Position numbers and translations under genes: made by a program. Under the pieces are notes generated by a model, which saw only the letters and a program-made list of their open reading frames with translations, was not told the DNA's origin and did no database searches. From a bacterium (lineage in GTDB: Bacteria > Electryoneota > RPQS01), in NCBI GenBank assembly GCA_023382385.1, contig JAHDVH010000002.1:696219-760218 (forward strand): a stretch of DNA of 64,000 nt, written 5' to 3'. Below, piece after piece: positions 1-64,000 of the stretch (its first letter is position 1; every line of letters starts with the position of its first letter).

Positions 1-402
1 TTTTCGGAGAATGAAGTGAACAACCTGCGCGCCTATTTCAATGCGGGCGGCTTTCTGTTTGCCAACGACGACTACGGGATGGATGCGAGCTTCCGTCGCG
101 AAATGAAGAAAGTGCTGCCCGACGCGGAGTGGTACGAGCTGCCGTTCAAACATCCTATTTATTCCGCGATTCATCGCTTTCCCAACGGACTGCCGAAAAT
201 TCACGAGCACGACAAAGCGCCGGCGCAGGGATACGGACTGTTCGTGAACGGCGTGATGGTGTGCTTCTACAACTATCAAAGCGATTTGTGCGACGGCTGG
301 GAAGCCGAAGAGATTCACAACGATCCGCCGGAAAAGCGCAAGGCGGCACTGGAGATGGGAACGAACGTGCTGGTGTATGCGCTGACGCGCGGAGTTGAAT
401 AG
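1..402 (+). CDS. DUF4159 domain protein, C-terminal part (5' end outside window)
   Basis: The reading frame is open from the first base, so this is the 3' end of a longer gene; the GTG at 16 is an internal codon, not a start. The motif AGGFLFANDDYGMD, followed by a region around PFKHPIY, is typical of DUF4159, a ThuA/amidotransferase-like fold of unknown biochemical role. By family knowledge, DUF4159 genes sit in clusters with MoxR ATPases, DUF58 and VWA proteins and the DUF4175 protein. A DUF4175 gene does follow at 2148, so the upstream part of that cluster probably lies just outside the window. A ThuA-like protein at 10679 carries a similar GRGGFLFA motif. Family assignment is fairly sure; function is not. 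Confidence 0.8.
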   Translation, partial: FSENEVNNLRAYFNAGGFLFANDDYGMDASFRREMKKVLPDAEWYELPFKHPIYSAIHRFPNGLPKIHEHDKAPAQGYGLFVNGVMVCFYNYQSDLCDGWEAEEIHNDPPEKRKAALEMGTNVLVYALTRGVE

Positions 403-436
403 GCGGAGCGGCGTTGTGGTTTGCGCGTGGGGCGAG

Positions 437-470
437 AGAATCCTTTGCGTAGATCTTTTCAGGATGACGG
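437..470. repeat. Copy of a dispersed GTCATCCTGA...AAGGAT(T)C intergenic repeat
   Basis: Between two genes, the + strand reads gaatcctttg...ttttcaggatgac. Its reverse complement begins GTCATCCTGA and ends AAGGATTC. The same head and tail occur at 21356-21390, and the related form ATTCTGAACGAAGTGAAGAAT lies at 21283-21303. Elements of this type are widespread in bacterial intergenic DNA and are often mistranslated as short ORFs. Their function is unknown. Confidence 0.5.
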
Positions 471-542
471 CAAGAATCCGAATGGTTAGCACGAAAGAAT
501 TGAAATAGCGAGACAAAACAACAAAGGTGAGACAGAGAAGAG

Positions 543-797
543 ATGAATTGTCCGACTTGTAATGTGGCTCTGGTGATGTCAGAACGACAAGGGATCGAAA
601 TCGACTATTGCCCGAAGTGCCGTGGAGTCTGGCTTGATCGCGGGGAACTGGACAAGATTATCGAGCGCGCGGCGGATGACCGCGACGATCGTCCAGCACA
701 AGCTTCCCAGCAGCATCAGCCTCAGGTCGTCGTGCAGCAGCCGTATTATCAGAAACCGTACAAGCGCAAGAGTTTCCTTTCGGAGTTATTCGACTAA
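543..797 (+). CDS. Small zf-TFIIB-type zinc-ribbon protein
   Basis: An 84-residue protein whose first 40 residues form a zinc ribbon: CPTC at residues 3-6 and CPKC at 23-26, followed by RGVWLDRGEL, the hallmark of the zf-TFIIB (PF13453) family. The middle is rich in Gln and charged residues, and the tail is basic with aromatics. It is probably cytoplasmic and may bind nucleic acid or protein, but the family has no firm role. A purine-rich stretch (gagaagag) precedes the ATG. Its TAA overlaps the ATG of the next gene by one base, so the two are probably translationally coupled. Confidence 0.85.
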   Translation: MNCPTCNVALVMSERQGIEIDYCPKCRGVWLDRGELDKIIERAADDRDDRPAQASQQHQPQVVVQQPYYQKPYKRKSFLSELFD

Positions 798-1468
798 TGG
801 ATACGCTGATTGCAATACTGATTGTGTTGACGAATACGGCACAGTTTGACTCGGCACATCCGACGGGTGTGTGGCTCGAGGAGTTCGCGGTGCCGCATCA
901 GATATTCATGGAAGCGGGCGCGCGCGTGACGGTGGCGAGTCCCGCGGGCGGGGTGGTGCCGATCGATCCGCGCAGTCTGACCGACGAGAGTAAAGAGAAG
1001 TTCGCCAAAGAGATAGAATTGCTGCAGCACACACGCGCGCTGTCGGGAGTGGACCTGACGCCGTATGACGCGCTGTTCTTTCCGGGCGGTCACGGGACGA
1101 TGTTTGATTTGCCGGGGAATGCGCGGGTGCAGCGGGCGATTGTGGAAATGTATGAGCGCGGGGAAGTCGTAGCGGCGGTGTGTCACGGACCAGCGGCACT
1201 TGTGGACGTGAAACTTACCGACGGCAAACCGCTCGTAGAGGGTAAGACGCTGGCGGCTTTCACGGATAACGAAGAGAAGGCCGTGCAGTTGGATACGTTT
1301 ATGCCGTTCCTGCTGGAGAGCAAGTTGAAAGAACAGGGTGCGACGGTTGAGACTGCGGAGAATTTCCAGCCCAAAGTGGTGGTGGACGGCAAACTGATTA
1401 CGGGACAGAATCCGGCGTCGAGCGAAGGAGTGGCGAGAGCGGTGCTGGAGGCCGTGAAGGCAAAATAG
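797..1468 (+). CDS. DJ-1/PfpI family protein (Hsp31-like class I amidotransferase fold)
   Basis: A 223-residue protein with the DJ-1/PfpI layout. An N-terminal strand is followed by TGVWLEEFAVP, then FFPGGHGTMFDLP, and the nucleophile elbow AVCHGPAAL with the expected catalytic Cys near residue 130. The C-terminal LITGQNPASSEGVA segment is typical of the Hsp31/YhbO-like subgroup, whose members act as chaperones, glyoxalase III or deglycase-type stress proteins. Length is normal. The start overlaps the previous stop (taATG). There is no signal peptide, so it should be cytoplasmic. The exact activity within the family cannot be told from sequence alone. Confidence 0.9.
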   Translation: MDTLIAILIVLTNTAQFDSAHPTGVWLEEFAVPHQIFMEAGARVTVASPAGGVVPIDPRSLTDESKEKFAKEIELLQHTRALSGVDLTPYDALFFPGGHGTMFDLPGNARVQRAIVEMYERGEVVAAVCHGPAALVDVKLTDGKPLVEGKTLAAFTDNEEKAVQLDTFMPFLLESKLKEQGATVETAENFQPKVVVDGKLITGQNPASSEGVARAVLEAVKAK

Positions 1469-1548
1469 AAAACAGCAAACTCAGAGTTCTGCTCTTTCTA
1501 TACTTGCTTCCAATTTTCCGTTTTGAAACGAAACTTGGAGATCGCTGA

Positions 1549-1893
1549 ATGTATCTCTATTTGGCAGCAGCGTTCTTGACGCTGGCGGCGGTGGTGGGAT
1601 TTAATCCCCTGTGGTCGCTGATCCGGCAGCTTCCCGCGAAGATGAGATTTGTCTGGATCCACGGCGGGTTGGCCGTTGCGGGAGTGATATTCTTTGTCAT
1701 TCACGCAACGAGTTCGCCGAATCCGACACCGTGGCTGGCGTTTTTGATCACGCTGATCACGGCGATGGGCGGGATAGGATTGTTTGCCTTGAGACGGATG
1801 AAGGCTCCGGTGCCGGCTGGAATCGCGTTGATTCATCCGCTGGCGGGAGCGGTTGCATTGGTATTGTTGTATCAGGCATTGTTTGCAAAGTAA
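1549..1893 (+). CDS. Small integral membrane protein, unknown function
   Basis: A 114-residue, strongly hydrophobic protein with about four membrane segments (roughly residues 2-22, 38-57, 63-82 and 93-112). Short polar links contain RQLPAKMR and RRMKAP. GGAGA sits 7 bases before the ATG, a good ribosome site. I recognise no family. It is followed after 12 bases by a small basic ORF and then by the DUF4175 gene, so it may belong to the same transcript. No catalytic motif is visible. Confidence 0.7.
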   Translation: MYLYLAAAFLTLAAVVGFNPLWSLIRQLPAKMRFVWIHGGLAVAGVIFFVIHATSSPNPTPWLAFLITLITAMGGIGLFALRRMKAPVPAGIALIHPLAGAVALVLLYQALFAK

Positions 1894-1905
1894 AGGACAC
1901 ACGCA

Positions 1906-2130
1906 TTGAGTCTGCTTCGCGCACGCGCACCGCGCACACGCCGGCATGTACGACATGCCGTTGAACAACTTGCGGGCTGGTATTTTGCCCGCGCGATTCT
2001 GGGATACAAGTATTTACAGACGGGGGAATTGCCGCCGTCGGTGGTGAGGGAGAGATTGAAGCACGCCGTCGCGAGATTGCGCATACAACGCGACAGAATA
2101 GCCGAACGGATGCGCGAACGCGTCAGATAA
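1906..2130 (+). CDS. Small Arg-rich protein, hypothetical
   Basis: A possible 74-residue protein starting at TTG, with AAAGGA about 8 bases upstream. The sequence is very basic (about 18 Arg). It has a central hydrophobic patch WYFARAILGYKYL and a C-terminal amphipathic helix rich in Arg and Glu. It fills the gap between the small membrane protein and the DUF4175 gene, and no better ORF occupies this stretch. I do not recognise a family. A chance ORF remains possible. Confidence 0.5.
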   Translation: MSLLRARAPRTRRHVRHAVEQLAGWYFARAILGYKYLQTGELPPSVVRERLKHAVARLRIQRDRIAERMRERVR

Positions 2131-2147
2131 CGAAGGACAAATAGCTT

Positions 2148-5100
2148 ATGGGTGCTCGGGAAGTACTTTCGACGATTCGCAACTGGATGGCGGGGCTGCG
2201 CCGCGCCGTTCTCTTCAATACATTGAAGAGCCATGCGCTGTTCGCGCTGGCCGCGCTGGTGACCGTGACGTTATTGGTGCTGGTGTTCGAATCGCTGGGG
2301 CACTTCAGCGGCGGGACGCGTGCGGTGCTGTTTGCGCTGTGGGGATTGTCGGCACTTGCGGCGCTGGGACTGGGCGTGCTCTGGCCGATCCTCAAATATA
2401 CTGTGTTCGCACCGAACGATCAGAAGCTCGCGGGGCAATATGCCGAGCGCATGCCGACGATTCGTGACCGCGTGCTGAATGCGCTGCAATTGCTTGACAA
2501 GGTTGAAAACGCAGAGCGGGACGGTGTATCACCGGAGTTGATTCTTGCGGCAGGCCGCGGAGTGGCCGAAGAGCTTGTGCCGATTGCGCCGGCGACGCTG
2601 CCGGACCAGACGCGCGTGCGGAGGAGTGCGCGTTACGCGTTATTTACTTCGGTCGCGGCGATCGCGATGTTGATTGTGTTCGGACGGCCATTGATGTCGG
2701 CGGCGGAACGTGTGATGAATCCGGATAAGGACTACTCGCTTCCGGCGGCATTCACGTTGACGATAGAGCCGGGCGATGTGGAGCTGGTGCGCGGTGATTC
2801 ACTGAAGATAGTCGTAAAGGCCACAGGCGAGTATCCGAATGAAGTGACGATCACGCGTCAGGAACGCGGGCGCACGGCGGACGCACCGCTCGGAGTGGGC
2901 GGCGAGAACGGGGAATATACCGTCACGTGGAGCGGGTTGGCGACGACGTTTGACTATTGGGCATACTCAGGCAACGTCAAGACTGCGAAGTATACGGCGA
3001 CCATAAAAGAACTGCCGGCAGTGCGCTATCTGTCGGTGACGCTCACGCCGCCGGCCTATACAGGTCTTGAAGCGAAGACGCTGGAAGAGAATGTGGGGGA
3101 TATTTCGGCGGTCATCGGAACGAAGGCGAAAGTGACGGTTTCTGCGACCAGACCGCTGTCACGCGCGGTGTTGGAGTTTTTCGATTTAGGCGAGAACGCG
3201 GCGACTCCGCGCGAGACGCTTGCGCTGGTCTTGGACGGGAGCAAGGCATCGGGCGAATTTACGGTGTCAAAAAGCGGCACCTATCATATCCATTTGACAG
3301 GCAGCGACGGGTTGGAGAGCCGTGATCCGATAATTTATCGCATCAATGCGCGTCCGGACGAAGCTCCGGTGATCACGCTGCTTGAGCCTGCGCAGGATTT
3401 GGAAATCGCCGCGGATATAAAGGTGGCGGTGGTGGCGGGCGCTGCGGACGACTACGGGTTTTCGCGTATGAACTTGCGCTACTACCGGACGTCGCCGTGG
3501 GATCAGCCGGGCGATATTGCAGACGAGAATTTTGAAAAGCTCGCGCTGGACTATCGGATGCTTGAACCCGGGCGCTGCATTGCCGAGACGGCGTTTGACC
3601 TGACTCCGCTGCAGCTCTTGCCTGAGGATCAGGTGTTGATGTTTGTGGAAGTGTGGGACAACGACCGGATCAGCGGACCGAAGCGGGCGAAGAGCGAAAC
3701 GCGGTTGCTGCGTTTCCCGTCCATGGCGGAGATATTCGAGCGGCAGGAACAGATGGAGGAACGCCGGACGATCACGCTCGAAGAATTGCTCTCTGAATCT
3801 CAAGATTTGCGCGAACAGGTTGAGAAGGCGGTCGAAGAGTTCAAGTCGAATCCCGAGATGAGCTACGAGCGCAAGCAGGAAGTCGCGGAACTGATGGAGA
3901 AGCAGGAGCAGATGACGCAAGTGCTCGAGCAGGTTTCGCAGGCAATCGAACAGCAGCAGATGGTAAATCAGATACGTTCGCTGTATTCTCCGGAAGTGAT
4001 GGAGAAGATGGAACAGATCCGTGAGCTGGTGGAAGAGGTCATCAGCCCCGAGATGCGGGAGGCAATGCGGAAGCTGAACGAAGCGATGCAGCAACCGACG
4101 CCGGAGGAGATGCGCAAGGCACTGGAGAATTTCCAGAAGATGCAGGAGCAGTTCAATCTGGCACTCGATCAGACGCTCAACATGCTTAAGCAGATGCAGG
4201 CCGAGAAGAAGCTGGACGAACTTGCTCGACGACTGGACGAACTCGCACGCCAGCAGGAGCAGCTCAACGAGAAGATGGATCAGGATTCTCCGAAGAGTGC
4301 GCAGGAGAATGCAAAGCAGCAGGAGAAGCTCTCCGAGGAGATGCGGAAGATCGAGCAGGAGATGAAGAAACTTGCCGAGCAGATGAAGAAGGATCAACTG
4401 CAGGGCGAGAAGGAAGCTCAGGAGCTGAATCAGGAGATGCAGCAGGAAGAGCTTTCCGAGCAGATGGAACAGAATTCGCAGAACATGCAGATGGGCCAGA
4501 AGCAATCGGCCAAGAAGCAGGGCAAGAAGCAGCAGCGGAAGATGGCCGAGTTCGCACAGCAGATGCAGAATCTTCGTCAGCAGATGCAGAGCAATCAGGA
4601 TCTGGAAACGATGATGGAGATGGAGAAGGCGCGCGACAAGATGCTCGACCTCTCCATGCGTCAGGAACAGCTTTGGCAGGAGTCGCAGAATGTTGACCCG
4701 AACAGTCCGCAGATGAACGAGCTTGCCGAAGAGCAGGAGAATCTGAAGCAGGCGATGAAGCGGATTCAGGAGGACATGCAGGAGCTTGCGAAGAAGTCAA
4801 TGGCCGTGACGCCGAAACTGATGGCGTCCATGGAGGAGACGATCAAGCAAATGCAGTCGGCTTGCAACGCCACGCAGGAACGCGATTCGCGCACGGCATC
4901 GCACTATCGCAAGCAGGCGATGGCCGCTCTGAACGAGACGCTTCGCCAGCAGAACAACGCCTGCAAGCAATGCCAGAGCCAATGCAACAAGCCGAACAGC
5001 AACTCCATGTGCAACAAAGCCGGCGGGATGTCGCAGAAGCAAGGCCAGATCAATCAGCAGACCATGGGCATGATGCAGAATCAGGGGACGATTTCGCAGC

Positions 5101-5531
5101 AGCAGGCAGCGGCCATGCAGAGATTGGCCGCAGAGCAGGACGCGTTGGCGAAGTCGGCTGCGGAATTGCAGGCGGAAGCTGCAGCGTCGCGTCAGACGGT
5201 CGGGCGGCTTGACGGTCTGAAGGAAGACATGGAGAAGGTTGCGGAAGATCTGCGCGCGCAACGCATCACGCCAGAGACGATTGAACGGCAGAACAAGATA
5301 GAAAGCAAGCTGCTGGATTTCCAGCGTGCGAACCGCGAACGCGAGTTTTCACCGCAGCGCAAATCGAACACGGGCATTGATATGGTGCGCTCGTCGCCTC
5401 GCGAACTTCCGAAGAAACCGGGCAGCGATGAGTTGCGCGAGGATTTGCTGCGCGCGCTGGATGCGAAATTCACACCTGACTACGAAGAACTGGTGCGCAA
5501 GTATTTTGAAGCCCTATCCAAGTGGCAATAA
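2148..5531 (+). CDS. DUF4175 family membrane-anchored coiled-coil protein
   Basis: An 1127-residue protein with two membrane helices near residues 25-50 and 55-85 and a third near 163-182. A beta-rich ectodomain (about 190-520) includes a segment around TLTPPAYTG. A very long coiled-coil (about 530-870) is dominated by Gln, Glu, Met and Lys. A Cys cluster, CKQCQSQC with a further Cys shortly after, lies near residue 940. N-terminal residues such as RDRVLNALQLL fit the DUF4175 family. Family members lie with DUF4159, DUF58 and MoxR genes, and their role is unknown, perhaps envelope assembly or stress. AAGGA lies about 12 bases before the ATG. The repetitive coding strand produces a long leucine-rich shadow frame on the opposite strand. 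Confidence 0.9.
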   Translation: MGAREVLSTIRNWMAGLRRAVLFNTLKSHALFALAALVTVTLLVLVFESLGHFSGGTRAVLFALWGLSALAALGLGVLWPILKYTVFAPNDQKLAGQYAERMPTIRDRVLNALQLLDKVENAERDGVSPELILAAGRGVAEELVPIAPATLPDQTRVRRSARYALFTSVAAIAMLIVFGRPLMSAAERVMNPDKDYSLPAAFTLTIEPGDVELVRGDSLKIVVKATGEYPNEVTITRQERGRTADAPLGVGGENGEYTVTWSGLATTFDYWAYSGNVKTAKYTATIKELPAVRYLSVTLTPPAYTGLEAKTLEENVGDISAVIGTKAKVTVSATRPLSRAVLEFFDLGENAATPRETLALVLDGSKASGEFTVSKSGTYHIHLTGSDGLESRDPIIYRINARPDEAPVITLLEPAQDLEIAADIKVAVVAGAADDYGFSRMNLRYYRTSPWDQPGDIADENFEKLALDYRMLEPGRCIAETAFDLTPLQLLPEDQVLMFVEVWDNDRISGPKRAKSETRLLRFPSMAEIFERQEQMEERRTITLEELLSESQDLREQVEKAVEEFKSNPEMSYERKQEVAELMEKQEQMTQVLEQVSQAIEQQQMVNQIRSLYSPEVMEKMEQIRELVEEVISPEMREAMRKLNEAMQQPTPEEMRKALENFQKMQEQFNLALDQTLNMLKQMQAEKKLDELARRLDELARQQEQLNEKMDQDSPKSAQENAKQQEKLSEEMRKIEQEMKKLAEQMKKDQLQGEKEAQELNQEMQQEELSEQMEQNSQNMQMGQKQSAKKQGKKQQRKMAEFAQQMQNLRQQMQSNQDLETMMEMEKARDKMLDLSMRQEQLWQESQNVDPNSPQMNELAEEQENLKQAMKRIQEDMQELAKKSMAVTPKLMASMEETIKQMQSACNATQERDSRTASHYRKQAMAALNETLRQQNNACKQCQSQCNKPNSNSMCNKAGGMSQKQGQINQQTMGMMQNQGTISQQQAAAMQRLAAEQDALAKSAAELQAEAAASRQTVGRLDGLKEDMEKVAEDLRAQRITPETIERQNKIESKLLDFQRANREREFSPQRKSNTGIDMVRSSPRELPKKPGSDELREDLLRALDAKFTPDYEELVRKYFEALSKWQ

Positions 5532-5613
5532 CGGTTCGGGGCAGGGCCTCCTCGGCGGACGCCCGCAAATGGTAGTGCACATCGCGGCGGCGGGTAAACA
5601 GACTTGCCCCGCG

Positions 5614-6711
5614 ATGTTTGTTCTGACTATCCTACTGCTGATTGGCTGCGCCCGCGCTCCGGAGGCAGTGCGTTTGGATGCCGGACTTGCCGAACAGATT
5701 TTTTCTCCACGACTCGCGTGGCAGGAGAGCGGCGAGCTGTATTGTCAGTGGGTGGAGTTTCACACCGACAGCATCGGCGGCGCGGGCACGACGTGGGACG
5801 AAAATCTCAAGACGTTCTCGCGGCCCGAGAGCTTCGATTTTATGAATCGTCGGTGGGTGCAGTGTATTCCGGAGCTTGACCGTTTCCGGTTTGCGAATCA
5901 CGGGACGGCGACGCTGGTCGCGCACAGCTGTATTCAAGAGAGTTTCATCGTTTTTCGTGACAGCACAGGAAAGCGCGAAGCGGCCTGGCTTGCTGCACCT
6001 GCCGTGATGACATACCCGATCGAAGTGGATACGCTTTTTCTGATTCTCTATGAGTCGTCACTGGAGCGCGGATTGATTTCCGTGTGGCTGGAACGTGCGG
6101 GCCGCGAGTTAAGCCGCGATACGCTGGAGATTCCCAGTCCCGACTTTGCGGCTGCCGGAGCAAACGGGGTGACGATGGTGAAGTCGTCCGAGCGTGCCTT
6201 TCATATCTATCAAATGGGTCGGCTGTGCAGTTGGGCGGACAGCACGACCGTTGCTCGCATGTATCCCGCCAAGCAGCAGATCGGGACGGACTATTTCGTG
6301 AGCGGGGGAGATCTGTTCATCGTGAGCGGTTATCGCCGACCCGATTCACGGGAGATTGAATTCGAAACTCACGTTTTGAACGGCACACGCCGCGAGTCGC
6401 AACACTCGGCACGCGCGAAACGCGAGTCGCTTGGTGAATATGTCGCGTTCCGTGCTGTGCCCTCGGGTGGAGAGTTTCCGTATCTGCTTGCATTGGAAAG
6501 CGAACCGGAGCACATGCGATTGGCGGTGCTTGGTTTAGGCGAGGACGGCTACTGGAGCCGCATCACCCCCCGCGCGGAAGTCAGCCCATCGATACAGGAA
6601 TTCTCCGCAGTGCGGCACAACAATCAACTGTTCGCAGCATATACGGCCGCGACCTCGGAGACGCTTGCCGCAGCCAACGCCTGCTATTACCTGCAATACA
6701 GATTGGAGTAA
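5614..6711 (+). CDS. Predicted lipoprotein, beta-propeller-like, related to the next gene
   Basis: An upstream in-frame ATG lies at 5569, but ATG 5614 gives MFVLTILLLIGC, a clean lipoprotein signal with lipobox LIGC. I therefore choose 5614, giving 365 residues and lipid attachment at Cys12. The mature part is beta-rich with spaced SGELYCQW- and LFIVSGY-like strands, reminiscent of secreted beta-propellers. It has no T9SS tail. The start of the mature region (VRLD, a phenylalanine-rich step, then a YC.W strand) resembles the start of the next protein, so the two are probably tandem paralogues. It lies 82 bases after the DUF4175 gene. Specific function unknown. Confidence 0.8.
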   Translation: MFVLTILLLIGCARAPEAVRLDAGLAEQIFSPRLAWQESGELYCQWVEFHTDSIGGAGTTWDENLKTFSRPESFDFMNRRWVQCIPELDRFRFANHGTATLVAHSCIQESFIVFRDSTGKREAAWLAAPAVMTYPIEVDTLFLILYESSLERGLISVWLERAGRELSRDTLEIPSPDFAAAGANGVTMVKSSERAFHIYQMGRLCSWADSTTVARMYPAKQQIGTDYFVSGGDLFIVSGYRRPDSREIEFETHVLNGTRRESQHSARAKRESLGEYVAFRAVPSGGEFPYLLALESEPEHMRLAVLGLGEDGYWSRITPRAEVSPSIQEFSAVRHNNQLFAAYTAATSETLAAANACYYLQYRLE

Positions 6712-6716
6712 CGCGC

Positions 6717-8174
6717 ATGAAGACCATGAAGCATGTTTCAGTATGGCTCGTGCTTGTCGCCGTGTCGGCGTTTGCGCAGCCGGAGTTTGATCCGGTGCGG
6801 CTCGATGAAGCGACCGACGAACGGTTCTTCTTTCCGACCATTGAGATTACTGCTGCAAACACAATCTACTGCACATGGGCGAGTGCCAACGAAGAATGGA
6901 TCGGCGCATACGGGCGGGAAGTGGATCTTGCAGGGAATATCATCGGCGAGCTTGACACAATTGACATCGGGAGCACGAGTGTCGTAAGCTGCCCGCAACG
7001 CGTCGAGTTTCGCACGCTTTCGAGCGGCGCGTGGGCAAAGATGATCTACCATGAATGACTGCAGGAGACGGCACTCCAGTTTTTCTCCCCGGAGGGGACG
7101 ATGCTGGAGGAAACACACTTGTCGCCCGCATTCTTTCCGAGATTCCTCTCGCTCGCTGACGGATACTTTGTCTCCGTGCGGAATTTCGCTCTCGGGCAGT
7201 TGGTGTTCCGGTTTCGTCCTGACGGAGGGTTGATTGACAGCGATACGCTGTCTATCGGGGAGACATACTACTCCTACTTGGTAAATGGCGAACCGCGCCT
7301 CGTGTCGCAACAGGGTCTGTTTACGGGCACGGGTTGGCGGATACGCACGGTTCTTCATGAGTTTGACGCGCAGGGGGTATATGCTGACAGTCTTGTTTTG
7401 CGCGAAGAGGACTTGAACGCGGGAGAAAGTGCGGCGGGTCACGCGTTTCATTTTGACGGGAGCGTCTTGACGTGCATCGCCGCATCCGTGCGGCCCGGCG
7501 CGACGCTGAACACCTTCCGCGTGTGGATGACCATATATGATGGCAGCAATACCACGGAGATAGATCCATGGGATCCGGGACCGTTGCCGCAGCGTTCGTA
7601 TATAACGAGTTGGGAAGTGCTCCGCACGACCGACGCGCGTTTCGTGCTTGCCATGTTTGTGCGCGGCGAGGCCAATATGGCTATCTGGTTTCTGGGGCTG
7701 GAGTCGGATGGATCATTCAACTCCAATTTGCACATGCAGTCAGTCGCGTCAGACCACCTGTTGAACGGGATGATCTTGAAGGAGTATAGCGGGTCGATTT
7801 TTTGCGCGTTTACGGAGGTCACAACGGACGGGTCTTTTGGTGGCGGTGCGCAGGTTGCGGCTTTTCCTTTGACAATTCTGCTGAATTCACATGACCAACG
7901 ACCCGAGCTGCCGTCCTCGCTTAGGCTTTCAGCGTTTCCCAATCCGTTCAACGCAAGCTCCGCCATCAGCTTTTCGCTGCCCGAACGCAGCCTCGTTGCA
8001 CTGACAGTATTTGATCTGCTGGGACGCGAGGTGGCGACGTTGGCGGAAGGTATGTATGTCCCGGGCACGCATCAGCTATTCTGGAACGCTTCTTCCGCCG
8101 CAAGCGGGAAATATTTCTGTCGACTGACGACTCAAGACGACTCGCGGGTGATTCCGTTAATCCTAATGAAATGA
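6717..8174 (+). pseudogene. T9SS-tailed secreted protein interrupted by an in-frame TGA
   Basis: The frame starting at 6717 encodes a signal peptide (MKTMKHVSVWLVLVAVSAFA) and about 113 residues. It then meets TGA at 7056-7058 and continues in the same frame to 8174. Both halves look like one protein: the first part runs to KMIYHE, the second resumes LQETALQFF. The C-terminus has FPNPFN, GREVATLAEG and IPLILMK, a full T9SS sorting domain. A single TGG-to-TGA change would explain the break. Without readthrough the product is a secreted fragment with no sorting domain. Possible causes are a recent nonsense mutation, a sequencing error or stop readthrough. The paralogue at 5614 is intact. Confidence 0.8.
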
Positions 8175-10036
8175 AATACATTCTCTCGACACTTTTTGCC
8201 ATACTCTTGCTCGGCGGCATTTCTGTTGCCCAGCAGATTATTATTCAGCCCGGGCCATCGCAGCAGATAAAACCTCCGCCGCGTTCGCCAGAACAAATGC
8301 AGGCGGATCGCGCACGACGCGAAGAGCAGCGCGGGAATTTCGACGGCGCGCTGGGAGCCTGGCACGAAGTGTTGAAGCTTGCGCCAAACGACGCGAGTGC
8401 GATTACGGGGATTCCCAAGTGCTATATGGCACTGCGCAAGTTTGACCAGGCCGAGGCGTTCTTGCAGGATCAGATCAGGAAATCTCAATTTCGCACGGCT
8501 ACTCCGTGGCAGGACCCTATCAGCGAATTCCAATTGACGCTGCTCTTGGGGGAAGTGAAGCTGGCGCGTGACGACGAGTCCGCAGCGTGGGACGTGTGGA
8601 ATGCGGCGCTTTCAACTCAGCAGAACAATCCGGACGCCCGGCGTTTGTTGGTGAACCTGTTACAGCGGAACCGCAGATGGGAGGCGAGTGAGAAGCTGAT
8701 ACGCGATTATCGCAAGGATGCGAAGATGCCGGGTTTTATGGCATTGGAGCTTGCCTCAAGTTTGCAGGCGCAGATGAATTTTGCCGGCGCGACCGAGGAG
8801 TTGCTGCTTCACGCGAAGTCGTCACCGAGCGCGTGGCAGATTTCACAGAGTTACCTCAGTCGTTTTCCGGATGACTCGACGGTGGACGCGACGGTGATGT
8901 CGGTGCTCGAACAGGCCATCAAGCGCGACAGGAAGGAGTCCGGCGTCTGGCGTATGTACGCGGGGTATGCTTTAAAGTCCGGCAGACTTGAAGAGTCGCT
9001 GTCCGCCACAATGACGGCGGATTCTCTGACGGGAAGCGGTGGTGCGTTAGTTCTCGGCAGCGCACAGCAGCTGTTGAATGACGGTGAAGTTGAGCTTGCC
9101 CGACGCGGATTTGAGAAAGTGCTGGCGCGAAACACGTCCGAGCAGCTGTCTGAACGCGCAGAACTTGGGTTAGCGCAATGTTTCGAGGCCCAGGGCAACT
9201 ACACGGAAGCTAAGATTGCGTATCAGCGGTTTCTGGAGCGCCGCCCGAAATCTGCGGACGTGGAGGAAGCGCGCTTCAGGATCGCGGAAATCCTGCTCGA
9301 GCACGAACAAAATCCACAAGAAGCTCTGATTGAATATCGCGGGATCTTCCAGCGTTCGCGCACCGCTTTGAAACAGCAGGCAGCGATGCGAATCGGGGAT
9401 GCGCACGCTTATCTCGGAGAATTTGCGCCTGCTATCGAGGCGTGGCAGCAGATAGCTGCGCCGCAACGCGGGCAGGTGACGGACGATGCGGCGGAAGCGC
9501 AGCTGAGGATTGCGCGAGCGAATATCTGGCGTGACTCGACTGAACTTGCGGACAAAGCACTCGAAGCAATTCTGAGCGGCAGCACACAGAACATCTCATT
9601 CAACGATGCAGTCCTCTATCAGGCGCTGTTGAGCAGCGGCGGATTTCACGGGGCCTTGCGCGCGTTTGCCGATGCCGACTACGCGTCGTTTCGTCAGAAT
9701 CACGGTTTAGCTGCCGAGAAATACGGAGAAGCCGCGTCCCTTCTGAAGTATGGCAGGCTCGCGGAGTGGAGCCGCATCTCAGAGGCCGAGGCACTGCGTG
9801 AATCAGGACAGCCGGAGCGGGCGATTGCCTCTTTGGATACATTCGTGTTGTCGTTTCCCGAATCCGTGGATTTGCCGCGCGTGAAATACATGATGGCTGT
9901 GATTACGCTCGAAGACTTGCATCAGGAAGACAAGGCCCTGCAGATGCTGCAGGAATACCTGATTGAGTATCCCCGCTCGCTCTACTTGGAACAGGCACGG
10001 CGCAAAGCGCGCGTGCTTGCCAACAAGGTTTCATAA
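8171..10036 (+). CDS. Secreted/periplasmic TPR-repeat protein
   Basis: A 621-residue protein with a signal peptide (MKYILSTLFAILLLGGISVAQ), a Pro/Gln-rich linker, and then helical repeats of TPR type through most of its length. Clear units include GALGAWHEVLKLAPND, ALGLAQCFEAQGNYTEAKIAYQ and KALQMLQEYLIEYPRS. It starts inside the stop of the previous gene (ATGA overlap), so it is translationally coupled to it. It probably acts as a periplasmic scaffold; TPR proteins commonly accompany DUF4175/DUF4159/VWA clusters. No enzymatic motif is visible. Confidence 0.88.
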   Translation: MKYILSTLFAILLLGGISVAQQIIIQPGPSQQIKPPPRSPEQMQADRARREEQRGNFDGALGAWHEVLKLAPNDASAITGIPKCYMALRKFDQAEAFLQDQIRKSQFRTATPWQDPISEFQLTLLLGEVKLARDDESAAWDVWNAALSTQQNNPDARRLLVNLLQRNRRWEASEKLIRDYRKDAKMPGFMALELASSLQAQMNFAGATEELLLHAKSSPSAWQISQSYLSRFPDDSTVDATVMSVLEQAIKRDRKESGVWRMYAGYALKSGRLEESLSATMTADSLTGSGGALVLGSAQQLLNDGEVELARRGFEKVLARNTSEQLSERAELGLAQCFEAQGNYTEAKIAYQRFLERRPKSADVEEARFRIAEILLEHEQNPQEALIEYRGIFQRSRTALKQQAAMRIGDAHAYLGEFAPAIEAWQQIAAPQRGQVTDDAAEAQLRIARANIWRDSTELADKALEAILSGSTQNISFNDAVLYQALLSSGGFHGALRAFADADYASFRQNHGLAAEKYGEAASLLKYGRLAEWSRISEAEALRESGQPERAIASLDTFVLSFPESVDLPRVKYMMAVITLEDLHQEDKALQMLQEYLIEYPRSLYLEQARRKARVLANKVS

Positions 10037-10142
10037 GACTGCAACTGGTTAGACATGGACCGTGTCCAATGCGGCACTCTCGCCGACGCACCTCTATTTA
10101 TTATACCGGTACTGAAAACTGATAGCAACAATATTTGAATGG

Positions 10143-10682
10143 TTGTATAAGCATCCCGAATGGATGTTCTGGTCGGCGCTTCCCGCGCTGATGCTGCACC
10201 AATTTGAAGAGTACGTGCTTCCGGGCGGATTTCTTCGCTGGTTGAACAAGGATGTATTTAGGAGCGAGTCCGACCGTTCTCCGATTTCACCGACGACAGC
10301 ATTTGTCATCAACATTGTGATTGGCTGGCCGATCTATGCGCTGGTCGGTTACGTGGGGCTGAAGCAGATGTGGTTTGTCATGCCGCTGATGGGTATCCTC
10401 TTTGTCAATGCGTGGTTTCACATCACTCTTTCAATCTCATCGTCACGCTATTCACCCGGCACCTTCACGGCGATTCTGATACTCTTGCCGCTCACGTTCT
10501 ACACGTTCTACTACTATATCATGACGTGGGAGATCGGCTTTCGACTGCTCTTTCTTTCCATACTGGGCGGCCTCGTTCTGCATTTGCTTTTTCTGACCAT
10601 TCCGCGTGAGCTTGCACACGCTCGCGAGAAGCGCTTCGAACGGGCCGCACCCAAGTCACCAGATTCGGATCCAATTTCATGA
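10143..10682 (+). CDS. HXXEE-domain integral membrane protein
   Basis: A 179-residue membrane protein with about five hydrophobic segments. Near the N-terminus LHQFEEY matches the H-x-x-E-E signature of the HXXEE family (PF13787), whose function is not established. Two His in the fourth region (WFHITL, LHLLFL) fit the family's polar residues in membranes. The start is uncertain: TTG at 10143 is the first usable codon after an in-frame TGA at 10113, and ATG 10161 would remove six residues. Its stop overlaps the next start (ATGA), suggesting co-translation with the ThuA-like protein. Confidence 0.75.
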   Translation: MYKHPEWMFWSALPALMLHQFEEYVLPGGFLRWLNKDVFRSESDRSPISPTTAFVINIVIGWPIYALVGYVGLKQMWFVMPLMGILFVNAWFHITLSISSSRYSPGTFTAILILLPLTFYTFYYYIMTWEIGFRLLFLSILGGLVLHLLFLTIPRELAHAREKRFERAAPKSPDSDPIS

Positions 10683-11938
10683 AACAACTGTTCGCCTTCC
10701 TGACGATAGCACTTTTTACGCTTTCCGCTTTCGCGCAGAAGCTGCTTATCCCGATGGATCTCTCGCAATCCGACCACTTGAAGGCCTATGGTGTGGCCTA
10801 TGACGCGCTGGAAAAGGGGATCAAAGTGGAGTGGCTGCTGAACTACCGCGGCGGCAGCTTCATGATGGAATACGACGAAGGCATCGCGGCGGATTGCCGG
10901 CTGCGCGGTGTCAAGTCAGAGAATGCGGGGAGCGCGGGCGATATCTATCTCGAGATTGAGAATGCCAACATGGAGGTGGTGCTGCTGGAAAAGGCGACGA
11001 AGGTCGCGATCTACGCTCCCGACGAAGTGCGCGAAGGACCGTGGGACGACGCGGTCAATCTGGCGTTGACCTATGCCGAGATTCCCTTTGATGTGATCTA
11101 TGACCGTGAGGTGCTGGAAGGCAAGCTGCAGAAATACGAGTGGGTACATTTGCACCACGAGGATTTCACTGGTCAATACGGCAAGTTCTATTCGATGTAT
11201 CGGAACGCGGATTGGTACATGCGACAGGTACAGGAAGAGGAAGCGAGCGCCAAGTCGCTCGGTTTCAGCAAGGTATCAGAGATGAAACTCGCGGTCGCCC
11301 GCACCTTCAAAGGCTATATCGGCCGCGGCGGCTTCCTGTTTGCGATGTGCAGCGCGACAGACAGTTACGACATCGCGCTCGCAGCGGCAGCCACAGACAT
11401 TTGCGCGGCAGTATTTGACGGCGACGGAATTGATCCGAATTACGCGAGCAAAATGGACTACGGGAACGCGCTGGCTTTTCAGAATTATTCATTGATCACG
11501 GACCCGATGGTCTATGAGTTTTCGTCCATTGACGTAAGTCCGACTTCCGGCATGCTGGCACAGGGCGGAGAGGGCGACTATTTCACGTTGTTTGACTTTT
11601 CTGCGAAGTTCGACCCGGTGCCGACGATGCTCACGCAATGTCACACAAATGTGGTAAAGGGTTTTCTCGGTCAGACGACCGCCTTTCACAAGGAGTTTCT
11701 GAAACCCACTGTTACAGTTTTGGGATTACGCGAAGGCACAGAGGAAACGAAGTATATTCACGGCAAGTTCGGCGATGGCTTCTGGACATTTTACGGCGGT
11801 CATGACCCCGAAGACTACCGGCATCAGGTCGGCGACCCGCCTACCAATCTTGCGCTGCATAAAAACTCGCCCGGCTACCGTTTGATTCTGAACAATGTTC
11901 TCTTTCCCGCCGCGCGGAAGAAAGACCTGAAGACGTGA
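10679..11938 (+). CDS. Secreted ThuA/DUF4159-like protein, often labelled 'asparagine synthetase B'
   Basis: A 419-residue protein with a signal peptide (MKQLFAFLTIALFTLSAFA) and the motifs LIPMDLSQSDHLKAYGVAY and EWLLNYRGGSF. Proteins of this kind in FCB genomes are commonly annotated asparagine synthetase B. I see neither the N-terminal glutaminase Cys nor the ATP-pyrophosphatase motif of true AsnB, so that name should not be trusted. The GRGGFLFAMCSATDSYDIAL segment resembles the DUF4159 segment at the window start, and the ending FYGGHDPEDYRH is distinctive. It is probably periplasmic or exported with an amidotransferase-like fold. Function unknown. Confidence 0.75.
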   Translation: MKQLFAFLTIALFTLSAFAQKLLIPMDLSQSDHLKAYGVAYDALEKGIKVEWLLNYRGGSFMMEYDEGIAADCRLRGVKSENAGSAGDIYLEIENANMEVVLLEKATKVAIYAPDEVREGPWDDAVNLALTYAEIPFDVIYDREVLEGKLQKYEWVHLHHEDFTGQYGKFYSMYRNADWYMRQVQEEEASAKSLGFSKVSEMKLAVARTFKGYIGRGGFLFAMCSATDSYDIALAAAATDICAAVFDGDGIDPNYASKMDYGNALAFQNYSLITDPMVYEFSSIDVSPTSGMLAQGGEGDYFTLFDFSAKFDPVPTMLTQCHTNVVKGFLGQTTAFHKEFLKPTVTVLGLREGTEETKYIHGKFGDGFWTFYGGHDPEDYRHQVGDPPTNLALHKNSPGYRLILNNVLFPAARKKDLKT

Positions 11939-11970
11939 GAAATTTGCGTAGTAAAGTCTGCTCGTTCGCC

Positions 11971-12483
11971 ATGAGAAACATTTCCATTCTTGTTGCTGTC
12001 TTGTTCATTACGATCGCAGGGCAGGCGCAGCCCACAATCTCTTTTTCGGACTTGCTGGGTTTAGTCGGCGAGTGGGAGGGAACGCTGACGTATACGGATG
12101 AACTGGACGATACCACACGCGTGACCGTCCCGGCCCGCTTCTCCGCCGGCGCAGCACAGGGCAAGTTGATCACGCGCGTCGTTTACAAAAAAGCGAACGG
12201 CGAGAACGTGCTTCAGTGGGGCGAATGGCAGGTTTCCGGAGATGGCAGACGCATCCTGATCGACGACAAGACATGGTTCGTGTCGAATAAGCGTGTCACC
12301 GAGAACGGAACGACGCTGATGTTTCAAGGGGGCGGCGTGGACAATAATCGCTCTGCGCACATCATTCAGGGAATGTACATCGGTCATCAGGACTCGGTGG
12401 TCATGACCAAACAGGTGCTCTACGAGCACGCCGGCACAGAAATTTTCCGGCAGCACTTCAGATTGGGGCGGAGCAAAGAGTGA
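11971..12483 (+). CDS. Secreted small beta-barrel protein (lipocalin-like), unknown
   Basis: A GTG at 11935 is in frame, but ATG 11971 begins a proper signal peptide (MRNISILVAVLFITIAGQA), so I take that start (170 residues). The mature protein begins with LLGLVGEWEGTLTY and continues as alternating strands with conserved-looking Trp, the layout of lipocalin-like or DUF1579-like proteins that bind small hydrophobic molecules. The call rests on pattern only. It follows the ThuA-like gene closely, and its TGA overlaps the ATG of the O-methyltransferase (TGATG), so the three are likely one operon. Confidence 0.6.
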   Translation: MRNISILVAVLFITIAGQAQPTISFSDLLGLVGEWEGTLTYTDELDDTTRVTVPARFSAGAAQGKLITRVVYKKANGENVLQWGEWQVSGDGRRILIDDKTWFVSNKRVTENGTTLMFQGGGVDNNRSAHIIQGMYIGHQDSVVMTKQVLYEHAGTEIFRQHFRLGRSKE

Positions 12484-13148
12484 TGACACAGGAACTCTGG
12501 GGCGAGGTGGACAACTATCTTGAAGCACTCTTTGTCAAACACGACGAGGTGCTTGAAGCGGTAATCCACGAACAGGAGGCGGAAGGACTTCCCGCGATTC
12601 AAGTTTCTCCGTTGGAAGGGAAGCTGCTGCAGATCATGACCGCCGCCATGAACGCCAAATATGTGCTGGAAATCGGCACGCTCGGTGGTTATAGTGCGAT
12701 TCTGCTGGCCCGTGCGATTCCCGCCGACGGCCGAGTGATCACACTTGAAGTCGATGCGAAGCATGCCGAGGTTGCAAAGCGCGCCTTGGCTCGGGCGGGA
12801 GTCGAGCGCAAGGTGGAAGTGCTGATCGGCCCCGCATTGGAAACGCTGCCGAAGCTGCAGAGCGAGGGGCACGTGTTCGACGTCGTGTTCATTGATGCCG
12901 ACAAGGAGAACAACGTGCATTATGTGCAATGGGCACTGCGAATGTCGCGTCCCGGCACATTGATTGTCGTGGATAATGTGATTCGTGAGGGGGACATTCT
13001 CAACGCGCAGAGTGATTCACCAATGACTCAGGGTGTGCGCCGGATGAATGATTATCTGCGCAATGAGCCGCGCCTGCAAGTGACGGCTTTGCAAACAGTC
13101 GGTTCAAAGGGCTACGACGGCATGTGCTTCATGCTGGTGAGAGAATAG
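12483..13148 (+). CDS. Class I SAM-dependent O-methyltransferase (family 3)
   Basis: A 221-residue enzyme of the Methyltransf_3 family. The SAM-binding motif is VLEIGTLGGYSAI near residue 60, the acidic ribose-binding strand is VITLEVDAKHAEVAKR, and VFIDADKENN carries the metal/substrate acidic residues typical of catechol and caffeoyl-CoA O-methyltransferases. The strand LIVVDNVIREG is also characteristic. GTG 12480 sits directly before ATG 12483; the ATG overlaps the previous stop and is the likelier start. It probably methylates a hydroxylated aromatic in the cytoplasm; the substrate is unknown. Homologues beside secreted proteins do not define the pathway. Confidence 0.92.
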   Translation: MTQELWGEVDNYLEALFVKHDEVLEAVIHEQEAEGLPAIQVSPLEGKLLQIMTAAMNAKYVLEIGTLGGYSAILLARAIPADGRVITLEVDAKHAEVAKRALARAGVERKVEVLIGPALETLPKLQSEGHVFDVVFIDADKENNVHYVQWALRMSRPGTLIVVDNVIREGDILNAQSDSPMTQGVRRMNDYLRNEPRLQVTALQTVGSKGYDGMCFMLVRE

Positions 13149-13151
13149 GGC

Positions 13152-13454
13152 ATGGCGTATAAGCGTATCATGGCGATGCAGATTCTTGACATCCAGCGCT
13201 ATTCGGCGTATCGCGATCAAATGACGCCGATTCTCGCGGAGTACGACGGATGTTTTGAATACGACTTTACGATTCCGGAAGTGTTGAAGAAGTGCTGCGA
13301 TGTCGAAATCAACCGGCTCTTCATGATTACCTTTCCCACCCGACAGCAGTCGGTGGACTTTTTCACGGATCCGCGCTATTTGGAGATTCGCAAGACCTAT
13401 TTTGAAAGTTCCGTAGGAAGCGTGACGCAGATTGCGGAGTTTGAAGAGAGATAA
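13152..13454 (+). CDS. DUF1330-like dimeric alpha/beta-barrel protein
   Basis: A 100-residue protein resembling DUF1330: an initial strand, IQRYSAYRDQMTPILAEYDG, then FPTRQQSVDFFTDPRYLEIRK, the sequence pattern of small dimeric ferredoxin-like barrels. It starts three bases after the O-methyltransferase stop, so it is in the same transcript. No activity can be predicted; related folds include monooxygenases that act without cofactors. Two Cys (KKCCD) lie in the middle. Cytoplasmic. Confidence 0.75.
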   Translation: MAYKRIMAMQILDIQRYSAYRDQMTPILAEYDGCFEYDFTIPEVLKKCCDVEINRLFMITFPTRQQSVDFFTDPRYLEIRKTYFESSVGSVTQIAEFEER

Positions 13455-13486
13455 GCACGACATCACAATAATCAGGGGAGAGCGCT

Positions 13487-13801
13487 ATGTTTGCTTGTCA
13501 ATGGCACTTCGACATTCCGTTCGGAACACAGAAAGAAGCATTGGAGATTGTCCGGCAATACGGCGAGGCGATGTCGAAGTCGCCCGGCATGCCGCAGATG
13601 CAAAACGAGCGGGTAATGGTCGGACACATCGGGCCATCACCGTCACATGTCGTGGTTGAGTCGATCGTATCGTCGCTTGCCGAGTGGGAGAAGATGATGC
13701 AGGACGTCGGGAGCGGCAAGTATCAGGAATTCGCGACCAAGATGCAGAAATTTATCGTGCCCGGCTCGCAGCGTTGGGAAGTGTACCGGATTGTGCAGTA
13801 G
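13487..13801 (+). CDS. Small dimeric alpha/beta-barrel-like protein, hypothetical
   Basis: A 104-residue protein beginning MFACQWHFDIPFG, with SD-like AGGGGAG upstream of the ATG. The predicted strand-helix-strand pattern and the closing SQRWEVYRIVQ resemble NIPSNAP/EthD-type small barrels, but I do not recognise a specific family. It is the last gene of the 10.1-13.8 kb run and is followed by a GC-rich hairpin. It may act with the preceding DUF1330 protein, which is inference from position only. Confidence 0.65.
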   Translation: MFACQWHFDIPFGTQKEALEIVRQYGEAMSKSPGMPQMQNERVMVGHIGPSPSHVVVESIVSSLAEWEKMMQDVGSGKYQEFATKMQKFIVPGSQRWEVYRIVQ

Positions 13802-13825
13802 CGAAGAAGGACTGAAGTATGACAC

Positions 13826-13851
13826 GCGGCCCGCCCAGTTGGACGGGCCGC
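13826..13851 (+). terminator. GC-rich hairpin after the operon
   Basis: Stem gcggcccg (13826-13833) pairs with cgggccgc (13844-13851) around a 10-base loop, 25 bases after the last stop codon. The T-rich tail is weak (cttatgc), so it may act as an mRNA 3' end or a weak intrinsic terminator. Confidence 0.6.
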
Positions 13852-13861
13852 TTATGCTCAA

Positions 13862-14333
13862 CAGAATTTGGCGGAGGCACTTGCCACTACTTTGGAAGTT
13901 CGCATCTCATCAGTTGCATGCGCATATGATGTAGCGAGATTTGTTACCGTGAAAGTAAACAAAGAAAAATCAGAAAATTACCATTTCATAGTGAAAAGTC
14001 ATGCTATCTCTATCACGCGGCACGTTTTTGGAAACGTAAAGCCCGCTGGACGAGGCGCGACGAGGCCGCTGATCTGAAACTTAGGCGATAGAGAAAAGGC
14101 TACAACCTTATCAGGAATGCTGAATATGCACACCACTTCAAATCAATATGACAATGCTCAACTTATGAATTATAGCTCCGTGCTCACTTCTGCACGACCG
14201 TTCCTCCACACTTTCGTAAGTCGTGATTTGTGGTCTGAAAATCCTTGCGCGCAACTCACGCGTCACTTGCCTTGACGAGAAAAATGTTGTATGTTGATTG
14301 CCCACACATGAAGTAACTATAACGATTACGGGG
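13862..14333. other. Intergenic region without a supportable gene
   Basis: About 470 bases of more AT-rich DNA than the surroundings. A short ORF at 13868-14077 has no family features. Near the end, TTGACG at 14272-14277 with TATGTTGAT-like sequence after it could form a weak promoter for the regulator at 14334, but the -10 match at 16-18 bases spacing is poor. I see no tRNA or clear operator. Confidence 0.5.
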
Positions 14334-14876
14334 ATGATGAACTACAACGGCAATGGAAACGGCAAGCCGTATACGAACGGCAACGGTAGCAAGCCGGGCA
14401 AGTTCTCGAAAAACAATATTGAGGGTCTGACAGCGACGCGCGAAAACTATTTGCGCACGTTGTATCAGCTTTCGCGTGGAACAGATGGCGTGCGCTTAAC
14501 GGATCTTGCGCGCGCGGAGGGCGTCCGGTTGCCGACGGCACGGCACGCAGTCAACTGTTTGCGAGACCTCGGTTTAGCGTCACAAGAGAACTATGGTAAG
14601 ATTCAACTTACGGCAGACGGTGAACGAATTGGCCAGCAGATTTGCGACAGGTTTGATCTGACGCGCAAGTTTCTGGTGGAGGTTTTGGGGGTTGAAGCAC
14701 AGGCCGCGGAGCGCGAAGCCTCTACGATGGAGCACCACTTAGAAGAAAACACGCTGGAGCGCCTGGCCGCATTTGTGAAGCATGTGACGAACTGTAATGG
14801 CGGGGAGTATGCCAGTCCGGATTGCCTCGTAAACCTGCGCATCACAATGGAAGAACAGAACCGCATGGCGGGCTGA
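14334..14876 (+). CDS. DtxR/MntR-family transcriptional regulator with altered metal site
   Basis: The frame opens at TTG 14298, but paired ATGs at 14334/14337 after GGGG are the likely start (180 residues). After a Gly/Asn-rich leader (NGNGNGKPYTNGNGSK) comes the DtxR winged helix (about 38-95; VRLTDLARAEGVRLPTARH is the recognition region) and the dimerisation/metal domain (about 100-165). There is no SH3-like third domain. By eye against Bacillus MntR, ligand positions Asp8, Glu11, His77 and Glu99 are replaced (about N, R, F, S), while Glu102 and His103 remain as MEHH. Metal sensing may be lost or changed. It is a single gene followed by a terminator. DNA targets unknown. Confidence 0.85.
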   Translation: MMNYNGNGNGKPYTNGNGSKPGKFSKNNIEGLTATRENYLRTLYQLSRGTDGVRLTDLARAEGVRLPTARHAVNCLRDLGLASQENYGKIQLTADGERIGQQICDRFDLTRKFLVEVLGVEAQAAEREASTMEHHLEENTLERLAAFVKHVTNCNGGEYASPDCLVNLRITMEEQNRMAG

Positions 14877-14901
14877 TTATTCGGAAGTTTAGCAATTGTA
14901 A

Positions 14902-14927
14902 ACGGAGAGGACGACCTCTCCGTTTTC
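14902..14927 (+). terminator. Rho-independent terminator after the DtxR-like gene
   Basis: Perfect 9-bp stem acggagagg (14902-14910) / cctctccgt (14915-14923) with a 4-base loop, followed by tttct. It lies 25 bases after the regulator stop and before the glycosyltransferase gene. Confidence 0.85.
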
Positions 14928-14951
14928 TCATTTAGAGTCAAGGAGTGCCGC

Positions 14952-16268
14952 ATGCAGCGGGTCACAATTCTGCTTGCGCTGATGGTTATCGGCGCCGGAT
15001 TCAGATTGTTTGTGCTTGAGTTGCGTCCCGACGGAGCTTTGCTTCGGGCGCCGGATGAGCCGGAATATCTTGAGATTGCGCAGAATATCTGGCTCGGAGA
15101 GGGCTTTGTTTTGAACAAACAGCCGACTGCCTATCGCGATATGCTCGTGCCGTATATGGTCGCTGCTACAATGTCCGTTGGCGGTGGGGACTTCAAACTC
15201 TTCTATTACGTGCAGTTGGTTCTGAGTTTGGCGACGGGACTGCTGCTCTATCTCGTCGCCCGCAAGCGGTTCTCCGAGAATATAGCGTATCTCGTGTGTG
15301 CGGTCTGGATGCTTTATCCCGCAGCTGCGGTGTTTTCCTCGCTTCTCCTCACGGAAACTGTATTCACATTCTTCTGGGTGCTGGCCATCTGGCTGCATGA
15401 CCGGATGGATGAAAGGGGCTACACGATCACCGACGCGATTATGTTGGGTGCCGTGCTGGGATTGCTGTGTCTGACCCGCGCCGCCGGCGCAATTCTATTG
15501 GCAACGGTGTTTATCTATGTGTTCCTGATTCGTCACGAGACTCCGTTCGCCTTGCGCGCGCGCGCAGTGTCCATTGTTCTGCTTGCGGCAATCGTCGTCA
15601 TGCTCCCGTGGATGATTCGTAATCAGGTTGTGGCAGACCGCTTTGCCCTGAATACCAACGGCGGCATCAATCTGCTGATTGGTAATAATCCGTATGCGAC
15701 TGGAGCCTACATCTTTGACGAGCGCGTCCAAAGGCTGATTCCCGATGAAGCGCGCAGCGAAGCACAGCGCGACGTCGCGGCGACAAGTGCGGCGACTGAC
15801 TACGCTCGAGGCCATGTGCGCGCGACGCTGCAAAACTGGCCGACGAAGTTCGCCTATCTCTGGTCCACCGATATGGCGATGCTGGCGCACTTTGCTCCCG
15901 TGCGCGGGGCGACGCTTGCCGAAACACTGCACAAGCAGCCTCTTGGTGCATTGGTTCTAATGTCAATTCCGTTTGCGATTCTGGTTTTGCTGGGTTTATC
16001 CGGCTTCTATTTGGTCAAGAAATTTCCCGCACGCGGATTCTTCATTCTGCAGCTTTGGCTCACAGCGCTCGCAGCATTCGTGAGCTATGGTTTGCCGCGC
16101 TATCACTTTCCCGTTATGCCCGCAGTGATTCTGGGTATGGCCGCTTATGTCGAACATCAACCATGGAACAGTGCTCCGCAATGGCGCAGACTTTCGCTTC
16201 TGCTCGCAATCGGAATCTTCATGGGAATCTGGATGTTTGAGTCAGTAAAAATCATCGGATGGATGTGA
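14952..16268 (+). CDS. GT-C fold glycosyltransferase (ArnT/PMT-like), membrane
   Basis: A 438-residue polytopic membrane protein with about ten hydrophobic segments. The first periplasmic loop has RAPDEPEYLEIAQNI, the acidic motif expected of PMT_2/DUF2723-type GT-C enzymes that move sugars from polyprenyl phosphate to lipids or proteins. The second acidic site may be LLTETVFTF. A large soluble loop near residues 235-290 contains GGINLLIGNNPYATG, often seen in this family. AAGGAG lies 7 bases before the ATG. Donor and acceptor are unknown. It stands alone between two terminator/intergenic regions. Confidence 0.85.
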   Translation: MQRVTILLALMVIGAGFRLFVLELRPDGALLRAPDEPEYLEIAQNIWLGEGFVLNKQPTAYRDMLVPYMVAATMSVGGGDFKLFYYVQLVLSLATGLLLYLVARKRFSENIAYLVCAVWMLYPAAAVFSSLLLTETVFTFFWVLAIWLHDRMDERGYTITDAIMLGAVLGLLCLTRAAGAILLATVFIYVFLIRHETPFALRARAVSIVLLAAIVVMLPWMIRNQVVADRFALNTNGGINLLIGNNPYATGAYIFDERVQRLIPDEARSEAQRDVAATSAATDYARGHVRATLQNWPTKFAYLWSTDMAMLAHFAPVRGATLAETLHKQPLGALVLMSIPFAILVLLGLSGFYLVKKFPARGFFILQLWLTALAAFVSYGLPRYHFPVMPAVILGMAAYVEHQPWNSAPQWRRLSLLLAIGIFMGIWMFESVKIIGWM

Positions 16269-16345
16269 AACAACGGCCTCCACAGTAGCAAAGTTGCAGA
16301 TAGCCCACTTATCCAGACTTTTCAAAGCGACTGAATTCTTTAAAG

Positions 16346-16648
16346 TTGGAAACAACTGACAAAATTGAACCGCGCTCGACCGACCACAGTTTCATCGGAA
16401 ATGCCTACCCGAATCCGTTTAACAGCGTGGTGACAATTGAATTTGTCGTGCGGCTTGAACAGGAGATTGCGCTGGAGATTTTTGATTTAACGGGCCGGTT
16501 GGTGGCATCAGTATTTAACGGCAGAATCAACGCGGGTGTGCACATTCGAGACTGGCACCCGCAGTCGCTTTCAAGCGGATTGTATTTTGCGCGACTACGA
16601 GGAGCGGACGGCGCGAGGTCTACAGCGAAACTCATGTATCTGAAGTAG
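16346..16648 (+). pseudogene. Orphan T9SS C-terminal sorting domain (gene remnant or very small secreted protein)
   Basis: The open frame runs from just after a TAG at 16301 to 16648 with no ATG. TTG 16346 would give 100 residues. The whole translated product is a T9SS tail: AYPNPFNSVVTIEF, the GRLVASVFNGRINAGVH turn, SSGLYFARL and the closing KLMYLK. There is no signal peptide or cargo domain, so I read it as the surviving 3' end of a decayed gene. A stand-alone sorting domain is less likely. It is followed directly by a strong bidirectional terminator. Confidence 0.65.
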
Positions 16649-16669
16649 TCTTTCGCAAAACCGATAAAG

Positions 16670-16700
16670 AAGAGCCGCATCTTTCAATGCGGCTCTTTTG
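16670..16700. terminator. Bidirectional terminator between convergent genes
   Basis: Perfect 11-bp stem AAGAGCCGCAT (16670-16680) / ATGCGGCTCTT (16687-16697) with loop ctttca and T-rich flanks on both strands. It sits between the orphan sorting domain (+) and the PLP enzyme gene (-) and can serve both. Confidence 0.92.
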
Positions 16701-16722
16701 TTACACGTTCTTGTGACGACTA

Positions 16723-17985
16723 TCAAATCTTGGACAGCGCGTGATCCAGATCATTGATCAGATCGTCGACCTCCTCGATGCCGACGGACAATCTGATCAG
16801 ATTGTCGGTGATACCGGCATGCGCGCGGGCTTCTGGGGTCATCGAGGCGTGTGTCATGGAAGCCGGATGCTGAATCAACGAGTCCACGCAGCCCAGACTC
16901 ACCGCCAGCGTGTGGACGTGCACGCTGTTCAGCAAACGCTTGGACGCCTCGTAGTCGCCTGCAATCTCAAACGAAATCATCCCGCCGGGCAGACGCATCT
17001 GCTTCTGCGCAAGACGATACTGCGGAAACCCCGGCAGTCCGGGATAATAGACGTGTGAAACTTTCGGATGACGCTGCAGCCATTCGGCAATCGCCTGCGC
17101 GTTGGCGCAGTGTCTGTCCATGCGCAACGGCAACGTTTTCATACCCATATTGAGCAGCCACGTGTCGAACGGCGACGGACACGCGCCGGTGTCTTTCATC
17201 GTGTGATAGAGTTCCTCCTTGATCCACTCGTGCTTGGTGGTCAGCGACCCGCCGATCAGCGCGCCATGACCGGAAAGATACTTTGTGGTGCTGTGCATGA
17301 CGACGTCTGCGCCGAGCGACAGCGGTTGCTGCAAGTAGGGAGTCGCAAACGTGTTGTCCACCGTGACCACAATTTCCGGGTTGACTTCGCGTACGACTCG
17401 AATAGCTTCTTCGATATCGGTTAGCTCGAGCAGCGGGTTGGTCGGCGTCTCAAAGAACAGCATCTTCGCCTGCGGATACTTCTCGATTGCCGCTTTCAGT
17501 TCGTCGAGTTTTCCGGTATCCACGATTATCGACTGCACACCGAATTTCGGCAGCATCGTTTGAAAGAAATCGTCGGTCGAACCGTACAGCGTTTCGCCGC
17601 GCAGCAGCACGTCACCCGGATGCAGTAGTGCGAAGGATAGTCCGGCAATTGCGCCCATTCCCGAGGAGTAAAGAAGCGAAGCGATGCAGCTCTCAGGGTT
17701 AGCAAGTTTGACGTCGCGGCCTTCCAAGGCATTTAACTTCGCTTCGGCGACCACCACGGTCGGATTGCCCAGCCGCGTGTACACATATCCGGACGTGCGA
17801 CGCGCGAACAAATCCGCCCCCTCTTCGGCGTTGTCGAAGGTGAAGGTGGACGTCGCAAATATGGCGTTGGTGTGACTCTTTAGTTTTGGCTGCCCGACCT
17901 TCTCGCCCGCATGCAGACAGCGAGTGCCGAACCCATAACGTAAATAGAACTGTTCAATAGCGTCTCGTAATTTAGAATCTTCCAT
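16723..17985 (-). CDS. Cys/Met metabolism PLP-dependent enzyme (cystathionine gamma-synthase / methionine gamma-lyase type)
   Basis: A 420-residue member of the trans-sulfuration PLP family. Features seen: TSTFTFDNAEEG and YVYTRLGNPT near the N-terminus, SSGMGAI (phosphate-binding), VDNTFATPYLQQPL, the Schiff-base lysine in HSTTKYLSGHG, and C-terminal RLSVGIEEVDDLINDL. Members are MetB, MetC, MetZ or methionine gamma-lyase; sequence by eye cannot choose among them. It is cytoplasmic. The gene lies 31 bases downstream of an AhpD-like gene on the same strand and ends at the shared terminator. No Met operator or riboswitch is visible upstream. Confidence 0.9.
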   Translation of the reverse strand: MEDSKLRDAIEQFYLRYGFGTRCLHAGEKVGQPKLKSHTNAIFATSTFTFDNAEEGADLFARRTSGYVYTRLGNPTVVVAEAKLNALEGRDVKLANPESCIASLLYSSGMGAIAGLSFALLHPGDVLLRGETLYGSTDDFFQTMLPKFGVQSIIVDTGKLDELKAAIEKYPQAKMLFFETPTNPLLELTDIEEAIRVVREVNPEIVVTVDNTFATPYLQQPLSLGADVVMHSTTKYLSGHGALIGGSLTTKHEWIKEELYHTMKDTGACPSPFDTWLLNMGMKTLPLRMDRHCANAQAIAEWLQRHPKVSHVYYPGLPGFPQYRLAQKQMRLPGGMISFEIAGDYEASKRLLNSVHVHTLAVSLGCVDSLIQHPASMTHASMTPEARAHAGITDNLIRLSVGIEEVDDLINDLDHALSKI

Positions 17986-18016
17986 AGTCGTTCAAAGGTT
18001 AAAATAGATAGTAGGG

Positions 18017-18379
18017 TTATACAGTATTTTGGTTTTCCCCCGCGATGACCTCATCGAGAAATTCAACGCCGCGCCGCATGTGCGGAATGACAATCGAACC
18101 GCCCACCACCAAGCCCACGGAGAAGATATCAAAAAACTCGGGCACGGAGACTCCAAGCTTGCGGCATTCGAGAATGTGATAGCGCACGCAGTCGTCGCAG
18201 CGCAGCACCAGCGACGAGACGAGTCCGAGCATCTCTTTTGTTCTGCGGTCCAGCGCGCCGTCCTGATAGGTAAGCGTGTCCACACCGAAAAAGCGTTTGA
18301 CTGCCTGATGGTCTTCACCGAGGATGCGCTGATTCATCCGCGCGCGGTAGGCTTCGAAGTCTGCGACGAGAGTAGACAT
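18017..18379 (-). CDS. Carboxymuconolactone decarboxylase / AhpD-like protein
   Basis: A 120-residue all-helical protein with LVLRCDDCVRYHILECRKLGV. This is the CxxC-x3-H motif of the AhpD-like CMD family, where the two Cys and the His give alkylhydroperoxidase or thiol-disulfide activity. Length is normal for a single-domain CMD protein. It lies between a secreted-protein gene 13 bases upstream and the trans-sulfuration enzyme 31 bases downstream. A thiol-redox role beside sulfur amino acid metabolism is plausible, but that is inference. Confidence 0.85.
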   Translation of the reverse strand: MSTLVADFEAYRARMNQRILGEDHQAVKRFFGVDTLTYQDGALDRRTKEMLGLVSSLVLRCDDCVRYHILECRKLGVSVPEFFDIFSVGLVVGGSIVIPHMRRGVEFLDEVIAGENQNTV

Positions 18380-18392
18380 GGAAGGAAGTTAG

Positions 18393-19412
18393 TTAGTGAC
18401 AGATGCTGCGCACTCTGTAAAATCGGCGCGCTAAGGCAAACCCGTTGAAATCCTGCCAGTAGCTTTCAATGGTCGTGGTAATTCCTTCAAACGGACCCTC
18501 GCCATTCAACGCACCCTCAATCAGGTAGTAATCGGCCTCCGCAACGTCCGGCCAATCGAGAAATGGCACGTTCCCGACCGAAAAGATGAGGAGATTCGGC
18601 ACCGGCGGACACTCGCCCAGCGCGGGACTGATTTCAATTGAAAACTCACCGAACTGATTCGCCGTCGTTCCTTCCACCATAATCAAATAGTCCCGTGCCG
18701 TTAAGCCGTAGGAGTAAAGGTCCGCTCCAAGCAGACAGCTTCCCGTGTCCGCGTCATCAAGATAGCCGGAAACGCATTGTGACAAAATCTGCACCCGCGC
18801 GTTGAAGAACTCCGAACAAACCTGAATATATAGATCGGCCGGTGTCGCCAGCGAGAGTCTGTAGAACACGTCCGGCGCCGCCGTTCCGCCCTCTGAACCT
18901 GCTCCAAACGTTGTGGATTCGTCGTAGTACGGGAAGAATGTGACGGGCCGCGCATTCGCGCACAAATCATGCGGCCCGCTGAACATATGCTGACATTGGA
19001 GAGCGAGCGAGTACGTTCCTGTGGATTGTCCTGAGGGATCGAGCACCTGCAAGTAGCACATCTGCGTCGTCAGTGGAAACAGAGCAATCGTCGAAAATGC
19101 TCCCGGACCGCTGTTGTCGTCCACGCCAATTAGAGTATTCAGACTGTCGTAGAGCAGAATCATCGTATTCTCAGGAGTCTCGCACGAGAACGTCCGGATA
19201 TATACCGAGTCTCCGGCGGGCAATTGAAAGCGGAAGAAGTCCGCTCCGTGTCCGTCGAGATGAGCACAGAGCACCGTATCTCCGCATTGTATCGGATTCG
19301 CCTGCTGAAATGTGTTGTTCGGCTCACTTTCACCGAGAATACGAGCTTCGGCAACTTCATACTCCAGCAGAAGCAGCCCGAACATGACGCAGAGTAAGCG
19401 GGTCAGAATCAT
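18393..19412 (-). CDS. Secreted protein with PPC-like beta domains, unknown
   Basis: A 339-residue protein with a hydrophobic N-terminus ending near VAEAR. SEPNNTFQQANPI followed by a DFFRFQLPAGDSVYI strand is the pattern of bacterial pre-peptidase C-terminal (PPC) domains; a second similar unit begins near residue 150 (NARPVTFFPYYDEST). The C-terminal 60 residues (FLDWPDVAEADYYLIEG) look like a fibronectin-type fold. Eight or more Cys suggest disulfides. There is no T9SS tail. Function unknown; it is probably exported to the periplasm or surface. Confidence 0.7.
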   Translation of the reverse strand: MILTRLLCVMFGLLLLEYEVAEARILGESEPNNTFQQANPIQCGDTVLCAHLDGHGADFFRFQLPAGDSVYIRTFSCETPENTMILLYDSLNTLIGVDDNSGPGAFSTIALFPLTTQMCYLQVLDPSGQSTGTYSLALQCQHMFSGPHDLCANARPVTFFPYYDESTTFGAGSEGGTAAPDVFYRLSLATPADLYIQVCSEFFNARVQILSQCVSGYLDDADTGSCLLGADLYSYGLTARDYLIMVEGTTANQFGEFSIEISPALGECPPVPNLLIFSVGNVPFLDWPDVAEADYYLIEGALNGEGPFEGITTTIESYWQDFNGFALARRFYRVRSICH

Positions 19413-19496
19413 AAATCAGGAGATAGCCCACACCATTCAGAAATGCACTATCCTTAAGATAAGCTAACCTCCGCTACTCTTCAAGTCCGATTTTCG

Positions 19497-19529
19497 AAAG
19501 CAACAGAGCGGCCCCCGCGAGCCGCTCTG
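19497..19529 (-). terminator. Likely terminator of the Arg-Asp repeat gene
   Basis: Stem CAGAGCGGC (19504-19512) / GCCGCTCTG (19521-19529), 8-base loop. On the minus strand it is followed by ttgctttc. It lies 34 bases past the stop of the gene ending at 19563. Confidence 0.65.
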
Positions 19530-19562
19530 CTTGAACATGCGAACAGTGTTCGCCTGCTGAAC

Positions 19563-20207
19563 CTACCGCCTGTCGCGTGGACGCGTCTTTCGGTCGTTAC
19601 GACCCGGGTTGCGATCCCTGTCTCTATCCCGATCTCGGTCCCGATCGCGATTTCTGTCCCTGTCCCAGTTGTGATCCCGATCGCGATCTCTGTTCCTGTC
19701 CCTATCCCAGTTGTAGTCCCGTCCTCGATCTCTGTCACCACCATGCCGATCGTGGCTCTGCCACGTGCGATGATGACTGTGCGGTCGTGGCGAGCTGATG
19801 AAAAAGTGAACGTCGAAAAACGACCGGCGCGGAACCCAATTGTGATCACAATAACTGCGATCCGTCCAGCGCGGATAACCTCGGCTGTCGCACAAGTCAT
19901 AACAGAAATCACGTCCGCGAATCTGACCTGCATAACAGTAGTCGTCATAGCGATCGCGCCACGCGACAATTGTCACCCACGAGCCGCTGCGCAGATAGTA
20001 GTTGCATTCATCCCAATACCATTGCGGGCCGAGATGCACGCGAAACGTCGTGCCGCAGTCGCTGAGCACGTAAGCAATCTGTCCGCGAATCGATTGAATG
20101 CGGCCTTCTATTCGGATACGTTCAAGATCATCGCGGCGGCTCGCTTCGGCACTGCCCGCAATCAATAGAGCGCCCAGTATGGCGGCAAGTGCAAGGGTTC
20201 TCTTCAT
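19563..20207 (-). CDS. Secreted protein with C-terminal Arg-Asp repeat
   Basis: A 214-residue protein with a signal peptide (MKRTLALAAILGALLIAGSAEA). Residues 24-120 form a Cys- and aromatic-rich beta domain (IEGRIQSIRGQIAYVLSDCG, WVTIVAWRDRYDDYC), perhaps an OB-like fold. From about residue 152 it becomes almost pure Arg/Asp with some Asn and Trp (NWDRDRNRD units), about 48 residues, then a basic end. The repeat is highly charged and probably disordered; it could bind mineral, polymer or metal ions. A similarly built secreted gene lies 30 bases upstream. I do not recognise a family. Confidence 0.7.
   Translation of the reverse strand: MKRTLALAAILGALLIAGSAEASRRDDLERIRIEGRIQSIRGQIAYVLSDCGTTFRVHLGPQWYWDECNYYLRSGSWVTIVAWRDRYDDYCYAGQIRGRDFCYDLCDSRGYPRWTDRSYCDHNWVPRRSFFDVHFFISSPRPHSHHRTWQSHDRHGGDRDRGRDYNWDRDRNRDRDRDHNWDRDRNRDRDRDRDRDRDRNPGRNDRKTRPRDRR
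19608..19751. repeat. Short tandem repeat encoding (Arg-Asp)n
   Basis: About 144 bases of 6-base-periodic sequence (cgatct/cgatcg/cggtcc variants) inside the gene above. It gives alternating Arg and Asp codons with periodic NWDRD units. Synonymous differences between units show it is not a fresh slippage tract. Confidence 0.8.
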
Positions 20208-20237
20208 AGTTGTGCTCCCTCAAGAGTTGTTCATCCG

Positions 20238-20699
20238 TTAATTTGCGCGGCAGCGCGACTTGTCACATTTGCGTCTGGGCGGCGGGCCATTTCGCTGCAT
20301 GCCGTGCGGCCCCAGTCCGTCCATTTGCGGTCCCTGTCCTTCTGGCCCTCGTCGCATCATCGGATCCAGCCCTCCATGCGGACCCACGCCGTCAAACCTC
20401 GGCGAAAAGTCCGGACGGTGCATAAATGGTATCCCGCCCATTGCCTGTGGTCCAAGACCAAGGCGCTCATGCCGAAATGCACGTCCCTGCATCCGCGCCA
20501 TCTCTTTGTGGCGCATGGCTTTCTGCTGATACTTCAATGCCAAATTTCTGTGTTTCATTGATTTGCGTAGGTACTTCCGTTCCTGCTTGCTTAGTTCCCT
20601 CGGTGCAGGCACGCCTTCCGGCGGTCCCGGTTGGGCGAACAACGGTGCTGCAGCCAGCAGACTGGCAATCGCAATGATGACAAGTATTCGGGGTCTCAT
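20238..20699 (-). CDS. Secreted low-complexity basic protein
   Basis: A 153-residue protein with a signal peptide (MRPRILVIIAIASLLAAAPLFAQ). A basic helix rich in Lys, Arg, His and Met (residues 37-80) is followed by a Gly-Pro-Met-rich tail with recurring MDGLGPHGMQ-like units, ending in KCDKSRC. It resembles Met/His-rich periplasmic proteins loosely (Spy/CpxP-like helix content, or metal binding), but no family is certain. It is upstream of the Arg-Asp repeat gene on the same strand, probably co-transcribed, and divergent from the Fis-like gene. Confidence 0.65.
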   Translation of the reverse strand: MRPRILVIIAIASLLAAAPLFAQPGPPEGVPAPRELSKQERKYLRKSMKHRNLALKYQQKAMRHKEMARMQGRAFRHERLGLGPQAMGGIPFMHRPDFSPRFDGVGPHGGLDPMMRRGPEGQGPQMDGLGPHGMQRNGPPPRRKCDKSRCRAN

Positions 20700-20804
20700 G
20701 GTCCCTCTCCGGTTTTATCGGGTTTCTGTAGGTTGGACAACCGCAAGCCGCCCGAGGTTTAAGCCCCTTTTGCCCTTCAGGATAACCGGTCCATCTCAGG
20801 GCAC

Positions 20805-21020
20805 ATGGACGAAGCGATGGATCAATTCCGTCGAACCTATGTAGCCATGAGTCTCGCCGCGCACAATGGCAATGTCACCAAGACGGCCCGCGCCCTCGGT
20901 GTGTCGCGCCGCACCATCCATCTCTGCATGAGCAAGTACGGCATTGATGTCAACGGCATTCGGCTGGGTGCCCCCTGGGCGCTCGAAACACTCACCAAAG
21001 AGCTGGACATGAAGCAGTAG
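20805..21020 (+). CDS. Stand-alone Fis-type HTH protein
   Basis: A 71-residue protein that is essentially one Fis-type helix-turn-helix (HTH_8). AHNGNVTKTARALGVSRRTI contains the turn and the recognition helix. This domain normally ends NtrC-type activators; here no receiver or AAA+ domain precedes it, and upstream stop codons and a divergent gene exclude a longer protein. It should bind DNA as a dimer. The best guess for its targets is the divergent secreted-protein genes at 19563-20699, inferred from position only. Confidence 0.8.
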   Translation: MDEAMDQFRRTYVAMSLAAHNGNVTKTARALGVSRRTIHLCMSKYGIDVNGIRLGAPWALETLTKELDMKQ

Positions 21021-21173
21021 AGCGAAGAACTTCAATTCCTGCTAATGACCTGAAAGGTCGGAGACTGGGGGAAGGGAAATGCGCTGTCACTCTGTGATGG
21101 CCCGTTTTCATCTTGCCTCACACCTGCTAACTCAAACTTGCCCAAATGTTTACAACATTTTTACGAAAACCAC

Positions 21174-21202
21174 TTGACTTTCACAAAATATTGTATTATA
21201 TT
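21174..21202 (+). promoter_or_regulatory. Near-consensus sigma-70 promoter with no gene behind it
   Basis: TTGACT (21174-21179), a 17-base spacer, then TATATT (21197-21202). Transcription would start near 21209, rightward, toward the convergent hydrolase gene ending at 21472. Confidence 0.7.
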
Positions 21203-21278
21203 AGCACCAGTCAACCAAGAATCAGTTCGGAGGAATTGGGCAGACTGTCCAATTTTTACCCCGCATCGCCTTCCCACT

Positions 21279-21392
21279 TTATCATTCTGAACGAAGTGAA
21301 GAATCTGCTCAAGTGGGTCCTTCAAAACGCAAACCCCATCAACAAGTGTAAGTCGTCATCCTGAAGCCGCCACGGCTGAAGGATCCCTCCGC
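21279..21392. repeat. Two units of a dispersed intergenic repeat
   Basis: Unit one contains ATTCTGAACGAAGTGAAGAAT (21283-21303), a partly palindromic element seen in many bacterial genomes. Unit two begins GTCATCCTGAAG and ends GAAGGATCCCTCCG (about 21355-21392). A third relative lies at 437-470. Confidence 0.55.
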
Positions 21393-21410
21393 TTCCCTTG
21401 CAAAACACCC

Positions 21411-21447
21411 GCAAAAAAAATGCGGCGACCCGTTGCCGAGCCGCCGC
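21411..21447 (-). terminator. Rho-independent terminator of the hydrolase gene
   Basis: On the minus strand, gcggcg pairs with cgccgc around a 14-base loop and is followed by attttttttgc. It lies 25 bases past the hydrolase stop. Confidence 0.85.
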
Positions 21448-21471
21448 GTCAAATCCTGCTTCGCTATTCTA

Positions 21472-22191
21472 CTAATCCAATCGGTTCAGAAAATCCTTGA
21501 GCACCGGAATCAAGACATGATCGCGCGCGGACTGTATCGGATGATTCGTGTCCGCAAATACGGCCAACTGTCCCTTCGGCAAAGCTTCCGCCAGATCTGC
21601 GGCTTCCGCAACCGGCACCAGTTCATCGCGATCTCCGACCGTCACCAGCACCGGAATCTTGAAGTCTTCAAGCTCAAGTTCCGTCAGTCCGGTGTCAGGC
21701 AGATTCGTCACCATCTTCGACAGCCACGGCATCAGCTCATCCAACCCCTCGCCGTGAATCGCGCGCAGCTTCTCCAAACGCTCGGGTTTATTCTCTTCCA
21801 GCCACTCAATGTCAAGCTCTGCGGCCATGTTCTCTGCTTCTTCGCCGGACCAATAGAACTTCGTCCCGTGCATCCAGATTGCCACCACGCGATTCGCGTT
21901 CTTCAACGCATAATGCAGCGCCGCATAGCCTCCCATCGAATACCCGAAAATAAGAGCAGGCTCGGTCTTCAAATGCTTAAAGAGCGCGTCAAGTTCTTCA
22001 ACCAGTACGCGGAACGTGAACGATTTCGTCAAGTCGGATTGCGCGTGACCTGGCCAGTCAACGGTTAAAACCGAATGGCCCATATCGACGAATGTCTTGA
22101 CGTGCGGACCCCATTCGGACTCTGACGTGCCGAGCATGGAGGGCAGCAGCACGATGGGCGGGCCGTTGCCGATGGAAGTGTGTTTTAACAT
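21472..22191 (-). CDS. Alpha/beta hydrolase
   Basis: A 239-residue alpha/beta-hydrolase fold protein. The oxyanion region is VLLPSMLGTSESEW, the nucleophile elbow is FGYSMGGYAAL (Ser near residue 85), the acid is in VTVGDRDELVP, and the catalytic His is in DTNHPIQ near the C-terminus. Length and order match esterases or C-C hydrolases of this superfamily, but no substrate can be assigned. It is cytoplasmic. It follows the aldo/keto reductase gene by about 40 bases on the same strand and ends at a clear terminator. Confidence 0.9.
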   Translation of the reverse strand: MLKHTSIGNGPPIVLLPSMLGTSESEWGPHVKTFVDMGHSVLTVDWPGHAQSDLTKSFTFRVLVEELDALFKHLKTEPALIFGYSMGGYAALHYALKNANRVVAIWMHGTKFYWSGEEAENMAAELDIEWLEENKPERLEKLRAIHGEGLDELMPWLSKMVTNLPDTGLTELELEDFKIPVLVTVGDRDELVPVAEAADLAEALPKGQLAVFADTNHPIQSARDHVLIPVLKDFLNRLD

Positions 22192-22231
22192 GGAAGGTTC
22201 TTATGTGAAATTAAAAAAGCCCGTGAACGGA

Positions 22232-23197
22232 TTACAATCCTTCGCTGATCTGATCCAACAACTCCAGCTCTTCAAGCGAGAGTCTCTTGCCCGCCGCACC
22301 AAGTGAATCCATCAACTGCTCGACCGACGTCGCACCGACAATCGGACTGGTGACGAACTCTTTGGAAAGCATCCACACCAACGCCGTCTGCGTCATGGAT
22401 TCTCCGCGTTGCGTTGCCACCTGTGCCAGCGCTTCCAGCGTGCGAATCACCTGCGGAGTCAGCTTCTCCTGCGCCCGCCCGTTGACCGTGTGCCGCGCGC
22501 CGTCCGGTCCCACTTCATTCGGCCGATACTTGCCCGTCAGCAGTCCGCCTTCCAGCGGCGAATAGGGAATCACACCGACTTCCGCGTCTTGACAATACGC
22601 GGCGAGTTCTCTCTCGACGTCGCGTCTGCATATCAAATTGTATTTCGGTTGAGTCGAAACAAACTGCGGAAGTCCGTGCATCGCCGCGTATCCGTTGGCC
22701 TTCGCATGCAGCCACGCCGGAAAATTCGAAACTCCGAGATAACGCACCTTGCCCTGCTTCACTAATTCGCCCAGCGCTTCGACTGTCTCTTCGACCGGCG
22801 TGTCTTCGTCGGGATAGTGACACTGATAGAGATCGATGTGATCCGTTTTGAGCCGCCGCAGCGAGTCTTCGCAGGCTTTGATGATGTGCATGCGCGACAA
22901 CCCTTCGCCCGAAGGCCCGTCCCACATCCGCCCGCGCACCTTGGTGGCAATCACCACGTCGTAGCGCGACTTCGTCTTCAGCCACTTGCCGATATACTCT
23001 TCAGACACTCCGCCCGGGTTTCCTTCCACCCACCGCGAATAAACATCCGCCGTATCAATCAGAGTAATGCCGTTGTCGAATGCAACGTCGAGAATACGAT
23101 GCGATTCGTTCTCGTCGTTGCGCCAGCCCATCGTCATCGTGCCGAGCGCAAGTTCGGAAACATGCAGCCCGGATTTGCCTAAGCGACGCGTCTCCAT
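22232..23197 (-). CDS. Aldo/keto reductase
   Basis: A 321-residue (alpha/beta)8 oxidoreductase. The N-terminus METRRLGKSGLHVSELALGT is typical. The catalytic Asp and Tyr are in LIDTADVYS, the Lys in VIATKVRG, and the His in YQCHYPDEDTPVEE. NADPH-binding features appear at the end (PIVGATSVEQLMDSLGA). Substrate unknown; family members reduce a range of aldehydes. It is three bases downstream of the ferredoxin gene and upstream of the hydrolase gene, suggesting a small catabolic or detoxification operon. Confidence 0.92.
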   Translation of the reverse strand: METRRLGKSGLHVSELALGTMTMGWRNDENESHRILDVAFDNGITLIDTADVYSRWVEGNPGGVSEEYIGKWLKTKSRYDVVIATKVRGRMWDGPSGEGLSRMHIIKACEDSLRRLKTDHIDLYQCHYPDEDTPVEETVEALGELVKQGKVRYLGVSNFPAWLHAKANGYAAMHGLPQFVSTQPKYNLICRRDVERELAAYCQDAEVGVIPYSPLEGGLLTGKYRPNEVGPDGARHTVNGRAQEKLTPQVIRTLEALAQVATQRGESMTQTALVWMLSKEFVTSPIVGATSVEQLMDSLGAAGKRLSLEELELLDQISEGL

Positions 23198-23200
23198 GGA

Positions 23201-23524
23201 CTACTTCTTTCTCGGATCGTTGTAGACGTTCCCCTTGCGAGGAGGATCGGTCGCAGGCCGCACTTCCGGCATCGGACTGTCTTTGAACTGTGGCGCGAGC
23301 TCTTCGTTGATCCTCGCCCACTCGGGCGCCAGATCCGGATCATCGACGATCGCTTCCACCGGACATTCCGGCACGCACGCGCCGCAGTCAATGCAAAGTT
23401 CGGGATCAATCACGGCAAACACTTCGCCGTTATACTCCGCCGGATAGATACAATACACCGGACAGACCTGCATGCAGGAGGCGTAGCGTTCGCCGATACA
23501 CTTTTCGGTAATGACGAAAGTCAC
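23201..23524 (-). CDS. Seven-iron-type ferredoxin (FdxA-like)
   Basis: A longer frame reaches 23617, but GTG at 23524 with GGAG nine bases upstream gives VTFVITEKCIGERYASCMQV, the usual ferredoxin start, so I take 107 residues. Cysteines follow the 3Fe-4S/4Fe-4S arrangement: C-x7-C-x3-CP early, then CIDCGACVPECPVEAI. After that comes the long C-terminal extension common in FdxA-type ferredoxins (LAPEWARINEE). It is a cytoplasmic electron carrier and is three bases from the aldo/keto reductase gene. Confidence 0.9.
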   Translation of the reverse strand: MTFVITEKCIGERYASCMQVCPVYCIYPAEYNGEVFAVIDPELCIDCGACVPECPVEAIVDDPDLAPEWARINEELAPQFKDSPMPEVRPATDPPRKGNVYNDPRKK

Positions 23525-23631
23525 GAGGCAATCTCCATCGTGCACGCAGCGGGCAAACGACCCGCCGAACGCACAAAGTTCGCGCCGCCACAGCCCGTCG
23601 GAGCCTGGTAGCGACAACCTAAGCTATTGAT

Positions 23632-23667
23632 TATTAAAGAAAAGCGGCCAGTTTCCTGTCCGCTTTG
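23632..23667 (-). terminator. Rho-independent terminator of the beta-helix gene
   Basis: aaagcgg (23641-23647) pairs with ccgcttt (23660-23666). On the minus strand the stem is followed by ttttctttaat. It lies 70 bases past the stop at 23736. Confidence 0.8.
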
Positions 23668-23735
23668 CGGTGGCCCATTGGCCGCGTAAAATATGGGTAA
23701 TTTGGAGTTAAGATGCAAGGCGGAGGAGAGGCATC

Positions 23736-25274
23736 CTACTTAATCAGCACGATTTTTTGAGTTTGTGTGACGGATCGGCGGATGACGTCGGAGACGCGAA
23801 CAAAATACAGACCGCTGGCAAGTTCATTGGCGTTGAGAAGTATTGTCTCCCTGCCGTAGACGGGTCCGCGATGAAGCTCACGCACGCGCTGACCGAGGAT
23901 GTTGGTTAACTCGATTGACGCGATGAAAGGTTGCGGGACAGAAAGTTCAATCCGCGCGGTCGAGTTGAACGGATTTGGAAAGACGGAGAGTGAAAACTCC
24001 ATCGGCAATTCAGCCCGTTCGTCAGCACTCTCAATCACAAAACTGGTATCCGGATACCACGGCTCAAAGAGCACAGAATCGGACACTTCGTCGCCAAGTC
24101 CGCTTGGATTAAGCGTCGGGTGATAGGGACCGGTGGAATCTCCCCAGTAGTTGAACCGTGCATCCACGAGCCGTTCCGCCCTGACCGCGTAGTCGGTATC
24201 AATGAAGATGTTACTGCGCAGAGTTGTTGAGTCCTGATTTACGTGCACGGCGGCGATAGTATTCTGACCGTCGAGAGAGCGAAACGAATTTTGTTCGATC
24301 GTCGCGTCGCCAGCATACACGGAGACTCCGCGCGAATGAGCAGGGCTGACCGAGCAGGACTCAAATAGATTACCGGTCATCAGCACGGGTTGCAGCGGTT
24401 CGCACACTTCGTTTACAGCGACCAGATAATTATTGCAATCTATATCTCGAAACACGTTGTTCGAGAAGCGGATCGAACCATTGCAGGAGGATTGAAGGTG
24501 AACTGTCCCATGGGACTCATCAGCAAATTGTTCAAACGAGCAATTGGCAATCCGTCCGGTTGCGTCATAAAAGTATAATCGAATGAAGTCACCGCGGTCA
24601 AAAGGTCCAAAAAGGCACCCCGAAATCTCGATCTGGCCGCTGGCATGGATGAGATACTGTGTTCCATCACCCCCGAAGGTGCAGCGGTCTGCAACGAGAC
24701 TCTGCCGGGATGTGAGCAGCGAGAAGGCGACACCGCTCAGGGTAGACTCAGCGACGTGAAGCGATGACGTTGATGAGATGCAGCCTCTCCACAACGTGTG
24801 AAAACTGCAGTTTGCAATCGTCATGGTTCCACTGGTCAAGACGCACGAGTAGACGGAATCGAACTTGCAGTGTCTGAGCACAACCCCATCCGCTGACGCG
24901 ACGATTCCGCCGCAGGGGAACCCCGTTCTTCTGGGAAACATGGCGGGTGCATTTCGGAATCGAATGGAGTCAATTTGCATCGGTGCGTCATGAATGGCCA
25001 GACACGAAATCGAATCCGGAGCGGGCAATGTGGAGGGATCAATGGTGACGGGAAAGTTGTCAAATGCCGAAACTGCGCCAATCAACGTAACGGGAACGAC
25101 CGGTGCATTCAGGGATTCATTGTAGACGCCCGGTTGAACCAGAACTGTATCCAACACTTCGCACAAGTTGAGCGCGGCCTGAATGCTCGGCGCTTCCGCC
25201 GGAACATTCCATACTCTGGCGAAGGTCACCGCCTGAACGGTTAAACACGCAAGTCCCAATAAGGCTACTCGCAT
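23736..25274 (-). CDS. T9SS-tailed right-handed beta-helix protein
   Basis: The start at 25274 gives a signal peptide (MRVALLGLACLTVQAVTFA) and 512 residues. VWNVPAEAPSIQAALN and DTVLVQPGVYNESL are the usual opening of parallel beta-helix/DUF1565-type proteins. The middle has many short coils with Cys and Asn (MTIANCSFHTL, IEISGCLFGPF). The C-terminal sorting domain begins VFPNPFNSTARIEL and closes TQKIVLIK. It is probably exported and attached to the surface through T9SS, perhaps binding or cutting a polysaccharide, but no lyase motif is identified. Its start overlaps the end of the Cys-rich gene by 10 bases, so expression is coupled. Confidence 0.88.
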   Translation of the reverse strand: MRVALLGLACLTVQAVTFARVWNVPAEAPSIQAALNLCEVLDTVLVQPGVYNESLNAPVVPVTLIGAVSAFDNFPVTIDPSTLPAPDSISCLAIHDAPMQIDSIRFRNAPAMFPRRTGFPCGGIVASADGVVLRHCKFDSVYSCVLTSGTMTIANCSFHTLWRGCISSTSSLHVAESTLSGVAFSLLTSRQSLVADRCTFGGDGTQYLIHASGQIEISGCLFGPFDRGDFIRLYFYDATGRIANCSFEQFADESHGTVHLQSSCNGSIRFSNNVFRDIDCNNYLVAVNEVCEPLQPVLMTGNLFESCSVSPAHSRGVSVYAGDATIEQNSFRSLDGQNTIAAVHVNQDSTTLRSNIFIDTDYAVRAERLVDARFNYWGDSTGPYHPTLNPSGLGDEVSDSVLFEPWYPDTSFVIESADERAELPMEFSLSVFPNPFNSTARIELSVPQPFIASIELTNILGQRVRELHRGPVYGRETILLNANELASGLYFVRVSDVIRRSVTQTQKIVLIK

Positions 25275-25738
25275 AGTGTTGCATTGGCTTGGTGAAGTTC
25301 GGCAATCGCAACACACTCGTCCGGGCATTCATCGCACCCCACGTTGTCGCATTCGTTCTTGCAGACGTAGAGTTTGTACTCGCGGTCTCTCTCAAGATAG
25401 AAGACGTTTTGATGCGTACCCTCGCAACAATCCACCGAACATTGTGACCCACTTAGGCAGTCCGGGTTGTGGCAATTGGAGGTCGAGATGCGAGACCCCC
25501 CGTCATAGACATTAGCACAAACTCGACAATACTTGCACTTCTCTTCTCCGCATTCAAAGCGCACTTTCAGGCAGTAGCAACCCGAACAGGGGACGGTGAA
25601 GACTTTGACTTCGCAGTCGATGACACTCAAGCAGTCATTCGCCTCGCTGCACGTCGCATCGCTGGCGGACACATCAAACTCGCACTGTCCGAACGCAGTC
25701 GAAACAGCAACGGCTAAGCAGAAAACAAAAAGTTTCAT
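25265..25738 (-). CDS. Secreted cysteine-rich protein, unknown
   Basis: Start at 25738 (AAAGGTGG upstream) gives a signal peptide (MKLFVFCLAVAVSTAFG) and 157 residues. The mature region of about 140 residues has 22 Cys, many in close pairs: VPCSGCYC, CKYCRVC, CSVDCC, CDNVGCDECPDEC. This suggests several disulfides or metal clusters in an exported protein. The pattern does not match ferredoxin, EGF or metallothionein that I know. It overlaps the beta-helix gene, implying coupled expression and perhaps partnership. Without a T9SS tail it may stay periplasmic or ride with its partner. Confidence 0.75.
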   Translation of the reverse strand: MKLFVFCLAVAVSTAFGQCEFDVSASDATCSEANDCLSVIDCEVKVFTVPCSGCYCLKVRFECGEEKCKYCRVCANVYDGGSRISTSNCHNPDCLSGSQCSVDCCEGTHQNVFYLERDREYKLYVCKNECDNVGCDECPDECVAIAELHQANATLCE

Positions 25739-25828
25739 GGCAGCACCACCTTTCCTGGATATGCCCGAAAGCACATCAATAGTATAGCTTGCTGTCAGCA
25801 CTAAGTCAATAAGCAAGTGCCATCCCAC

Positions 25829-25861
25829 AAAAAAAGAGCCGTGAAAGATTCACAGCTCTTT
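25829..25861 (-). terminator. Rho-independent terminator of the ferritin gene
   Basis: Near-perfect 13-bp stem (25833-25845 with 25849-25861, one mismatch), 3-base loop. On the minus strand it is followed by a run of seven T. It lies 22 bases past the ferritin stop. Confidence 0.92.
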
Positions 25862-25883
25862 GAATAATTGTTAGTTAGAGAAG

Positions 25884-26378
25884 CTACTCTTTGCCGCGCT
25901 TCTTGAGTTCCTTGTCGATCCAGTAGATGGCGGACGGGCTGTCCTTCAAGTTCTCGAGCTTCTCAAGAATAGATGATGCCGTCGCTTCTTCCTCGAGCTG
26001 CTCTTCAATGAACCAGTGCAGCATCACCTGAGAGCGATAGCACTTTTCAGCCAAAGCCGCAGTGTAGCAATCGTGAATGTTCTTGGAAATCTTCTGCTCG
26101 TGCTTGAGCGACGCTTTGAAGACGTCAATTGGAGTTTTGATATTCAGTTTGGGCTTTTCGATTCCCGTAAGCTCGACTTCATGACCGTTGTCAATCAGGA
26201 AGTCGTGGATCTTCATCGCGTGTTCGCGCTCTTCCTCGGCCTGATGCTTCATCCAGCTTGAGAAGCCTTCGAGGTTCTGTGCCTTGGACCACGCGGCGAG
26301 CTGCAGATAGACATACTCGCTTTCGAGTTCGTGATTAACTTGTGCATTCAGCACATCGTACATTTTCTTGGAAAGCAT
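25884..26378 (-). CDS. ftnA: Bacterial non-haem ferritin
   Basis: A 164-residue four-helix ferritin. Helix A carries NHELESEYVYLQLAAW (ferroxidase Glu near 17), helix B KHQAEEEREHAMKIHDFL (Glu50/His53 type), and helix C and D have FIEEQLEEEATASSILEKL. The length fits FtnA rather than bacterioferritin; there is no central haem Met placement that I can verify. It stores iron as a 24-mer in the cytoplasm. GGAG precedes the ATG, and a strong terminator follows. It stands as its own unit among secreted-protein genes; no Fur box is evident. Confidence 0.95.
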   Translation of the reverse strand: MLSKKMYDVLNAQVNHELESEYVYLQLAAWSKAQNLEGFSSWMKHQAEEEREHAMKIHDFLIDNGHEVELTGIEKPKLNIKTPIDVFKASLKHEQKISKNIHDCYTAALAEKCYRSQVMLHWFIEEQLEEEATASSILEKLENLKDSPSAIYWIDKELKKRGKE

Positions 26379-26449
26379 ATCGGCTCCATGTTATGAACGG
26401 TGGACGCCGCCAGACGATGAAACTCGTCGCGGCGCGACGGATGAATCTA

Positions 26450-26812
26450 TTAATCAGGTGAAGGAAGTCTGTGCTTCCGCCACGTCAGGAACAGCAAAGT
26501 AACTCCGGCGAGCAGCACAGCGGCACTGCCAAGCACTTCGCCAGCGTGTTTGAAGTCATCAGCCACGAAGCCGAAGCCTAGAATTCCAAACAGTGTCAGA
26601 ACAATTCCCGACCAAAGGCTCCGGCTTTCGGGGATCATGTAGTGCCTGCGTTTCGCGCGCAATGCGATCCCGGTCATGACCGCGCCGAGGGCGAAAATGG
26701 CAGCCACCGCAGCCAGTTCATTCAGATGCCGGAAGTCATCGGCTACGGTCGCGAATCCCAGAAATGCACTAAGACAGAGCAAAGTTCCAAACCACAAGAG
26801 TTTGTCTTTCAT
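26450..26812 (-). CDS. Small membrane protein with internal duplication (VADDF[KR]H repeat)
   Basis: The frame is open further upstream, but ATG 26812 has a good site (GGAGGAGA) and gives 120 residues. The protein is two similar halves, each with two membrane segments. LGFATVADDFRHLNELAAVA aligns with LGFGFVADDFKHAGEVLGSA, and each half ends in a basic stretch (RAKRRHY, TWRKHR). The repeated Asp-Asp-Phe-basic-His motif sits at a membrane edge and could bind a metal or lipid. I know no family. It lies between ferritin and a secreted-protein gene. Confidence 0.75.
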   Translation of the reverse strand: MKDKLLWFGTLLCLSAFLGFATVADDFRHLNELAAVAAIFALGAVMTGIALRAKRRHYMIPESRSLWSGIVLTLFGILGFGFVADDFKHAGEVLGSAAVLLAGVTLLFLTWRKHRLPSPD

Positions 26813-26862
26813 GGTTCTCCTCCCCGGTTTCTTTTGAACGCATAAAGCTATCAGATGTTCCG

Positions 26863-26895
26863 GAAAAACAACAGGGTGAGCCTTTAGACTCACCC
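26863..26895 (-). terminator. Terminator after the DPGxGNG-repeat protein gene
   Basis: gggtgag (26874-26880) pairs with ctcaccc (26889-26895), 8-base loop. On the minus strand it is followed by tgttgttttt. Confidence 0.75.
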
Positions 26896-26930
26896 CGTAA
26901 CTTACAAGGAATAACCGTGAAAGGCAACCG

Positions 26931-28154
26931 CTACCGGTGCACAGGCGTTCCGCCGGGCTGCTGAATCGAGATCGAATCATCGCTGAAGGTCACGTAGTAA
27001 AATCCGCGATCCTGTCCGGAGATGACACCGGGATCCGTGTAGGTGCGTGCGACCGTAGAGTCAATCACACTGTAAGGTCCGGTGCTGACGTTGGCGCGAT
27101 GAATGTAATACTGATCAATGCCGTCGGGAAACTGCCAGTTCAACACGACATCGTTGCCGACTGCACTGATGACGAGAATCGGGCCGACGAGTAATGAATC
27201 ATATTCTGCCTGCGACCAGCGTCCAAGATCGTCCTGCGTGCGGAACCCGACACGATAATTTCCAACGGGAAATCCGGTGTAAACTTCGAGAAAATCTTCG
27301 GTGCCTTCATCAAAGGCTCCATCCTGCGGAAGCGGAATTGCGATCCCGTTGCCGACACCCGGGTCTGCTCCGAGGAAGACTTCCGCCGCGACAATCGTGC
27401 GCGCTTCGCCGCCGATAAACGGTGAACTGACAATCAGGAATGCACGATGCACGGGACCGACGCGTCCAAGGTCATCAAAGGAACGCACATCCACCACATG
27501 CAGGCCAAGCTCCAGAGCATTGGTCGCGATGACGTCGGCGAGGTTCATGATTGGCGCATCGGGATTGTCAATCGTGGTGAACGGGCCGCCGTCAATGCGA
27601 TACTGCATCTGCGTGACGACGCGCGATTCAATACCTGCGGGATTGTAGATGACAAAGAAACCGTCATGAATCATACCGGTGCGGCCGAGATCGTCGGTGG
27701 CACGCACACGCAGGCGATGCAAACCGTCGGTCAGACCGATTGTTGCAACCACGTCATTGAGCGTCGTGAGCGGAGCATCGGTGACGTCAATGTTTGTAAA
27801 GCTGCTGTTGTCCACTTGATAAGACATGGACGTAATGACGCGAACGCTGCCCAATGCGGGCGAGAGCGCCACGACGGCATCGGTAACAGGACCCCAGACG
27901 TTGGTTGCACCGGAGCGCAGACTGTCGGCTCGGCAACGAAGCTGTACGCGCACGAGATCTCCGGCGTTAAAGGAACCGGTGCCGAACGAGAAGCTCAGAT
28001 CTTCGATAGCTTCGGGGGTTCCGATAGAGATCGCGTTGCCGTTGCCGAGGCCCGGGTCGGCGCCGATAAACCATTCGCATTGCGTGACCACAGCGGATTG
28101 CGCGAACGCGCAGGAGCACGCGGCCAGCATTACGAGCAGAAGAATCTTCTTCAT
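26931..28154 (-). CDS. Secreted repeat protein with DPGxGNG motifs
   Basis: A 407-residue protein with a signal peptide (MKKILLLVMLAACSCAFAQ). Two copies of an E-[WV]-F-[IL]-GADPG-[LV]-GNG-x-AI motif occur near residues 27 and 253. Between them are repeats of a strand unit ending DDLGR (DDLGRTGM, DDLGRVGP, DDLGRWSQ). Such DPGxGNG units are common in FCB surface proteins of unknown role. A fibronectin-like module (YYIHRANVSTGPYSVID) ends the protein. It has no typical sorting domain. It is followed by a terminator; the beta-helix gene lies 19 bases upstream. Confidence 0.8.
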   Translation of the reverse strand: MKKILLLVMLAACSCAFAQSAVVTQCEWFIGADPGLGNGNAISIGTPEAIEDLSFSFGTGSFNAGDLVRVQLRCRADSLRSGATNVWGPVTDAVVALSPALGSVRVITSMSYQVDNSSFTNIDVTDAPLTTLNDVVATIGLTDGLHRLRVRATDDLGRTGMIHDGFFVIYNPAGIESRVVTQMQYRIDGGPFTTIDNPDAPIMNLADVIATNALELGLHVVDVRSFDDLGRVGPVHRAFLIVSSPFIGGEARTIVAAEVFLGADPGVGNGIAIPLPQDGAFDEGTEDFLEVYTGFPVGNYRVGFRTQDDLGRWSQAEYDSLLVGPILVISAVGNDVVLNWQFPDGIDQYYIHRANVSTGPYSVIDSTVARTYTDPGVISGQDRGFYYVTFSDDSISIQQPGGTPVHR

Positions 28155-28173
28155 AATGAGATTCTCCTTTGGT

Positions 28174-29277
28174 TTAGTATTGCGGTCCGACGCGACCTAC
28201 TGCGGTGGCGTTGACGGGAGTGCCGACTCCGACGAGGTTGGGATTAAGCACGATGTTCACAGCCCACGGATAGTTGGGCATGCCGTTGTCCACGAGCGGC
28301 TTGGGTCCGCCATAGACACCGCGATCAGATTGCGAACCGTCGAGGAAGTCAAGCAGGCTCGGATGTCCGCTGTTAATCAGACTGACGCCGTTAACCGGGT
28401 CAAGTCGTAGATCGGTGATGCCGAATTCGTAGTTATTGGCGGTGTTATAATTGGCGAAGGGATTGGAGGTAATGACAGTCGTGTTGGAACCCGGTGCGGC
28501 AGGTGAAGCAGTCGAGGAGTTATAATCCCAGACGCTGGCTCCCGTGTTGTATGAACCGAAGCTCGGCGAAGCCAGCCAATCGTAGAAGATATTGTTGACT
28601 GCGATCACCGGACCGCCCGCAGCGCTCAACGCAAGTACAGTTGAGAAATTCAAGAACACCGAGTTGTACACTTCGACTGTCCCCGAAGTGGCAGCCCCGC
28701 CGATGGCGCGGCAAGAGGTGTGCCCACCACGATTGACGAAAACACAATTACGGAAGGTCGTCGGATAATTAGCGGTCGTGATATCGATCATCGGGGCACC
28801 CGTCGTCGTCAGATTGCCCAACAGAATGCAGTCTTCCACCGTAAGACTGCGGCCAGCTTGGCCGTCAATCAACCGACTGCCGACGGATGTCCCACCGATA
28901 ATACAGCGGCGAAAGGAAATGGAGTCCGCGGAATTGGCCATTAAGAACATTTGGCCGGAACCATTGACCTGCATGCCTTCCCACGAGGTGCCATTCTGAC
29001 CGGAGGTGTTGGCGTACCACACTGCGGATAGTGCAATGATTGTCTGATCCCATCCTGCACCGATATAGGTCAGACGCTTGTTGAAGACATTGATGTTGCC
29101 ATCGGAGTAGTTGCCCGGCCCGATCAGGATCGTGTCACCGGAGACTGCGGCGCTGGCGGCGGCTGAGATAGTGGTAAAGGCACCCGCACCCGAAGCAGAG
29201 ACATAACGGATAGTTGCAGAGGCAGACGATGCGAGTACAAACATGAGGGCGAGTAGCCCAATCACAAACTTTTTCAT
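28174..29277 (-). CDS. Secreted parallel beta-helix protein
   Basis: ATG 29277 (AAAGGA upstream) starts a signal peptide (MKKFVIGLLALMFVLASSASA) and 367 residues. IRYVSASGAGAFTTISAAAS and DTILIGPGNYSD are a typical beta-helix opening. The body shows repeated short strands (FRRCIIGG, VEDCILLGN, FRNCVFVNRG, YNSVFLN). The end carries DRGVYGGPKPLVD, a frequent closing motif in these proteins. There is no T9SS tail. It precedes the DPGxGNG protein gene by 19 bases, probably one operon. An enzymatic role is not shown. Confidence 0.82.
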   Translation of the reverse strand: MKKFVIGLLALMFVLASSASATIRYVSASGAGAFTTISAAASAAVSGDTILIGPGNYSDGNINVFNKRLTYIGAGWDQTIIALSAVWYANTSGQNGTSWEGMQVNGSGQMFLMANSADSISFRRCIIGGTSVGSRLIDGQAGRSLTVEDCILLGNLTTTGAPMIDITTANYPTTFRNCVFVNRGGHTSCRAIGGAATSGTVEVYNSVFLNFSTVLALSAAGGPVIAVNNIFYDWLASPSFGSYNTGASVWDYNSSTASPAAPGSNTTVITSNPFANYNTANNYEFGITDLRLDPVNGVSLINSGHPSLLDFLDGSQSDRGVYGGPKPLVDNGMPNYPWAVNIVLNPNLVGVGTPVNATAVGRVGPQY

Positions 29278-29458
29278 GCTGTGTCCTTTGTGAGTTATCA
29301 GAGGCTGTGAAGTTTCCAAGTGTTATGTAATATAACCACAACCAAGCAAAATTCATATAATCGAACTGCACAAAAATCAATCAGGTAGAACATGACATAA
29401 CTTGTAATATATAAACTTAAGTGACACAATCTCATTGACCCACCCCGGCACGCCTCTC

Positions 29459-29491
29459 CTCGAAAAACAGGCGAGCCGAACGGCTCGCCTG
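29459..29491 (-). terminator. Strong Rho-independent terminator
   Basis: Perfect 11-bp stem caggcgagccg (29468-29478) / cggctcgcctg (29481-29491). On the minus strand it is followed by tttttcg. It ends the T9SS gene at 29550. The AT-rich 180 bases beyond it probably hold the promoter of the beta-helix gene. Confidence 0.93.
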
Positions 29492-29549
29492 CACGATAAA
29501 CTTTGGTGAAAAAGCGGAGGAACGACCGTCCCCACGCAGCAAGTTACAA

Positions 29550-31841
29550 CTACTTCACAAGCATAAGTTTACTTGTGACGGAAGTATGCGCGGAAGTCAA
29601 CGAGACAATATAGACGCCGCTGGGTTGCGAGTCAGCATTCCACAACACTCGGTGCGTTCCAACAGAATGAGTCGCATTGATTAAGGTGGCGACTTTGCGG
29701 CCGGTGACATCATATATATCGAGAGCGACAGGCGCGGAACGCGGAACGTCGTACTCGATGGCGACGCTCGAGTTGAACGGATTGGGATAGGTACTCGTGA
29801 TGGAGAAGTTGGTCGGTAACGCGTCAGGAAGCGGGTCTGCGGAAATTTCACCGAAAAAGATATTCACAGAATCGGCGGCATCAGGCACCAGCGGCAGACC
29901 ATCGTTATCCACCAGCCTCAGAATCACGCGGTGTTCGTACATGCACTCGAGCGTCACCTCCACAGGATTCGCGCTGAAATGCTCGAAAGCAAACGGCGGG
30001 CATTGCGGAATATCCGGTTGAACTTCCACGCGCAGATGACCGTCTCCCAGAGAATCAGAGATGATAAAGTCTTCAACATCAAAGTAAATGGTCACCGGAT
30101 TGTGAAAGACTACGGTATCAGTGGCGGGAGAGGTAATCACAATACTCGGATTTCGCGGCTGATAGATGACATGCACGGAATCCATCACCGGCGGTTCAAG
30201 CGGAAGAAAATTAAGGTCGAGGATTTCAAGCGTGACGAGATTCTCGCCGGGGGACATCGTGACGGGATACGGTGCGACAATGTTTGTCAAGGCCGGATCC
30301 TGATCATTGACCGTGACCGAGACGAAACCGTCGCCGAAGTCGGGATCAATAAGAAAGTTCTCGACTTCAAAGATGATGTTGACCGCCGCGCTGTGAACAA
30401 TCTCAAAATCCTGCGGCGAGACAATGTGAATTTCCGGAGGAAGCTGCGTATTCGGTCCGAGGGATCCGTTAGAATTTACGTTCTGCAGATAGATGTCCAT
30501 CGTCGCGGTGCGCGAATCGGGCCACGCGGCGATGATTTGCCCGAAGGGATTGACGGTGGTATACGGCCGCCCTTTTTCGCTGACAACAGTGCAGAGGTCG
30601 GTGATCGGCGGTGTCCACGTCGGCTGACCGGCGGGATTCAACTGACTTGCGCGCAATAATGTGTTGAGCGCGCTGCCGGGAGCATATTGTGAATAGAACA
30701 CGCCGAAATTATTGCCCTGCATATGTGCACGCACGTTGAAGCACGGCTCGGGAGAAAGTTGAGCGATGGTCGCACCGTTCACATTCCACAGGATGTCGCC
30801 CGCACCGCTCAGCAATTGCGCGTCCAAGCCGCCCATCGACTGATTGCTGTTGGCCGTTTGATAGAAGACGGCAATGCCGTTTCCGGCCAGCACTGCCGAA
30901 GGTGACATCTGCAATTCGTTTGCCGTGAGGTCAACCTGCACACCATTGGCCGTCCACATGACGCTGCCCGCAGCGTTGACGCGCTGCGCAAAGACGTGAT
31001 GCACGTTATTGCGCGTGTCATACCAGAAAGAGTAGGCTCCGCCCGCACCGTCATAAATCACATCGGGCCGCATCTGAATTCCGATACCGTTGGTGGTCAT
31101 GACTGCCACGCCGCCGGCCGGCCACATTGCGGCACCGGAATGCGAATATTTTTGCAGGTAGATATGGCGCGGCGAGGTGAACTGCGACCCTTGATGCACA
31201 AGATAAGAGAGAATCACACTGCTGCTGTCCGCAGCGGCGACGCGCGGTATTGAGACGCCGTTGGTGGCGGTAATCGTAATCACGGCGGGCGTAAAAACAT
31301 CCTGACCTTGCATGTTCAGTCTGCGCAGGTGAATCATGTTTTCCTCCTGCCATGCGAAGACGACATCTCCGTTGTCCATTGGAGCGATGCGCGGGTCTGG
31401 TTCGAATCCGTCGTTGTTCGAGAGCGCGATCCCGTCAGGTCCCCAGAGAAATTCCTGCTGCGGACCGATACTGTAGACCGTGATGTCGCGGTCGCCGCCG
31501 CTGCGAATGTCGTTCACGGCGATGATACAGTTGTCGCTCGCATCAACAGCCATATCCCAGTCGGTGAGCCACGTGTCCTGCGGATGGTTGGAAATCAAAA
31601 TTCCGCAGGGAGTAGCCCACTGCGGCACGCCGTTCGCATCCAAACGCTGCAGGTAAACATCGTAATTCCCAGAGGCCTGATCCTGCCATGTGATGTAGCA
31701 GCCGCCTTCCGAGAGCGCGGCGATTTTAGGGATGGCCTGTTCACCGCTGTGATTGCAGATCAAGAGATTCTGCGCGGGATCGGTTGGCCATTGAGCAAGT
31801 GCGGAGAGGGAGAAAAGTAGTGTGAGCAAAACGCGTTTCAT
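29550..31841 (-). CDS. Large T9SS-tailed secreted protein (beta-propeller plus Ig-like repeats)
   Basis: A 763-residue protein with a short signal peptide (MKRVLLTLLFSLSALAQ). Residues about 18-450 show repeating strands such as GGCYITWQDQASGNYDVYLQ and GAYSFWYDTRNNVHHVFAQR, the pattern of secreted beta-propellers. About 470-680 hold two Ig-like units, each opening I.I.[TS]P with FDVEDF/FEVENF strands and DGLPLVPDAADSV or FLPLEPPVMDSV ends. The C-terminal sorting domain begins TYPNPFNSSVAIEY and ends KLMLVK. It is probably displayed on the surface. No catalytic residues are recognised. It is isolated by terminators on both sides. Confidence 0.88.
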   Translation of the reverse strand: MKRVLLTLLFSLSALAQWPTDPAQNLLICNHSGEQAIPKIAALSEGGCYITWQDQASGNYDVYLQRLDANGVPQWATPCGILISNHPQDTWLTDWDMAVDASDNCIIAVNDIRSGGDRDITVYSIGPQQEFLWGPDGIALSNNDGFEPDPRIAPMDNGDVVFAWQEENMIHLRRLNMQGQDVFTPAVITITATNGVSIPRVAAADSSSVILSYLVHQGSQFTSPRHIYLQKYSHSGAAMWPAGGVAVMTTNGIGIQMRPDVIYDGAGGAYSFWYDTRNNVHHVFAQRVNAAGSVMWTANGVQVDLTANELQMSPSAVLAGNGIAVFYQTANSNQSMGGLDAQLLSGAGDILWNVNGATIAQLSPEPCFNVRAHMQGNNFGVFYSQYAPGSALNTLLRASQLNPAGQPTWTPPITDLCTVVSEKGRPYTTVNPFGQIIAAWPDSRTATMDIYLQNVNSNGSLGPNTQLPPEIHIVSPQDFEIVHSAAVNIIFEVENFLIDPDFGDGFVSVTVNDQDPALTNIVAPYPVTMSPGENLVTLEILDLNFLPLEPPVMDSVHVIYQPRNPSIVITSPATDTVVFHNPVTIYFDVEDFIISDSLGDGHLRVEVQPDIPQCPPFAFEHFSANPVEVTLECMYEHRVILRLVDNDGLPLVPDAADSVNIFFGEISADPLPDALPTNFSITSTYPNPFNSSVAIEYDVPRSAPVALDIYDVTGRKVATLINATHSVGTHRVLWNADSQPSGVYIVSLTSAHTSVTSKLMLVK

Positions 31842-31854
31842 GGGAGCACCTCTA

Positions 31855-31891
31855 CAAAATGCAGTGGGGCACTCAGACTGAGTGCCCCACT
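31855..31891 (-). terminator. Strong hairpin terminator of the DUF1015 gene
   Basis: Perfect 13-bp stem (31863-31875 with 31879-31891), 3-base loop; on the minus strand gcattttg follows. It separates DUF1015 from the T9SS gene downstream. Confidence 0.85.
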
Positions 31892-31900
31892 AACGAACAG

Positions 31901-33208
31901 TTACTTCTGTATTCCGAGTTTCATCATCACCAATCCTGCGAGCAGTTTGGGATAGAAGTCGGTGGATTTTTGCGGCATGCGTTCACCGAGCGCGGCGACG
32001 GCCTTCACGTCATGGACACTTGTGGGGTTCAGCAGGAAAGCGGCTTGAATGCCGTCTTTGCCAACGGCATCCACAGCTTCCTGACGGCTGCGGACGTAAT
32101 CCACATGCGTTCCCGCGGAAAGCACTTTGGCATCGATACCAAGCTCTTGTTCGAGAATGAGAGAATGCAGAATTGTGACGCCAAGCTTGCGGGAGGCTTC
32201 GGAGATTCCGGTCAAGTTATCCCGCGATACCATGACGGTCGTGTGCTTCGGCTGCAGGAAGTAAAACTCTTCGCGTGAACCGATCGCCTTCATGCCGAAG
32301 ACCTGATCTGTGCCGACGGTGTCCATCTGTGCGAAGAGCGCGTCCGCGCTGGAGAGCGGAGTGATCGTGAAACTTGCGTTCAAGGCAGCAAGAAGTTTCT
32401 GCGCAGAGAAGTTCTGCACATTGCGAATCAAACGATGGGTGGGCAGAATCACAAGTCCCGGGTCTTCCATCGGGAAGAGCGCCATCATGCGATGATCAAA
32501 GCCTTGTGGCCCGAGCGGCTTCCAACCTTTTTCGAGGGCTTCACGTTTGAAGTTGCAGGCGGTTTCGTAGCGATGATGTCCGTCGGCGATATAGAGGTCG
32601 CAGGGTTCGAGCAGCTTCTGCATACTGGTGACAAATTCCGGATCGTCGGCCACCCAGACTTGATGCAATTCGCCGTAGTCGTCGCGGCATTCGAGAGCGG
32701 GCTTGTGCGACTTCGCCACCGAATCCATGAGTTTCACGGTGTCGTTGGCGGGATCGGTATAGAGCATGAAGATGCACTCGTCATTGGTCTCGAGCGCGCG
32801 CAACAGCCGCAGGCGGTCCGCTTTGGGTCCGGCCAGAGTATGTTCGTGAGACTTGACGCGCTCTTCTTCGAGCGCCACGGACGCCATGAAGCCTTTGCGG
32901 ACGTAGGTCTTGTCGAGGAACTTGAACGTTTGATAGTAAAGATAGAAGGCGGGTTTTTGAGCTTCTACGAGTTTTCCTTCCGCGATCCACTTGGCCAGCG
33001 TAGCGGCCGCGCCGGGATAAGTTGACTCCGGATCTGCGACCGTTTCATCGGACTTGATAACACGGATGACATTGTAGGGATCGCGCGCGTAGTATTTCTC
33101 CTGCAGGGCGCGGTCGATCTTATCGTAGGGTTGCGTCACGAGTTTGTCAAGCTTGGCGGACAAATCGGGGGAATAGGTTAAGCCGCGAAAGGGGTGAATA
33201 CGTGCCAT
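31901..33208 (-). CDS. DUF1015 family protein
   Basis: The frame is open to 33298, but ATG 33208 with CGGAG upstream gives MARIHPFRGLTYSPDL, the usual DUF1015 start (435 residues). Other family marks: VTQPYDKI, DPYNVIRV, YLYYQTF, and IADGHHRYETACNFK, whose His and Asp residues look functional. Biochemical role unknown. By family knowledge, DUF1015 genes in Bacteroidetes often stand next to serC and serA. Here SerA-like (38882) and a class V aminotransferase (45472) lie on the same strand several genes away. It is divergent from the MgtE-like operon. Confidence 0.92.
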   Translation of the reverse strand: MARIHPFRGLTYSPDLSAKLDKLVTQPYDKIDRALQEKYYARDPYNVIRVIKSDETVADPESTYPGAAATLAKWIAEGKLVEAQKPAFYLYYQTFKFLDKTYVRKGFMASVALEEERVKSHEHTLAGPKADRLRLLRALETNDECIFMLYTDPANDTVKLMDSVAKSHKPALECRDDYGELHQVWVADDPEFVTSMQKLLEPCDLYIADGHHRYETACNFKREALEKGWKPLGPQGFDHRMMALFPMEDPGLVILPTHRLIRNVQNFSAQKLLAALNASFTITPLSSADALFAQMDTVGTDQVFGMKAIGSREEFYFLQPKHTTVMVSRDNLTGISEASRKLGVTILHSLILEQELGIDAKVLSAGTHVDYVRSRQEAVDAVGKDGIQAAFLLNPTSVHDVKAVAALGERMPQKSTDFYPKLLAGLVMMKLGIQK

Positions 33209-33281
33209 CAGTAACTCCGGATAACGAAGGGTAGTTTGCGAAAAGATACACAAACTACGGTAAAACCGCAAGTCTGACAGT

Positions 33282-33310
33282 TTGACTAAGTTCCTCAAAA
33301 TGCGTATTTT
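33282..33310 (+). promoter_or_regulatory. Sigma-70-like promoter for the MgtE_N/CBS operon
   Basis: TTGACT (33282-33287), a 17-base spacer, TATTTT (33305-33310), in the divergent region between DUF1015 and the CBS protein. Predicted transcript start near 33317. Confidence 0.65.
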
Positions 33311-33407
33311 GTAGACTTATTGGCGAGCACGCAACGCAGTGTCCGCAAGTTCCTACTCCCCTCTTTGTCCTATTCTGTCACCCAAGAATTGGGCTAACCC
33401 GACTTCC

Positions 33408-34685
33408 ATGCGTCTACCTGATGAACTGATATACATGTCCGCTATTCTGGGCCGGCCAGCCTATTCCCGGACGTTGGGGACAGGTATGGGGAAGGTGTGG
33501 GACGTGGTGGCGCAGGTGACGGAGCTGTTTCCCGAGGTGAAGGGGCTGGTGCTGCGGCATCGCGGCCGGTTGGTGCTCTATCCGGCAGCGGGGCAAGAAT
33601 ACCTCGACTTATTGAAGCACGGTCAGCTGAAGGTGGACGAGCACAAGATTTTGCCGCTGGAGCCGGGTCCTGACGATATTTCGATCCGCGATACGCTGTG
33701 GGACAAACAGATTGTGGATGTGGAAGGGGCGAAAGTCGTGCGGGTGAATGATGTTCAGCTCCTGGTGGGAGAGCGGCAGTGGGTGGTGCATGTGGACGTG
33801 GGCGTGTCGGGTCTGGTGCGTCGTCTGGGCTACGAAAGTGCCATGCGCAAAGCCGCACAAGCGTTCGGCAAGAAATTTGAAGACGAGTTGATATCGTGGA
33901 AGTATGTGCAGCCGGTGAGCCATACTCAAGACACTCCCGGACCGGTGCGTCTGAAAGTCGGCGCGCAGCGACTGCGGGAGCTGCATCCGGGAGAGCTTGC
34001 GGACATTCTGGAAGATCTCGATCATTCGCAACGGCAAGTGGTGTTGGCGTCGATGGATGCGGAGACGGCTGCGGAAGCACTCGAAGAGACGGACTACGAT
34101 GTACAGAAGGCGATTCTCGAGAGCCTCGAGCCGGAGCGCGCTGCGGAGATTATCGAGGAGATGGAGCCTTCAATCGCTGCGGACCTGCTTTCGGACTTGG
34201 ATGTAACGGCTTCCGAGCAGATTATTCAGAAGTTCGAGTTTGAAGACGAGCGGGCCGAAGTCACCGAACTGATGACGTATGAGGAAGAGACCGCCGGCGG
34301 CTTGATGACGACGGACTTTCTCGAGATTTCCGAAGAGCAGACGGTGGAAGACGCGATCGAATTGCTGCGCGCGAACGCCGAAGAGATTGAAGCTTATTAC
34401 TATGTGTATGTGCACGACGAGGACGGCAAGCTGCTGGGCGCATTGTCGCTCAGGCATTTGCTGTTGACCGATCCGGCACTGCAGGTGGGGAACATCCTCT
34501 CGGGGCGGCTGATCACCGTTTCGCTGGATGCGGGACTGAAGGAAATCGCGGAGATCTTCCTGACATATAACTTTTTATTCATCCCGGTAGTGGATGACGA
34601 CGGAGTACAAAAGGGCGTAATAAGCTTTAAGGATTCGCTGGACGACCTTATGCCGACGCTTTACAAAACGTGGAAGAAGGATTAG
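33408..34685 (+). CDS. MgtE_N plus CBS-pair protein (magnesium-sensor-like, no channel domain)
   Basis: GTG 33339 is possible, but ATG 33408 (MRLPDELIYMSAILGRPAY) begins the recognisable N-terminal domain; 425 residues. Residues 1-165 look like paired PRC-barrel-type beta domains. About 190-285 is the MgtE N superhelix (LHPGELADILEDLDHSQRQV and VQKAILESLEPERAAEIIEE). About 290-420 is a CBS pair (AGGLMTTDFLEISEEQTVED, NILSGRLITVSLDAGLKEIA). The MgtE membrane domain is absent. In MgtE this cytoplasmic part senses Mg2+. It is coupled to the DEAD-box gene and near an Nramp gene, so it may regulate that transporter. Confidence 0.88.
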   Translation: MRLPDELIYMSAILGRPAYSRTLGTGMGKVWDVVAQVTELFPEVKGLVLRHRGRLVLYPAAGQEYLDLLKHGQLKVDEHKILPLEPGPDDISIRDTLWDKQIVDVEGAKVVRVNDVQLLVGERQWVVHVDVGVSGLVRRLGYESAMRKAAQAFGKKFEDELISWKYVQPVSHTQDTPGPVRLKVGAQRLRELHPGELADILEDLDHSQRQVVLASMDAETAAEALEETDYDVQKAILESLEPERAAEIIEEMEPSIAADLLSDLDVTASEQIIQKFEFEDERAEVTELMTYEEETAGGLMTTDFLEISEEQTVEDAIELLRANAEEIEAYYYVYVHDEDGKLLGALSLRHLLLTDPALQVGNILSGRLITVSLDAGLKEIAEIFLTYNFLFIPVVDDDGVQKGVISFKDSLDDLMPTLYKTWKKD

Positions 34686-35959
34686 TGACGAAAGAAAAGG
34701 AAAAGATCGTCGAGCATACTGCTTTTGAGCAATTCGACCTCGACGAGCGTCTGGTTCGCGCAGTGATTGCACTGGGATATGAGCGTCCGACGCCGATCCA
34801 GAACCAGTCGATTCCGCTGGCGCTGGCGGGAGAAGATGTGATGGGTGCGGCGCAGACCGGTACGGGCAAGACGGCGGCATTCGGTTTGCCGATTCTGCAT
34901 CACGTGCTGAACAGCAAACATGGAAAGCCCGCAGCGCTGGTGCTGTCGCCTACGCGTGAATTGGCCGTGCAGATTGAGGATTCGCTGAAGAAGTATGCCA
35001 AGCATACGAAGATAAAGATACTCGCGATCTACGGCGGCGTGGGCTATGGTCCGCAGCTCGAAGGATTGAAGAAGGGTGCGGACGTGCTGGTAGCAACTCC
35101 GGGCCGGCTGCTCGATCATCTGTCGCGCGGGACCTTGAAGCTTGACTCGCTGCAGGTCCTCGTGCTGGACGAAGCGGATCGCATGCTGGACATGGGATTC
35201 CTGCCGGATGTCAGGCGGATCATCGCGCGCGTGCCGAAGGAGCGGCAGACGATGCTCTTCTCGGCGACGTTTCCCGATGAGGTGATGAAACTTGCCAACG
35301 AGATATTGACCAAGCCGAAGCTGGTTCAAATCGGCGCACGGTCGTCTGCGGCGCGCGGCTTGACGCACACGGCGTATCCAGTGCCCGCGCACTTGAAGCC
35401 TGACTTGCTGCTGGAGATTCTCTTGGAAATCAATTCGCCTGCGGTGCTGATATTCACGCGCACCAAGCATCGGGCGGATAAGGTGCAGAAGCTATTAGCG
35501 AAGAGCAACATCGAAGTCACGAGTCTGCACAGCGACCGCACGCAGCGGCAGCGCACGGCGGCTCTGGACGGATTCAAGCGGGGCAAGTTCAGTGTGATGG
35601 TGGCGACGGATATCGCTGCGCGCGGTATCGACATCAGCGGCATCACGCACGTAGTGAACTATGATCTGCCGGCGACGGCGGAGGATTACGTGCATCGCAC
35701 GGGCCGCACGGCACGCGCAGAGCGGCTGGGAGATGCGATTACGCTCGTCGCACCCGACGAAGAGATTCTGTTGCGCGAGATCGAGAAGCATCTGGGCACG
35801 ACCATGACGCGCAGCGCACTCGCGCACTTCAATTATGAAGTTCCCGCACCGGAAAAGGCCACGAGTCTGCAAAAGACGAGCGGCTCCATCGGCCCGCAGA
35901 AGAAGACGTTTACGTCATCGCATCGCAGACCGAAGATTCCGCGCAGAACCGGAAGGTAA
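34685..35959 (+). CDS. DEAD-box RNA helicase (RhlE-like)
   Basis: GTG 34685, with AAGGA five bases upstream and overlapping the previous TAG, is the best start (424 residues). All motifs are present: Q motif (RPTPIQNQSIP), I AQTGTGKT, Ia PTRELAVQ, Ib TPGR, II VLDEADRMLDMGF, III SATFP, IV VLIFTRTK, V ATDIAARGIDI, VI HRTGRTAR. The C-terminal tail is short and basic (HRRPKIPRRTGR), like RhlE proteins that unwind structured RNA in ribosome assembly or decay. It is cytoplasmic. Its place between a Mg2+-sensor-like protein and an Nramp transporter may be incidental or may link RNA folding with Mg2+. Confidence 0.95.
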   Translation: MTKEKEKIVEHTAFEQFDLDERLVRAVIALGYERPTPIQNQSIPLALAGEDVMGAAQTGTGKTAAFGLPILHHVLNSKHGKPAALVLSPTRELAVQIEDSLKKYAKHTKIKILAIYGGVGYGPQLEGLKKGADVLVATPGRLLDHLSRGTLKLDSLQVLVLDEADRMLDMGFLPDVRRIIARVPKERQTMLFSATFPDEVMKLANEILTKPKLVQIGARSSAARGLTHTAYPVPAHLKPDLLLEILLEINSPAVLIFTRTKHRADKVQKLLAKSNIEVTSLHSDRTQRQRTAALDGFKRGKFSVMVATDIAARGIDISGITHVVNYDLPATAEDYVHRTGRTARAERLGDAITLVAPDEEILLREIEKHLGTTMTRSALAHFNYEVPAPEKATSLQKTSGSIGPQKKTFTSSHRRPKIPRRTGR

Positions 35960-36067
35960 TACAAGGGTTTTTCGACGGCGTTTCTCTTAAAGGAGCATAG
36001 CGCAGCCGCTCAGCACGAACGCAGTATTTGCTTTTCAATATTCAATCTCACTTTTTGATTTTTCAAA

Positions 36068-37330
36068 ATGGCCGCACTGTTCTCAAGATTGACTTACCGC
36101 GCCTCGCCCGCCTGGACGAGGTTTTTGCTGTTTCTGTCAATCATGGGACCGGGTCTGATCACGGCGAACGTGGACAACGATGCCGGCGGAATCACGACCT
36201 ATTCGCAGGCGGGTGCGCACTTCGGGCTGACGGTGCTGTGGATCTTCATTCCGATGACGATAGTCCTGATCATGATTCAGGAGATGTCAAACCGGATGGG
36301 GGTTGTGACAGGGAAGGGGCTCTCGGATTTGATCCGCGAGACGTTCGGGGTACGGTGGACTTTCTATTTGATGATGGCGTTGCTGGTGACGAATTTCGGG
36401 AACGTGGTAGCGGAATTTTCGGGGATAGCGGCGGCGGGGGAATTGTTCGGTGTCTCCAAATGGATTTCCGTGCCGATCGCCGCGCTGCTGGTGTGGGTGC
36501 TGGTATTGAAGGCAAGCTATACAATGATTGAGCGGGTGTTTCTGATTGCAGTGGTGTTTTACGCGGCATACGTGATTGCCGGTGTGCAGGCCAAACCCGA
36601 TTGGGAGCGCGTGGGTTTGGCGCTGGTGACTCCGACATTCACGGGGAATCGCGAGTATCTGCTGATGATTATCGGCGTAATCGGGACGACGATCGCCCCG
36701 TGGATGCAGTTTTATCAGCAGGCGAGCGTAGTTGAGAAGGAAATTCCGCTCAAGCATTACAAATATTCGCGGATAGACACGATTGTCGGCGGTGTCGCCG
36801 TCAGCATCGTCGCGCTGTTTATCGTGATTGTCTGTGCGGAAACTCTCTATCCGACGGGTATGCGAATTGAAGAAGCCTCACAGGCCGCCGCCGCCTTGAA
36901 GCCGTTGGCCGGAGAATTCAGCGCGCTGCTGTTTGGACTGGGGCTATTGAACGCGAGCCTCTTTGCGGCGTCGGTGCTGCCGATTTCGACGTCGTATACA
37001 ATCTGCGAAGCGATGGGCTGGGAGTCCGGTGTGAATTACCGTTGGGATGAGGCCAAACAGTTTTATGTAATCTACACGGCGCTGATCGTGCTCGGCGCGC
37101 TGTTTGTGCTGATACCGGGACTACCGTTGATCCGCGTGATGTTTCTTTCACAGGTGGTTAACGGGGTGCTGCTGCCGTTCATCCTGATTCCGATGCTGAT
37201 TATGGTGAATCGAACGCGGTTGATGGGCAAGTATGTCAACGGTCCTATCTACAACGTCCTGTGCTGGGGGATGGTGATTGTGTTGAGCGGATTGTCGCTG
37301 GTCTACTTTGGAAGTCTGTTGTTTGAATGA
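36068..37330 (+). CDS. Nramp-family divalent metal transporter with altered metal-binding motifs
   Basis: A 420-residue protein with about 11 membrane helices. TM1 reads MGPGLITANVDNDAGGITTY, where canonical Nramp has DPGN after the same MGPG start. TM6 reads IGTTIAPWMQFYQQ, where canonical proteins have a Met-Pro-His stretch; by eye the metal-binding Met position becomes Ala. In the described NRMT clade, loss of that Met goes with Mg2+ rather than Mn2+/Fe2+ transport. Together with the MgtE_N/CBS gene two genes upstream, a Mg2+ role is plausible, but specificity is inferred. No SD precedes ATG 36068. It ends at a bidirectional terminator. Confidence 0.9.
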   Translation: MAALFSRLTYRASPAWTRFLLFLSIMGPGLITANVDNDAGGITTYSQAGAHFGLTVLWIFIPMTIVLIMIQEMSNRMGVVTGKGLSDLIRETFGVRWTFYLMMALLVTNFGNVVAEFSGIAAAGELFGVSKWISVPIAALLVWVLVLKASYTMIERVFLIAVVFYAAYVIAGVQAKPDWERVGLALVTPTFTGNREYLLMIIGVIGTTIAPWMQFYQQASVVEKEIPLKHYKYSRIDTIVGGVAVSIVALFIVIVCAETLYPTGMRIEEASQAAAALKPLAGEFSALLFGLGLLNASLFAASVLPISTSYTICEAMGWESGVNYRWDEAKQFYVIYTALIVLGALFVLIPGLPLIRVMFLSQVVNGVLLPFILIPMLIMVNRTRLMGKYVNGPIYNVLCWGMVIVLSGLSLVYFGSLLFE

Positions 37331-37366
37331 GCGCACTGTTCGGGCGGATTCCACCGCTCGCGGATT

Positions 37367-37402
37367 CACAAAAAAGGCGCAGACTTATCTGCGCCTTTCT
37401 AA
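37367..37402. terminator. Bidirectional terminator
   Basis: Perfect 11-bp stem aaaggcgcaga (37373-37383) / tctgcgccttt (37388-37398), loop ctta, with A-run and T-run flanks. It lies between the convergent Nramp gene and the gene ending at 37421. Confidence 0.92.
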
Positions 37403-37420
37403 TTTAGCCAAGATAACGGG

Positions 37421-37927
37421 TTAACGTTCAGTATGCTCGTAGAGCATTTTTAGTTCTTTGGCAATGCGCTTGTCGAGGTTGAGCAGTTCATACTCCAACT
37501 GTGGGTTGGCCTTCAGGAGTTCCTGCAATCCGACCTGCATGCCCATGAGCAGGAGCGTGTCGCGCAGGGAGATTGCTCGCTCAATCTGTAAGTCGAGCAG
37601 CGCCATTTGCTGATCCATGACAATCGTGCCGATGACCCGACCGACTTTTTCCTCGAATTCGGGGTTGTCGAAATTCCTCTCGAGCGCAATGATTTGTTCG
37701 CGGATTTTTTCTTCCGCGACGGTGTTGATAGAATCCACCTTCATTTGATAGACCATTTCGCCCGGGTCGATGACCAGACGCGGTCCGGTCGAATCCGTAG
37801 GCGGGAAGTAGCTCGGATTGGTGAGCTGCTTGCTTGACGTGGAGTCGCGCTCGACGATGACACGCGGACGCTCAGCTTGAGCTATCAGCGCGGTTATGAG
37901 CAGGATGAAAGTCAGACGGAAAATCAT
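37421..37927 (-). CDS. Small secreted helical protein, unknown
   Basis: The frame reaches 38038, but ATG 37927 gives a signal peptide (MIFRLTFILLITALIAQAE) and 168 residues, and overlaps the TGA of the upstream transporter gene (ATGA). The mature part has a short Pro/Ser-rich linker and then a long helical region (residues about 70-165) with heptad-like leucines (LLDLQIERAISLRDTLLLMG, LNLDKRIAKELKML). A periplasmic coiled coil is likely. I recognise no family. Co-translation with the EamA transporter hints at a shared role, which is inference. Confidence 0.7.
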   Translation of the reverse strand: MIFRLTFILLITALIAQAERPRVIVERDSTSSKQLTNPSYFPPTDSTGPRLVIDPGEMVYQMKVDSINTVAEEKIREQIIALERNFDNPEFEEKVGRVIGTIVMDQQMALLDLQIERAISLRDTLLLMGMQVGLQELLKANPQLEYELLNLDKRIAKELKMLYEHTER

Positions 37928-38811
37928 GTCCGGGTGATTTCGGGTTCGTGAATGGTTGAAGCGATCAGCATAGCGACCAGAATCAAGGCGGCTCCGAAGA
38001 GCGTCACGGTCGGCGGAACGTGGTTTTGCATGATCCACGCCGCGAGGCCGGCCATGACCGGCTCCATCGAATAAATTATCGCGGCGCCCGTCACCGGCAC
38101 GCGCGGTTGAAAGCGCATCATGGCCCAGATGGCTATGACTGAGGCAAGAATCGACGTAAAGAGCAGCGAGCCAAGCAAACCACCGCTGAAGGTGAAATGC
38201 ACCGATTCAAACGGCATCAGGAGAAAGGCGAAGACACCGGTTGCGGAGAGTTGGAGCCACGTCAATGGCAATTCGCTGTCTGACGAAGACCAGCGATTGA
38301 TAAACAGAATGTGCAGTGCATAACAAATCGCGCAGAGTAGGACGAACTGATCACCGAGATTCAGCGCAAGCTGCGACCAGATTGCCTGTCCCTGCGCGAG
38401 CGTTTCCGGCAGCGACAGTGTCACGATTCCGGCACAAGCGAGCGCAGCAGCCAACCACATGCGTTTGCGGATACGCGCTTTGAAAAAGAGCCAGCCGAAA
38501 ACCGGCGTCAGCGGAACATACAGGGCAGTTATGAATCCCGCGCGGGCGGAAGTGGTATACTGCAAGCCGATGGTCTGAAAAACGTAGCCGCCGCACAGGA
38601 AGAAGCCGAGCACGGCTCCGCGCTTCAGCAGGAGCTTATTGAAGCGCAGCGACTTGCGGCCGAAGATCAGAGGGAAGAGCAGACCAGCCAGCGAAAAGCG
38701 CAACGCGACGAACAGAATCGGCGAACAGTCGTCTAATGACCACTGCACGATGGGGAAGGTGAATCCCCAAAAAACCGTCACCCCGAGCAGGGCCAGATAG
38801 GCGGTCAGCAC
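37924..38811 (-). CDS. EamA/DMT-superfamily transporter
   Basis: A 295-residue, ten-helix membrane protein made of two EamA halves. The first begins LLGVTVFWGFTFPIVQW and includes FITALYVPLTPVFGWLFF; the second ends GAAIIYSMEPVMAGLAAWIM, the usual EamA signature. It starts at GTG. Family members export amino acids or other metabolites, but the substrate is unknown. A SerA-like gene lies downstream of a 70-base gap only in physical order (its stop is at 38882, upstream in transcription), so serine-related export is an idea without direct support. Confidence 0.88.
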   Translation of the reverse strand: MLTAYLALLGVTVFWGFTFPIVQWSLDDCSPILFVALRFSLAGLLFPLIFGRKSLRFNKLLLKRGAVLGFFLCGGYVFQTIGLQYTTSARAGFITALYVPLTPVFGWLFFKARIRKRMWLAAALACAGIVTLSLPETLAQGQAIWSQLALNLGDQFVLLCAICYALHILFINRWSSSDSELPLTWLQLSATGVFAFLLMPFESVHFTFSGGLLGSLLFTSILASVIAIWAMMRFQPRVPVTGAAIIYSMEPVMAGLAAWIMQNHVPPTVTLFGAALILVAMLIASTIHEPEITRT

Positions 38812-38837
38812 GGGGTGAAGGTACGAACATTTGCACA

Positions 38838-38855
38838 GATTTGCAAGTGCAAATC
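38838..38855. promoter_or_regulatory. Perfect inverted repeat between serA-like and EamA genes
   Basis: gatttgca (38838-38845) / tgcaaatc (38848-38855) with a 2-base centre, plus an extra atttgca half-site at about 38829. It lies just upstream of the EamA start on the minus strand, so it could be an operator. It lacks a T-run, so it is not a good terminator. Confidence 0.4.
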
Positions 38856-38881
38856 ACCTTGCGCAAGACATGACAGGCAGT

Positions 38882-39793
38882 CTACTTTTTGAAGAAGTCA
38901 ATCAGAATTTCAGCGACTTCATCACCGACGCGGCCTTGTGCTTCGACGGTAGCGGCACCAATATGCGGCAGCGCGACGACTTTAGGATGCTCAACCAAGT
39001 CGCGGCGCGGCTTGGGTTCATTCACCCACACGTCAATTCCTGCACCGTACACGTGACCGGAGTTGAGTCCGGCGAGCAGCGCTTCCTCATCAATCACGCC
39101 GCCACGCGCGGTGTTGATCAGGATCACTCCCTTCTTCATCTTGGCGATTTCCGCAGCGCCGATTAACGCAGGCTCGTCCTTGCTCTTGGGAATATGCATC
39201 GAGATGATGTCGGCCTGCTCAAACACTTCATCAAGTTCGCGCAGTTGGAAACCTTTAGCCTTGACTTGCTCGGGGAACTTGTCGTAACCCATGATGACCG
39301 TCATTCCGAGGCTTGCGGCCTTTTGCGCGACCTGTGTGCCGATGCGTCCCATGCCGATAATACCGAGCACTTTGCCTTCAAGCTCGATGCCCTTCGAGAA
39401 TGACTTCTTGTCCCATTCTCCGGACTTCATGGATGCGTTGGCGGCAGGAATAGCGCGCGAAATGGCAAACATCAGTCCGATGGCGCATTCGGCAACAGAA
39501 ATCGAAGATGCGCCGGGCGTATTGCGCACGGCAATGCCTTTGGACTCGGCGTAGGCTACGTCGATATTGTCGACGCCGACGCCACCGCGCACGATAATCT
39601 TCAGTTTCTTGGCGGCGTCAATTACTTCTTTAGTTACTTTTGTCGCGGAGCGGACGGTGAGCGCTTCGACGTCGGCGGCCTTGGCAAGCAAGTCTGCGCC
39701 ATCATAGTGATTGGTGTCAATGTTGAAGCCCGCGCTGATGAGAGCTTCGGCGGCCAGTGCGTCAATACCGTCATTGAGTAGGATTTTTGGCAT
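38882..39793 (-). CDS. serA: D-3-phosphoglycerate dehydrogenase-like 2-hydroxyacid dehydrogenase
   Basis: A 303-residue NAD-dependent 2-hydroxyacid dehydrogenase. The substrate-domain motif is IVRGGVGVDNIDVAYAESKG, the NAD-binding glycine motif GIIGMGRIGTQVA, the catalytic Arg in NTARGGVIDEEAL, Glu in DVWVNEP and His in LPHIGAAT. It lacks the C-terminal ACT domain, like the short SerA forms of FCB bacteria. It would make 3-phosphohydroxypyruvate in serine synthesis; other hydroxyacids are possible. A class V aminotransferase that could be its partner lies at 45472 on the same strand, separated by a secreted-protein operon. Confidence 0.88.
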   Translation of the reverse strand: MPKILLNDGIDALAAEALISAGFNIDTNHYDGADLLAKAADVEALTVRSATKVTKEVIDAAKKLKIIVRGGVGVDNIDVAYAESKGIAVRNTPGASSISVAECAIGLMFAISRAIPAANASMKSGEWDKKSFSKGIELEGKVLGIIGMGRIGTQVAQKAASLGMTVIMGYDKFPEQVKAKGFQLRELDEVFEQADIISMHIPKSKDEPALIGAAEIAKMKKGVILINTARGGVIDEEALLAGLNSGHVYGAGIDVWVNEPKPRRDLVEHPKVVALPHIGAATVEAQGRVGDEVAEILIDFFKK

Positions 39794-39838
39794 GATAGGA
39801 AAAGAGAATAGAAAATGGAAAATTGAAAGGAGATGAAT

Positions 39839-41302
39839 CTATCTAATGTACAAAACCTTTTGCGTAGTCACAAACGCGCCGCATTCGAGTCTGATGAAAT
39901 ACACACCTCCGGCAATTGCCTCCGGCGTCCAATTCTGCGTATAAACTCCGGCGCCTGCGCGGCCGTCGAAAAGTGTGGCGATGCCCTGACCCAGCGTGTT
40001 GAAAACTCTTAAGCGCACCTTGTCCGCTCGCGGCATCTCATACTTGATCTGTACAGACGAGTTGAACGGGTTTGGAAAAGCGGACAGGGAAACGGATTGC
40101 GGCAGCGGCGCAGGAGCATCGCGACTGTCGAGAGCCGCATCCCAATGCAGTGTCGCATACTGATAGCGATGGAGCAACGCCTGTCCGGGAATAAACTCGC
40201 GCCAGACGATGTGAATTGTGCCGTCATCAGCAATCAGAGCCTCAACTTCATCAACCTGATAGGCGCCGTCCCACCAAAACACCGTTCCACGAGGTTCGGC
40301 CAAGTCACCATTCGCCGCAATCCTCACGAGATCAATGAATCGGCTGGTGTAGAATAGAGCAGCCCAGCCGAAGTCCCGATGCCAGACAATCTTCTCGTAG
40401 TTGAGGGGAACGGGGTGCGGCTCTGCCTGCCACAGCATTCCCGAAGAGTCAAAGGCAGTCACCCAGTAACGCAAATCTCCACCGACCACAGGACAAGAAC
40501 GCTGCAACGCCAATAAAGTTCCGTCACGGCCGCGGCGAATATCCATAGCACAGCCTTCAAGATACCGCTCGACGCTTTCTTCCTGCGCAGGGCACGAATC
40601 AGTAGAAGCAATCAGGAAGTTCGGTTCTTCCAAACTGTTATCGTAGGACGATGCAAGGACAAATTCCGTTTGACTCTCAGCGGGCAGAGTGAACAGTTGT
40701 GGAAAGACGTTCGGCCAATACGAAGAGAAGTCACTCCAGACACAGGAATCAACTGGTGACGCAGCATCCAATTCATAACTGATCCCGCACAAAGCCTGTT
40801 CCTCCCATGGACCCGCCAAATACCAGTTTAGATAGGAGACAAGCCATCGACCATTGTCGAGAGAATTAACCTGGAAGCCATAGAGCGAAGCGTAGGGATT
40901 TAACGGATCGAAACACTGTATTGGAGCGAAGAAGTTCGACGTATCTCCCTGAGTTTCCCACCTTACCCAATGCTGGCTGTTTCGTCTCTGAACGATGAGC
41001 CAATCACCGTTAGGTTTTGCAGCGACCACTTCAATGGCAGAAGTCCCGCTCGGCGCGAAGTAGACAACTTGCGAATCTGTCGCAAGTGTGTCGGAAGCAA
41101 AGAGCAAATCCCGTTTCTGAATCATGCGCTCGCCGCCGTGCGATCGTTGGAAGAAAAGCACAGCTTTCGTGCTGTCTCCCGGCGCGATGCGCATCTGTGA
41201 AAGATAACTTGACGAATCGCTCGCGAGAATCACAAACGGTCCGTGAACGGGTTGCGCAACGCAGAGACTCGAACAAATCAGAGCAAATATGATCCAAACC
41301 AT
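39839..41302 (-). CDS. T9SS-tailed secreted protein, paralogue B
   Basis: A TTG further upstream is in frame, but ATG 41302 with AAGGAGAT gives a signal peptide (MVWIIFALICSSLCVA) and 487 residues. The mature start QPVHGPFVILASD is nearly the same as in the gene at 43757 (QPVHGPYVVATAD), and both have similar lengths. The body is beta-propeller-like (WLIVQRRNSQHWVRWET, GWAALFYTSRFIDLVRI). The sorting domain begins AFPNPFNSSVQIKY and ends TQKVLYIR. It is the third gene of a likely operon after the paralogue and a TonB receptor. Ligand unknown. Confidence 0.87.
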   Translation of the reverse strand: MVWIIFALICSSLCVAQPVHGPFVILASDSSSYLSQMRIAPGDSTKAVLFFQRSHGGERMIQKRDLLFASDTLATDSQVVYFAPSGTSAIEVVAAKPNGDWLIVQRRNSQHWVRWETQGDTSNFFAPIQCFDPLNPYASLYGFQVNSLDNGRWLVSYLNWYLAGPWEEQALCGISYELDAASPVDSCVWSDFSSYWPNVFPQLFTLPAESQTEFVLASSYDNSLEEPNFLIASTDSCPAQEESVERYLEGCAMDIRRGRDGTLLALQRSCPVVGGDLRYWVTAFDSSGMLWQAEPHPVPLNYEKIVWHRDFGWAALFYTSRFIDLVRIAANGDLAEPRGTVFWWDGAYQVDEVEALIADDGTIHIVWREFIPGQALLHRYQYATLHWDAALDSRDAPAPLPQSVSLSAFPNPFNSSVQIKYEMPRADKVRLRVFNTLGQGIATLFDGRAGAGVYTQNWTPEAIAGGVYFIRLECGAFVTTQKVLYIR

Positions 41303-41359
41303 GACACCATCTCCTTTCGGGACCCACCGAGGGTGAAAGTAAACAACAGGCAAAACTGG

Positions 41360-43753
41360 CTACAATGCCGCTCTCAAACTGACGATCAGATTTCTTCCCG
41401 GCGCGCTGATGCCGGAACCGTAGGGTCGGTAGTGCAGATCAAAAATATTTTCCAAACCGGCGGTAACCTCGAGATGAGTGACAGGACGGACGCTGCCGCG
41501 CAAGTTGAGCGTCCACCACGAGGGGATGCCGTCGTCGGTGTAGGCATCGTCATCGGGAGCGAGATCATGGAGTTGCTTCCAATTGTTATAGCGGCTCCAG
41601 AGTTCGGCGTTCCAAATCGCTGCTTCGTACATCAGGCTGGTCTGTCCGAACAGGGGCGGTATGTGGCGCAGCGGCACATCGTCTTCAGTGTCGCGTCCGG
41701 ATGTATAAGTAAGCGACGTGCGGGCCGACCACTGCTGAGTCAACTTAATCTCGCCGAACAGGTCAAAACCCGTAATGTATCCTTCGCCCGCGTTTACGAT
41801 TGCCTGCACACGGGACATCGTGCCGTCGTAAAGAATCGAATCCTGTCCGTTAAACTGAAAGTCGCGCCGCACCATCGCATCTTGAAGAATTGAAAAGTAC
41901 GCATTACCTCCCACGCGCGATGCTCCGAGTCTGCGTTCAATGCCGAGTTCCGCGTTGTAGGAAAGTTCAGATTTCAAGTCAGGGTTAGGCACGACCACAA
42001 GTCCAGGCTCGCTGTCAAACACCTTTGCAGCGTCGTCCACATTCGGTGCGCGGAATCCACTCGAGAGCGTTCCGCGCAAGGTCCACTGATTCGGACTCCA
42101 AACCGCGCCGCCGCTGTAAGTCTGCGCGCTGGAGTTGACTTCCAGCTCGTCAAACGGGAACGCGAAGAAATCCTTGTTCACGAATTTCGAGTTCAACATA
42201 TTGGCCGTCGCGCGCGCGCCGACGGTGACGGTCAGATGTTCGGCGACTGGCTTGCGCCCGCCGATATATGCCGCAAGCGAAGTGACGGTGCTGCCGCCGT
42301 CGGGATAGCGGGTGGAAATGACGCTCTTCTCTCCCGTGACGATGTTGCGCCCTTCGGCGGTCGAGGTGACGTCGTTGTAAACCGCTTCGGCGCCGTAATA
42401 GAGCACGGCGTCTTTCAGCTCTTTGTCAAAATCGAGATTCAACGAGTAAACATCCACCTGCTCGGTGCGCGAATTCAATCTGTCGTTGCCGAAGCTGCGG
42501 TCATGCCGGCTCTCTTCGACGTTCTGCACGGCCAGAATCGCGTTGAGATGATCAAAGAAGTGATGATCGGACGTGTGCAGAATCGACAGACGGTTCAACA
42601 GCCAGTCCTGCGGGCCGTAATACCACTCGGCATAGCGCAAGTTCCCGTTTCGGTATTGCGTAAGACGGTCGTAGCGCGGAATTTTCGAACTGGTCGTGTG
42701 CAGAAGCGAGTAGTTGACGTTCCAATTCGTGCTTGCCCAATAGCGCAGCTTGAAGAGCGTGTTGGCCTGCGAATAGCCGGTTGGGGTCTGCACGCGGTCG
42801 TTGTCATTGACGCGGACAACGTCTTCTTCACCTTCCCGCACGACGTACTCTGGCCGCACACCGAAGTCGGGATAGGCGTCACTTCGCCGTGCCCCGCTGC
42901 GCATGTCGCCGAATTCGCTGTAGGTGCTGGTAATCAGCAGTGCGACGCGCCTGAAGCCAATCTCCGCTGTGCCGGTGACGGTTCGTTCGTTATTGGTCGT
43001 TGCGTAGCGGGTCGCGGCATTGGCGCCCAAACGTGTTTCCTTGCCCAATGACGGGAGAATCTCGCGGGTATTAAAGAGCATCACACCGCCGAGCGCGTCG
43101 CTGCCGTATTGAACCGAGCCGGGGCCGAACAAGACTTCGGCCGAGCCGAGCGAATTGGCATCCACCGAAATTGAATTCTGCAAATTGCCGCCGCGATAGA
43201 TTGCGTTGTTCATCCGTACGCCGTCAATCACCATCAGCACAGAGTTCGCCGCAAAGCCGCGAATCATCGGTGAGCCTCCGCCCTGCTGACTCTTCTGCAC
43301 AAACACATTTCCGTTCTGTGCCAGCGCGTCGGCGGTCGTGGGAGGATTTCCGAACCGGATTTGCCTCGGCGTAACCGTTGTGACAACTTGCGGCACGTCC
43401 TTGCGCTCGCCTCCAAATCGATGACCGTGCACAACCACTTCCTGAGAGGTGAAGCGCACGCGCTCGAGTGCGACTGTGAAGTTCTCCTGCTCAATCTGCC
43501 GTCTAGTCAGCACGCGGCGCACGTAGTCGGGATGAAAAAAGACGATGTGGTGCTTATCCGAGAAACGAGCGTAGTCAAAATAGCCCGACGAATCCGTCTG
43601 CAGAAGAATTGTCTCGGCTTCATCGAACACCCAGACTTTCGGCAGTGGTGTGAGTGAACCCGCCTCGACGACCGTGACCGGTTTGGCCTGACCGAAGGCG
43701 TGCGTGAAAAAGAGAAGGACTGCGATCAAGGCAAACAGGCGAATTGTGGACAT
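41360..43753 (-). CDS. TonB-dependent outer-membrane receptor
   Basis: A 797-residue protein with a signal peptide (MSTIRLFALIAVLLFFTHAF). A carboxypeptidase-like beta domain (about 25-95) is followed by a plug domain with MIRGFAANSVLMVIDGVRMN and GSVQYGSDALGGVMLF, then a beta barrel containing FRAPNVDDAAKVFDSEPGLV and the ending ISAPGRNLIVSLRAAL. The overall order resembles haem/transferrin-type or cobalamin-type receptors, but the ligand cannot be fixed. It starts three bases after the upstream T9SS gene, with the T9SS paralogue 57 bases downstream. This suggests a surface uptake unit in which the T9SS proteins assist the receptor. Confidence 0.93.
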   Translation of the reverse strand: MSTIRLFALIAVLLFFTHAFGQAKPVTVVEAGSLTPLPKVWVFDEAETILLQTDSSGYFDYARFSDKHHIVFFHPDYVRRVLTRRQIEQENFTVALERVRFTSQEVVVHGHRFGGERKDVPQVVTTVTPRQIRFGNPPTTADALAQNGNVFVQKSQQGGGSPMIRGFAANSVLMVIDGVRMNNAIYRGGNLQNSISVDANSLGSAEVLFGPGSVQYGSDALGGVMLFNTREILPSLGKETRLGANAATRYATTNNERTVTGTAEIGFRRVALLITSTYSEFGDMRSGARRSDAYPDFGVRPEYVVREGEEDVVRVNDNDRVQTPTGYSQANTLFKLRYWASTNWNVNYSLLHTTSSKIPRYDRLTQYRNGNLRYAEWYYGPQDWLLNRLSILHTSDHHFFDHLNAILAVQNVEESRHDRSFGNDRLNSRTEQVDVYSLNLDFDKELKDAVLYYGAEAVYNDVTSTAEGRNIVTGEKSVISTRYPDGGSTVTSLAAYIGGRKPVAEHLTVTVGARATANMLNSKFVNKDFFAFPFDELEVNSSAQTYSGGAVWSPNQWTLRGTLSSGFRAPNVDDAAKVFDSEPGLVVVPNPDLKSELSYNAELGIERRLGASRVGGNAYFSILQDAMVRRDFQFNGQDSILYDGTMSRVQAIVNAGEGYITGFDLFGEIKLTQQWSARTSLTYTSGRDTEDDVPLRHIPPLFGQTSLMYEAAIWNAELWSRYNNWKQLHDLAPDDDAYTDDGIPSWWTLNLRGSVRPVTHLEVTAGLENIFDLHYRPYGSGISAPGRNLIVSLRAAL

Positions 43754-43756
43754 AGA

Positions 43757-45217
43757 TTATTTCAGGTAAAGCAGTTTACGTATCGTGTGTACGCGCGGCG
43801 CATCAAGCGATAGAAAGAAAACACCGCTGCTGAAAACTTCCGGCGACCATTGTATTTCGTTCTTTCCGGCGGAGGTGAAATCGTCAATAAGAGTTTCAAC
43901 CAGTCTTCCGTGCAAGTCATATACCTTCAGTGTGACCGGTCCCGCCTGTGGCAGCTCATAGCGAATCGTGACGGTGCTGTTAAACGGATTGGGATGAACG
44001 GAAATTGTGTGTTCGCGAGGAATCGTGGGAATGGAGTGCTCGGGCGCCGCAAGGTAGGTCATCCAATCCACCCATGCGAGTTGCAGCACGCGCGGTCCTT
44101 CTCCCCATTCATCGTATTCACTCCAGACGGCGACAACTTTTCCATCATCTGTAATAGCAAGGTCCGCATCCACGACAAAAGGAGGACCGTCCGCTCCGTA
44201 CAGCATGCCAATTGGATGGACAGCGTTTCCTGCGGTATCAATTCGGGCGAGCAACACGCTTCCGGGGTTTGCTTGCAGTGCTGCGAATCCGAATGACGGG
44301 TGAAAAGCCCACGCGCTCACATTGTCCAATCCCGAAGCCGCAAACGCGACACACTCCGCCGTATTATCTTCGCCCGGAATGAACTGTCTGAGCGTCGCGT
44401 CGTCGAAAGCTCCGATGATTCTTCCCGCGTCGGTCAGAAAGGATTCCTGTAAATTTAGATACTCACACGTTGCTGTGAAACTGCAATTGTAGCCCTCAAC
44501 TTCCGTCCAAGGACCCAGAAACATCCTAACGCCGGACGGCGGCCATGCCGACCATGCAAGGAGGCTATCCCCCGGTAGACCTGTCGCAATGACTCGGTTC
44601 CCGCGTTCGACATACGGACCGCCGAGATAGTCAATCATCGACGTGCTGTTCACTTCATTCAGTTCGGCATCATACTCGTGCGCGCCGGCAGTATACCATA
44701 CATCAAACGGCCCGATGTCCGCAATGTAGTAGGAGACGTCGATTCGACCTTCGTTGAGCTGTAAAGCATGTCCCTCTGTCCAACTACCTTGATGATAATT
44801 CGGAGAGTCAACGTAGCTGCTTGTCTCGACGTTAATCATCTCGGACTCGGAGCTATGGCCAAAGAGCAGGTCGGTCGTGAAATAGAACGACCCATACGTA
44901 CTTCCATCTTCTCGTGTATTCCGATGCAGAAGACAGACCCACCTTTCCGGAGACGCCGCAGTCATATCAAGCAGCTGCCTGACGGGATAGTCACCCGGAA
45001 TCAGCACGGCGAAACTGCTCAGCGGTTCGGTATCGCGCAAGCTATAACCAAAATAGTACGACGAGAAACGGAGCAGACTTAACACGTCAACCGTGTCGCC
45101 GCGCACACAGACTTCGAATTCCTTGATCTCGTCATCCGCAGTTGCAACCACATACGGCCCATGCACCGGCTGTGCAACCGCACTGGTCGCCATAAGAAAC
45201 AGAATAAACGCAATCAT
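43757..45217 (-). CDS. T9SS-tailed secreted protein, paralogue A
   Basis: The frame runs upstream into a homopolymer-rich spacer, but ATG 45217 with GGGAGAAG upstream begins a signal peptide (MIAFILFLMATSAVA) and 486 residues. The mature start QPVHGPYVVATADD matches paralogue B at 39839. The body is beta-rich and propeller-like. The C-terminal sorting domain begins VHPNPFNSTVTIRYEL and ends RKLLYLK. It is followed after three bases by the TonB receptor gene, so the two are almost certainly co-translated. Together with paralogue B it brackets the receptor. Exact binding function unknown. Confidence 0.88.
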   Translation of the reverse strand: MIAFILFLMATSAVAQPVHGPYVVATADDEIKEFEVCVRGDTVDVLSLLRFSSYYFGYSLRDTEPLSSFAVLIPGDYPVRQLLDMTAASPERWVCLLHRNTREDGSTYGSFYFTTDLLFGHSSESEMINVETSSYVDSPNYHQGSWTEGHALQLNEGRIDVSYYIADIGPFDVWYTAGAHEYDAELNEVNSTSMIDYLGGPYVERGNRVIATGLPGDSLLAWSAWPPSGVRMFLGPWTEVEGYNCSFTATCEYLNLQESFLTDAGRIIGAFDDATLRQFIPGEDNTAECVAFAASGLDNVSAWAFHPSFGFAALQANPGSVLLARIDTAGNAVHPIGMLYGADGPPFVVDADLAITDDGKVVAVWSEYDEWGEGPRVLQLAWVDWMTYLAAPEHSIPTIPREHTISVHPNPFNSTVTIRYELPQAGPVTLKVYDLHGRLVETLIDDFTSAGKNEIQWSPEVFSSGVFFLSLDAPRVHTIRKLLYLK

Positions 45218-45240
45218 AATCTTCTCCCTTTTATTGGTTG

Positions 45241-45465
45241 CGGGACCCACCATCGGAACAAGCGGAGACAAATGGTCGCGGGGGGGCGGGGGGGGCGCCG
45301 CCCCCGCCGCCCCCGCCATCGCCACCGCCATCAAATAAGGGGACCAAACCAGAACAAAAAACCCAAAAAAAATCCTCACATTTTTTTTTGGTGGCGCCCC
45401 CCCCCATGTCCCACCGCTCACCATCGGGGGGGGGGCCCCGGGGGCCCCCCCGCGACCACACGGAA
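45241..45465. repeat. Homopolymer-rich, low-complexity anomalous spacer
   Basis: About 225 bases with eight or more mononucleotide runs: G7 and G8 (45280-45295), several C5, A6, A8 and T9 (45355-45390), C9 (about 45397-45405), G10 (about 45426-45435), C4, G5 and C7. The segment tggtcgcggggggg near 45273 recurs inverted as cccccccgcgacca near 45447, so a large imperfect hairpin is possible. Nothing else in the window looks like this. It may be a low-quality assembly join. No gene or promoter can be read here. Confidence 0.8.
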
Positions 45466-45471
45466 CGAGAA

Positions 45472-46560
45472 TTACGCCGGAACTTTCATCTCGGCCAGAA
45501 TCGCATCAATCCAACCGAACAGGATCTTCATTTCGCTGACCGTCGTGTCGGCCATGTGCGCAATGCGGAACGTCTGCTCTTTGATGTCGCCGTAGCCGTT
45601 CGAGATGATGCAATGATGTCTCTTCGAGAGCTGCCCGTTCAGCGTCTTGAAATCGAAGCCTTCCGGCTTCTTGATGCAAGACAGCGTGACCGACTCATAA
45701 CCCTTCTCAGGGAAGAGCTCGAAGCCCGCCTTCTTCACCCACTCGTGAGTCAGCTTCTGCATGTCGAGATGCCGCTTCCAGCGATTGTCGAGTCCTTCGA
45801 CGTTTAGAATGTGTTCGCACTGCGCATGCAACCCAAAAAGAATGGGAATGCCGGGCGTGTGTGGCGTCTGATGCTTGTCATTGGATTTCTTCGCGTCCAC
45901 AAAGTTCACGTAGTAACCGGGTGCCTTCGCCTGTTCGGCGCGCTTCATTGCCTTATTACTAATCATGGTGACACACAATCCCGTCGGCAATCCCCAGCAC
46001 TTCTGCGTTCCGGCCAGGCAAACGTCGAGACCGAGCTTGTCGGTTTCAATCTTATCGCCGGCCATGGCGGACACGGCATCCACACAAAACATCACATCGG
46101 GGTATTTCTTCAGAACCTCGGCATACTCTTCCAGCGGCGCACGCACGCCCGTCGAAGTCTCATTGAAAACCGCGCAGAACACATCATATTGTCCGGTTGC
46201 GAGAGCCTTGTCTACGGCTTCGGGCCGGACGGCCTGACCCATCGGCACTTCCAACGCATCGGCTGGAATACCATTGAAGCCCGCAATTTTGAACCAGCGC
46301 TTGGAAAACGCGCCGTTGACCGTGTTGAGCACTTTCTTTTGACAGAGATTGCGAATAGACCCTTCCATAACACCGGTCGCCGAGCAGGTGAAGAACAGCA
46401 CTTCCTGTTCGGTATAGAGAATTTTCTTAAGCATCGGGATCGTCGCAGCGTGAACGTCCATATAAGCCTGTGTGCGGTGGCCAACCTGTGGCCTGGCAAT
46501 GGCTTGCAGAAGTTCGGGGCGAACCTCCACGGGACCCGGAATAAAGAGGCGATCATGCAT
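45472..46560 (-). CDS. Class V aminotransferase (serine-pyruvate / alanine-glyoxylate / phosphoserine type)
   Basis: A 362-residue PLP enzyme. The N-terminus is FIPGPVEVRPELLQAI, with GHRTQAYMDVH, FFTCSATGVMEGSIRN (phosphate loop), VDAVSAMAGDKI, and the PLP lysine in CLAGTQKCWGLP. The order matches the AGXT/SerC-like class V group. In FCB bacteria a class V enzyme often serves serine synthesis with SerA and beside DUF1015, so it may act as phosphoserine aminotransferase, but alanine-glyoxylate activity is equally possible. GGAG precedes the ATG. Its stop borders the anomalous homopolymer spacer. Confidence 0.9.
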   Translation of the reverse strand: MHDRLFIPGPVEVRPELLQAIARPQVGHRTQAYMDVHAATIPMLKKILYTEQEVLFFTCSATGVMEGSIRNLCQKKVLNTVNGAFSKRWFKIAGFNGIPADALEVPMGQAVRPEAVDKALATGQYDVFCAVFNETSTGVRAPLEEYAEVLKKYPDVMFCVDAVSAMAGDKIETDKLGLDVCLAGTQKCWGLPTGLCVTMISNKAMKRAEQAKAPGYYVNFVDAKKSNDKHQTPHTPGIPILFGLHAQCEHILNVEGLDNRWKRHLDMQKLTHEWVKKAGFELFPEKGYESVTLSCIKKPEGFDFKTLNGQLSKRHHCIISNGYGDIKEQTFRIAHMADTTVSEMKILFGWIDAILAEMKVPA

Positions 46561-47097
46561 GACAGGACTCCAATCGGTAGTCTATTGATAATAATAATTT
46601 TAGGAAAGAGTATCTCTTTCACGGTCTGACACCTAAAAGGTAGCAAAATCCAGTCTGAGAGGCAATGACACAGAATAACGCATTCTGCACAATAGTGAAC
46701 ACACAGGACCTAAATCAGCATCCTGTGACTTACTTACTCAACGCAATGTTTCTCCATCGCGAAGGATGGAAATCAACCAACTATTTTGTATTCTTACGAA
46801 TAATCTTAAAATTAGAATTTACAAATAGAAAGAATATATGTCACCTGAAAAATGAGGACCCGCAGCGCGACAAGACTTCTCGCAACCAGAGTATAAAATT
46901 CAATTCCACCAAGGCGGGAGAAAAATGGAGCAAAGAGTAGTTTATTCAGCAACGGATGGCCACGGTGCTTGCCGGTCTAAGAGTGGACGGTCGGATCGCA
47001 TTTCCCGGGTGGTAAACTGTTGCTCAAAATTCCTAAATTATGTTGTTCACATATCAAGGCAAGTGCATTTTAAGCTGAAAAGAAGAGAAGGTGTAAA
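46561..47097. other. AT-rich intergenic region between divergent genes
   Basis: About 537 bases, clearly more AT-rich than flanking genes. It holds the upstream region of the aminotransferase (-) and of the thioredoxin-like operon (+). A 91-codon frame at 46665-46940 has an AGAGG before its ATG but no family features and odd composition; I do not call it. No perfect promoter or operator was found. Confidence 0.5.
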
Positions 47098-47343
47098 TTG
47101 AAAATTCAAGTTCTGGGCACAGGCTGCCCCAAATGCAACAAGTTATCCGAGTTGACTGAGAGGGTCGCCAGCGACCTCGGCCTGGATTCGAAGGTCGAGA
47201 AAGTCACAGATATCAATGCGATTGTCACTGCGGGAGTCATGATGACGCCTGCGCTGCTTGTCGACGGTCAAGTCAAGGTGTCGGGCAGAATACCGAGCGA
47301 ACAGGAACTCAGATCATTTCTTACTGAAGCTGCCGGAGAATAA
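47098..47343 (+). CDS. Small CxxC thioredoxin-like protein (ArsE-like / redox-active disulfide protein)
   Basis: An 81-residue cytoplasmic thioredoxin fold starting at TTG, with GAAGG about 8 bases upstream. KIQVLGTGCPKCNKL gives the active CPKC at residues 10-13, and MMTPALLVDGQVKVSGR carries the cis-Pro and following strand. It matches the small 'redox-active disulfide protein 2' family. Followed two bases later by a secreted CxxC protein and then a DsbD-like membrane protein, it fits the first gene of arsEFG-type operons, described for resistance to nitro-aromatic arsenicals. It could equally feed electrons into a general thiol relay. Confidence 0.88.
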   Translation: MKIQVLGTGCPKCNKLSELTERVASDLGLDSKVEKVTDINAIVTAGVMMTPALLVDGQVKVSGRIPSEQELRSFLTEAAGE

Positions 47344-47345
47344 GC

Positions 47346-47777
47346 ATGAGAATTATTAGTCTTACCCTGCTTGCCGTATTCTTGTGCCTGACTCGCCCTT
47401 CCCTTGCGGAAGAGCCCGCCGCGGCGACAGAAACGCAGCCTCAGGTCGCCAATGTCGCCTACTATTTCTATAGTTCGATTCGTTGCGCGAGCTGTTTGAA
47501 GATTGAGAAGTACTCGCACGAAGCCATAGAGCAGGCGTTCGCGGACAGATTGTCGAACGGGGAATTAGTGTGGATGATGAAGAACATCGACGAGGAAGAG
47601 AACGCGCACTTCATCGACGACTATAATCTCTTCACCAAGGCGCTCGTGCTGGTTCGCTATCAGGACGGCCAGCAGGTGAAGTGGAAGAACTGCGACAAAA
47701 TCTGGGAGCTGCTCAACAACGAAACGGCTTTCAAGAAGTATGTGGAAACCGAAGTCGCGGCCTTCTTGAGCGAATAA
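47346..47777 (+). CDS. Secreted CxxC protein, ArsF-like (nitroreductase-subunit family)
   Basis: A 143-residue protein with a signal peptide (MRIISLTLLAVFLCLTRPSLA) and a thioredoxin-like core. YYFYSSIRCASCLKIEKYS holds the redox pair C47/C50, followed by a helix and the segment WMMKNIDEEENAHFIDDY, typical of the ArsF family named after the Shewanella arsEFG operon. A further Cys (NCDKIW) lies near residue 118. The protein should face the periplasm, while the upstream CxxC protein is cytoplasmic. It directly abuts the next gene (no spacer), so the three genes form one operon. The physiological substrate is unproven. Confidence 0.87.
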   Translation: MRIISLTLLAVFLCLTRPSLAEEPAAATETQPQVANVAYYFYSSIRCASCLKIEKYSHEAIEQAFADRLSNGELVWMMKNIDEEENAHFIDDYNLFTKALVLVRYQDGQQVKWKNCDKIWELLNNETAFKKYVETEVAAFLSE

Positions 47778-48473
47778 ATGAATGAATACCTGATTGGCTT
47801 GGCCTCGGCGCTCTGGTTGGGGATTCTGACCTCGATCAGCCCGTGCCCATTGGCCACAAACATCGCGGCCGTTTCTTTTGTTGCGCGGCGTGCGCACGCT
47901 CCCAGACAAGCACTATGGGTGGGGGTGCTGTATACCGTGGGACGGATGCTCGCCTATATGATCATCGGCGCGCTGGTGGTTTGGAGTGTGCTGTCGCTTT
48001 CCAAACTTTCCTTCGGCTTACAGAAACATCTGAATCAATGGCTCGGGCCACTATTGATTGTTATCGGTATCGTGCTCACCGGTTGGTTAAAACTCTCCTG
48101 GGGCAGCGGCAGCGCGTGGAGGGAGCGGCTGGCCAAGCGCGCGGAGTTGTGGGGTGGAGCAGGTGCGTTGCTGCTCGGGTTGTTGTTCGCGCTTTCGTTT
48201 TGTCCGGTCTCGGCGGCGCTGTTCTTTGGCAGTCTGGTTCCGCTGGCCGTGAAGTTCAACTCTATTGGAATGTTTCCCTCCGTTTATGGCGTCGGGACAG
48301 CCCTTCCTGTGCTGGCCTTTGCAGCGGTGATAGTCTTCAGCACTCAGGCAACCGGCGCGCTTTTCAACCGTCTGACACACTTCGAGAAGTGGGCGCGCAT
48401 AGCGACGGGAATCGTGTTTATCCTCGTCGGCGTCTATATGACGATGAGGTATACGCTCCGCTGGATATCCTGA
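47778..48473 (+). CDS. ArsG-like DsbD/CcdA-type membrane protein
   Basis: A 231-residue polytopic membrane protein (about six helices). Two symmetric Cys-Pro motifs, ISPCPLA near residue 23 (TM1) and LSFCPVSA near residue 142 (TM4), match the intramembrane Cys pair of CcdA/DsbD proteins that carry electrons across the inner membrane. Homologues next to ArsE/ArsF are named ArsG and proposed as aromatic-arsenical efflux permeases. The Cys-Pro pair points at least as well to electron transfer from the cytoplasmic CPKC protein to the periplasmic CASC protein. A strong terminator follows. Confidence 0.88.
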   Translation: MNEYLIGLASALWLGILTSISPCPLATNIAAVSFVARRAHAPRQALWVGVLYTVGRMLAYMIIGALVVWSVLSLSKLSFGLQKHLNQWLGPLLIVIGIVLTGWLKLSWGSGSAWRERLAKRAELWGGAGALLLGLLFALSFCPVSAALFFGSLVPLAVKFNSIGMFPSVYGVGTALPVLAFAAVIVFSTQATGALFNRLTHFEKWARIATGIVFILVGVYMTMRYTLRWIS

Positions 48474-48490
48474 CGGGCAAATATATGTAG

Positions 48491-48522
48491 AAAAGCCTGG
48501 GCAGAAGCTCAGGCTTTTTTAT
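48491..48522 (+). terminator. Rho-independent terminator of the arsEFG-like operon
   Basis: aaaagcctgggc (48491-48502) pairs with gctcaggctttt (48507-48518), one mismatch, 4-base loop, followed by a T-run. Confidence 0.9.
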
Positions 48523-48609
48523 TGCAGGGGTTTTGCGCTTCTAAATCAAAATCCCTACCTTTCAGCTTGACCCGCAGCCTCCCGAAGCCATCACGCAGGC
48601 CCCCATCGC

Positions 48610-50343
48610 ATGCTTTCCTCGCTTGACTGGACCATTATCATCGGATATAATCTCCTGAGCCTTGCGGTCGGCATTGCGATGACGCGCCGTGCGCACCGGT
48701 CCACCGAGGAGTATTTTCTGGCCGGCCGGGCGTTGCCATGGTGGATTGCGGGGACCTCGATGGTGGCCACAAGTTTCAGCTGCGACACTCCATTATATGT
48801 AACCAAACTGGTGCGCACAATCGGCATCTACGAGAACTGGCAGTGGTGGTGCTTCGGGATCGGCTCGCTGTTCTCGGCATTCTTTCTGGCTCCCTTGTGG
48901 AGGCGCGCCAAGGTTTTGACCGACGTGGAGTTGACAGAGCTGCGCTATGGGCACACCCCGATCACGCGCGGCCTCCGCGGGTTTCGCGCGCTCTGGCTCG
49001 CACTGCCGATTAATGTCATTGCTATGGGCTGGGTATTTCTGGCACTTGCGAAAATCATGAACGCGGCCATCGGCTGGGACAAGGTTGAGACGATTGCGCT
49101 GTTTGCAGGGCTGGCCTTTGTCTATACAATGCTCTCGGGACTCTGGGGCGTCGCACTAACCGATATGGTGCAGTATATCCTTGCGCAGATTGGCGCGATC
49201 GCCTTCGCGGTGTTTGCCGTGCGCGAGGTCGGCGGTCTTGCGGTCTTGCACACGACTCTGATTGAGCGCGGCGAAGCGGCCAAACTCGCACTGGTTCCCG
49301 ACCCGGGCACCTCGGCGCTGGCGTCTGCGGATTTCTGGACGCCTGCGTTCCTGGGTTTTCTCGTGTATTCTGGTGTCACTTGGTGGGCCAACGTCAACAG
49401 CGACGGCGGCGGCAAAATCATTCAAAGACAAAACGCGTGCAAGAACGAGCAGCATGCGTTTCTCGCCACATTGTGGTATAGCCTCACAAATCTGGCCTTT
49501 CGCACGTGGCCGTGGGTGCTCGTCGCACTCTGCACTCTCATTGCCTATCCTGTGCTCGATGATCACGAAATGGCCTATCCCAAATTGATGATGGAGGTCA
49601 TGCCCTCGGGCTGGCTGGGGCTGATGGTCGCGTCGCTGCTGGCCGCATTTATGAGCACGGTTTCGACGCAGTTGAATTGGGGTGCGAGCTATCTGGTGCA
49701 TGACTTTTACCGGCACTTTGTGGTCAAGGGCCGCGATGATAAGCACTATTTGCGTGCGGGGAAATTCGCTACGGTGCTGGTGTTGATTGCCTCGGGACTT
49801 GCAGCTTACTTTACCACGAGCGTCACCGAGGCCTTCAAGTTTGTCATCGCTTTCGGCGCGGGAACCGGACCCGTGTATATACTGAGATGGTTCTGGTGGC
49901 GCATCAACGCATGGAGCGAAATCTCCGCGATGATTGCCTCGAGCGTGATTACGGTCGCGCTCTTCAGCGCGGGGCCGATCTATTTCGGGTTGAAGCTCTT
50001 GATCATTACCTTCGGCTCAATGGCGATTTGGCTTACGGCAACCTTCCTGACGAAACCCGCCCCGATGGGCCAACTGATAGAGTTTTATCGCCGCACGTCG
50101 CCGCCGGGCTTCTGGGGTCCTGTCGCGCAGCATTGCCGCGAGCACGGCTTGCTGCTGCCGAAAACCCTGTCATTGAAAACTCCCGCGCGCGGATTTGTGT
50201 GGGGCTTTCTGTTCGTTTTCGGAATGACACTTGGGCTGGGTTATCTTCTGATGCTCAACACTCTCGGGGCCGTAGTGTGGTTCGTGCTGATGATCGCAGG
50301 CTTCTGGGGGCTGAGGAAAGACGGGTATTTGAGAACATCATGA
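48610..50343 (+). CDS. Sodium:solute symporter family protein
   Basis: A 577-residue membrane protein with about 13 helices. Early family motifs: YNLLSLAVGIAMTRRAHRST, STEEYFLAGRALPWWIAGTS, and VATSFSCDTPLY, which resembles the Na+-site helix of SSS transporters. A later GLMVASLLAAFMSTVSTQLN provides the second Na+-site Ser/Thr residues. Substrate unknown; this branch is often annotated only as Na+/solute symporter. No SD is evident before the ATG. Its TGA overlaps the ATG of the RNA methyltransferase (ATGA), so the two are co-translated despite unrelated roles. Confidence 0.92.
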   Translation: MLSSLDWTIIIGYNLLSLAVGIAMTRRAHRSTEEYFLAGRALPWWIAGTSMVATSFSCDTPLYVTKLVRTIGIYENWQWWCFGIGSLFSAFFLAPLWRRAKVLTDVELTELRYGHTPITRGLRGFRALWLALPINVIAMGWVFLALAKIMNAAIGWDKVETIALFAGLAFVYTMLSGLWGVALTDMVQYILAQIGAIAFAVFAVREVGGLAVLHTTLIERGEAAKLALVPDPGTSALASADFWTPAFLGFLVYSGVTWWANVNSDGGGKIIQRQNACKNEQHAFLATLWYSLTNLAFRTWPWVLVALCTLIAYPVLDDHEMAYPKLMMEVMPSGWLGLMVASLLAAFMSTVSTQLNWGASYLVHDFYRHFVVKGRDDKHYLRAGKFATVLVLIASGLAAYFTTSVTEAFKFVIAFGAGTGPVYILRWFWWRINAWSEISAMIASSVITVALFSAGPIYFGLKLLIITFGSMAIWLTATFLTKPAPMGQLIEFYRRTSPPGFWGPVAQHCREHGLLLPKTLSLKTPARGFVWGFLFVFGMTLGLGYLLMLNTLGAVVWFVLMIAGFWGLRKDGYLRTS

Positions 50344-51089
50344 CCGACCTCCTTGCTCCCACGCGCAAACAAGTTGCCGAATGGGCAAAACTTTCGCAGA
50401 AGAAGTTTCGCCGCGAATCGGGCCTGTTCCTGATTGAGGGCGAAGTTTGTGTGCGCGAAGCGCTCGCTGCGAAGGCGGTGGACTGTCTGATCGTGCTGAC
50501 TGGAGAGGAGGAACGCTGGGAGGACATCTCGCGTGCGCATCCGAAGACTCTCTCGTATAAACTGAATACGGACGCGTTTCGCCGTGTTTCGCAGGTTGAA
50601 GCCGCGCAGGGGATAGCGGCCATCGGCAAGCAATTCAAACTGCGTCCACGCGCGAGCGGCGTCACTCTACTCTGTGAACAGGTCAGCGATCCGGGCAACT
50701 GCGGCGCGCTTCTGCGCGTGGCGGACTTCTTCGGCGTTTCGGAACTGATTCTCGGATCAGGGTCAGCAGATGTATGGAATGAGAAAGTCGTGCGCGGCTC
50801 GATGGGCTCGCTGTTTCATCAACCGGTTCGCGAAGTCGCGGATCTGGCCGGGTTCATCAGGAAATGGAAAGGCGACTCGCTCGCACTCGTCGCACACGGC
50901 GGAACCGAGATCAACGCGCCATATGAATACAAGTCCCCAAGACTGTTGGTGTTGGGCAATGAAACGCGCGGGCTGTCGCCGGAACTTGAGAAGCTTTGCA
51001 CACACCGACTAACCCTGAAGCCTCGTGGACAGGCCGAGAGTTTGAATCTCGTCACAGCGGCAGCCGTGTTCTGTTATGCGCTGAGTTAG
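50340..51089 (+). CDS. SpoU/TrmH-family RNA methyltransferase
   Basis: An in-frame extension reaches 49887, but ATG 50340 overlaps the symporter stop and begins the natural domain (249 residues). Residues 15-45 (KLSQKKFRRESGLFLIEGEV) are the usual substrate-binding start. The SPOUT knot is seen in LLCEQVSDPGNCGALLRVAD (motif 1), RLLVLGNETRGLSPELE (motif 2) and LTLKPRGQAESLNLVTAAAV (motif 3). It likely 2'-O-methylates rRNA or tRNA; the exact site cannot be told. It is cytoplasmic, possibly dimeric. The SpoIID-like gene follows after 34 bases. Confidence 0.93.
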   Translation: MTDLLAPTRKQVAEWAKLSQKKFRRESGLFLIEGEVCVREALAAKAVDCLIVLTGEEERWEDISRAHPKTLSYKLNTDAFRRVSQVEAAQGIAAIGKQFKLRPRASGVTLLCEQVSDPGNCGALLRVADFFGVSELILGSGSADVWNEKVVRGSMGSLFHQPVREVADLAGFIRKWKGDSLALVAHGGTEINAPYEYKSPRLLVLGNETRGLSPELEKLCTHRLTLKPRGQAESLNLVTAAAVFCYALS

Positions 51090-51123
51090 TTCCACAGTCA
51101 TCACTATTACTCTACTCTCTTCG

Positions 51124-52638
51124 ATGCTCTCCGTCTCTATTGGCCTACTCTGGAATGAACCCGAAATCGCTGGCACGCTGAACGGCAGCTTTTCGGCGCA
51201 ATGTTTCACCGATTGCAATCGCTGGCTGGACTTGCCGGACGTGTCGGGGGAATTGCGAGCGCGTGAAGGGCGTTCGCAGCCACAGCCATTGCGGTGGGCA
51301 ATCAGGTTGGGAGAGTGCTTCACGCAAACGGATGCGGAACGACTCCTCGCAAAAGTGGAAAGCGCGGAACTGAGTGCGCGTGGCGAGATACTCGAAGCGG
51401 GAATGCAGTGGGAGACACGACTTGGCATGCTCGACAATCGCGTCTGGTGGCCCGTCATCAGACTGGATTCGCGCGACGATACGCGGGATGTGATGACAGA
51501 ATTGCGCGCGTTTCAGGCGATCGGCCTGACGCTCGTTCGATTGACGCGGCCGGAAATGAAGACGCGCGTTGCGCTGACGCTCGGTGACTTCTCGAGTGAC
51601 TGCGTTCGCCTGAAGCTGACTCCGCGCAGCGCGTCTGCGACCTTCACCCTCAATCATGTGCCGATCGGACGGGGCTTTCATTGGGAACGCCGCGAACCGC
51701 TGACCTATCGAGGTGAGTTGGAACTCTTCGCAACGCCGGACGGCGGACTTAGCGCCGCGAATCGCCTGCCGCTCGAGCAATATGTCGAAACGGCTGTTGG
51801 CAGCGAGATGCGTCATGATTTGCCGGCGGCATTTTCACAGGCGCAAGCCGTAGCCGCGCGTTCGACGGTGCTTGCGACCGCAAACCGTCATCACTACAGC
51901 GACGGTTTTGATTTATGTCACGATGATCATTGTCAATGTTATCAGGGGACGATCCGCGAAGCGAACGCAGTCATCGAGCCGATTCGTGCAACCAGCGGCG
52001 CGGTGCTCATCTATTCCAATCGAGTTGCCGACGCGCGCTATGCAAAATCGTGCGGCGGCGTGAGTGACTATTACAGTGAAGTATGGGGTGAAGCCGAACC
52101 GGGCTATTTTGCTGTTCGGCCCTGCGGAGAATTTCCGTTGCCGGACTTGAGCGATGAGACAAACGTGGAAGAGTTCTTGTTCGCGCCGCCGCACGCCTAT
52201 TGCAATCCGGATGACTATCCCTATCCGCATCCATGGAATGAAGATAAGTTGTTTCGTTGGACGCGTGAATATAGTAAGCCTGCGCTCGGTGAGCTTTTCG
52301 CACGGAAAACAGGTATTTCTGTTGGCGCAATTCGAACGCTTCACGTGGAACATCGCAGCCCGTCCGGACGTATCACCATCCTTGAAGTGCACGGAGATGC
52401 GGGCCATGCAACGCTTTACGGAGAATTGGAAATTCGTCGCGCGCTTTCCGACTCGCATTTGCCGTCCTCCTGCTTCGTTGCGAAAGTTTCCGAAGAAACA
52501 ATTACATTGCACGGCGGAGGCTGGGGACACGGCGTCGGATTATGCCAGTTAGGCGCGGTGGCCATGGCTAAAGCCGGTTGGACTGTCGAGAAGATTCTTG
52601 CCCATTACTACCCAAACACGCAACTTCAGAAGATTTAG
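51124..52638 (+). CDS. SpoIID/LytB domain protein
   Basis: A 504-residue protein. The N-terminal 200 residues are a poorly conserved beta-rich part. The SpoIID core starts near 210 (YRGELELFATPDGGLSAANR, LPLEQYVETAVGSEM, FSQAQAVAARSTVLATANRH) and ends with GGGWGHGVGLCQLGAVAMA and ILAHYYPNTQLQ. SpoIID acts as a lytic transglycosylase or amidase activator on peptidoglycan. No signal peptide is visible, although the substrate is outside the membrane; the start may be wrong or export may be unusual. A Cys-rich insert with HDDHCQCYQG lies near residue 265. It is ten bases upstream of the antiporter gene. Confidence 0.9.
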   Translation: MLSVSIGLLWNEPEIAGTLNGSFSAQCFTDCNRWLDLPDVSGELRAREGRSQPQPLRWAIRLGECFTQTDAERLLAKVESAELSARGEILEAGMQWETRLGMLDNRVWWPVIRLDSRDDTRDVMTELRAFQAIGLTLVRLTRPEMKTRVALTLGDFSSDCVRLKLTPRSASATFTLNHVPIGRGFHWERREPLTYRGELELFATPDGGLSAANRLPLEQYVETAVGSEMRHDLPAAFSQAQAVAARSTVLATANRHHYSDGFDLCHDDHCQCYQGTIREANAVIEPIRATSGAVLIYSNRVADARYAKSCGGVSDYYSEVWGEAEPGYFAVRPCGEFPLPDLSDETNVEEFLFAPPHAYCNPDDYPYPHPWNEDKLFRWTREYSKPALGELFARKTGISVGAIRTLHVEHRSPSGRITILEVHGDAGHATLYGELEIRRALSDSHLPSSCFVAKVSEETITLHGGGWGHGVGLCQLGAVAMAKAGWTVEKILAHYYPNTQLQKI

Positions 52639-52647
52639 TCCGAACAC

Positions 52648-53910
52648 ATGAATACCGCACTCGTCATAGCCTTTGTCGGTGCGCTGGTGTTTCTGGCGCA
52701 TCTGTTTGTAGGGCTGTTCCGTCGCACTCGTGTGCCGGATGTGCTCTTGTTGACGGTAATCGGGCTGGTCATCGGGCCGTGGCTGAAGATCGTTTCAGTG
52801 GATGACTTTGGGAATGTCGGTCCGGTCTTCACGGTTGTTGCGCTGATCGTGATGCTGTTTGAAGGCGGCATCGGGATGCATCTGCACGACTTGCGGCGCT
52901 CGCTGCGTGGAGCAACGAACCTCACGTTTGCGGCCTTTCTGACCAGCATGACCGTTGCCTCGCTGTGCGGAATCTTCTGGATGAAACTCGGGATTCTGGA
53001 AGGAATCATGTTTGGATCCATCGTGGCGGGAACGGCGTCCGCGGTGGTGATTCCGCTGGCACGCAGTTTGGACCTGCATCAGGAGACGCGAGCGATGCTC
53101 GTGCTCGAGTCAGCTTTGACGGACGTGCTCTGCATCGTTGTGATGCTTGGAATTCTGAAGGCTTACAGCACAGGCGCGGTGAATCCGGTGGAGATTATCC
53201 TGCGCATCGCTTTGGGTTTCGGGCCGTCAATCATCTTCGGCGTCATCGCGGGAGTCGTCTGGTCCTATCTGCTGAGCTGGACACGGGAGATTCACAACTC
53301 GATATTCATGACACCCGCCTTCGTGTTTGTGGTATACGGCTTAGCGGAACTCGCTCAAATGTCCGGCGCGATTTCCGCGCTGGCGTTTGGTGTGACGCTT
53401 GGGAACATCGAAGGGCTCAAGCTTGGGTGGCTCACAAAGCGGCTGCCCTCAGAGCCGATTGCGCTGACCGAGAAGGAGAAGAGTTTCTTCAGCGATGTCG
53501 TTTTCTTGGTCAAGACCTTCTTCTTTGTATACATTGGCTTGGCGATACGATTTGATAATTTCGAACACACCTTGATCGGGGCTGGCCTCACCGTATTGAT
53601 CTTTGTTGTCCGTCTGCCTGTGGTTCGGATAGTAGCGCCGAAAACGATGGTTCCGCATGACGCGGCCTTAGTGAGCACAATGGCACCACGCGGGCTGGCC
53701 GCCGCTGCGCTTGCTTCCATTCCGCTGCAGGCGGGAGTCCCCGGCGGTGAAATGATTCAGAATGTGGTGTATTCGCTCGTGCTGAGCAGCATTTTGCTGA
53801 ACGCGGTGATGGTGCTGCTCGTCGAACGCACCCCCTTCGGGAAAGTTCTTGATTGGATCTTTACGACGCGGGCAAACAAATCGGTAGGAAACACTCAGCC
53901 CGGTCCATAA
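52648..53910 (+). CDS. Cation:proton antiporter (CPA1/NhaP-like)
   Basis: A 420-residue membrane protein with about 12 helices. Family marks: VPDVLLLTVIGLVIGP, the discontinuous-helix region FEGGIGMHL, GTASAVVIPLARSLDLH, and ESALTDVLCIVVML. In the last, the Asp corresponds to the ion-binding acidic residue of Na+(K+)/H+ antiporters. APRGLAAAALASIPLQAG is the usual late helix. The C-terminus is short with no TrkA-type regulatory domain. It probably exchanges Na+ or K+ for H+; specificity is not decided. It belongs to the run 48.6-54.7 kb of closely spaced + strand genes. Confidence 0.9.
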   Translation: MNTALVIAFVGALVFLAHLFVGLFRRTRVPDVLLLTVIGLVIGPWLKIVSVDDFGNVGPVFTVVALIVMLFEGGIGMHLHDLRRSLRGATNLTFAAFLTSMTVASLCGIFWMKLGILEGIMFGSIVAGTASAVVIPLARSLDLHQETRAMLVLESALTDVLCIVVMLGILKAYSTGAVNPVEIILRIALGFGPSIIFGVIAGVVWSYLLSWTREIHNSIFMTPAFVFVVYGLAELAQMSGAISALAFGVTLGNIEGLKLGWLTKRLPSEPIALTEKEKSFFSDVVFLVKTFFFVYIGLAIRFDNFEHTLIGAGLTVLIFVVRLPVVRIVAPKTMVPHDAALVSTMAPRGLAAAALASIPLQAGVPGGEMIQNVVYSLVLSSILLNAVMVLLVERTPFGKVLDWIFTTRANKSVGNTQPGP

Positions 53911-53935
53911 TTCAGCGGCCGACACGCTGTTTCAC

Positions 53936-54715
53936 ATGATAGACACACACTGCCATCTCTATTACGAACATTTCGCCGACGATCTTGATGATGTGCTGGC
54001 GCGCGCACGCGCCGCAGGCGTGTCTCGCGCCATCACCATCGCTGTCGATCGCGAAACAGGCGAACAGTGCCTCGACATTGTGAATCGTTTTCCCGGACAG
54101 GTCTACTGCGCGATTGGAGTTCATCCAAGCGAAACGGACCGGATCTTCGAACCGGATCTCGATTGGATTGAGGCAGCGGTCGGAGATCCTGCAGTGGTTG
54201 CGGTCGGTGAAATCGGACTTGACATCTATCGCGGTGAGACAAATTTACGAGAGCAGGAGTTGCTTTTCGAACGCATGCTCGATCTGGCGAAGCGCGTGAG
54301 CCTGCCGGTAGTGATTCATCACCGCTCTGCGGGCACCCGCACCATTGAGATGGTCGAGGCAGCAGGTATGGAGCGTGGCGTTTTCCATTGTTTTTCTGAA
54401 GATTACACATATGCGCGACGTGTGCTTGATCAGGGACTTCTGATTTCGTTTACAGGAAATATTACCTACAAGAACTCCGCGCTGCCGGAGCTTGCGAGAC
54501 GCCTTCCACTCGATAAACTACTGCTGGAAACGGATGCTCCGTTCATGGCTCCTGTTCCTTTTAGAGGGAAACGGGCTGAACCTGCGCACGTGCGAGAAAT
54601 AGCCATAAAACTGTCAGAAATACATGGGGTTACACTGGAAACAGTCATTCGACAGACTACACAGACCGCAGAAGAGCTGTTTTTCCGGGATCCGAGAGTC
54701 AGAATTGGGACATAG
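53936..54715 (+). CDS. TatD-family metal-dependent hydrolase
   Basis: A 259-residue TIM-barrel hydrolase. Metal ligands and motifs in order: IDTHCHLYYEHF (His-x-His), IGVHPSE, VVAVGEIGLDIYRG (Glu), LPVVIHHRSAG (His), GVFHCFSEDYTYA (His) and LLLETDAPFMAP (Asp). Length and order fit TatD DNases/YcfH-type proteins, which have 3'-5' exonuclease or D-tyrosyl-related activity. It is cytoplasmic. It lies 25 bases after the antiporter gene; no SD is clear. This is the last gene before a 300-base gap with a strong promoter. Confidence 0.93.
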   Translation: MIDTHCHLYYEHFADDLDDVLARARAAGVSRAITIAVDRETGEQCLDIVNRFPGQVYCAIGVHPSETDRIFEPDLDWIEAAVGDPAVVAVGEIGLDIYRGETNLREQELLFERMLDLAKRVSLPVVIHHRSAGTRTIEMVEAAGMERGVFHCFSEDYTYARRVLDQGLLISFTGNITYKNSALPELARRLPLDKLLLETDAPFMAPVPFRGKRAEPAHVREIAIKLSEIHGVTLETVIRQTTQTAEELFFRDPRVRIGT

Positions 54716-54899
54716 AGGCCCCACTTGGAGGCATCGAGCGTTGCAGACCCGCAACCTGCGGTGAAGCACATGAAAAACTCCACCGAGTCAGTCAAACAGG
54801 CATTTTTAGTTAATAATATTACTACACTTAACATTAGCGGAATTAAGAGTCGACCATTAGACTAAGTCCCTCAAAAAATTTCATTTCGTCGCAAAATGG

Positions 54900-54929
54900 T
54901 TGACATGAACAAGTGAAGGCGAGTATATT
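54900..54929 (+). promoter_or_regulatory. Strong sigma-70-type promoter
   Basis: TTGACA (54900-54905), an 18-base spacer, TATATT (54924-54929). Predicted transcript start near 54936, leaving about 80 bases of leader before ATG 55018. Confidence 0.8.
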
Positions 54930-54959
54930 AAGCACAGTAATTGGAAACCAAGGAAGGTT

Positions 54960-54982
54960 CAGAGGGCGGAATGCGTCCTCTG
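54960..54982 (+). promoter_or_regulatory. Hairpin in the 5' leader
   Basis: CAGAGG (54960-54965) pairs with CCTCTG (54977-54982) around an 11-base loop, inside the predicted untranslated leader. It may stabilise the mRNA or regulate translation. Confidence 0.45.
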
Positions 54983-55017
54983 GGCAACGTCAATTGACCA
55001 TAGCAGAGAGGTGCGGG

Positions 55018-56349
55018 ATGAAGAAAATGAGATTTGTTTTGATGTGTATGATGGCGATGCTTTTCGCGAGCAACGCCCTCGCTTTGGATGTTGCGACACT
55101 GGCTTTCGATGAAGAAAACCAGAAAATGCACTTGATCTTCAGCGATGCGACGCCGTTTAACGCGATCGTTTCGTTCGTTCACCTGCCGGCCGCCTGTGGC
55201 ATGCCGCAGCGTTATGACGAAGAAACCAATCAGTACATTGACGGTATCGTGGCTGAGAATCAGACGTTCCACTGGTGCGAATTGGACATGTACGTCGGCG
55301 AACTGCCGCAGTACACGCCCGTTTCGGTCGGTGCGAACATTGAGATCTACTCTGCGGACTGGAGCCAGTTGGTTGAGACCATTGACATTTTTGACTGGAA
55401 CCAGCTTCAGACTCCGAACGGCGTCACGCTTGAGTACATGAACGACGGCTGCACCCCGGTGCTTCCGGCCTCGATTCCCATTAACTCGTCTTTCTGCGCG
55501 ACCATTTGCCACGGTACGTACACGATTCCCATCGAGTGCGAAGACCCGGGCTACACGCCGCAGACGCTCGAAGTGACCGTTTCGAACCGCTGCCATCCGG
55601 ACGAAACCGAATGTGACAATCCGGACTGCGCCGGCGTTGACTGGTCGCTGTTCAATTGGAATATTCGCGTCTTCCCGAATTGCTTCCTGTTCTTGACGAT
55701 GTCTTACTGCGGCTACGATCCGGGCTGCATTTGCATCTGGCGTTCGGACTTCATTCTTCCGGTTGAGATCAACGGCTTCAGCGCTGTGGCCGGAGACCGT
55801 CAGGTCCGCCTGAACTGGAGCACCTCGAGCGAAAGCGAACTGAAGAACTTCCGCGTGACCCGCAGCACCGATCGCGATGGCGTCTATGCTGAGATCTCGC
55901 GCACCAACGCGACCAACAGCGCGGCTGGTTTTAGCTACAACTTCGTTGACAATCAGGTTCAGAACGGCACGACGTATTATTACAAGCTGCACGTCGAAGA
56001 CCTGAGCGGCAATGTTTCCGTGTATAACATCGACGGTCAGTCCGTTGTGGTTGAAGCTACCCCGACAGCGGGAGCCGAAATTGCCACTGAGTATGTGCTT
56101 GCTCAGAACTACCCGAACCCGTTCAACTCGCAGACCAACTTCAACTTCACGTTGCCGATCGCTTCCGACGTCACGCTGAAGGTTTATGACATGTTGGGCC
56201 GCGAAGTTGCCACGGTTGCCAAGGGTGCGATGGAAGCTGGTTCACACACCGTGAACTGGTCTGCCGAAGGTCTCGCGACGGGTGTCTACATGTACACCTT
56301 GACGGCTGGCGAGTTTTCGCAGTCCAAGAAGCTTGTATATCTGAAGTAA
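55018..56349 (+). CDS. T9SS-tailed secreted protein with Cys-rich domain and fibronectin-like module
   Basis: ATG 55018 with GAGAGGTG upstream gives a signal peptide (MKKMRFVLMCMMAMLFASNALA); 443 residues. Residues about 23-245 hold a Cys-rich beta domain including TECDNPDCAG, NWNIRVFPNC and CGYDPGCICIW. About 250-340 is a fibronectin-type unit (FSAVAGDRQVRLNWSTSSE). From 364 the sorting domain runs YPNPFNSQTNFNF to KKLVYLK. The strong promoter suggests an abundant surface protein. The gene at 56418 has the same three-part build and shared Cys motifs, so the two are diverged paralogues. Function unknown. Confidence 0.88.
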   Translation: MKKMRFVLMCMMAMLFASNALALDVATLAFDEENQKMHLIFSDATPFNAIVSFVHLPAACGMPQRYDEETNQYIDGIVAENQTFHWCELDMYVGELPQYTPVSVGANIEIYSADWSQLVETIDIFDWNQLQTPNGVTLEYMNDGCTPVLPASIPINSSFCATICHGTYTIPIECEDPGYTPQTLEVTVSNRCHPDETECDNPDCAGVDWSLFNWNIRVFPNCFLFLTMSYCGYDPGCICIWRSDFILPVEINGFSAVAGDRQVRLNWSTSSESELKNFRVTRSTDRDGVYAEISRTNATNSAAGFSYNFVDNQVQNGTTYYYKLHVEDLSGNVSVYNIDGQSVVVEATPTAGAEIATEYVLAQNYPNPFNSQTNFNFTLPIASDVTLKVYDMLGREVATVAKGAMEAGSHTVNWSAEGLATGVYMYTLTAGEFSQSKKLVYLK

Positions 56350-56417
56350 GCCAGCAGGCGTTCAGCCTCTCTCTCTCAGAAAACGACGGATGACTAAAAA
56401 CCACGGAGATTGACCGC

Positions 56418-57410
56418 ATGAAGAAAATAATTGCTACCATGATGGTGCTGGCCGCACTGATGATAGCCTTACCGACAACGGTGCAGGCCCAGTGTGTACC
56501 CAGCTACCCGGCGGAATTGCAGTTGGGCCAGTCCGCCTGCATTCAGCTTTGCGCATTTCAACTAATCAACTTCTTCCTGGTCGGCGCCGACCTTGACGAA
56601 GCTGGTGTTCCCGTAATCAGTGCACTGCCGGGCTGCAGCCCGACCGCCACACCGTGTGATGTTCCCAATTGCACAGCGATCGTGCCCCCGACGTTTTTCA
56701 CGCTGGGTGGTGGAATCTTCTTCCCGAGTCCCAATGACTGGGGCGGATACAGCGAATGCATGGAAATTGCCTATCGCTGGAACCACGACGGATTCTGGGA
56801 AATTGAAATCTTCCCGCTCTGCACGGGTTGCTTCTGCCTGAGCTTTGATGATCAGTTGGCCGCGGAGCTTTCGAGCTTCGGCGCTGTTGCCGGTGATAAT
56901 CAGGTGACCGTGAACTGGACGACCGCGAGCGAGACCAATATGGATCGCTTCGACGTTCTGCGCAACGGTGCGAAGGTCCATCAGGCCTCCGCTACCAACA
57001 GCGCCACGGGCCACAGCTATTCGTGGGTTGATGGTGATGTCCTGAACGGCACCACCTATCGCTACACGCTGGTTGGTGTGGACCTGAACGGACATTCCGA
57101 AGAGTATGCCAGCGTCAATGCGACGCCGGGCGTTCAGGGTGTTGTCAGCGATTACGCACTGTTCCAGAACTACCCGAACCCGTTCAACCCCGAGACCAAC
57201 ATCAGCTTCTCGCTGCCTGTGGCCTCGAACGTCAGCCTGCGCGTTTTCAACCTGCTCGGTCAGGAAGTGGCCCTGCTGGTGAATGGCGCACAGGAAGCCG
57301 GAACACATGTGGTGAAGTTTGATGGCACGAATTTGACGAGCGGTGTATACATCTATCGTCTCGAAGCTGAAGGCTTCAGTGCCACGCGCAAGATGATTCT
57401 GATGAAGTAA
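56418..57410 (+). CDS. T9SS-tailed secreted protein, shorter paralogue of the previous gene
   Basis: A 330-residue protein with a signal peptide (MKKIIATMMVLAALMIALPTTVQA). The Cys-rich domain (about 25-150) contains TPCDVPNCTA and FWEIEIFPLCTGCFC, matching the CDxPxC and W.I.[IV]FP.C patterns of the gene upstream. The fibronectin-like unit begins near 153 (FGAVAGDNQVTVNWTTASE). The sorting domain starts near 251 (YPNPFNPETNISF) and ends KMILMK. It lies 68 bases after the first gene, likely on the same strong transcript, and is closed by a terminator. It is probably surface exposed with a structural or binding role. Confidence 0.88.
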   Translation: MKKIIATMMVLAALMIALPTTVQAQCVPSYPAELQLGQSACIQLCAFQLINFFLVGADLDEAGVPVISALPGCSPTATPCDVPNCTAIVPPTFFTLGGGIFFPSPNDWGGYSECMEIAYRWNHDGFWEIEIFPLCTGCFCLSFDDQLAAELSSFGAVAGDNQVTVNWTTASETNMDRFDVLRNGAKVHQASATNSATGHSYSWVDGDVLNGTTYRYTLVGVDLNGHSEEYASVNATPGVQGVVSDYALFQNYPNPFNPETNISFSLPVASNVSLRVFNLLGQEVALLVNGAQEAGTHVVKFDGTNLTSGVYIYRLEAEGFSATRKMILMK

Positions 57411-57432
57411 ATCCCCCACCTCCATTAGAATA

Positions 57433-57468
57433 AGAAAGCCCCTCGGTGTCATGCCGAGGGGCTTTTCG
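57433..57468. terminator. Bidirectional terminator
   Basis: Perfect 12-bp stem aaagcccctcgg (57435-57446) / ccgaggggcttt (57454-57465), 7-base loop, T-runs on both strands. It serves the T9SS pair (+) and the HD-GYP-like gene (-). Confidence 0.93.
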
Positions 57469-57489
57469 ATACTCTAAGCCAGCGGCCGA

Positions 57490-58632
57490 TTAATTCTCGC
57501 GCTGAATCTCCACCGACTCGATGGCCATATTCAGAGGCAACGTCATCAGTATTCGCAGAATATGCTCATTCAGTCTTGTGCCCGCTCCGACAATCTTCAC
57601 TCCGGTTCGGCCCCAGATGTCTTCAGCGAGGATCATGCCTTCATGCAGGTCCGACAACCGCACACGGCGCGTCGCTCTTCCATTCTTCTGCGGTGACGTT
57701 GCAAGGGTCGCATAGTTTTCCACCAATCCGACCAGCATCGGATCATAGAGCGAGCCTCTGCCGCGGCCCAGTATGTGCACGACTTCCTCGCGTCCCCGCA
57801 CTCCGGCATCGCTGGCAATCATCTCAAATGCGCTTGCCACGCGGAGGATTCGCGAGCCGAGTGGAATCTGATGCGCGCCCAATCGCATCATTCCGGAGCC
57901 GTCAAAGTTTTCCAGCTGATTCTCGACCACCTTAGCCGCACCGGCAAACATCGGGAACTGCTTCAGCACGCGCGCTCCCAATGTCGGATATTGATCATAT
58001 AACGCCTGATCATCGGGCGAGCGCTCATTACGTGCGGCGAATAGAATTTCATCCGGCAATCCGAGTTTGCCGATTTCCCGCATTCTTGCCGCGAGTGAAA
58101 GAGTATTCAGTTCTTCGCCACCCATCCCGAGATGTGAGGCGATCCAGAGGCAAGCTTGCAGCACGCGTTCCGCACGCTCCTTGTAATCAGGTATTCTCAG
58201 CGACAACAGATGTTCGATCATCTGTGCGAAATCTTCCGCGGAATGCCTGAGCCATGTTCCCAGGCCGTTCGTGGATTGTCCCGCAGGTAATGCACTGAGC
58301 ACGGCGGGGCTGGAGACGACCTGCAGGATAGCACGCAGATCGAGCATTGAAATCGCCGCGGTGACATTGCAAATCGTTCTCTCGGAAGGTCCCGTGCCAA
58401 ATCCAACCACAGGAAGCATCAGAGTCGCCACTCGGTCGAGTGCGATCTGTGCTTCGTGATCCAGCGGCGCGCCGATGATGACTGCGGTTGGATCAAACTG
58501 TTTTATGGAGAGATCCGGTTCATGACCGCGTCGAATTGATCGCACATCCGCCGCTTGCAGGATGACATCCGGCGGGCGTTTCTCCTCTGGACCCAGCAGG
58601 TAGACGACGCGAGCGTAAAAGCTGGAACTCAC
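57490..58632 (-). CDS. Degenerate HD-GYP-type protein linked to motAB
   Basis: A 380-residue protein starting at GTG and overlapping the motB stop by one base. Residues about 1-120 resemble a receiver-like domain without a clear phospho-acceptor. About 150-290 resembles HD-GYP: REIGKLGLPDEILFAARN, QYPTLGARVLKQFP, VVENQLENFDGSG and HQIPLGSRILRVASAFEMI. The HD dyad is RE, the HH..E site is NQLEN and GYP becomes GMM, so c-di-GMP hydrolysis looks lost. The C-terminus adds a beta domain (LSDLHEGMILAEDIWGRTGV). It may be a c-di-GMP-related structural or regulatory partner of the stator. The call of degeneracy is by eye. Confidence 0.75.
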   Translation of the reverse strand: MSSSFYARVVYLLGPEEKRPPDVILQAADVRSIRRGHEPDLSIKQFDPTAVIIGAPLDHEAQIALDRVATLMLPVVGFGTGPSERTICNVTAAISMLDLRAILQVVSSPAVLSALPAGQSTNGLGTWLRHSAEDFAQMIEHLLSLRIPDYKERAERVLQACLWIASHLGMGGEELNTLSLAARMREIGKLGLPDEILFAARNERSPDDQALYDQYPTLGARVLKQFPMFAGAAKVVENQLENFDGSGMMRLGAHQIPLGSRILRVASAFEMIASDAGVRGREEVVHILGRGRGSLYDPMLVGLVENYATLATSPQKNGRATRRVRLSDLHEGMILAEDIWGRTGVKIVGAGTRLNEHILRILMTLPLNMAIESVEIQREN

Positions 58633-59534
58633 TACTCACCCCCTTTGCCCGAGGCGAACAGCGAAACTCTGTTTCGCTTCGTTTTTCCGCCGTCCGGACC
58701 TTGCTGCTCGCTGAGTGTTTCCGTATCTTGAACACCGGTGAAACTGAGTTTGCCCAGCGCAATGTCCATCCCCTGATTCGACACGAGCAGCAGCGAGATA
58801 CGGCGATTGCGCGGATCCATCGGATCTTCGTATTTTGGTCGACGGTCGGCATAGCCGCGCACCATCAGCACCTGATCGGACGGCAATCCTGAAAGTTCCA
58901 TGACTCGGCGGGCTTCATTTGCGCGCTGAGTCGAGAGTTCCCAGTTACTCATTCCGCTGCCGCTCGCAAACTGCTTGGCGTCCGTGTGACCTTCAAGGAT
59001 CAGTTTGTTCGGCAGCTTCCCGTATTCATGCGCCAAAGCCTGAAGCGCATTGATCAACTTTGGAGAAAGCTTCGCGCTGCCGGATTCGAAGAGCGGTTCT
59101 TTGTCGCCCTCTGTAATTTCCAATCTCAGACCTTCGTGCGTCACTTCAATGGTAATCTGCCCTTCGAGTGCCTGCAGCGCTTCGGTCTCGTCAATGAGTT
59201 CCTGCAGCTTTTCGGCCTCATTCTCGAGAGCGGGATCCGGCATCGCGTGGCTTTGAGTGACGGCGGGAAGTTTGATAATCGACTTTCCGGGTGCGTTGCT
59301 GATGGCTTGATTGGGCCCTGCGCCGAGCAGCGCCTTGCCGGTCGGATCGCGGAAGTATCCGCCGACGCCGCGCTTAATATCTTCCGACTGACCGAGAATC
59401 CAAAGCACAATGAAAAGCGCCATCATCGCCGTCACGAAGTCAGCAAAGGCCACCTTCCACGCGCCACCGTGGTGGCCGTGCGCGTGTCCTTTCTTGACAA
59501 TTCGTATGATTGGTGGTTCGTTGTACTCGGCCAT
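58632..59534 (-). CDS. motB: Flagellar motor stator protein MotB
   Basis: A 300-residue protein. The N-terminal cytoplasmic part is basic and His-rich (KKGHAHGHHGG). One membrane helix contains the essential Asp32 in WKVAFADFVTAMMALFIVLW. A plug follows (DIKRGVGGYFRDPTG), then a linker, and an OmpA-type peptidoglycan-binding domain (LILEGHTDAKQFASG, LSTQRANEARRVMELSGLP, NRRISLLLV). Length and order are normal. The tail past the OmpA domain, ending in a polar stretch, is somewhat long. It forms the stator with MotA encoded 11 bases upstream. The organism is therefore likely flagellated, although no flagellar structural gene is in the window. Confidence 0.95.
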   Translation of the reverse strand: MAEYNEPPIIRIVKKGHAHGHHGGAWKVAFADFVTAMMALFIVLWILGQSEDIKRGVGGYFRDPTGKALLGAGPNQAISNAPGKSIIKLPAVTQSHAMPDPALENEAEKLQELIDETEALQALEGQITIEVTHEGLRLEITEGDKEPLFESGSAKLSPKLINALQALAHEYGKLPNKLILEGHTDAKQFASGSGMSNWELSTQRANEARRVMELSGLPSDQVLMVRGYADRRPKYEDPMDPRNRRISLLLVSNQGMDIALGKLSFTGVQDTETLSEQQGPDGGKTKRNRVSLFASGKGGE

Positions 59535-59545
59535 GATGACTCAGG

Positions 59546-60412
59546 CTATGCGTTCGCCTTTTTTGCTTCCTTGAGCATTTTTTCCGTTTCTTCGAAGCTC
59601 GGACGATCCGCGTGGAAGATTGCGCGGCGCGCAAACTCGACGGATACGGAAGGCGCCATTCCCTTAGCGAAAGCGCTGATGCCCGCCTTGATGACATGGA
59701 GCATGCGCGCGTCATTTCGATTTCGCGCTTCAAGATTCGAAGCCATCGGAGAGAAGAATCCGTAGGCCATCAGCACGCCCATGAACGTTCCTACGAGTGC
59801 CGCAGCAACGTGTTTACCTACTACTGCGGGGTCTCCGTCGATGTGGCCCATCGTAATGATGATACCCAGGACTGCTGCGACGATTCCGAGTCCCGGCAGA
59901 GCGTCGGCAACTTTCGCGATTACGTTGGCGGTTATTCCCGCTTCCTCATGATGTGAGTCAATTTCGGCGTCCATCAGCATTTCAATCTCGTGCGGCGGCA
60001 CCGAACCCGCGAGGAACAGCTTGATCGTGTCGCATAGGTAGGCCAGCGCCGCGTGGTTGTGCGTGACCATCGGATACTTCTCGAAAATCTTGCTGACGTG
60101 CGGGTCGTTAACGTGTGACTCCAGCGCGATGATGCCGTCTTTGCGGGCCATTTGAAACAGCTCGTTGAGCAAAAGCAGCGTCTGCGTGTAGGCTTCCTTC
60201 GACGGCCCAGACTTGCCTGTCATGATCCCGATAGCGTCGCTGATGAGCTTCTTCAGTGTCGCCACGGGCACCGAAATCAGCAGGCCGCCGATGGCCGCGC
60301 CGAAGATCACGACAAGCTCAGCAGGCTGATACAATACGCCAAGATCGCCGCCGGCCATCAAAAAGCCGCCGATGACCCCGCCAATCACCACCAGTAATCC
60401 AACTATTGCCAT
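59546..60412 (-). CDS. motA: Flagellar motor stator protein MotA
   Basis: A 288-residue protein with four membrane helices: two early (residues 4-20 and 30-50) and two late, around DALPGLGIVAAVLGIIITMG and AALVGTFMGVLMAYGFF. The cytoplasmic loop has ARKDGIIALESHV with the charged residues that contact the rotor, and Pro residues at PGLG and the later helix fit proton-pathway positions. The motA/motB order and short spacing are standard. Divergent from the recombination genes at 60532. No SD is clear. Confidence 0.95.
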   Translation of the reverse strand: MAIVGLLVVIGGVIGGFLMAGGDLGVLYQPAELVVIFGAAIGGLLISVPVATLKKLISDAIGIMTGKSGPSKEAYTQTLLLLNELFQMARKDGIIALESHVNDPHVSKIFEKYPMVTHNHAALAYLCDTIKLFLAGSVPPHEIEMLMDAEIDSHHEEAGITANVIAKVADALPGLGIVAAVLGIIITMGHIDGDPAVVGKHVAAALVGTFMGVLMAYGFFSPMASNLEARNRNDARMLHVIKAGISAFAKGMAPSVSVEFARRAIFHADRPSFEETEKMLKEAKKANA

Positions 60413-60531
60413 AGCGTCTTTAGATCAACGTTCAAGTTGCAAGCATTGAGGTCTTTTTATTCGGAGTTCTACTTCGCAAGGGATGTGCCCCACTACAACT
60501 GCCCCTCGTAAGTCAGCATAGAGTCCATATC

Positions 60532-63500
60532 GTGTCTTCAGTAGGCAACAGTTCAAACACTCTTTTTACGGGTCAGCTTCCTTCATTGGAGGCGCATTTG
60601 CCCGTGCGCATTCGCGAACTTCAGGGCGAAGACCCGTTCGCGGAAGTCTGGGTGATTATCCCCAATCAACTGACGCGCTTGCACCTGCGCCGCCGAGTTG
60701 CGGAAAGTCTCGGTGTCGTGGCAAATTTGCGTTTCATAACCGTGCACGAACTTGCCCGCACACTTGCGGAACCGATCACGATGCGCGATGGCTGGCGGAC
60801 GCTCGGCGAAGCGGCCGTGGACCCGCTGTTGACGCAGATTGTAAGTCGCCTCAAACCCTCCCTCGGTTATGTCGCAGATATCAGCACTACTCCCGGCTTT
60901 CGGCGGGCACTGCTGCGCACGCGGCAGGAGCTTATACTGCACGAAGTGTCCCCGCATCGTCTTCTTTCAGTGACGCGTGAGGAACATGATCAAGACAGAA
61001 AGCTTCGAGATCTTGCGGAACTGCTCATAGCAATTGATACAGAGCTTGATCGACTCCGCTGGCATGATTCTCCGGGACTGCTTCGTTTGGCGGCGGAGGC
61101 AACCCGGGACGGAAAGCTTAAACTTCCGCCGATCATTTTCTACGCGCTGTACGACCTGCCCCCGCTTGCGCGCCGCGTGCTTGCACGAAGTTTCATTGCA
61201 ACTCATGTGACGGGCTACTTGACGTTTGACAAGGAAAGTGCGGAGTATGAGTTCACACGCGGTCTTTACGAGTGGTTTCTTGCCCACGAATTCTCGCACT
61301 TGACTCTCCCGAGTGCAGACCTTCAGCAGCAGCACTACTTCATTTCGGCACCTGACAACACTCGCGCAGCTTCTGAAGTTGTAAGAAGCGTGCTAATGCC
61401 CGCTGAGGACTGTGACGGTGAAATCGGAATAGTGCTTCAGCAGAGATCGGGAGCCTTTACTGGCGCACTGCGCAGTCGCTGTCGCGAGGCTGGACTCGCG
61501 CCGTTCATTTATGAAGCACAAACTTTGGGAGATACGGCCGCAGGTCGTGGACTGCGTGCATTCAGCAGACTTCTTGGAACGGAATTCGCGATCGAGGACG
61601 TCACGGAATATCTTCTAACCGCACCGTTCCAATCCGGATATGCCGGATTAGCGGGGGAATGGGTTCGATTAGCCCAGGAGGCGATGATCGTTGACGGCGC
61701 GGAGGAGTGGCAGGCTCGACTTACCCGCTTGCGCGACCAGCTCGGTTATCGCGTGGAACGTCTTGCTCAGATTGAAGACGAGAATGAAGAAACACTTGCG
61801 GTTTTGCAGCAGGCAATTTCAAATGTGGATCAGCTGAAAGCCTTCCTTCAGGAGTTGTTCACGGTTGCACAAAATGTCGTCAATGCGGCGAGTTGGCAGG
61901 AGGCAATCAATAGTCTGTGGTCCTACTACTCGCAAGTGACAGTGGTCAACGATGAATTCTCGGATATCGTGCTGCAGCTGAGTCAGGCAAGCCTGCTGGA
62001 CACCGCCGGGATTCCTATCTCAGCCACTGGATTGCGCGAGTTCATGGAAATCACGCTCTCCACGCCGGGTTCGCGCACAGGAAGATTCCTGCAGAACCGT
62101 CCGGTCATAGCCACTCGGGAGCAATGCTACGGCGTAACGTTTGCGTCCTTGCATTTACCGGGCTGCAATGAAGGAACGTTGCCGAGAATAGATTCGCAGG
62201 ATCCCTTACTGCTCGATTCAGACCGAATGACTTTGAACAAGAGCTTGAACTGCGCGTTGCCCCTCAGGCGCGACTGGCAGGCACGCGAGCGGTTCTGGTT
62301 TTCTGTCTTGAGGGAATCCGCACAGCAGATTTATTACTATACCTCCCGCGCCGATGACGAAGGTCGCCCCCAGCTTGTTTCGCCCTACCTTTCGGAACTG
62401 ATGGAACAACAATGTCGTGGTGACAACGATACTCGCACGCTCGACGAGATCTTCAAGGATCATCCGCTTTGTCGCTATGCTGCGGCACACCCGCTCGCAG
62501 GCCCGCCGGAACAAGCAATCAGCGCGATGGAGTATCATCGCAGATCACTCTCCCGGGCCATCGAACAACACTCTACCCACGCACTTGATCAGCTTTGGAA
62601 CATTTCGGATTTCAGCCGCGCATTTGACGCTGAATACAAACGTTTCTCAGCTTCGGAATTCTCACAATTTGAAGGGCGATTTACTGACAGCGAAGTGCTG
62701 CGCAACATAGCCGAGAAATACGATGCGTCACGACCAGTATCTGTGACTGCGCTTGAGGACTATTGGAAGTGTCCGTTTCGTTTCTCCGTGAATCGGGAGC
62801 TCGAGGCGTACGCACCGGAAGCCTGCGATCTTCTGCAGCCGGTTAGCGGTCGCGAGCGCGGATCGCTCCTGCATCGCATTCTGCAAAAGTATCATGCCGC
62901 GCGAATTGGCAAGCCGTATAGCGAGGAGCACTTCAAGTGGGCAGATTTGCAGCAGCTTGCGGAGCAAACTCTGGCCGACTTCAAGCAAAAGTATCCCGTC
63001 GGACCTGCTCACATTTATCAGAGGATGCGCGAAGACTTACTTGAGACGCTTGAGAAATACCATGACCACTTGCTCAGTGTGGAATTCGCATGGCAGGCCG
63101 AACATGTCGAGGTTAGCTTCGGGCAAGGAGAAAAACCGTATCCGGATCCACTTCAATTAGTGTCAGAGACCGGCGAACACGCACAATTCAGGGGCCGTAT
63201 TGACCGTTGGGACGTTGACTCCAGCAAGAGTCAGTGTATGCTGATAGATTATAAGAGCGGCAGAATACAGAAGAACTCACGCGGAACCAGCAGACGCATC
63301 CAGCTCGGCATCTATCGCGAGCTCATTGCGCAGAAACACCCGGACTCGACAGTAGAGACCCAATATCTGCACATAAACTCAAGTGAAGTAGTCTCTGCTT
63401 ATGAAGCTCTTGATGTGGATGCGAAGGAAACGGCGCTGTCGTTATTGCACGACATACGGCGGGGAGTTTTTGTGCCCGATCCCGATGCAGATGACGGCGC

Positions 63501-63636
63501 GGTGTGCAGGCACTGCAACGTAAAGTTGGCCTGCGGCGCAATGCGTCACAGCAGCAAACCCCTGACCGGGAAGTCAGTTCCCGGCATGCGGGCGATTCGC
63601 GACGAGGAAGCGAGGGAGGAGGGTGACGATGAGTGA
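60532..63636 (+). CDS. AddB-like PD-(D/E)XK nuclease with Fe-S staple
   Basis: A 1034-residue protein starting at GTG. The N-terminal half is helicase-like without an obvious Walker A (PNQLTRLHLRRRVAESLG replaces it). The C-terminal nuclease domain begins with SVTALEDYWKCPFRF (about 737-750), has the RGRIDRWD and MLIDYKSGRIQ active-site strands (about 890-910) and a C-x2-C-x5-C close near 990 (CRHCNVKLAC). Cys in YWKC plus these three form the four-Cys iron-sulfur staple of AddB-type nucleases. It overlaps the start of an UvrD/AddA-like helicase gene, so the pair is an AddAB-like double-strand-break repair complex. Confidence 0.88.
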   Translation: MSSVGNSSNTLFTGQLPSLEAHLPVRIRELQGEDPFAEVWVIIPNQLTRLHLRRRVAESLGVVANLRFITVHELARTLAEPITMRDGWRTLGEAAVDPLLTQIVSRLKPSLGYVADISTTPGFRRALLRTRQELILHEVSPHRLLSVTREEHDQDRKLRDLAELLIAIDTELDRLRWHDSPGLLRLAAEATRDGKLKLPPIIFYALYDLPPLARRVLARSFIATHVTGYLTFDKESAEYEFTRGLYEWFLAHEFSHLTLPSADLQQQHYFISAPDNTRAASEVVRSVLMPAEDCDGEIGIVLQQRSGAFTGALRSRCREAGLAPFIYEAQTLGDTAAGRGLRAFSRLLGTEFAIEDVTEYLLTAPFQSGYAGLAGEWVRLAQEAMIVDGAEEWQARLTRLRDQLGYRVERLAQIEDENEETLAVLQQAISNVDQLKAFLQELFTVAQNVVNAASWQEAINSLWSYYSQVTVVNDEFSDIVLQLSQASLLDTAGIPISATGLREFMEITLSTPGSRTGRFLQNRPVIATREQCYGVTFASLHLPGCNEGTLPRIDSQDPLLLDSDRMTLNKSLNCALPLRRDWQARERFWFSVLRESAQQIYYYTSRADDEGRPQLVSPYLSELMEQQCRGDNDTRTLDEIFKDHPLCRYAAAHPLAGPPEQAISAMEYHRRSLSRAIEQHSTHALDQLWNISDFSRAFDAEYKRFSASEFSQFEGRFTDSEVLRNIAEKYDASRPVSVTALEDYWKCPFRFSVNRELEAYAPEACDLLQPVSGRERGSLLHRILQKYHAARIGKPYSEEHFKWADLQQLAEQTLADFKQKYPVGPAHIYQRMREDLLETLEKYHDHLLSVEFAWQAEHVEVSFGQGEKPYPDPLQLVSETGEHAQFRGRIDRWDVDSSKSQCMLIDYKSGRIQKNSRGTSRRIQLGIYRELIAQKHPDSTVETQYLHINSSEVVSAYEALDVDAKETALSLLHDIRRGVFVPDPDADDGAVCRHCNVKLACGAMRHSSKPLTGKSVPGMRAIRDEEAREEGDDE

Positions 63637-64000
63637 TCAAATCGCGCGCGATCGTGCTGTGTCAGTTCATGACAAGACATTTCTCGTAGAGGCCGGAGCA
63701 GGGACAGGAAAGACGACATTGCTGATCGATCGGATATGCTCTCTCGTCGAGAGTGGTGTACCGATAGAAAAGATAATGGCAGTCACCTTCACCGTCAAAG
63801 CGGCCGGCCAATTAAAGGAGCGGCTGCGGCTTGCCTTTCAGGAGAAACAGACCTCACCGCACGCACGGAGAGCGCTGCTGGAACTCGATCGCATGGCCGT
63901 GAACACGATTCACGGTTTGGCAACGGATATGCTGCGCACGCTTCCCGTCGAGGCAAATCTCCCGCCCGAATTCACGCTGCTTGACGAATTGCAGGCGCAG
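63629..64000 (+). CDS. AddA-like UvrD/REP helicase, N-terminal part (cut by window end)
   Basis: ATG 63629 with GGAGGAGGG upstream overlaps the previous gene by eight bases. The 124 residues seen begin MSDQIARDRAVSVHDKTFLV, then Walker A in EAGAGTGKTTLLIDRI, motif Ia as MAVTFTVKAAGQLKERL, and motif Ic as NTIHGLATDMLRTLP. These are typical of UvrD-like superfamily 1 helicases of the AddA/RecB type. The rest, including any nuclease domain, lies outside the window. The overlap with an AddB-like gene makes AddA by far the best guess. Confidence 0.85.
   Translation, partial: MSDQIARDRAVSVHDKTFLVEAGAGTGKTTLLIDRICSLVESGVPIEKIMAVTFTVKAAGQLKERLRLAFQEKQTSPHARRALLELDRMAVNTIHGLATDMLRTLPVEANLPPEFTLLDELQAQ

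Follow-up and report, generated by a model that had tools for sequence, protein, structure and literature searches.

What does a carrier of the Nramp family transport, and what controls it, when its gene lies downstream of genes for a channel-less relative of the MgtE sensor domains and for an RNA helicase? The question is raised by a locus in a 64,000-nucleotide stretch of bacterial DNA (the window; assembly GCA_023382385.1, contig JAHDVH010000002.1), taken from a 2.9 Mb genome that is 98% complete. Three genes follow one another on the + strand. The regulator gene P0001 (likely 33408..34685, +) encodes 425 amino acids from the ATG at 33408, near which the conserved part of the protein starts; its reading frame (33339-34685) is open from a GTG at 33339. 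The DEAD-box RNA helicase gene P0002 (34670..35959, +), with a GTG start at 34670 or 34685, overlaps the end of P0001 and is separated by 108 nt from P0003 (36068..37330, +), which encodes an NRMT-type Nramp transporter of 420 amino acids. An earlier note had these genes span 33282-37330; the three reading frames are real, but 33282 itself falls in an intergenic stretch.

The genes are flanked by a divergent DUF1015 gene (PF06245; 31901-33298, −) on the side of the regulator and by a convergent gene on the other, and the divergent linkage of DUF1015 and regulator recurs at most loci of the window's family (f1) and at one locus of family f2 (L070). Between P0003 and its convergent neighbour sits a terminator-like hairpin spotted by eye (37375..37396, no strand assigned), with a 9-bp stem, a 4-base loop, an A-run on one flank and a T-rich tail on the other. 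It is missing from the terminator-scan output, and the promoter/terminator scan of the locus gave a signal barely above chance. No riboswitch was found at the window locus, the only Rfam candidates being weak, sub-threshold STnc40 matches over this hairpin past the last gene. Farther out, two large secreted-looking proteins (29550-31841, − and 39839-41353, −) end in a YPNPFNSS-type stretch, recognized by eye, which may be a sorting signal.

The transporter and its metal site

A defining trait of NRMTs, the Nramp-related magnesium transporters, is Mg2+ transport uncoupled from H+. P0003 matches the Pfam Nramp family (PF01566, 338.8 bits). Among solved structures it is closest to EleNRMT (7qia, E 5e-107), with 4.8e-26 for the runner-up Nramp; the predicted fold of P0003 has a pLDDT of 76.8. 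NRMTs have been defined by DxxG in helix 1 (for DxxN) and TxxA/T in helix 6 (for A/CxxM) (PMC8806188), and P0003 carries the signature in both helices. In TM1, Asp38-Ala-Gly-Gly41 (36179..36190, +) stands where canonical Nramps have DPGN; in TM6, Thr207-Thr-Ile-Ala210 (36686..36697, +; both sets of coordinates calculated via residue numbers) replaces AxxM, so that the segment reads G-T207-T-I-A210-P against GATVMP in canonical paralogues. DPGN had earlier been described as exchanged for DNDAGG; the exchange is real, but the replacing quartet is DAGG, and the first two residues precede it. The accompanying claim, that Ala takes the place of the metal-binding Met of TM6, was borne out by an alignment of both helices with EleNRMT and canonical Nramps, in which no Met falls at this site and Ala210 occupies it.

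The same residues recur throughout the clade. Across 92 aligned NRMT rows, in which one contig is present twice (L075 = L084), D38, G41 and T207 are invariant (92/92), while at position 210 Ala stands in 87 rows, Ser in three and Thr in two. In a tree, the NRMT rows including P0003 join EleNRMT (SH-aLRT 89), apart from seven canonical rows (100); the tree was made by a quick method with a long-branch warning from the program, and the placement of row L021 is unsure. One canonical row (L025, a wrong ORF) was omitted from the tree, yet is among the nine canonical rows of the metal-site alignment. On sequence grounds P0003 is thus an NRMT, and a canonical Mn/Fe Nramp is ruled out by the missing Met, the missing DPGN and the NRMT as best solved match. 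Row L021 (genome G027) is itself an oddity: this Nramp relative shares 32% identity with P0003, its metal site reads DDDPSGIS / GTTISP, and its branch is very long.

A conserved gene pair and a family-level insertion

Is the association of regulator and transporter peculiar to the window? We surveyed 39 genomes of its phylum, counting as NRMTs of the P0003 kind those with E below 1e-150, and found one in 13, all of which also carry the long regulator; in a 14th genome (G035) the regulator is present but cut by contig ends. Among named genomes, the best 80 of at least 587 NRMT loci were scanned, and 73 were informative after exclusion of seven with less than 500 nt upstream. At 68 of these 73 the regulator lies just upstream of the NRMT on the same strand, with a gap of −25 to 221 nt in 67 of the 68 pairs (median 18, often overlapping). 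The exception, L084, belongs to the window's own family and has the helicase in between. No regulator adjoins the NRMT at the remaining five (L119, L129, L130, L161 and L163), as judged by tblastn and by reading upstream ORFs. The linkage is far above chance, and the expectation that the gene pair would be conserved in other genomes held, both at these named loci and in the window's phylum. Upstream of the pair, on the opposite strand, several Geobacterales loci (L123, L112, L137 and L151) carry a tmRNA gene.

The helicase has a different distribution. P0002 matches Pfam DEAD (2.8e-53) and Helicase_C and is CshA/RhlE-like, under the NCBIfam cut-offs. Within family f1 it lies directly upstream of the NRMT, on the same contig, in eight of ten relatives, and in the other two (G033 and G035) the order is regulator, helicase, contig end; in five of the ten, regulator and helicase are separated by other ORFs, and in G031 the regulator is on a separate contig. 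Outside f1, the regulator adjoins the NRMT without a helicase in G026 (f2) and in G023 and G024 (f6), and no P0002-like helicase was found at E 1e-60 in genomes G023-G026. The interval is likewise helicase-free in 67 of the 68 named pairs from the best 80 of at least 587 loci. The helicase, grouped earlier with sensor and Nramp in one unit, is therefore no part of what is conserved: it is a family-level insertion between the genes of the pair, and as a conserved partner it is ruled out by its absence from these named pairs and from three other loci of the phylum, and by the lack of a close homologue in G023-G026.

Could it nevertheless be a working third member that, for example, adjusts how the transporter mRNA is translated in the cold or when Mg2+ is scarce? 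The helicase is part of the locus right across f1, counting the two loci where the contig ends after it, and its start overlaps the 3' end of the P0001 gene. Such a role is very improbable, given the ORFs that separate helicase from regulator in half of the f1 relatives, its absence from the f2 and f6 pairs and the near-uniform absence from named pairs.

The regulator and its magnesium-site residues

P0001 consists of a PRC-type N-terminal region (about residues 1-172), an MgtE_N domain (192-294; Pfam E 3.7e-21), a CBS pair (297-412; two stretches, 4.4e-19) and a short C-terminal tail. Pfam finds no PF01769 channel domain in the protein, in agreement with the earlier description of MgtE_N and a CBS pair without the MgtE membrane domain, and a search of the whole source genome for PF01769, with E values as high as 0.001 allowed, gave no match. 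In sequence and in predicted fold (pLDDT 86.2; VIA Z 24.4 to 26.9 across 228-249 residues), the C-terminal half of P0001 corresponds to the cytosolic domain of MgtE. Since P0001 ends 13 residues past the position of MgtE D250, both the plug and the channel of MgtE are missing.

The N-terminal region is assigned to the PRC type on the basis of Pfam, which matches this part in 42 of 55 members of the regulator family and only weakly in P0001 itself (E 0.19). A profile search of the region against solved structures returned one weak match, to 1pm3 (E 0.84), and the fold search, which barely probed it, gave MgtE-type and CBS chains only among the matches listed. In the literature library searched, no paper combined PRC-barrel, MgtE and CBS. 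No part of the regulator is better conserved than the second half of the region (residues 86-172), where 16 of 87 columns reach 90% conservation or more, compared with 8 of 103 in MgtE_N and 10 of 118 in the CBS pair.

That the strongest conservation lies in this segment and not at the Mg sites bears on whether P0001 touches the transporter at all. It might be co-inherited and act elsewhere, for instance by storing metal or as a Mg2+/nucleotide-responsive adaptor working through the PRC-type region; this would also suit the five of 73 informative named loci (from the best 80 of at least 587) where no regulator was found alongside, and the published test of the A. capsulatum pair, in which co-expression of the corresponding fragment was without effect (PMC4072509). 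The near-invariant, tight and often overlapping pairing (median 18 nt), together with riboswitches shared by both genes, argues for a common job, and we regard a regulator without contact to the transporter as improbable.

How much of the MgtE sensing apparatus is kept? The acids of sites Mg4-Mg7 in MgtE are E59, D91, D95, D226, D247 and D250 (PMC5882242). P0001 keeps four of the six (E59, D95, D247 and D250), with Ser at D91 and Asn at D226. The regulator alignment held 80 proteins, namely the window protein and 79 of 84 matches, five of fewer than 200 residues being left out. Across these 80, D95 is present in all, D247 in 48, D91 in 45 and D226 in 17, and an acid is found at E59 in 67 and at D250 in 54. 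Among 16 channel MgtEs of the window's phylum, D91, D95 and D247 are present in 16/16 and D226 and D250 in 15/16 each, and all six positions are acidic in 13. The Mg5 pair is complete in only five of the 80 regulators; Mg5 bridges the plug in MgtE (PMC5882242), and its near-absence fits the loss of that plug. At the nucleotide site, P0001 reads Y, R, H, S, I, F for the ATP-site pattern Y170, R187, D188, N203, V207, F227; Y170 is found in 68 of the 80 and R187, as R or K, in 74, and the other positions vary.

The Mg4 pair, D91/D247, varies across the family. It is intact in 13/13 regulators linked to an M-box riboswitch (see below) and in 15/33 scanned regulators without one, counts uncorrected for kinship. 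In the 13 own-phylum relatives the D91 position is S, A, Q or P without exception (13/13), and D247 has become His in most. Across regulators the two positions seem to co-vary (DD, SN, AH, SH), as if the residues touched each other. With Mg4 lost in the window's phylum, P0001 is a poorer candidate for a Mg2+ sensor than its M-box-linked relatives, and sensing of Mg2+ by P0001 is accordingly less certain than by them. A search for carrier residues that track the regulator class showed only a phylogeny-like split, and we therefore make no claim for a regulator-carrier interface.

A wider reading of these patterns is possible but doubtful. The Mg2+-sensing half of MgtE may have broken away, acquired a PRC-type docking region and become a subunit that controls a carrier of unrelated fold, and the pair would take the place of the MgtE channel in whole lineages. 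There would then be two classes of regulator, one with Mg4 intact, which includes all those linked to an M-box, and one with S/N, A/H, S/H or S/D at this site (the window's lineage, Syntrophaceae and Myxococcota); the exchanged class might have an altered Mg2+ affinity or another ligand, and may mark a different transported metal.

The transported metal and relation to known systems

Rfam scans covered 54 loci: 39 of the 80 named loci (the best of at least 587) and 15 of 19 own-phylum stretches. An M-box (RF00380) lies upstream of the pair, or of the NRMT alone in L163, at 14 of the 54, with counts of 4/11, 10/12, 0/13 and 0/18 by scanned batch; none was found at the 15 own-phylum loci, nor in the window between 32000 and 38500 at E up to 5. 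L163, from Acididesulfobacillus, has its M-box directly upstream of the NRMT and no regulator gene found adjoining.

An MgtE channel is present in 0/13 NRMT genomes of the phylum as against 20/26 of the others (Fisher 3e-6), a comparison in which absence follows family lines, so that the 39 clustered genomes are not independent. CorA is found in nine of the 13 NRMT genomes, including the source genome, where the NRMT need therefore not be the sole Mg2+ importer; PF00689 ATPases have no match there. In G023 (100% complete) and G026 (96%), both with an NRMT, there is no match to CorA, the MgtE channel or PF00689, which leaves the NRMT as the sole candidate Mg2+ importer found. The source genome also encodes a second, canonical Nramp (L001 823-3448), with MDPGNW and GATVMP and fused to a Usp domain, adjoining a DtxR-type gene with iron-dependent-repressor and FeoA domains; Mn2+/Fe2+ thus has its own carrier. 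The M-boxes of relatives, the missing MgtE channel and the importer-poor genomes favour Mg2+ as the substrate, and, judged from sequence data, P0003 likely imports it.

Mn2+ is the obvious competitor, with P0003 mainly a Mn2+ importer and P0001 sensing Mn2+ or another ligand in place of Mg2+. EleNRMT moves Mn2+ too, and the window's lineage has no M-box and has lost the Mg4 aspartate D91. The one NrmT tested that lacks an M-box, from A. capsulatum and adjacent to an MgtE fragment, fully rescued a Mn2+ mutant and behaved as a Mn2+ transporter; it rescued a Mg2+ mutant only at low millimolar Mg2+, with no further gain from co-expressing the fragment (PMC4072509). Set against this are the canonical Nramp beside its DtxR-type regulator, the absence of both MgtE channel and PF00689 from the source genome, and G023 and G026, which would otherwise be left with no known Mg2+ importer. 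On balance we think a mainly Mn2+-directed system unlikely.

We infer, as the reading that is probably correct though by no means secure, that P0003 is a carrier of Mg2+, and probably also of Mn2+, with P0001 as its dedicated regulator, soluble in the cytosol, and the helicase in no specific transport role. P0003 would import Mg2+, and probably Mn2+ too; on binding intracellular Mg2+ and/or nucleotide, the MgtE-type N and CBS domains of P0001 would shift conformation, and the changed regulator would slow or stop P0003, as the cytosolic domain of MgtE shuts the MgtE channel. Gating of this kind is plausible by analogy with MgtE. The PRC-type N-terminal region, which has no counterpart in the MgtE structures matched, probably serves for docking, and the helicase gene would have slipped between the pair in this bacterial family without acquiring a specific part in transport. 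The locus and its relatives offer a defined, very widely conserved pair for testing the move of a sensor domain from a channel to an unrelated carrier, and the Mg4 classes together with the M-box supply a criterion, readable from sequence, by which pairs tuned to Mg2+ might be told from the rest.

The idea of a split Mg2+ uptake system, put forward in the earlier note, gains from NRMT membership, the M-boxes of relatives and the missing MgtE channel, but had been proposed in print before. Shin et al. 2014 (PMC4072509) described the pair of MgtE-like fragment and NrmT and proposed a cytoplasmic feedback role, so that the core of the window locus is already known. P0001 fits their fragment as a homologue of the MgtE cytosolic domain, without a channel domain and encoded near an NrmT, with a helicase gene intervening. 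The gene pair, the transporter clade and the proposed feedback role are equal; the window locus differs in having no M-box, an intervening helicase and a degraded Mg4 site in the regulator, whose PRC-type N-terminal region finds no mention in the available text of that paper. To this we add the tight spacing of the pair at 67 of the 73 informative named loci, the insertion of the helicase, the finding that NRMT and MgtE channel exclude each other within the phylum, the PRC-type region of the regulator and the classes defined by its Mg4 pair.

Among characterized proteins, EleNRMT of Eggerthella lenta, which transports Mg2+ and Mn2+ (PMC8806188), shares the metal-site stretches NDAGG and GTTIAPWM with P0003 and is alignable over residues 19-408, yet the two are distant inside the clade, on a long branch. 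The canonical Nramp/MntH of the source genome is a Pfam Nramp like P0003 and is set apart by its DPGN/GATVMP site, Usp fusion and DtxR-type neighbour. For the regulator, the closest model is Thermus thermophilus MgtE (2yvy/2zy9), whose N domain and CBS pair align with P0001 residues 210-437 (VIA Z 24.4-26.5); compared with it (PMC5882242, PMC5529423), P0001 has no channel domain, plug helix, D91 or D226, and carries the extra PRC-type region.
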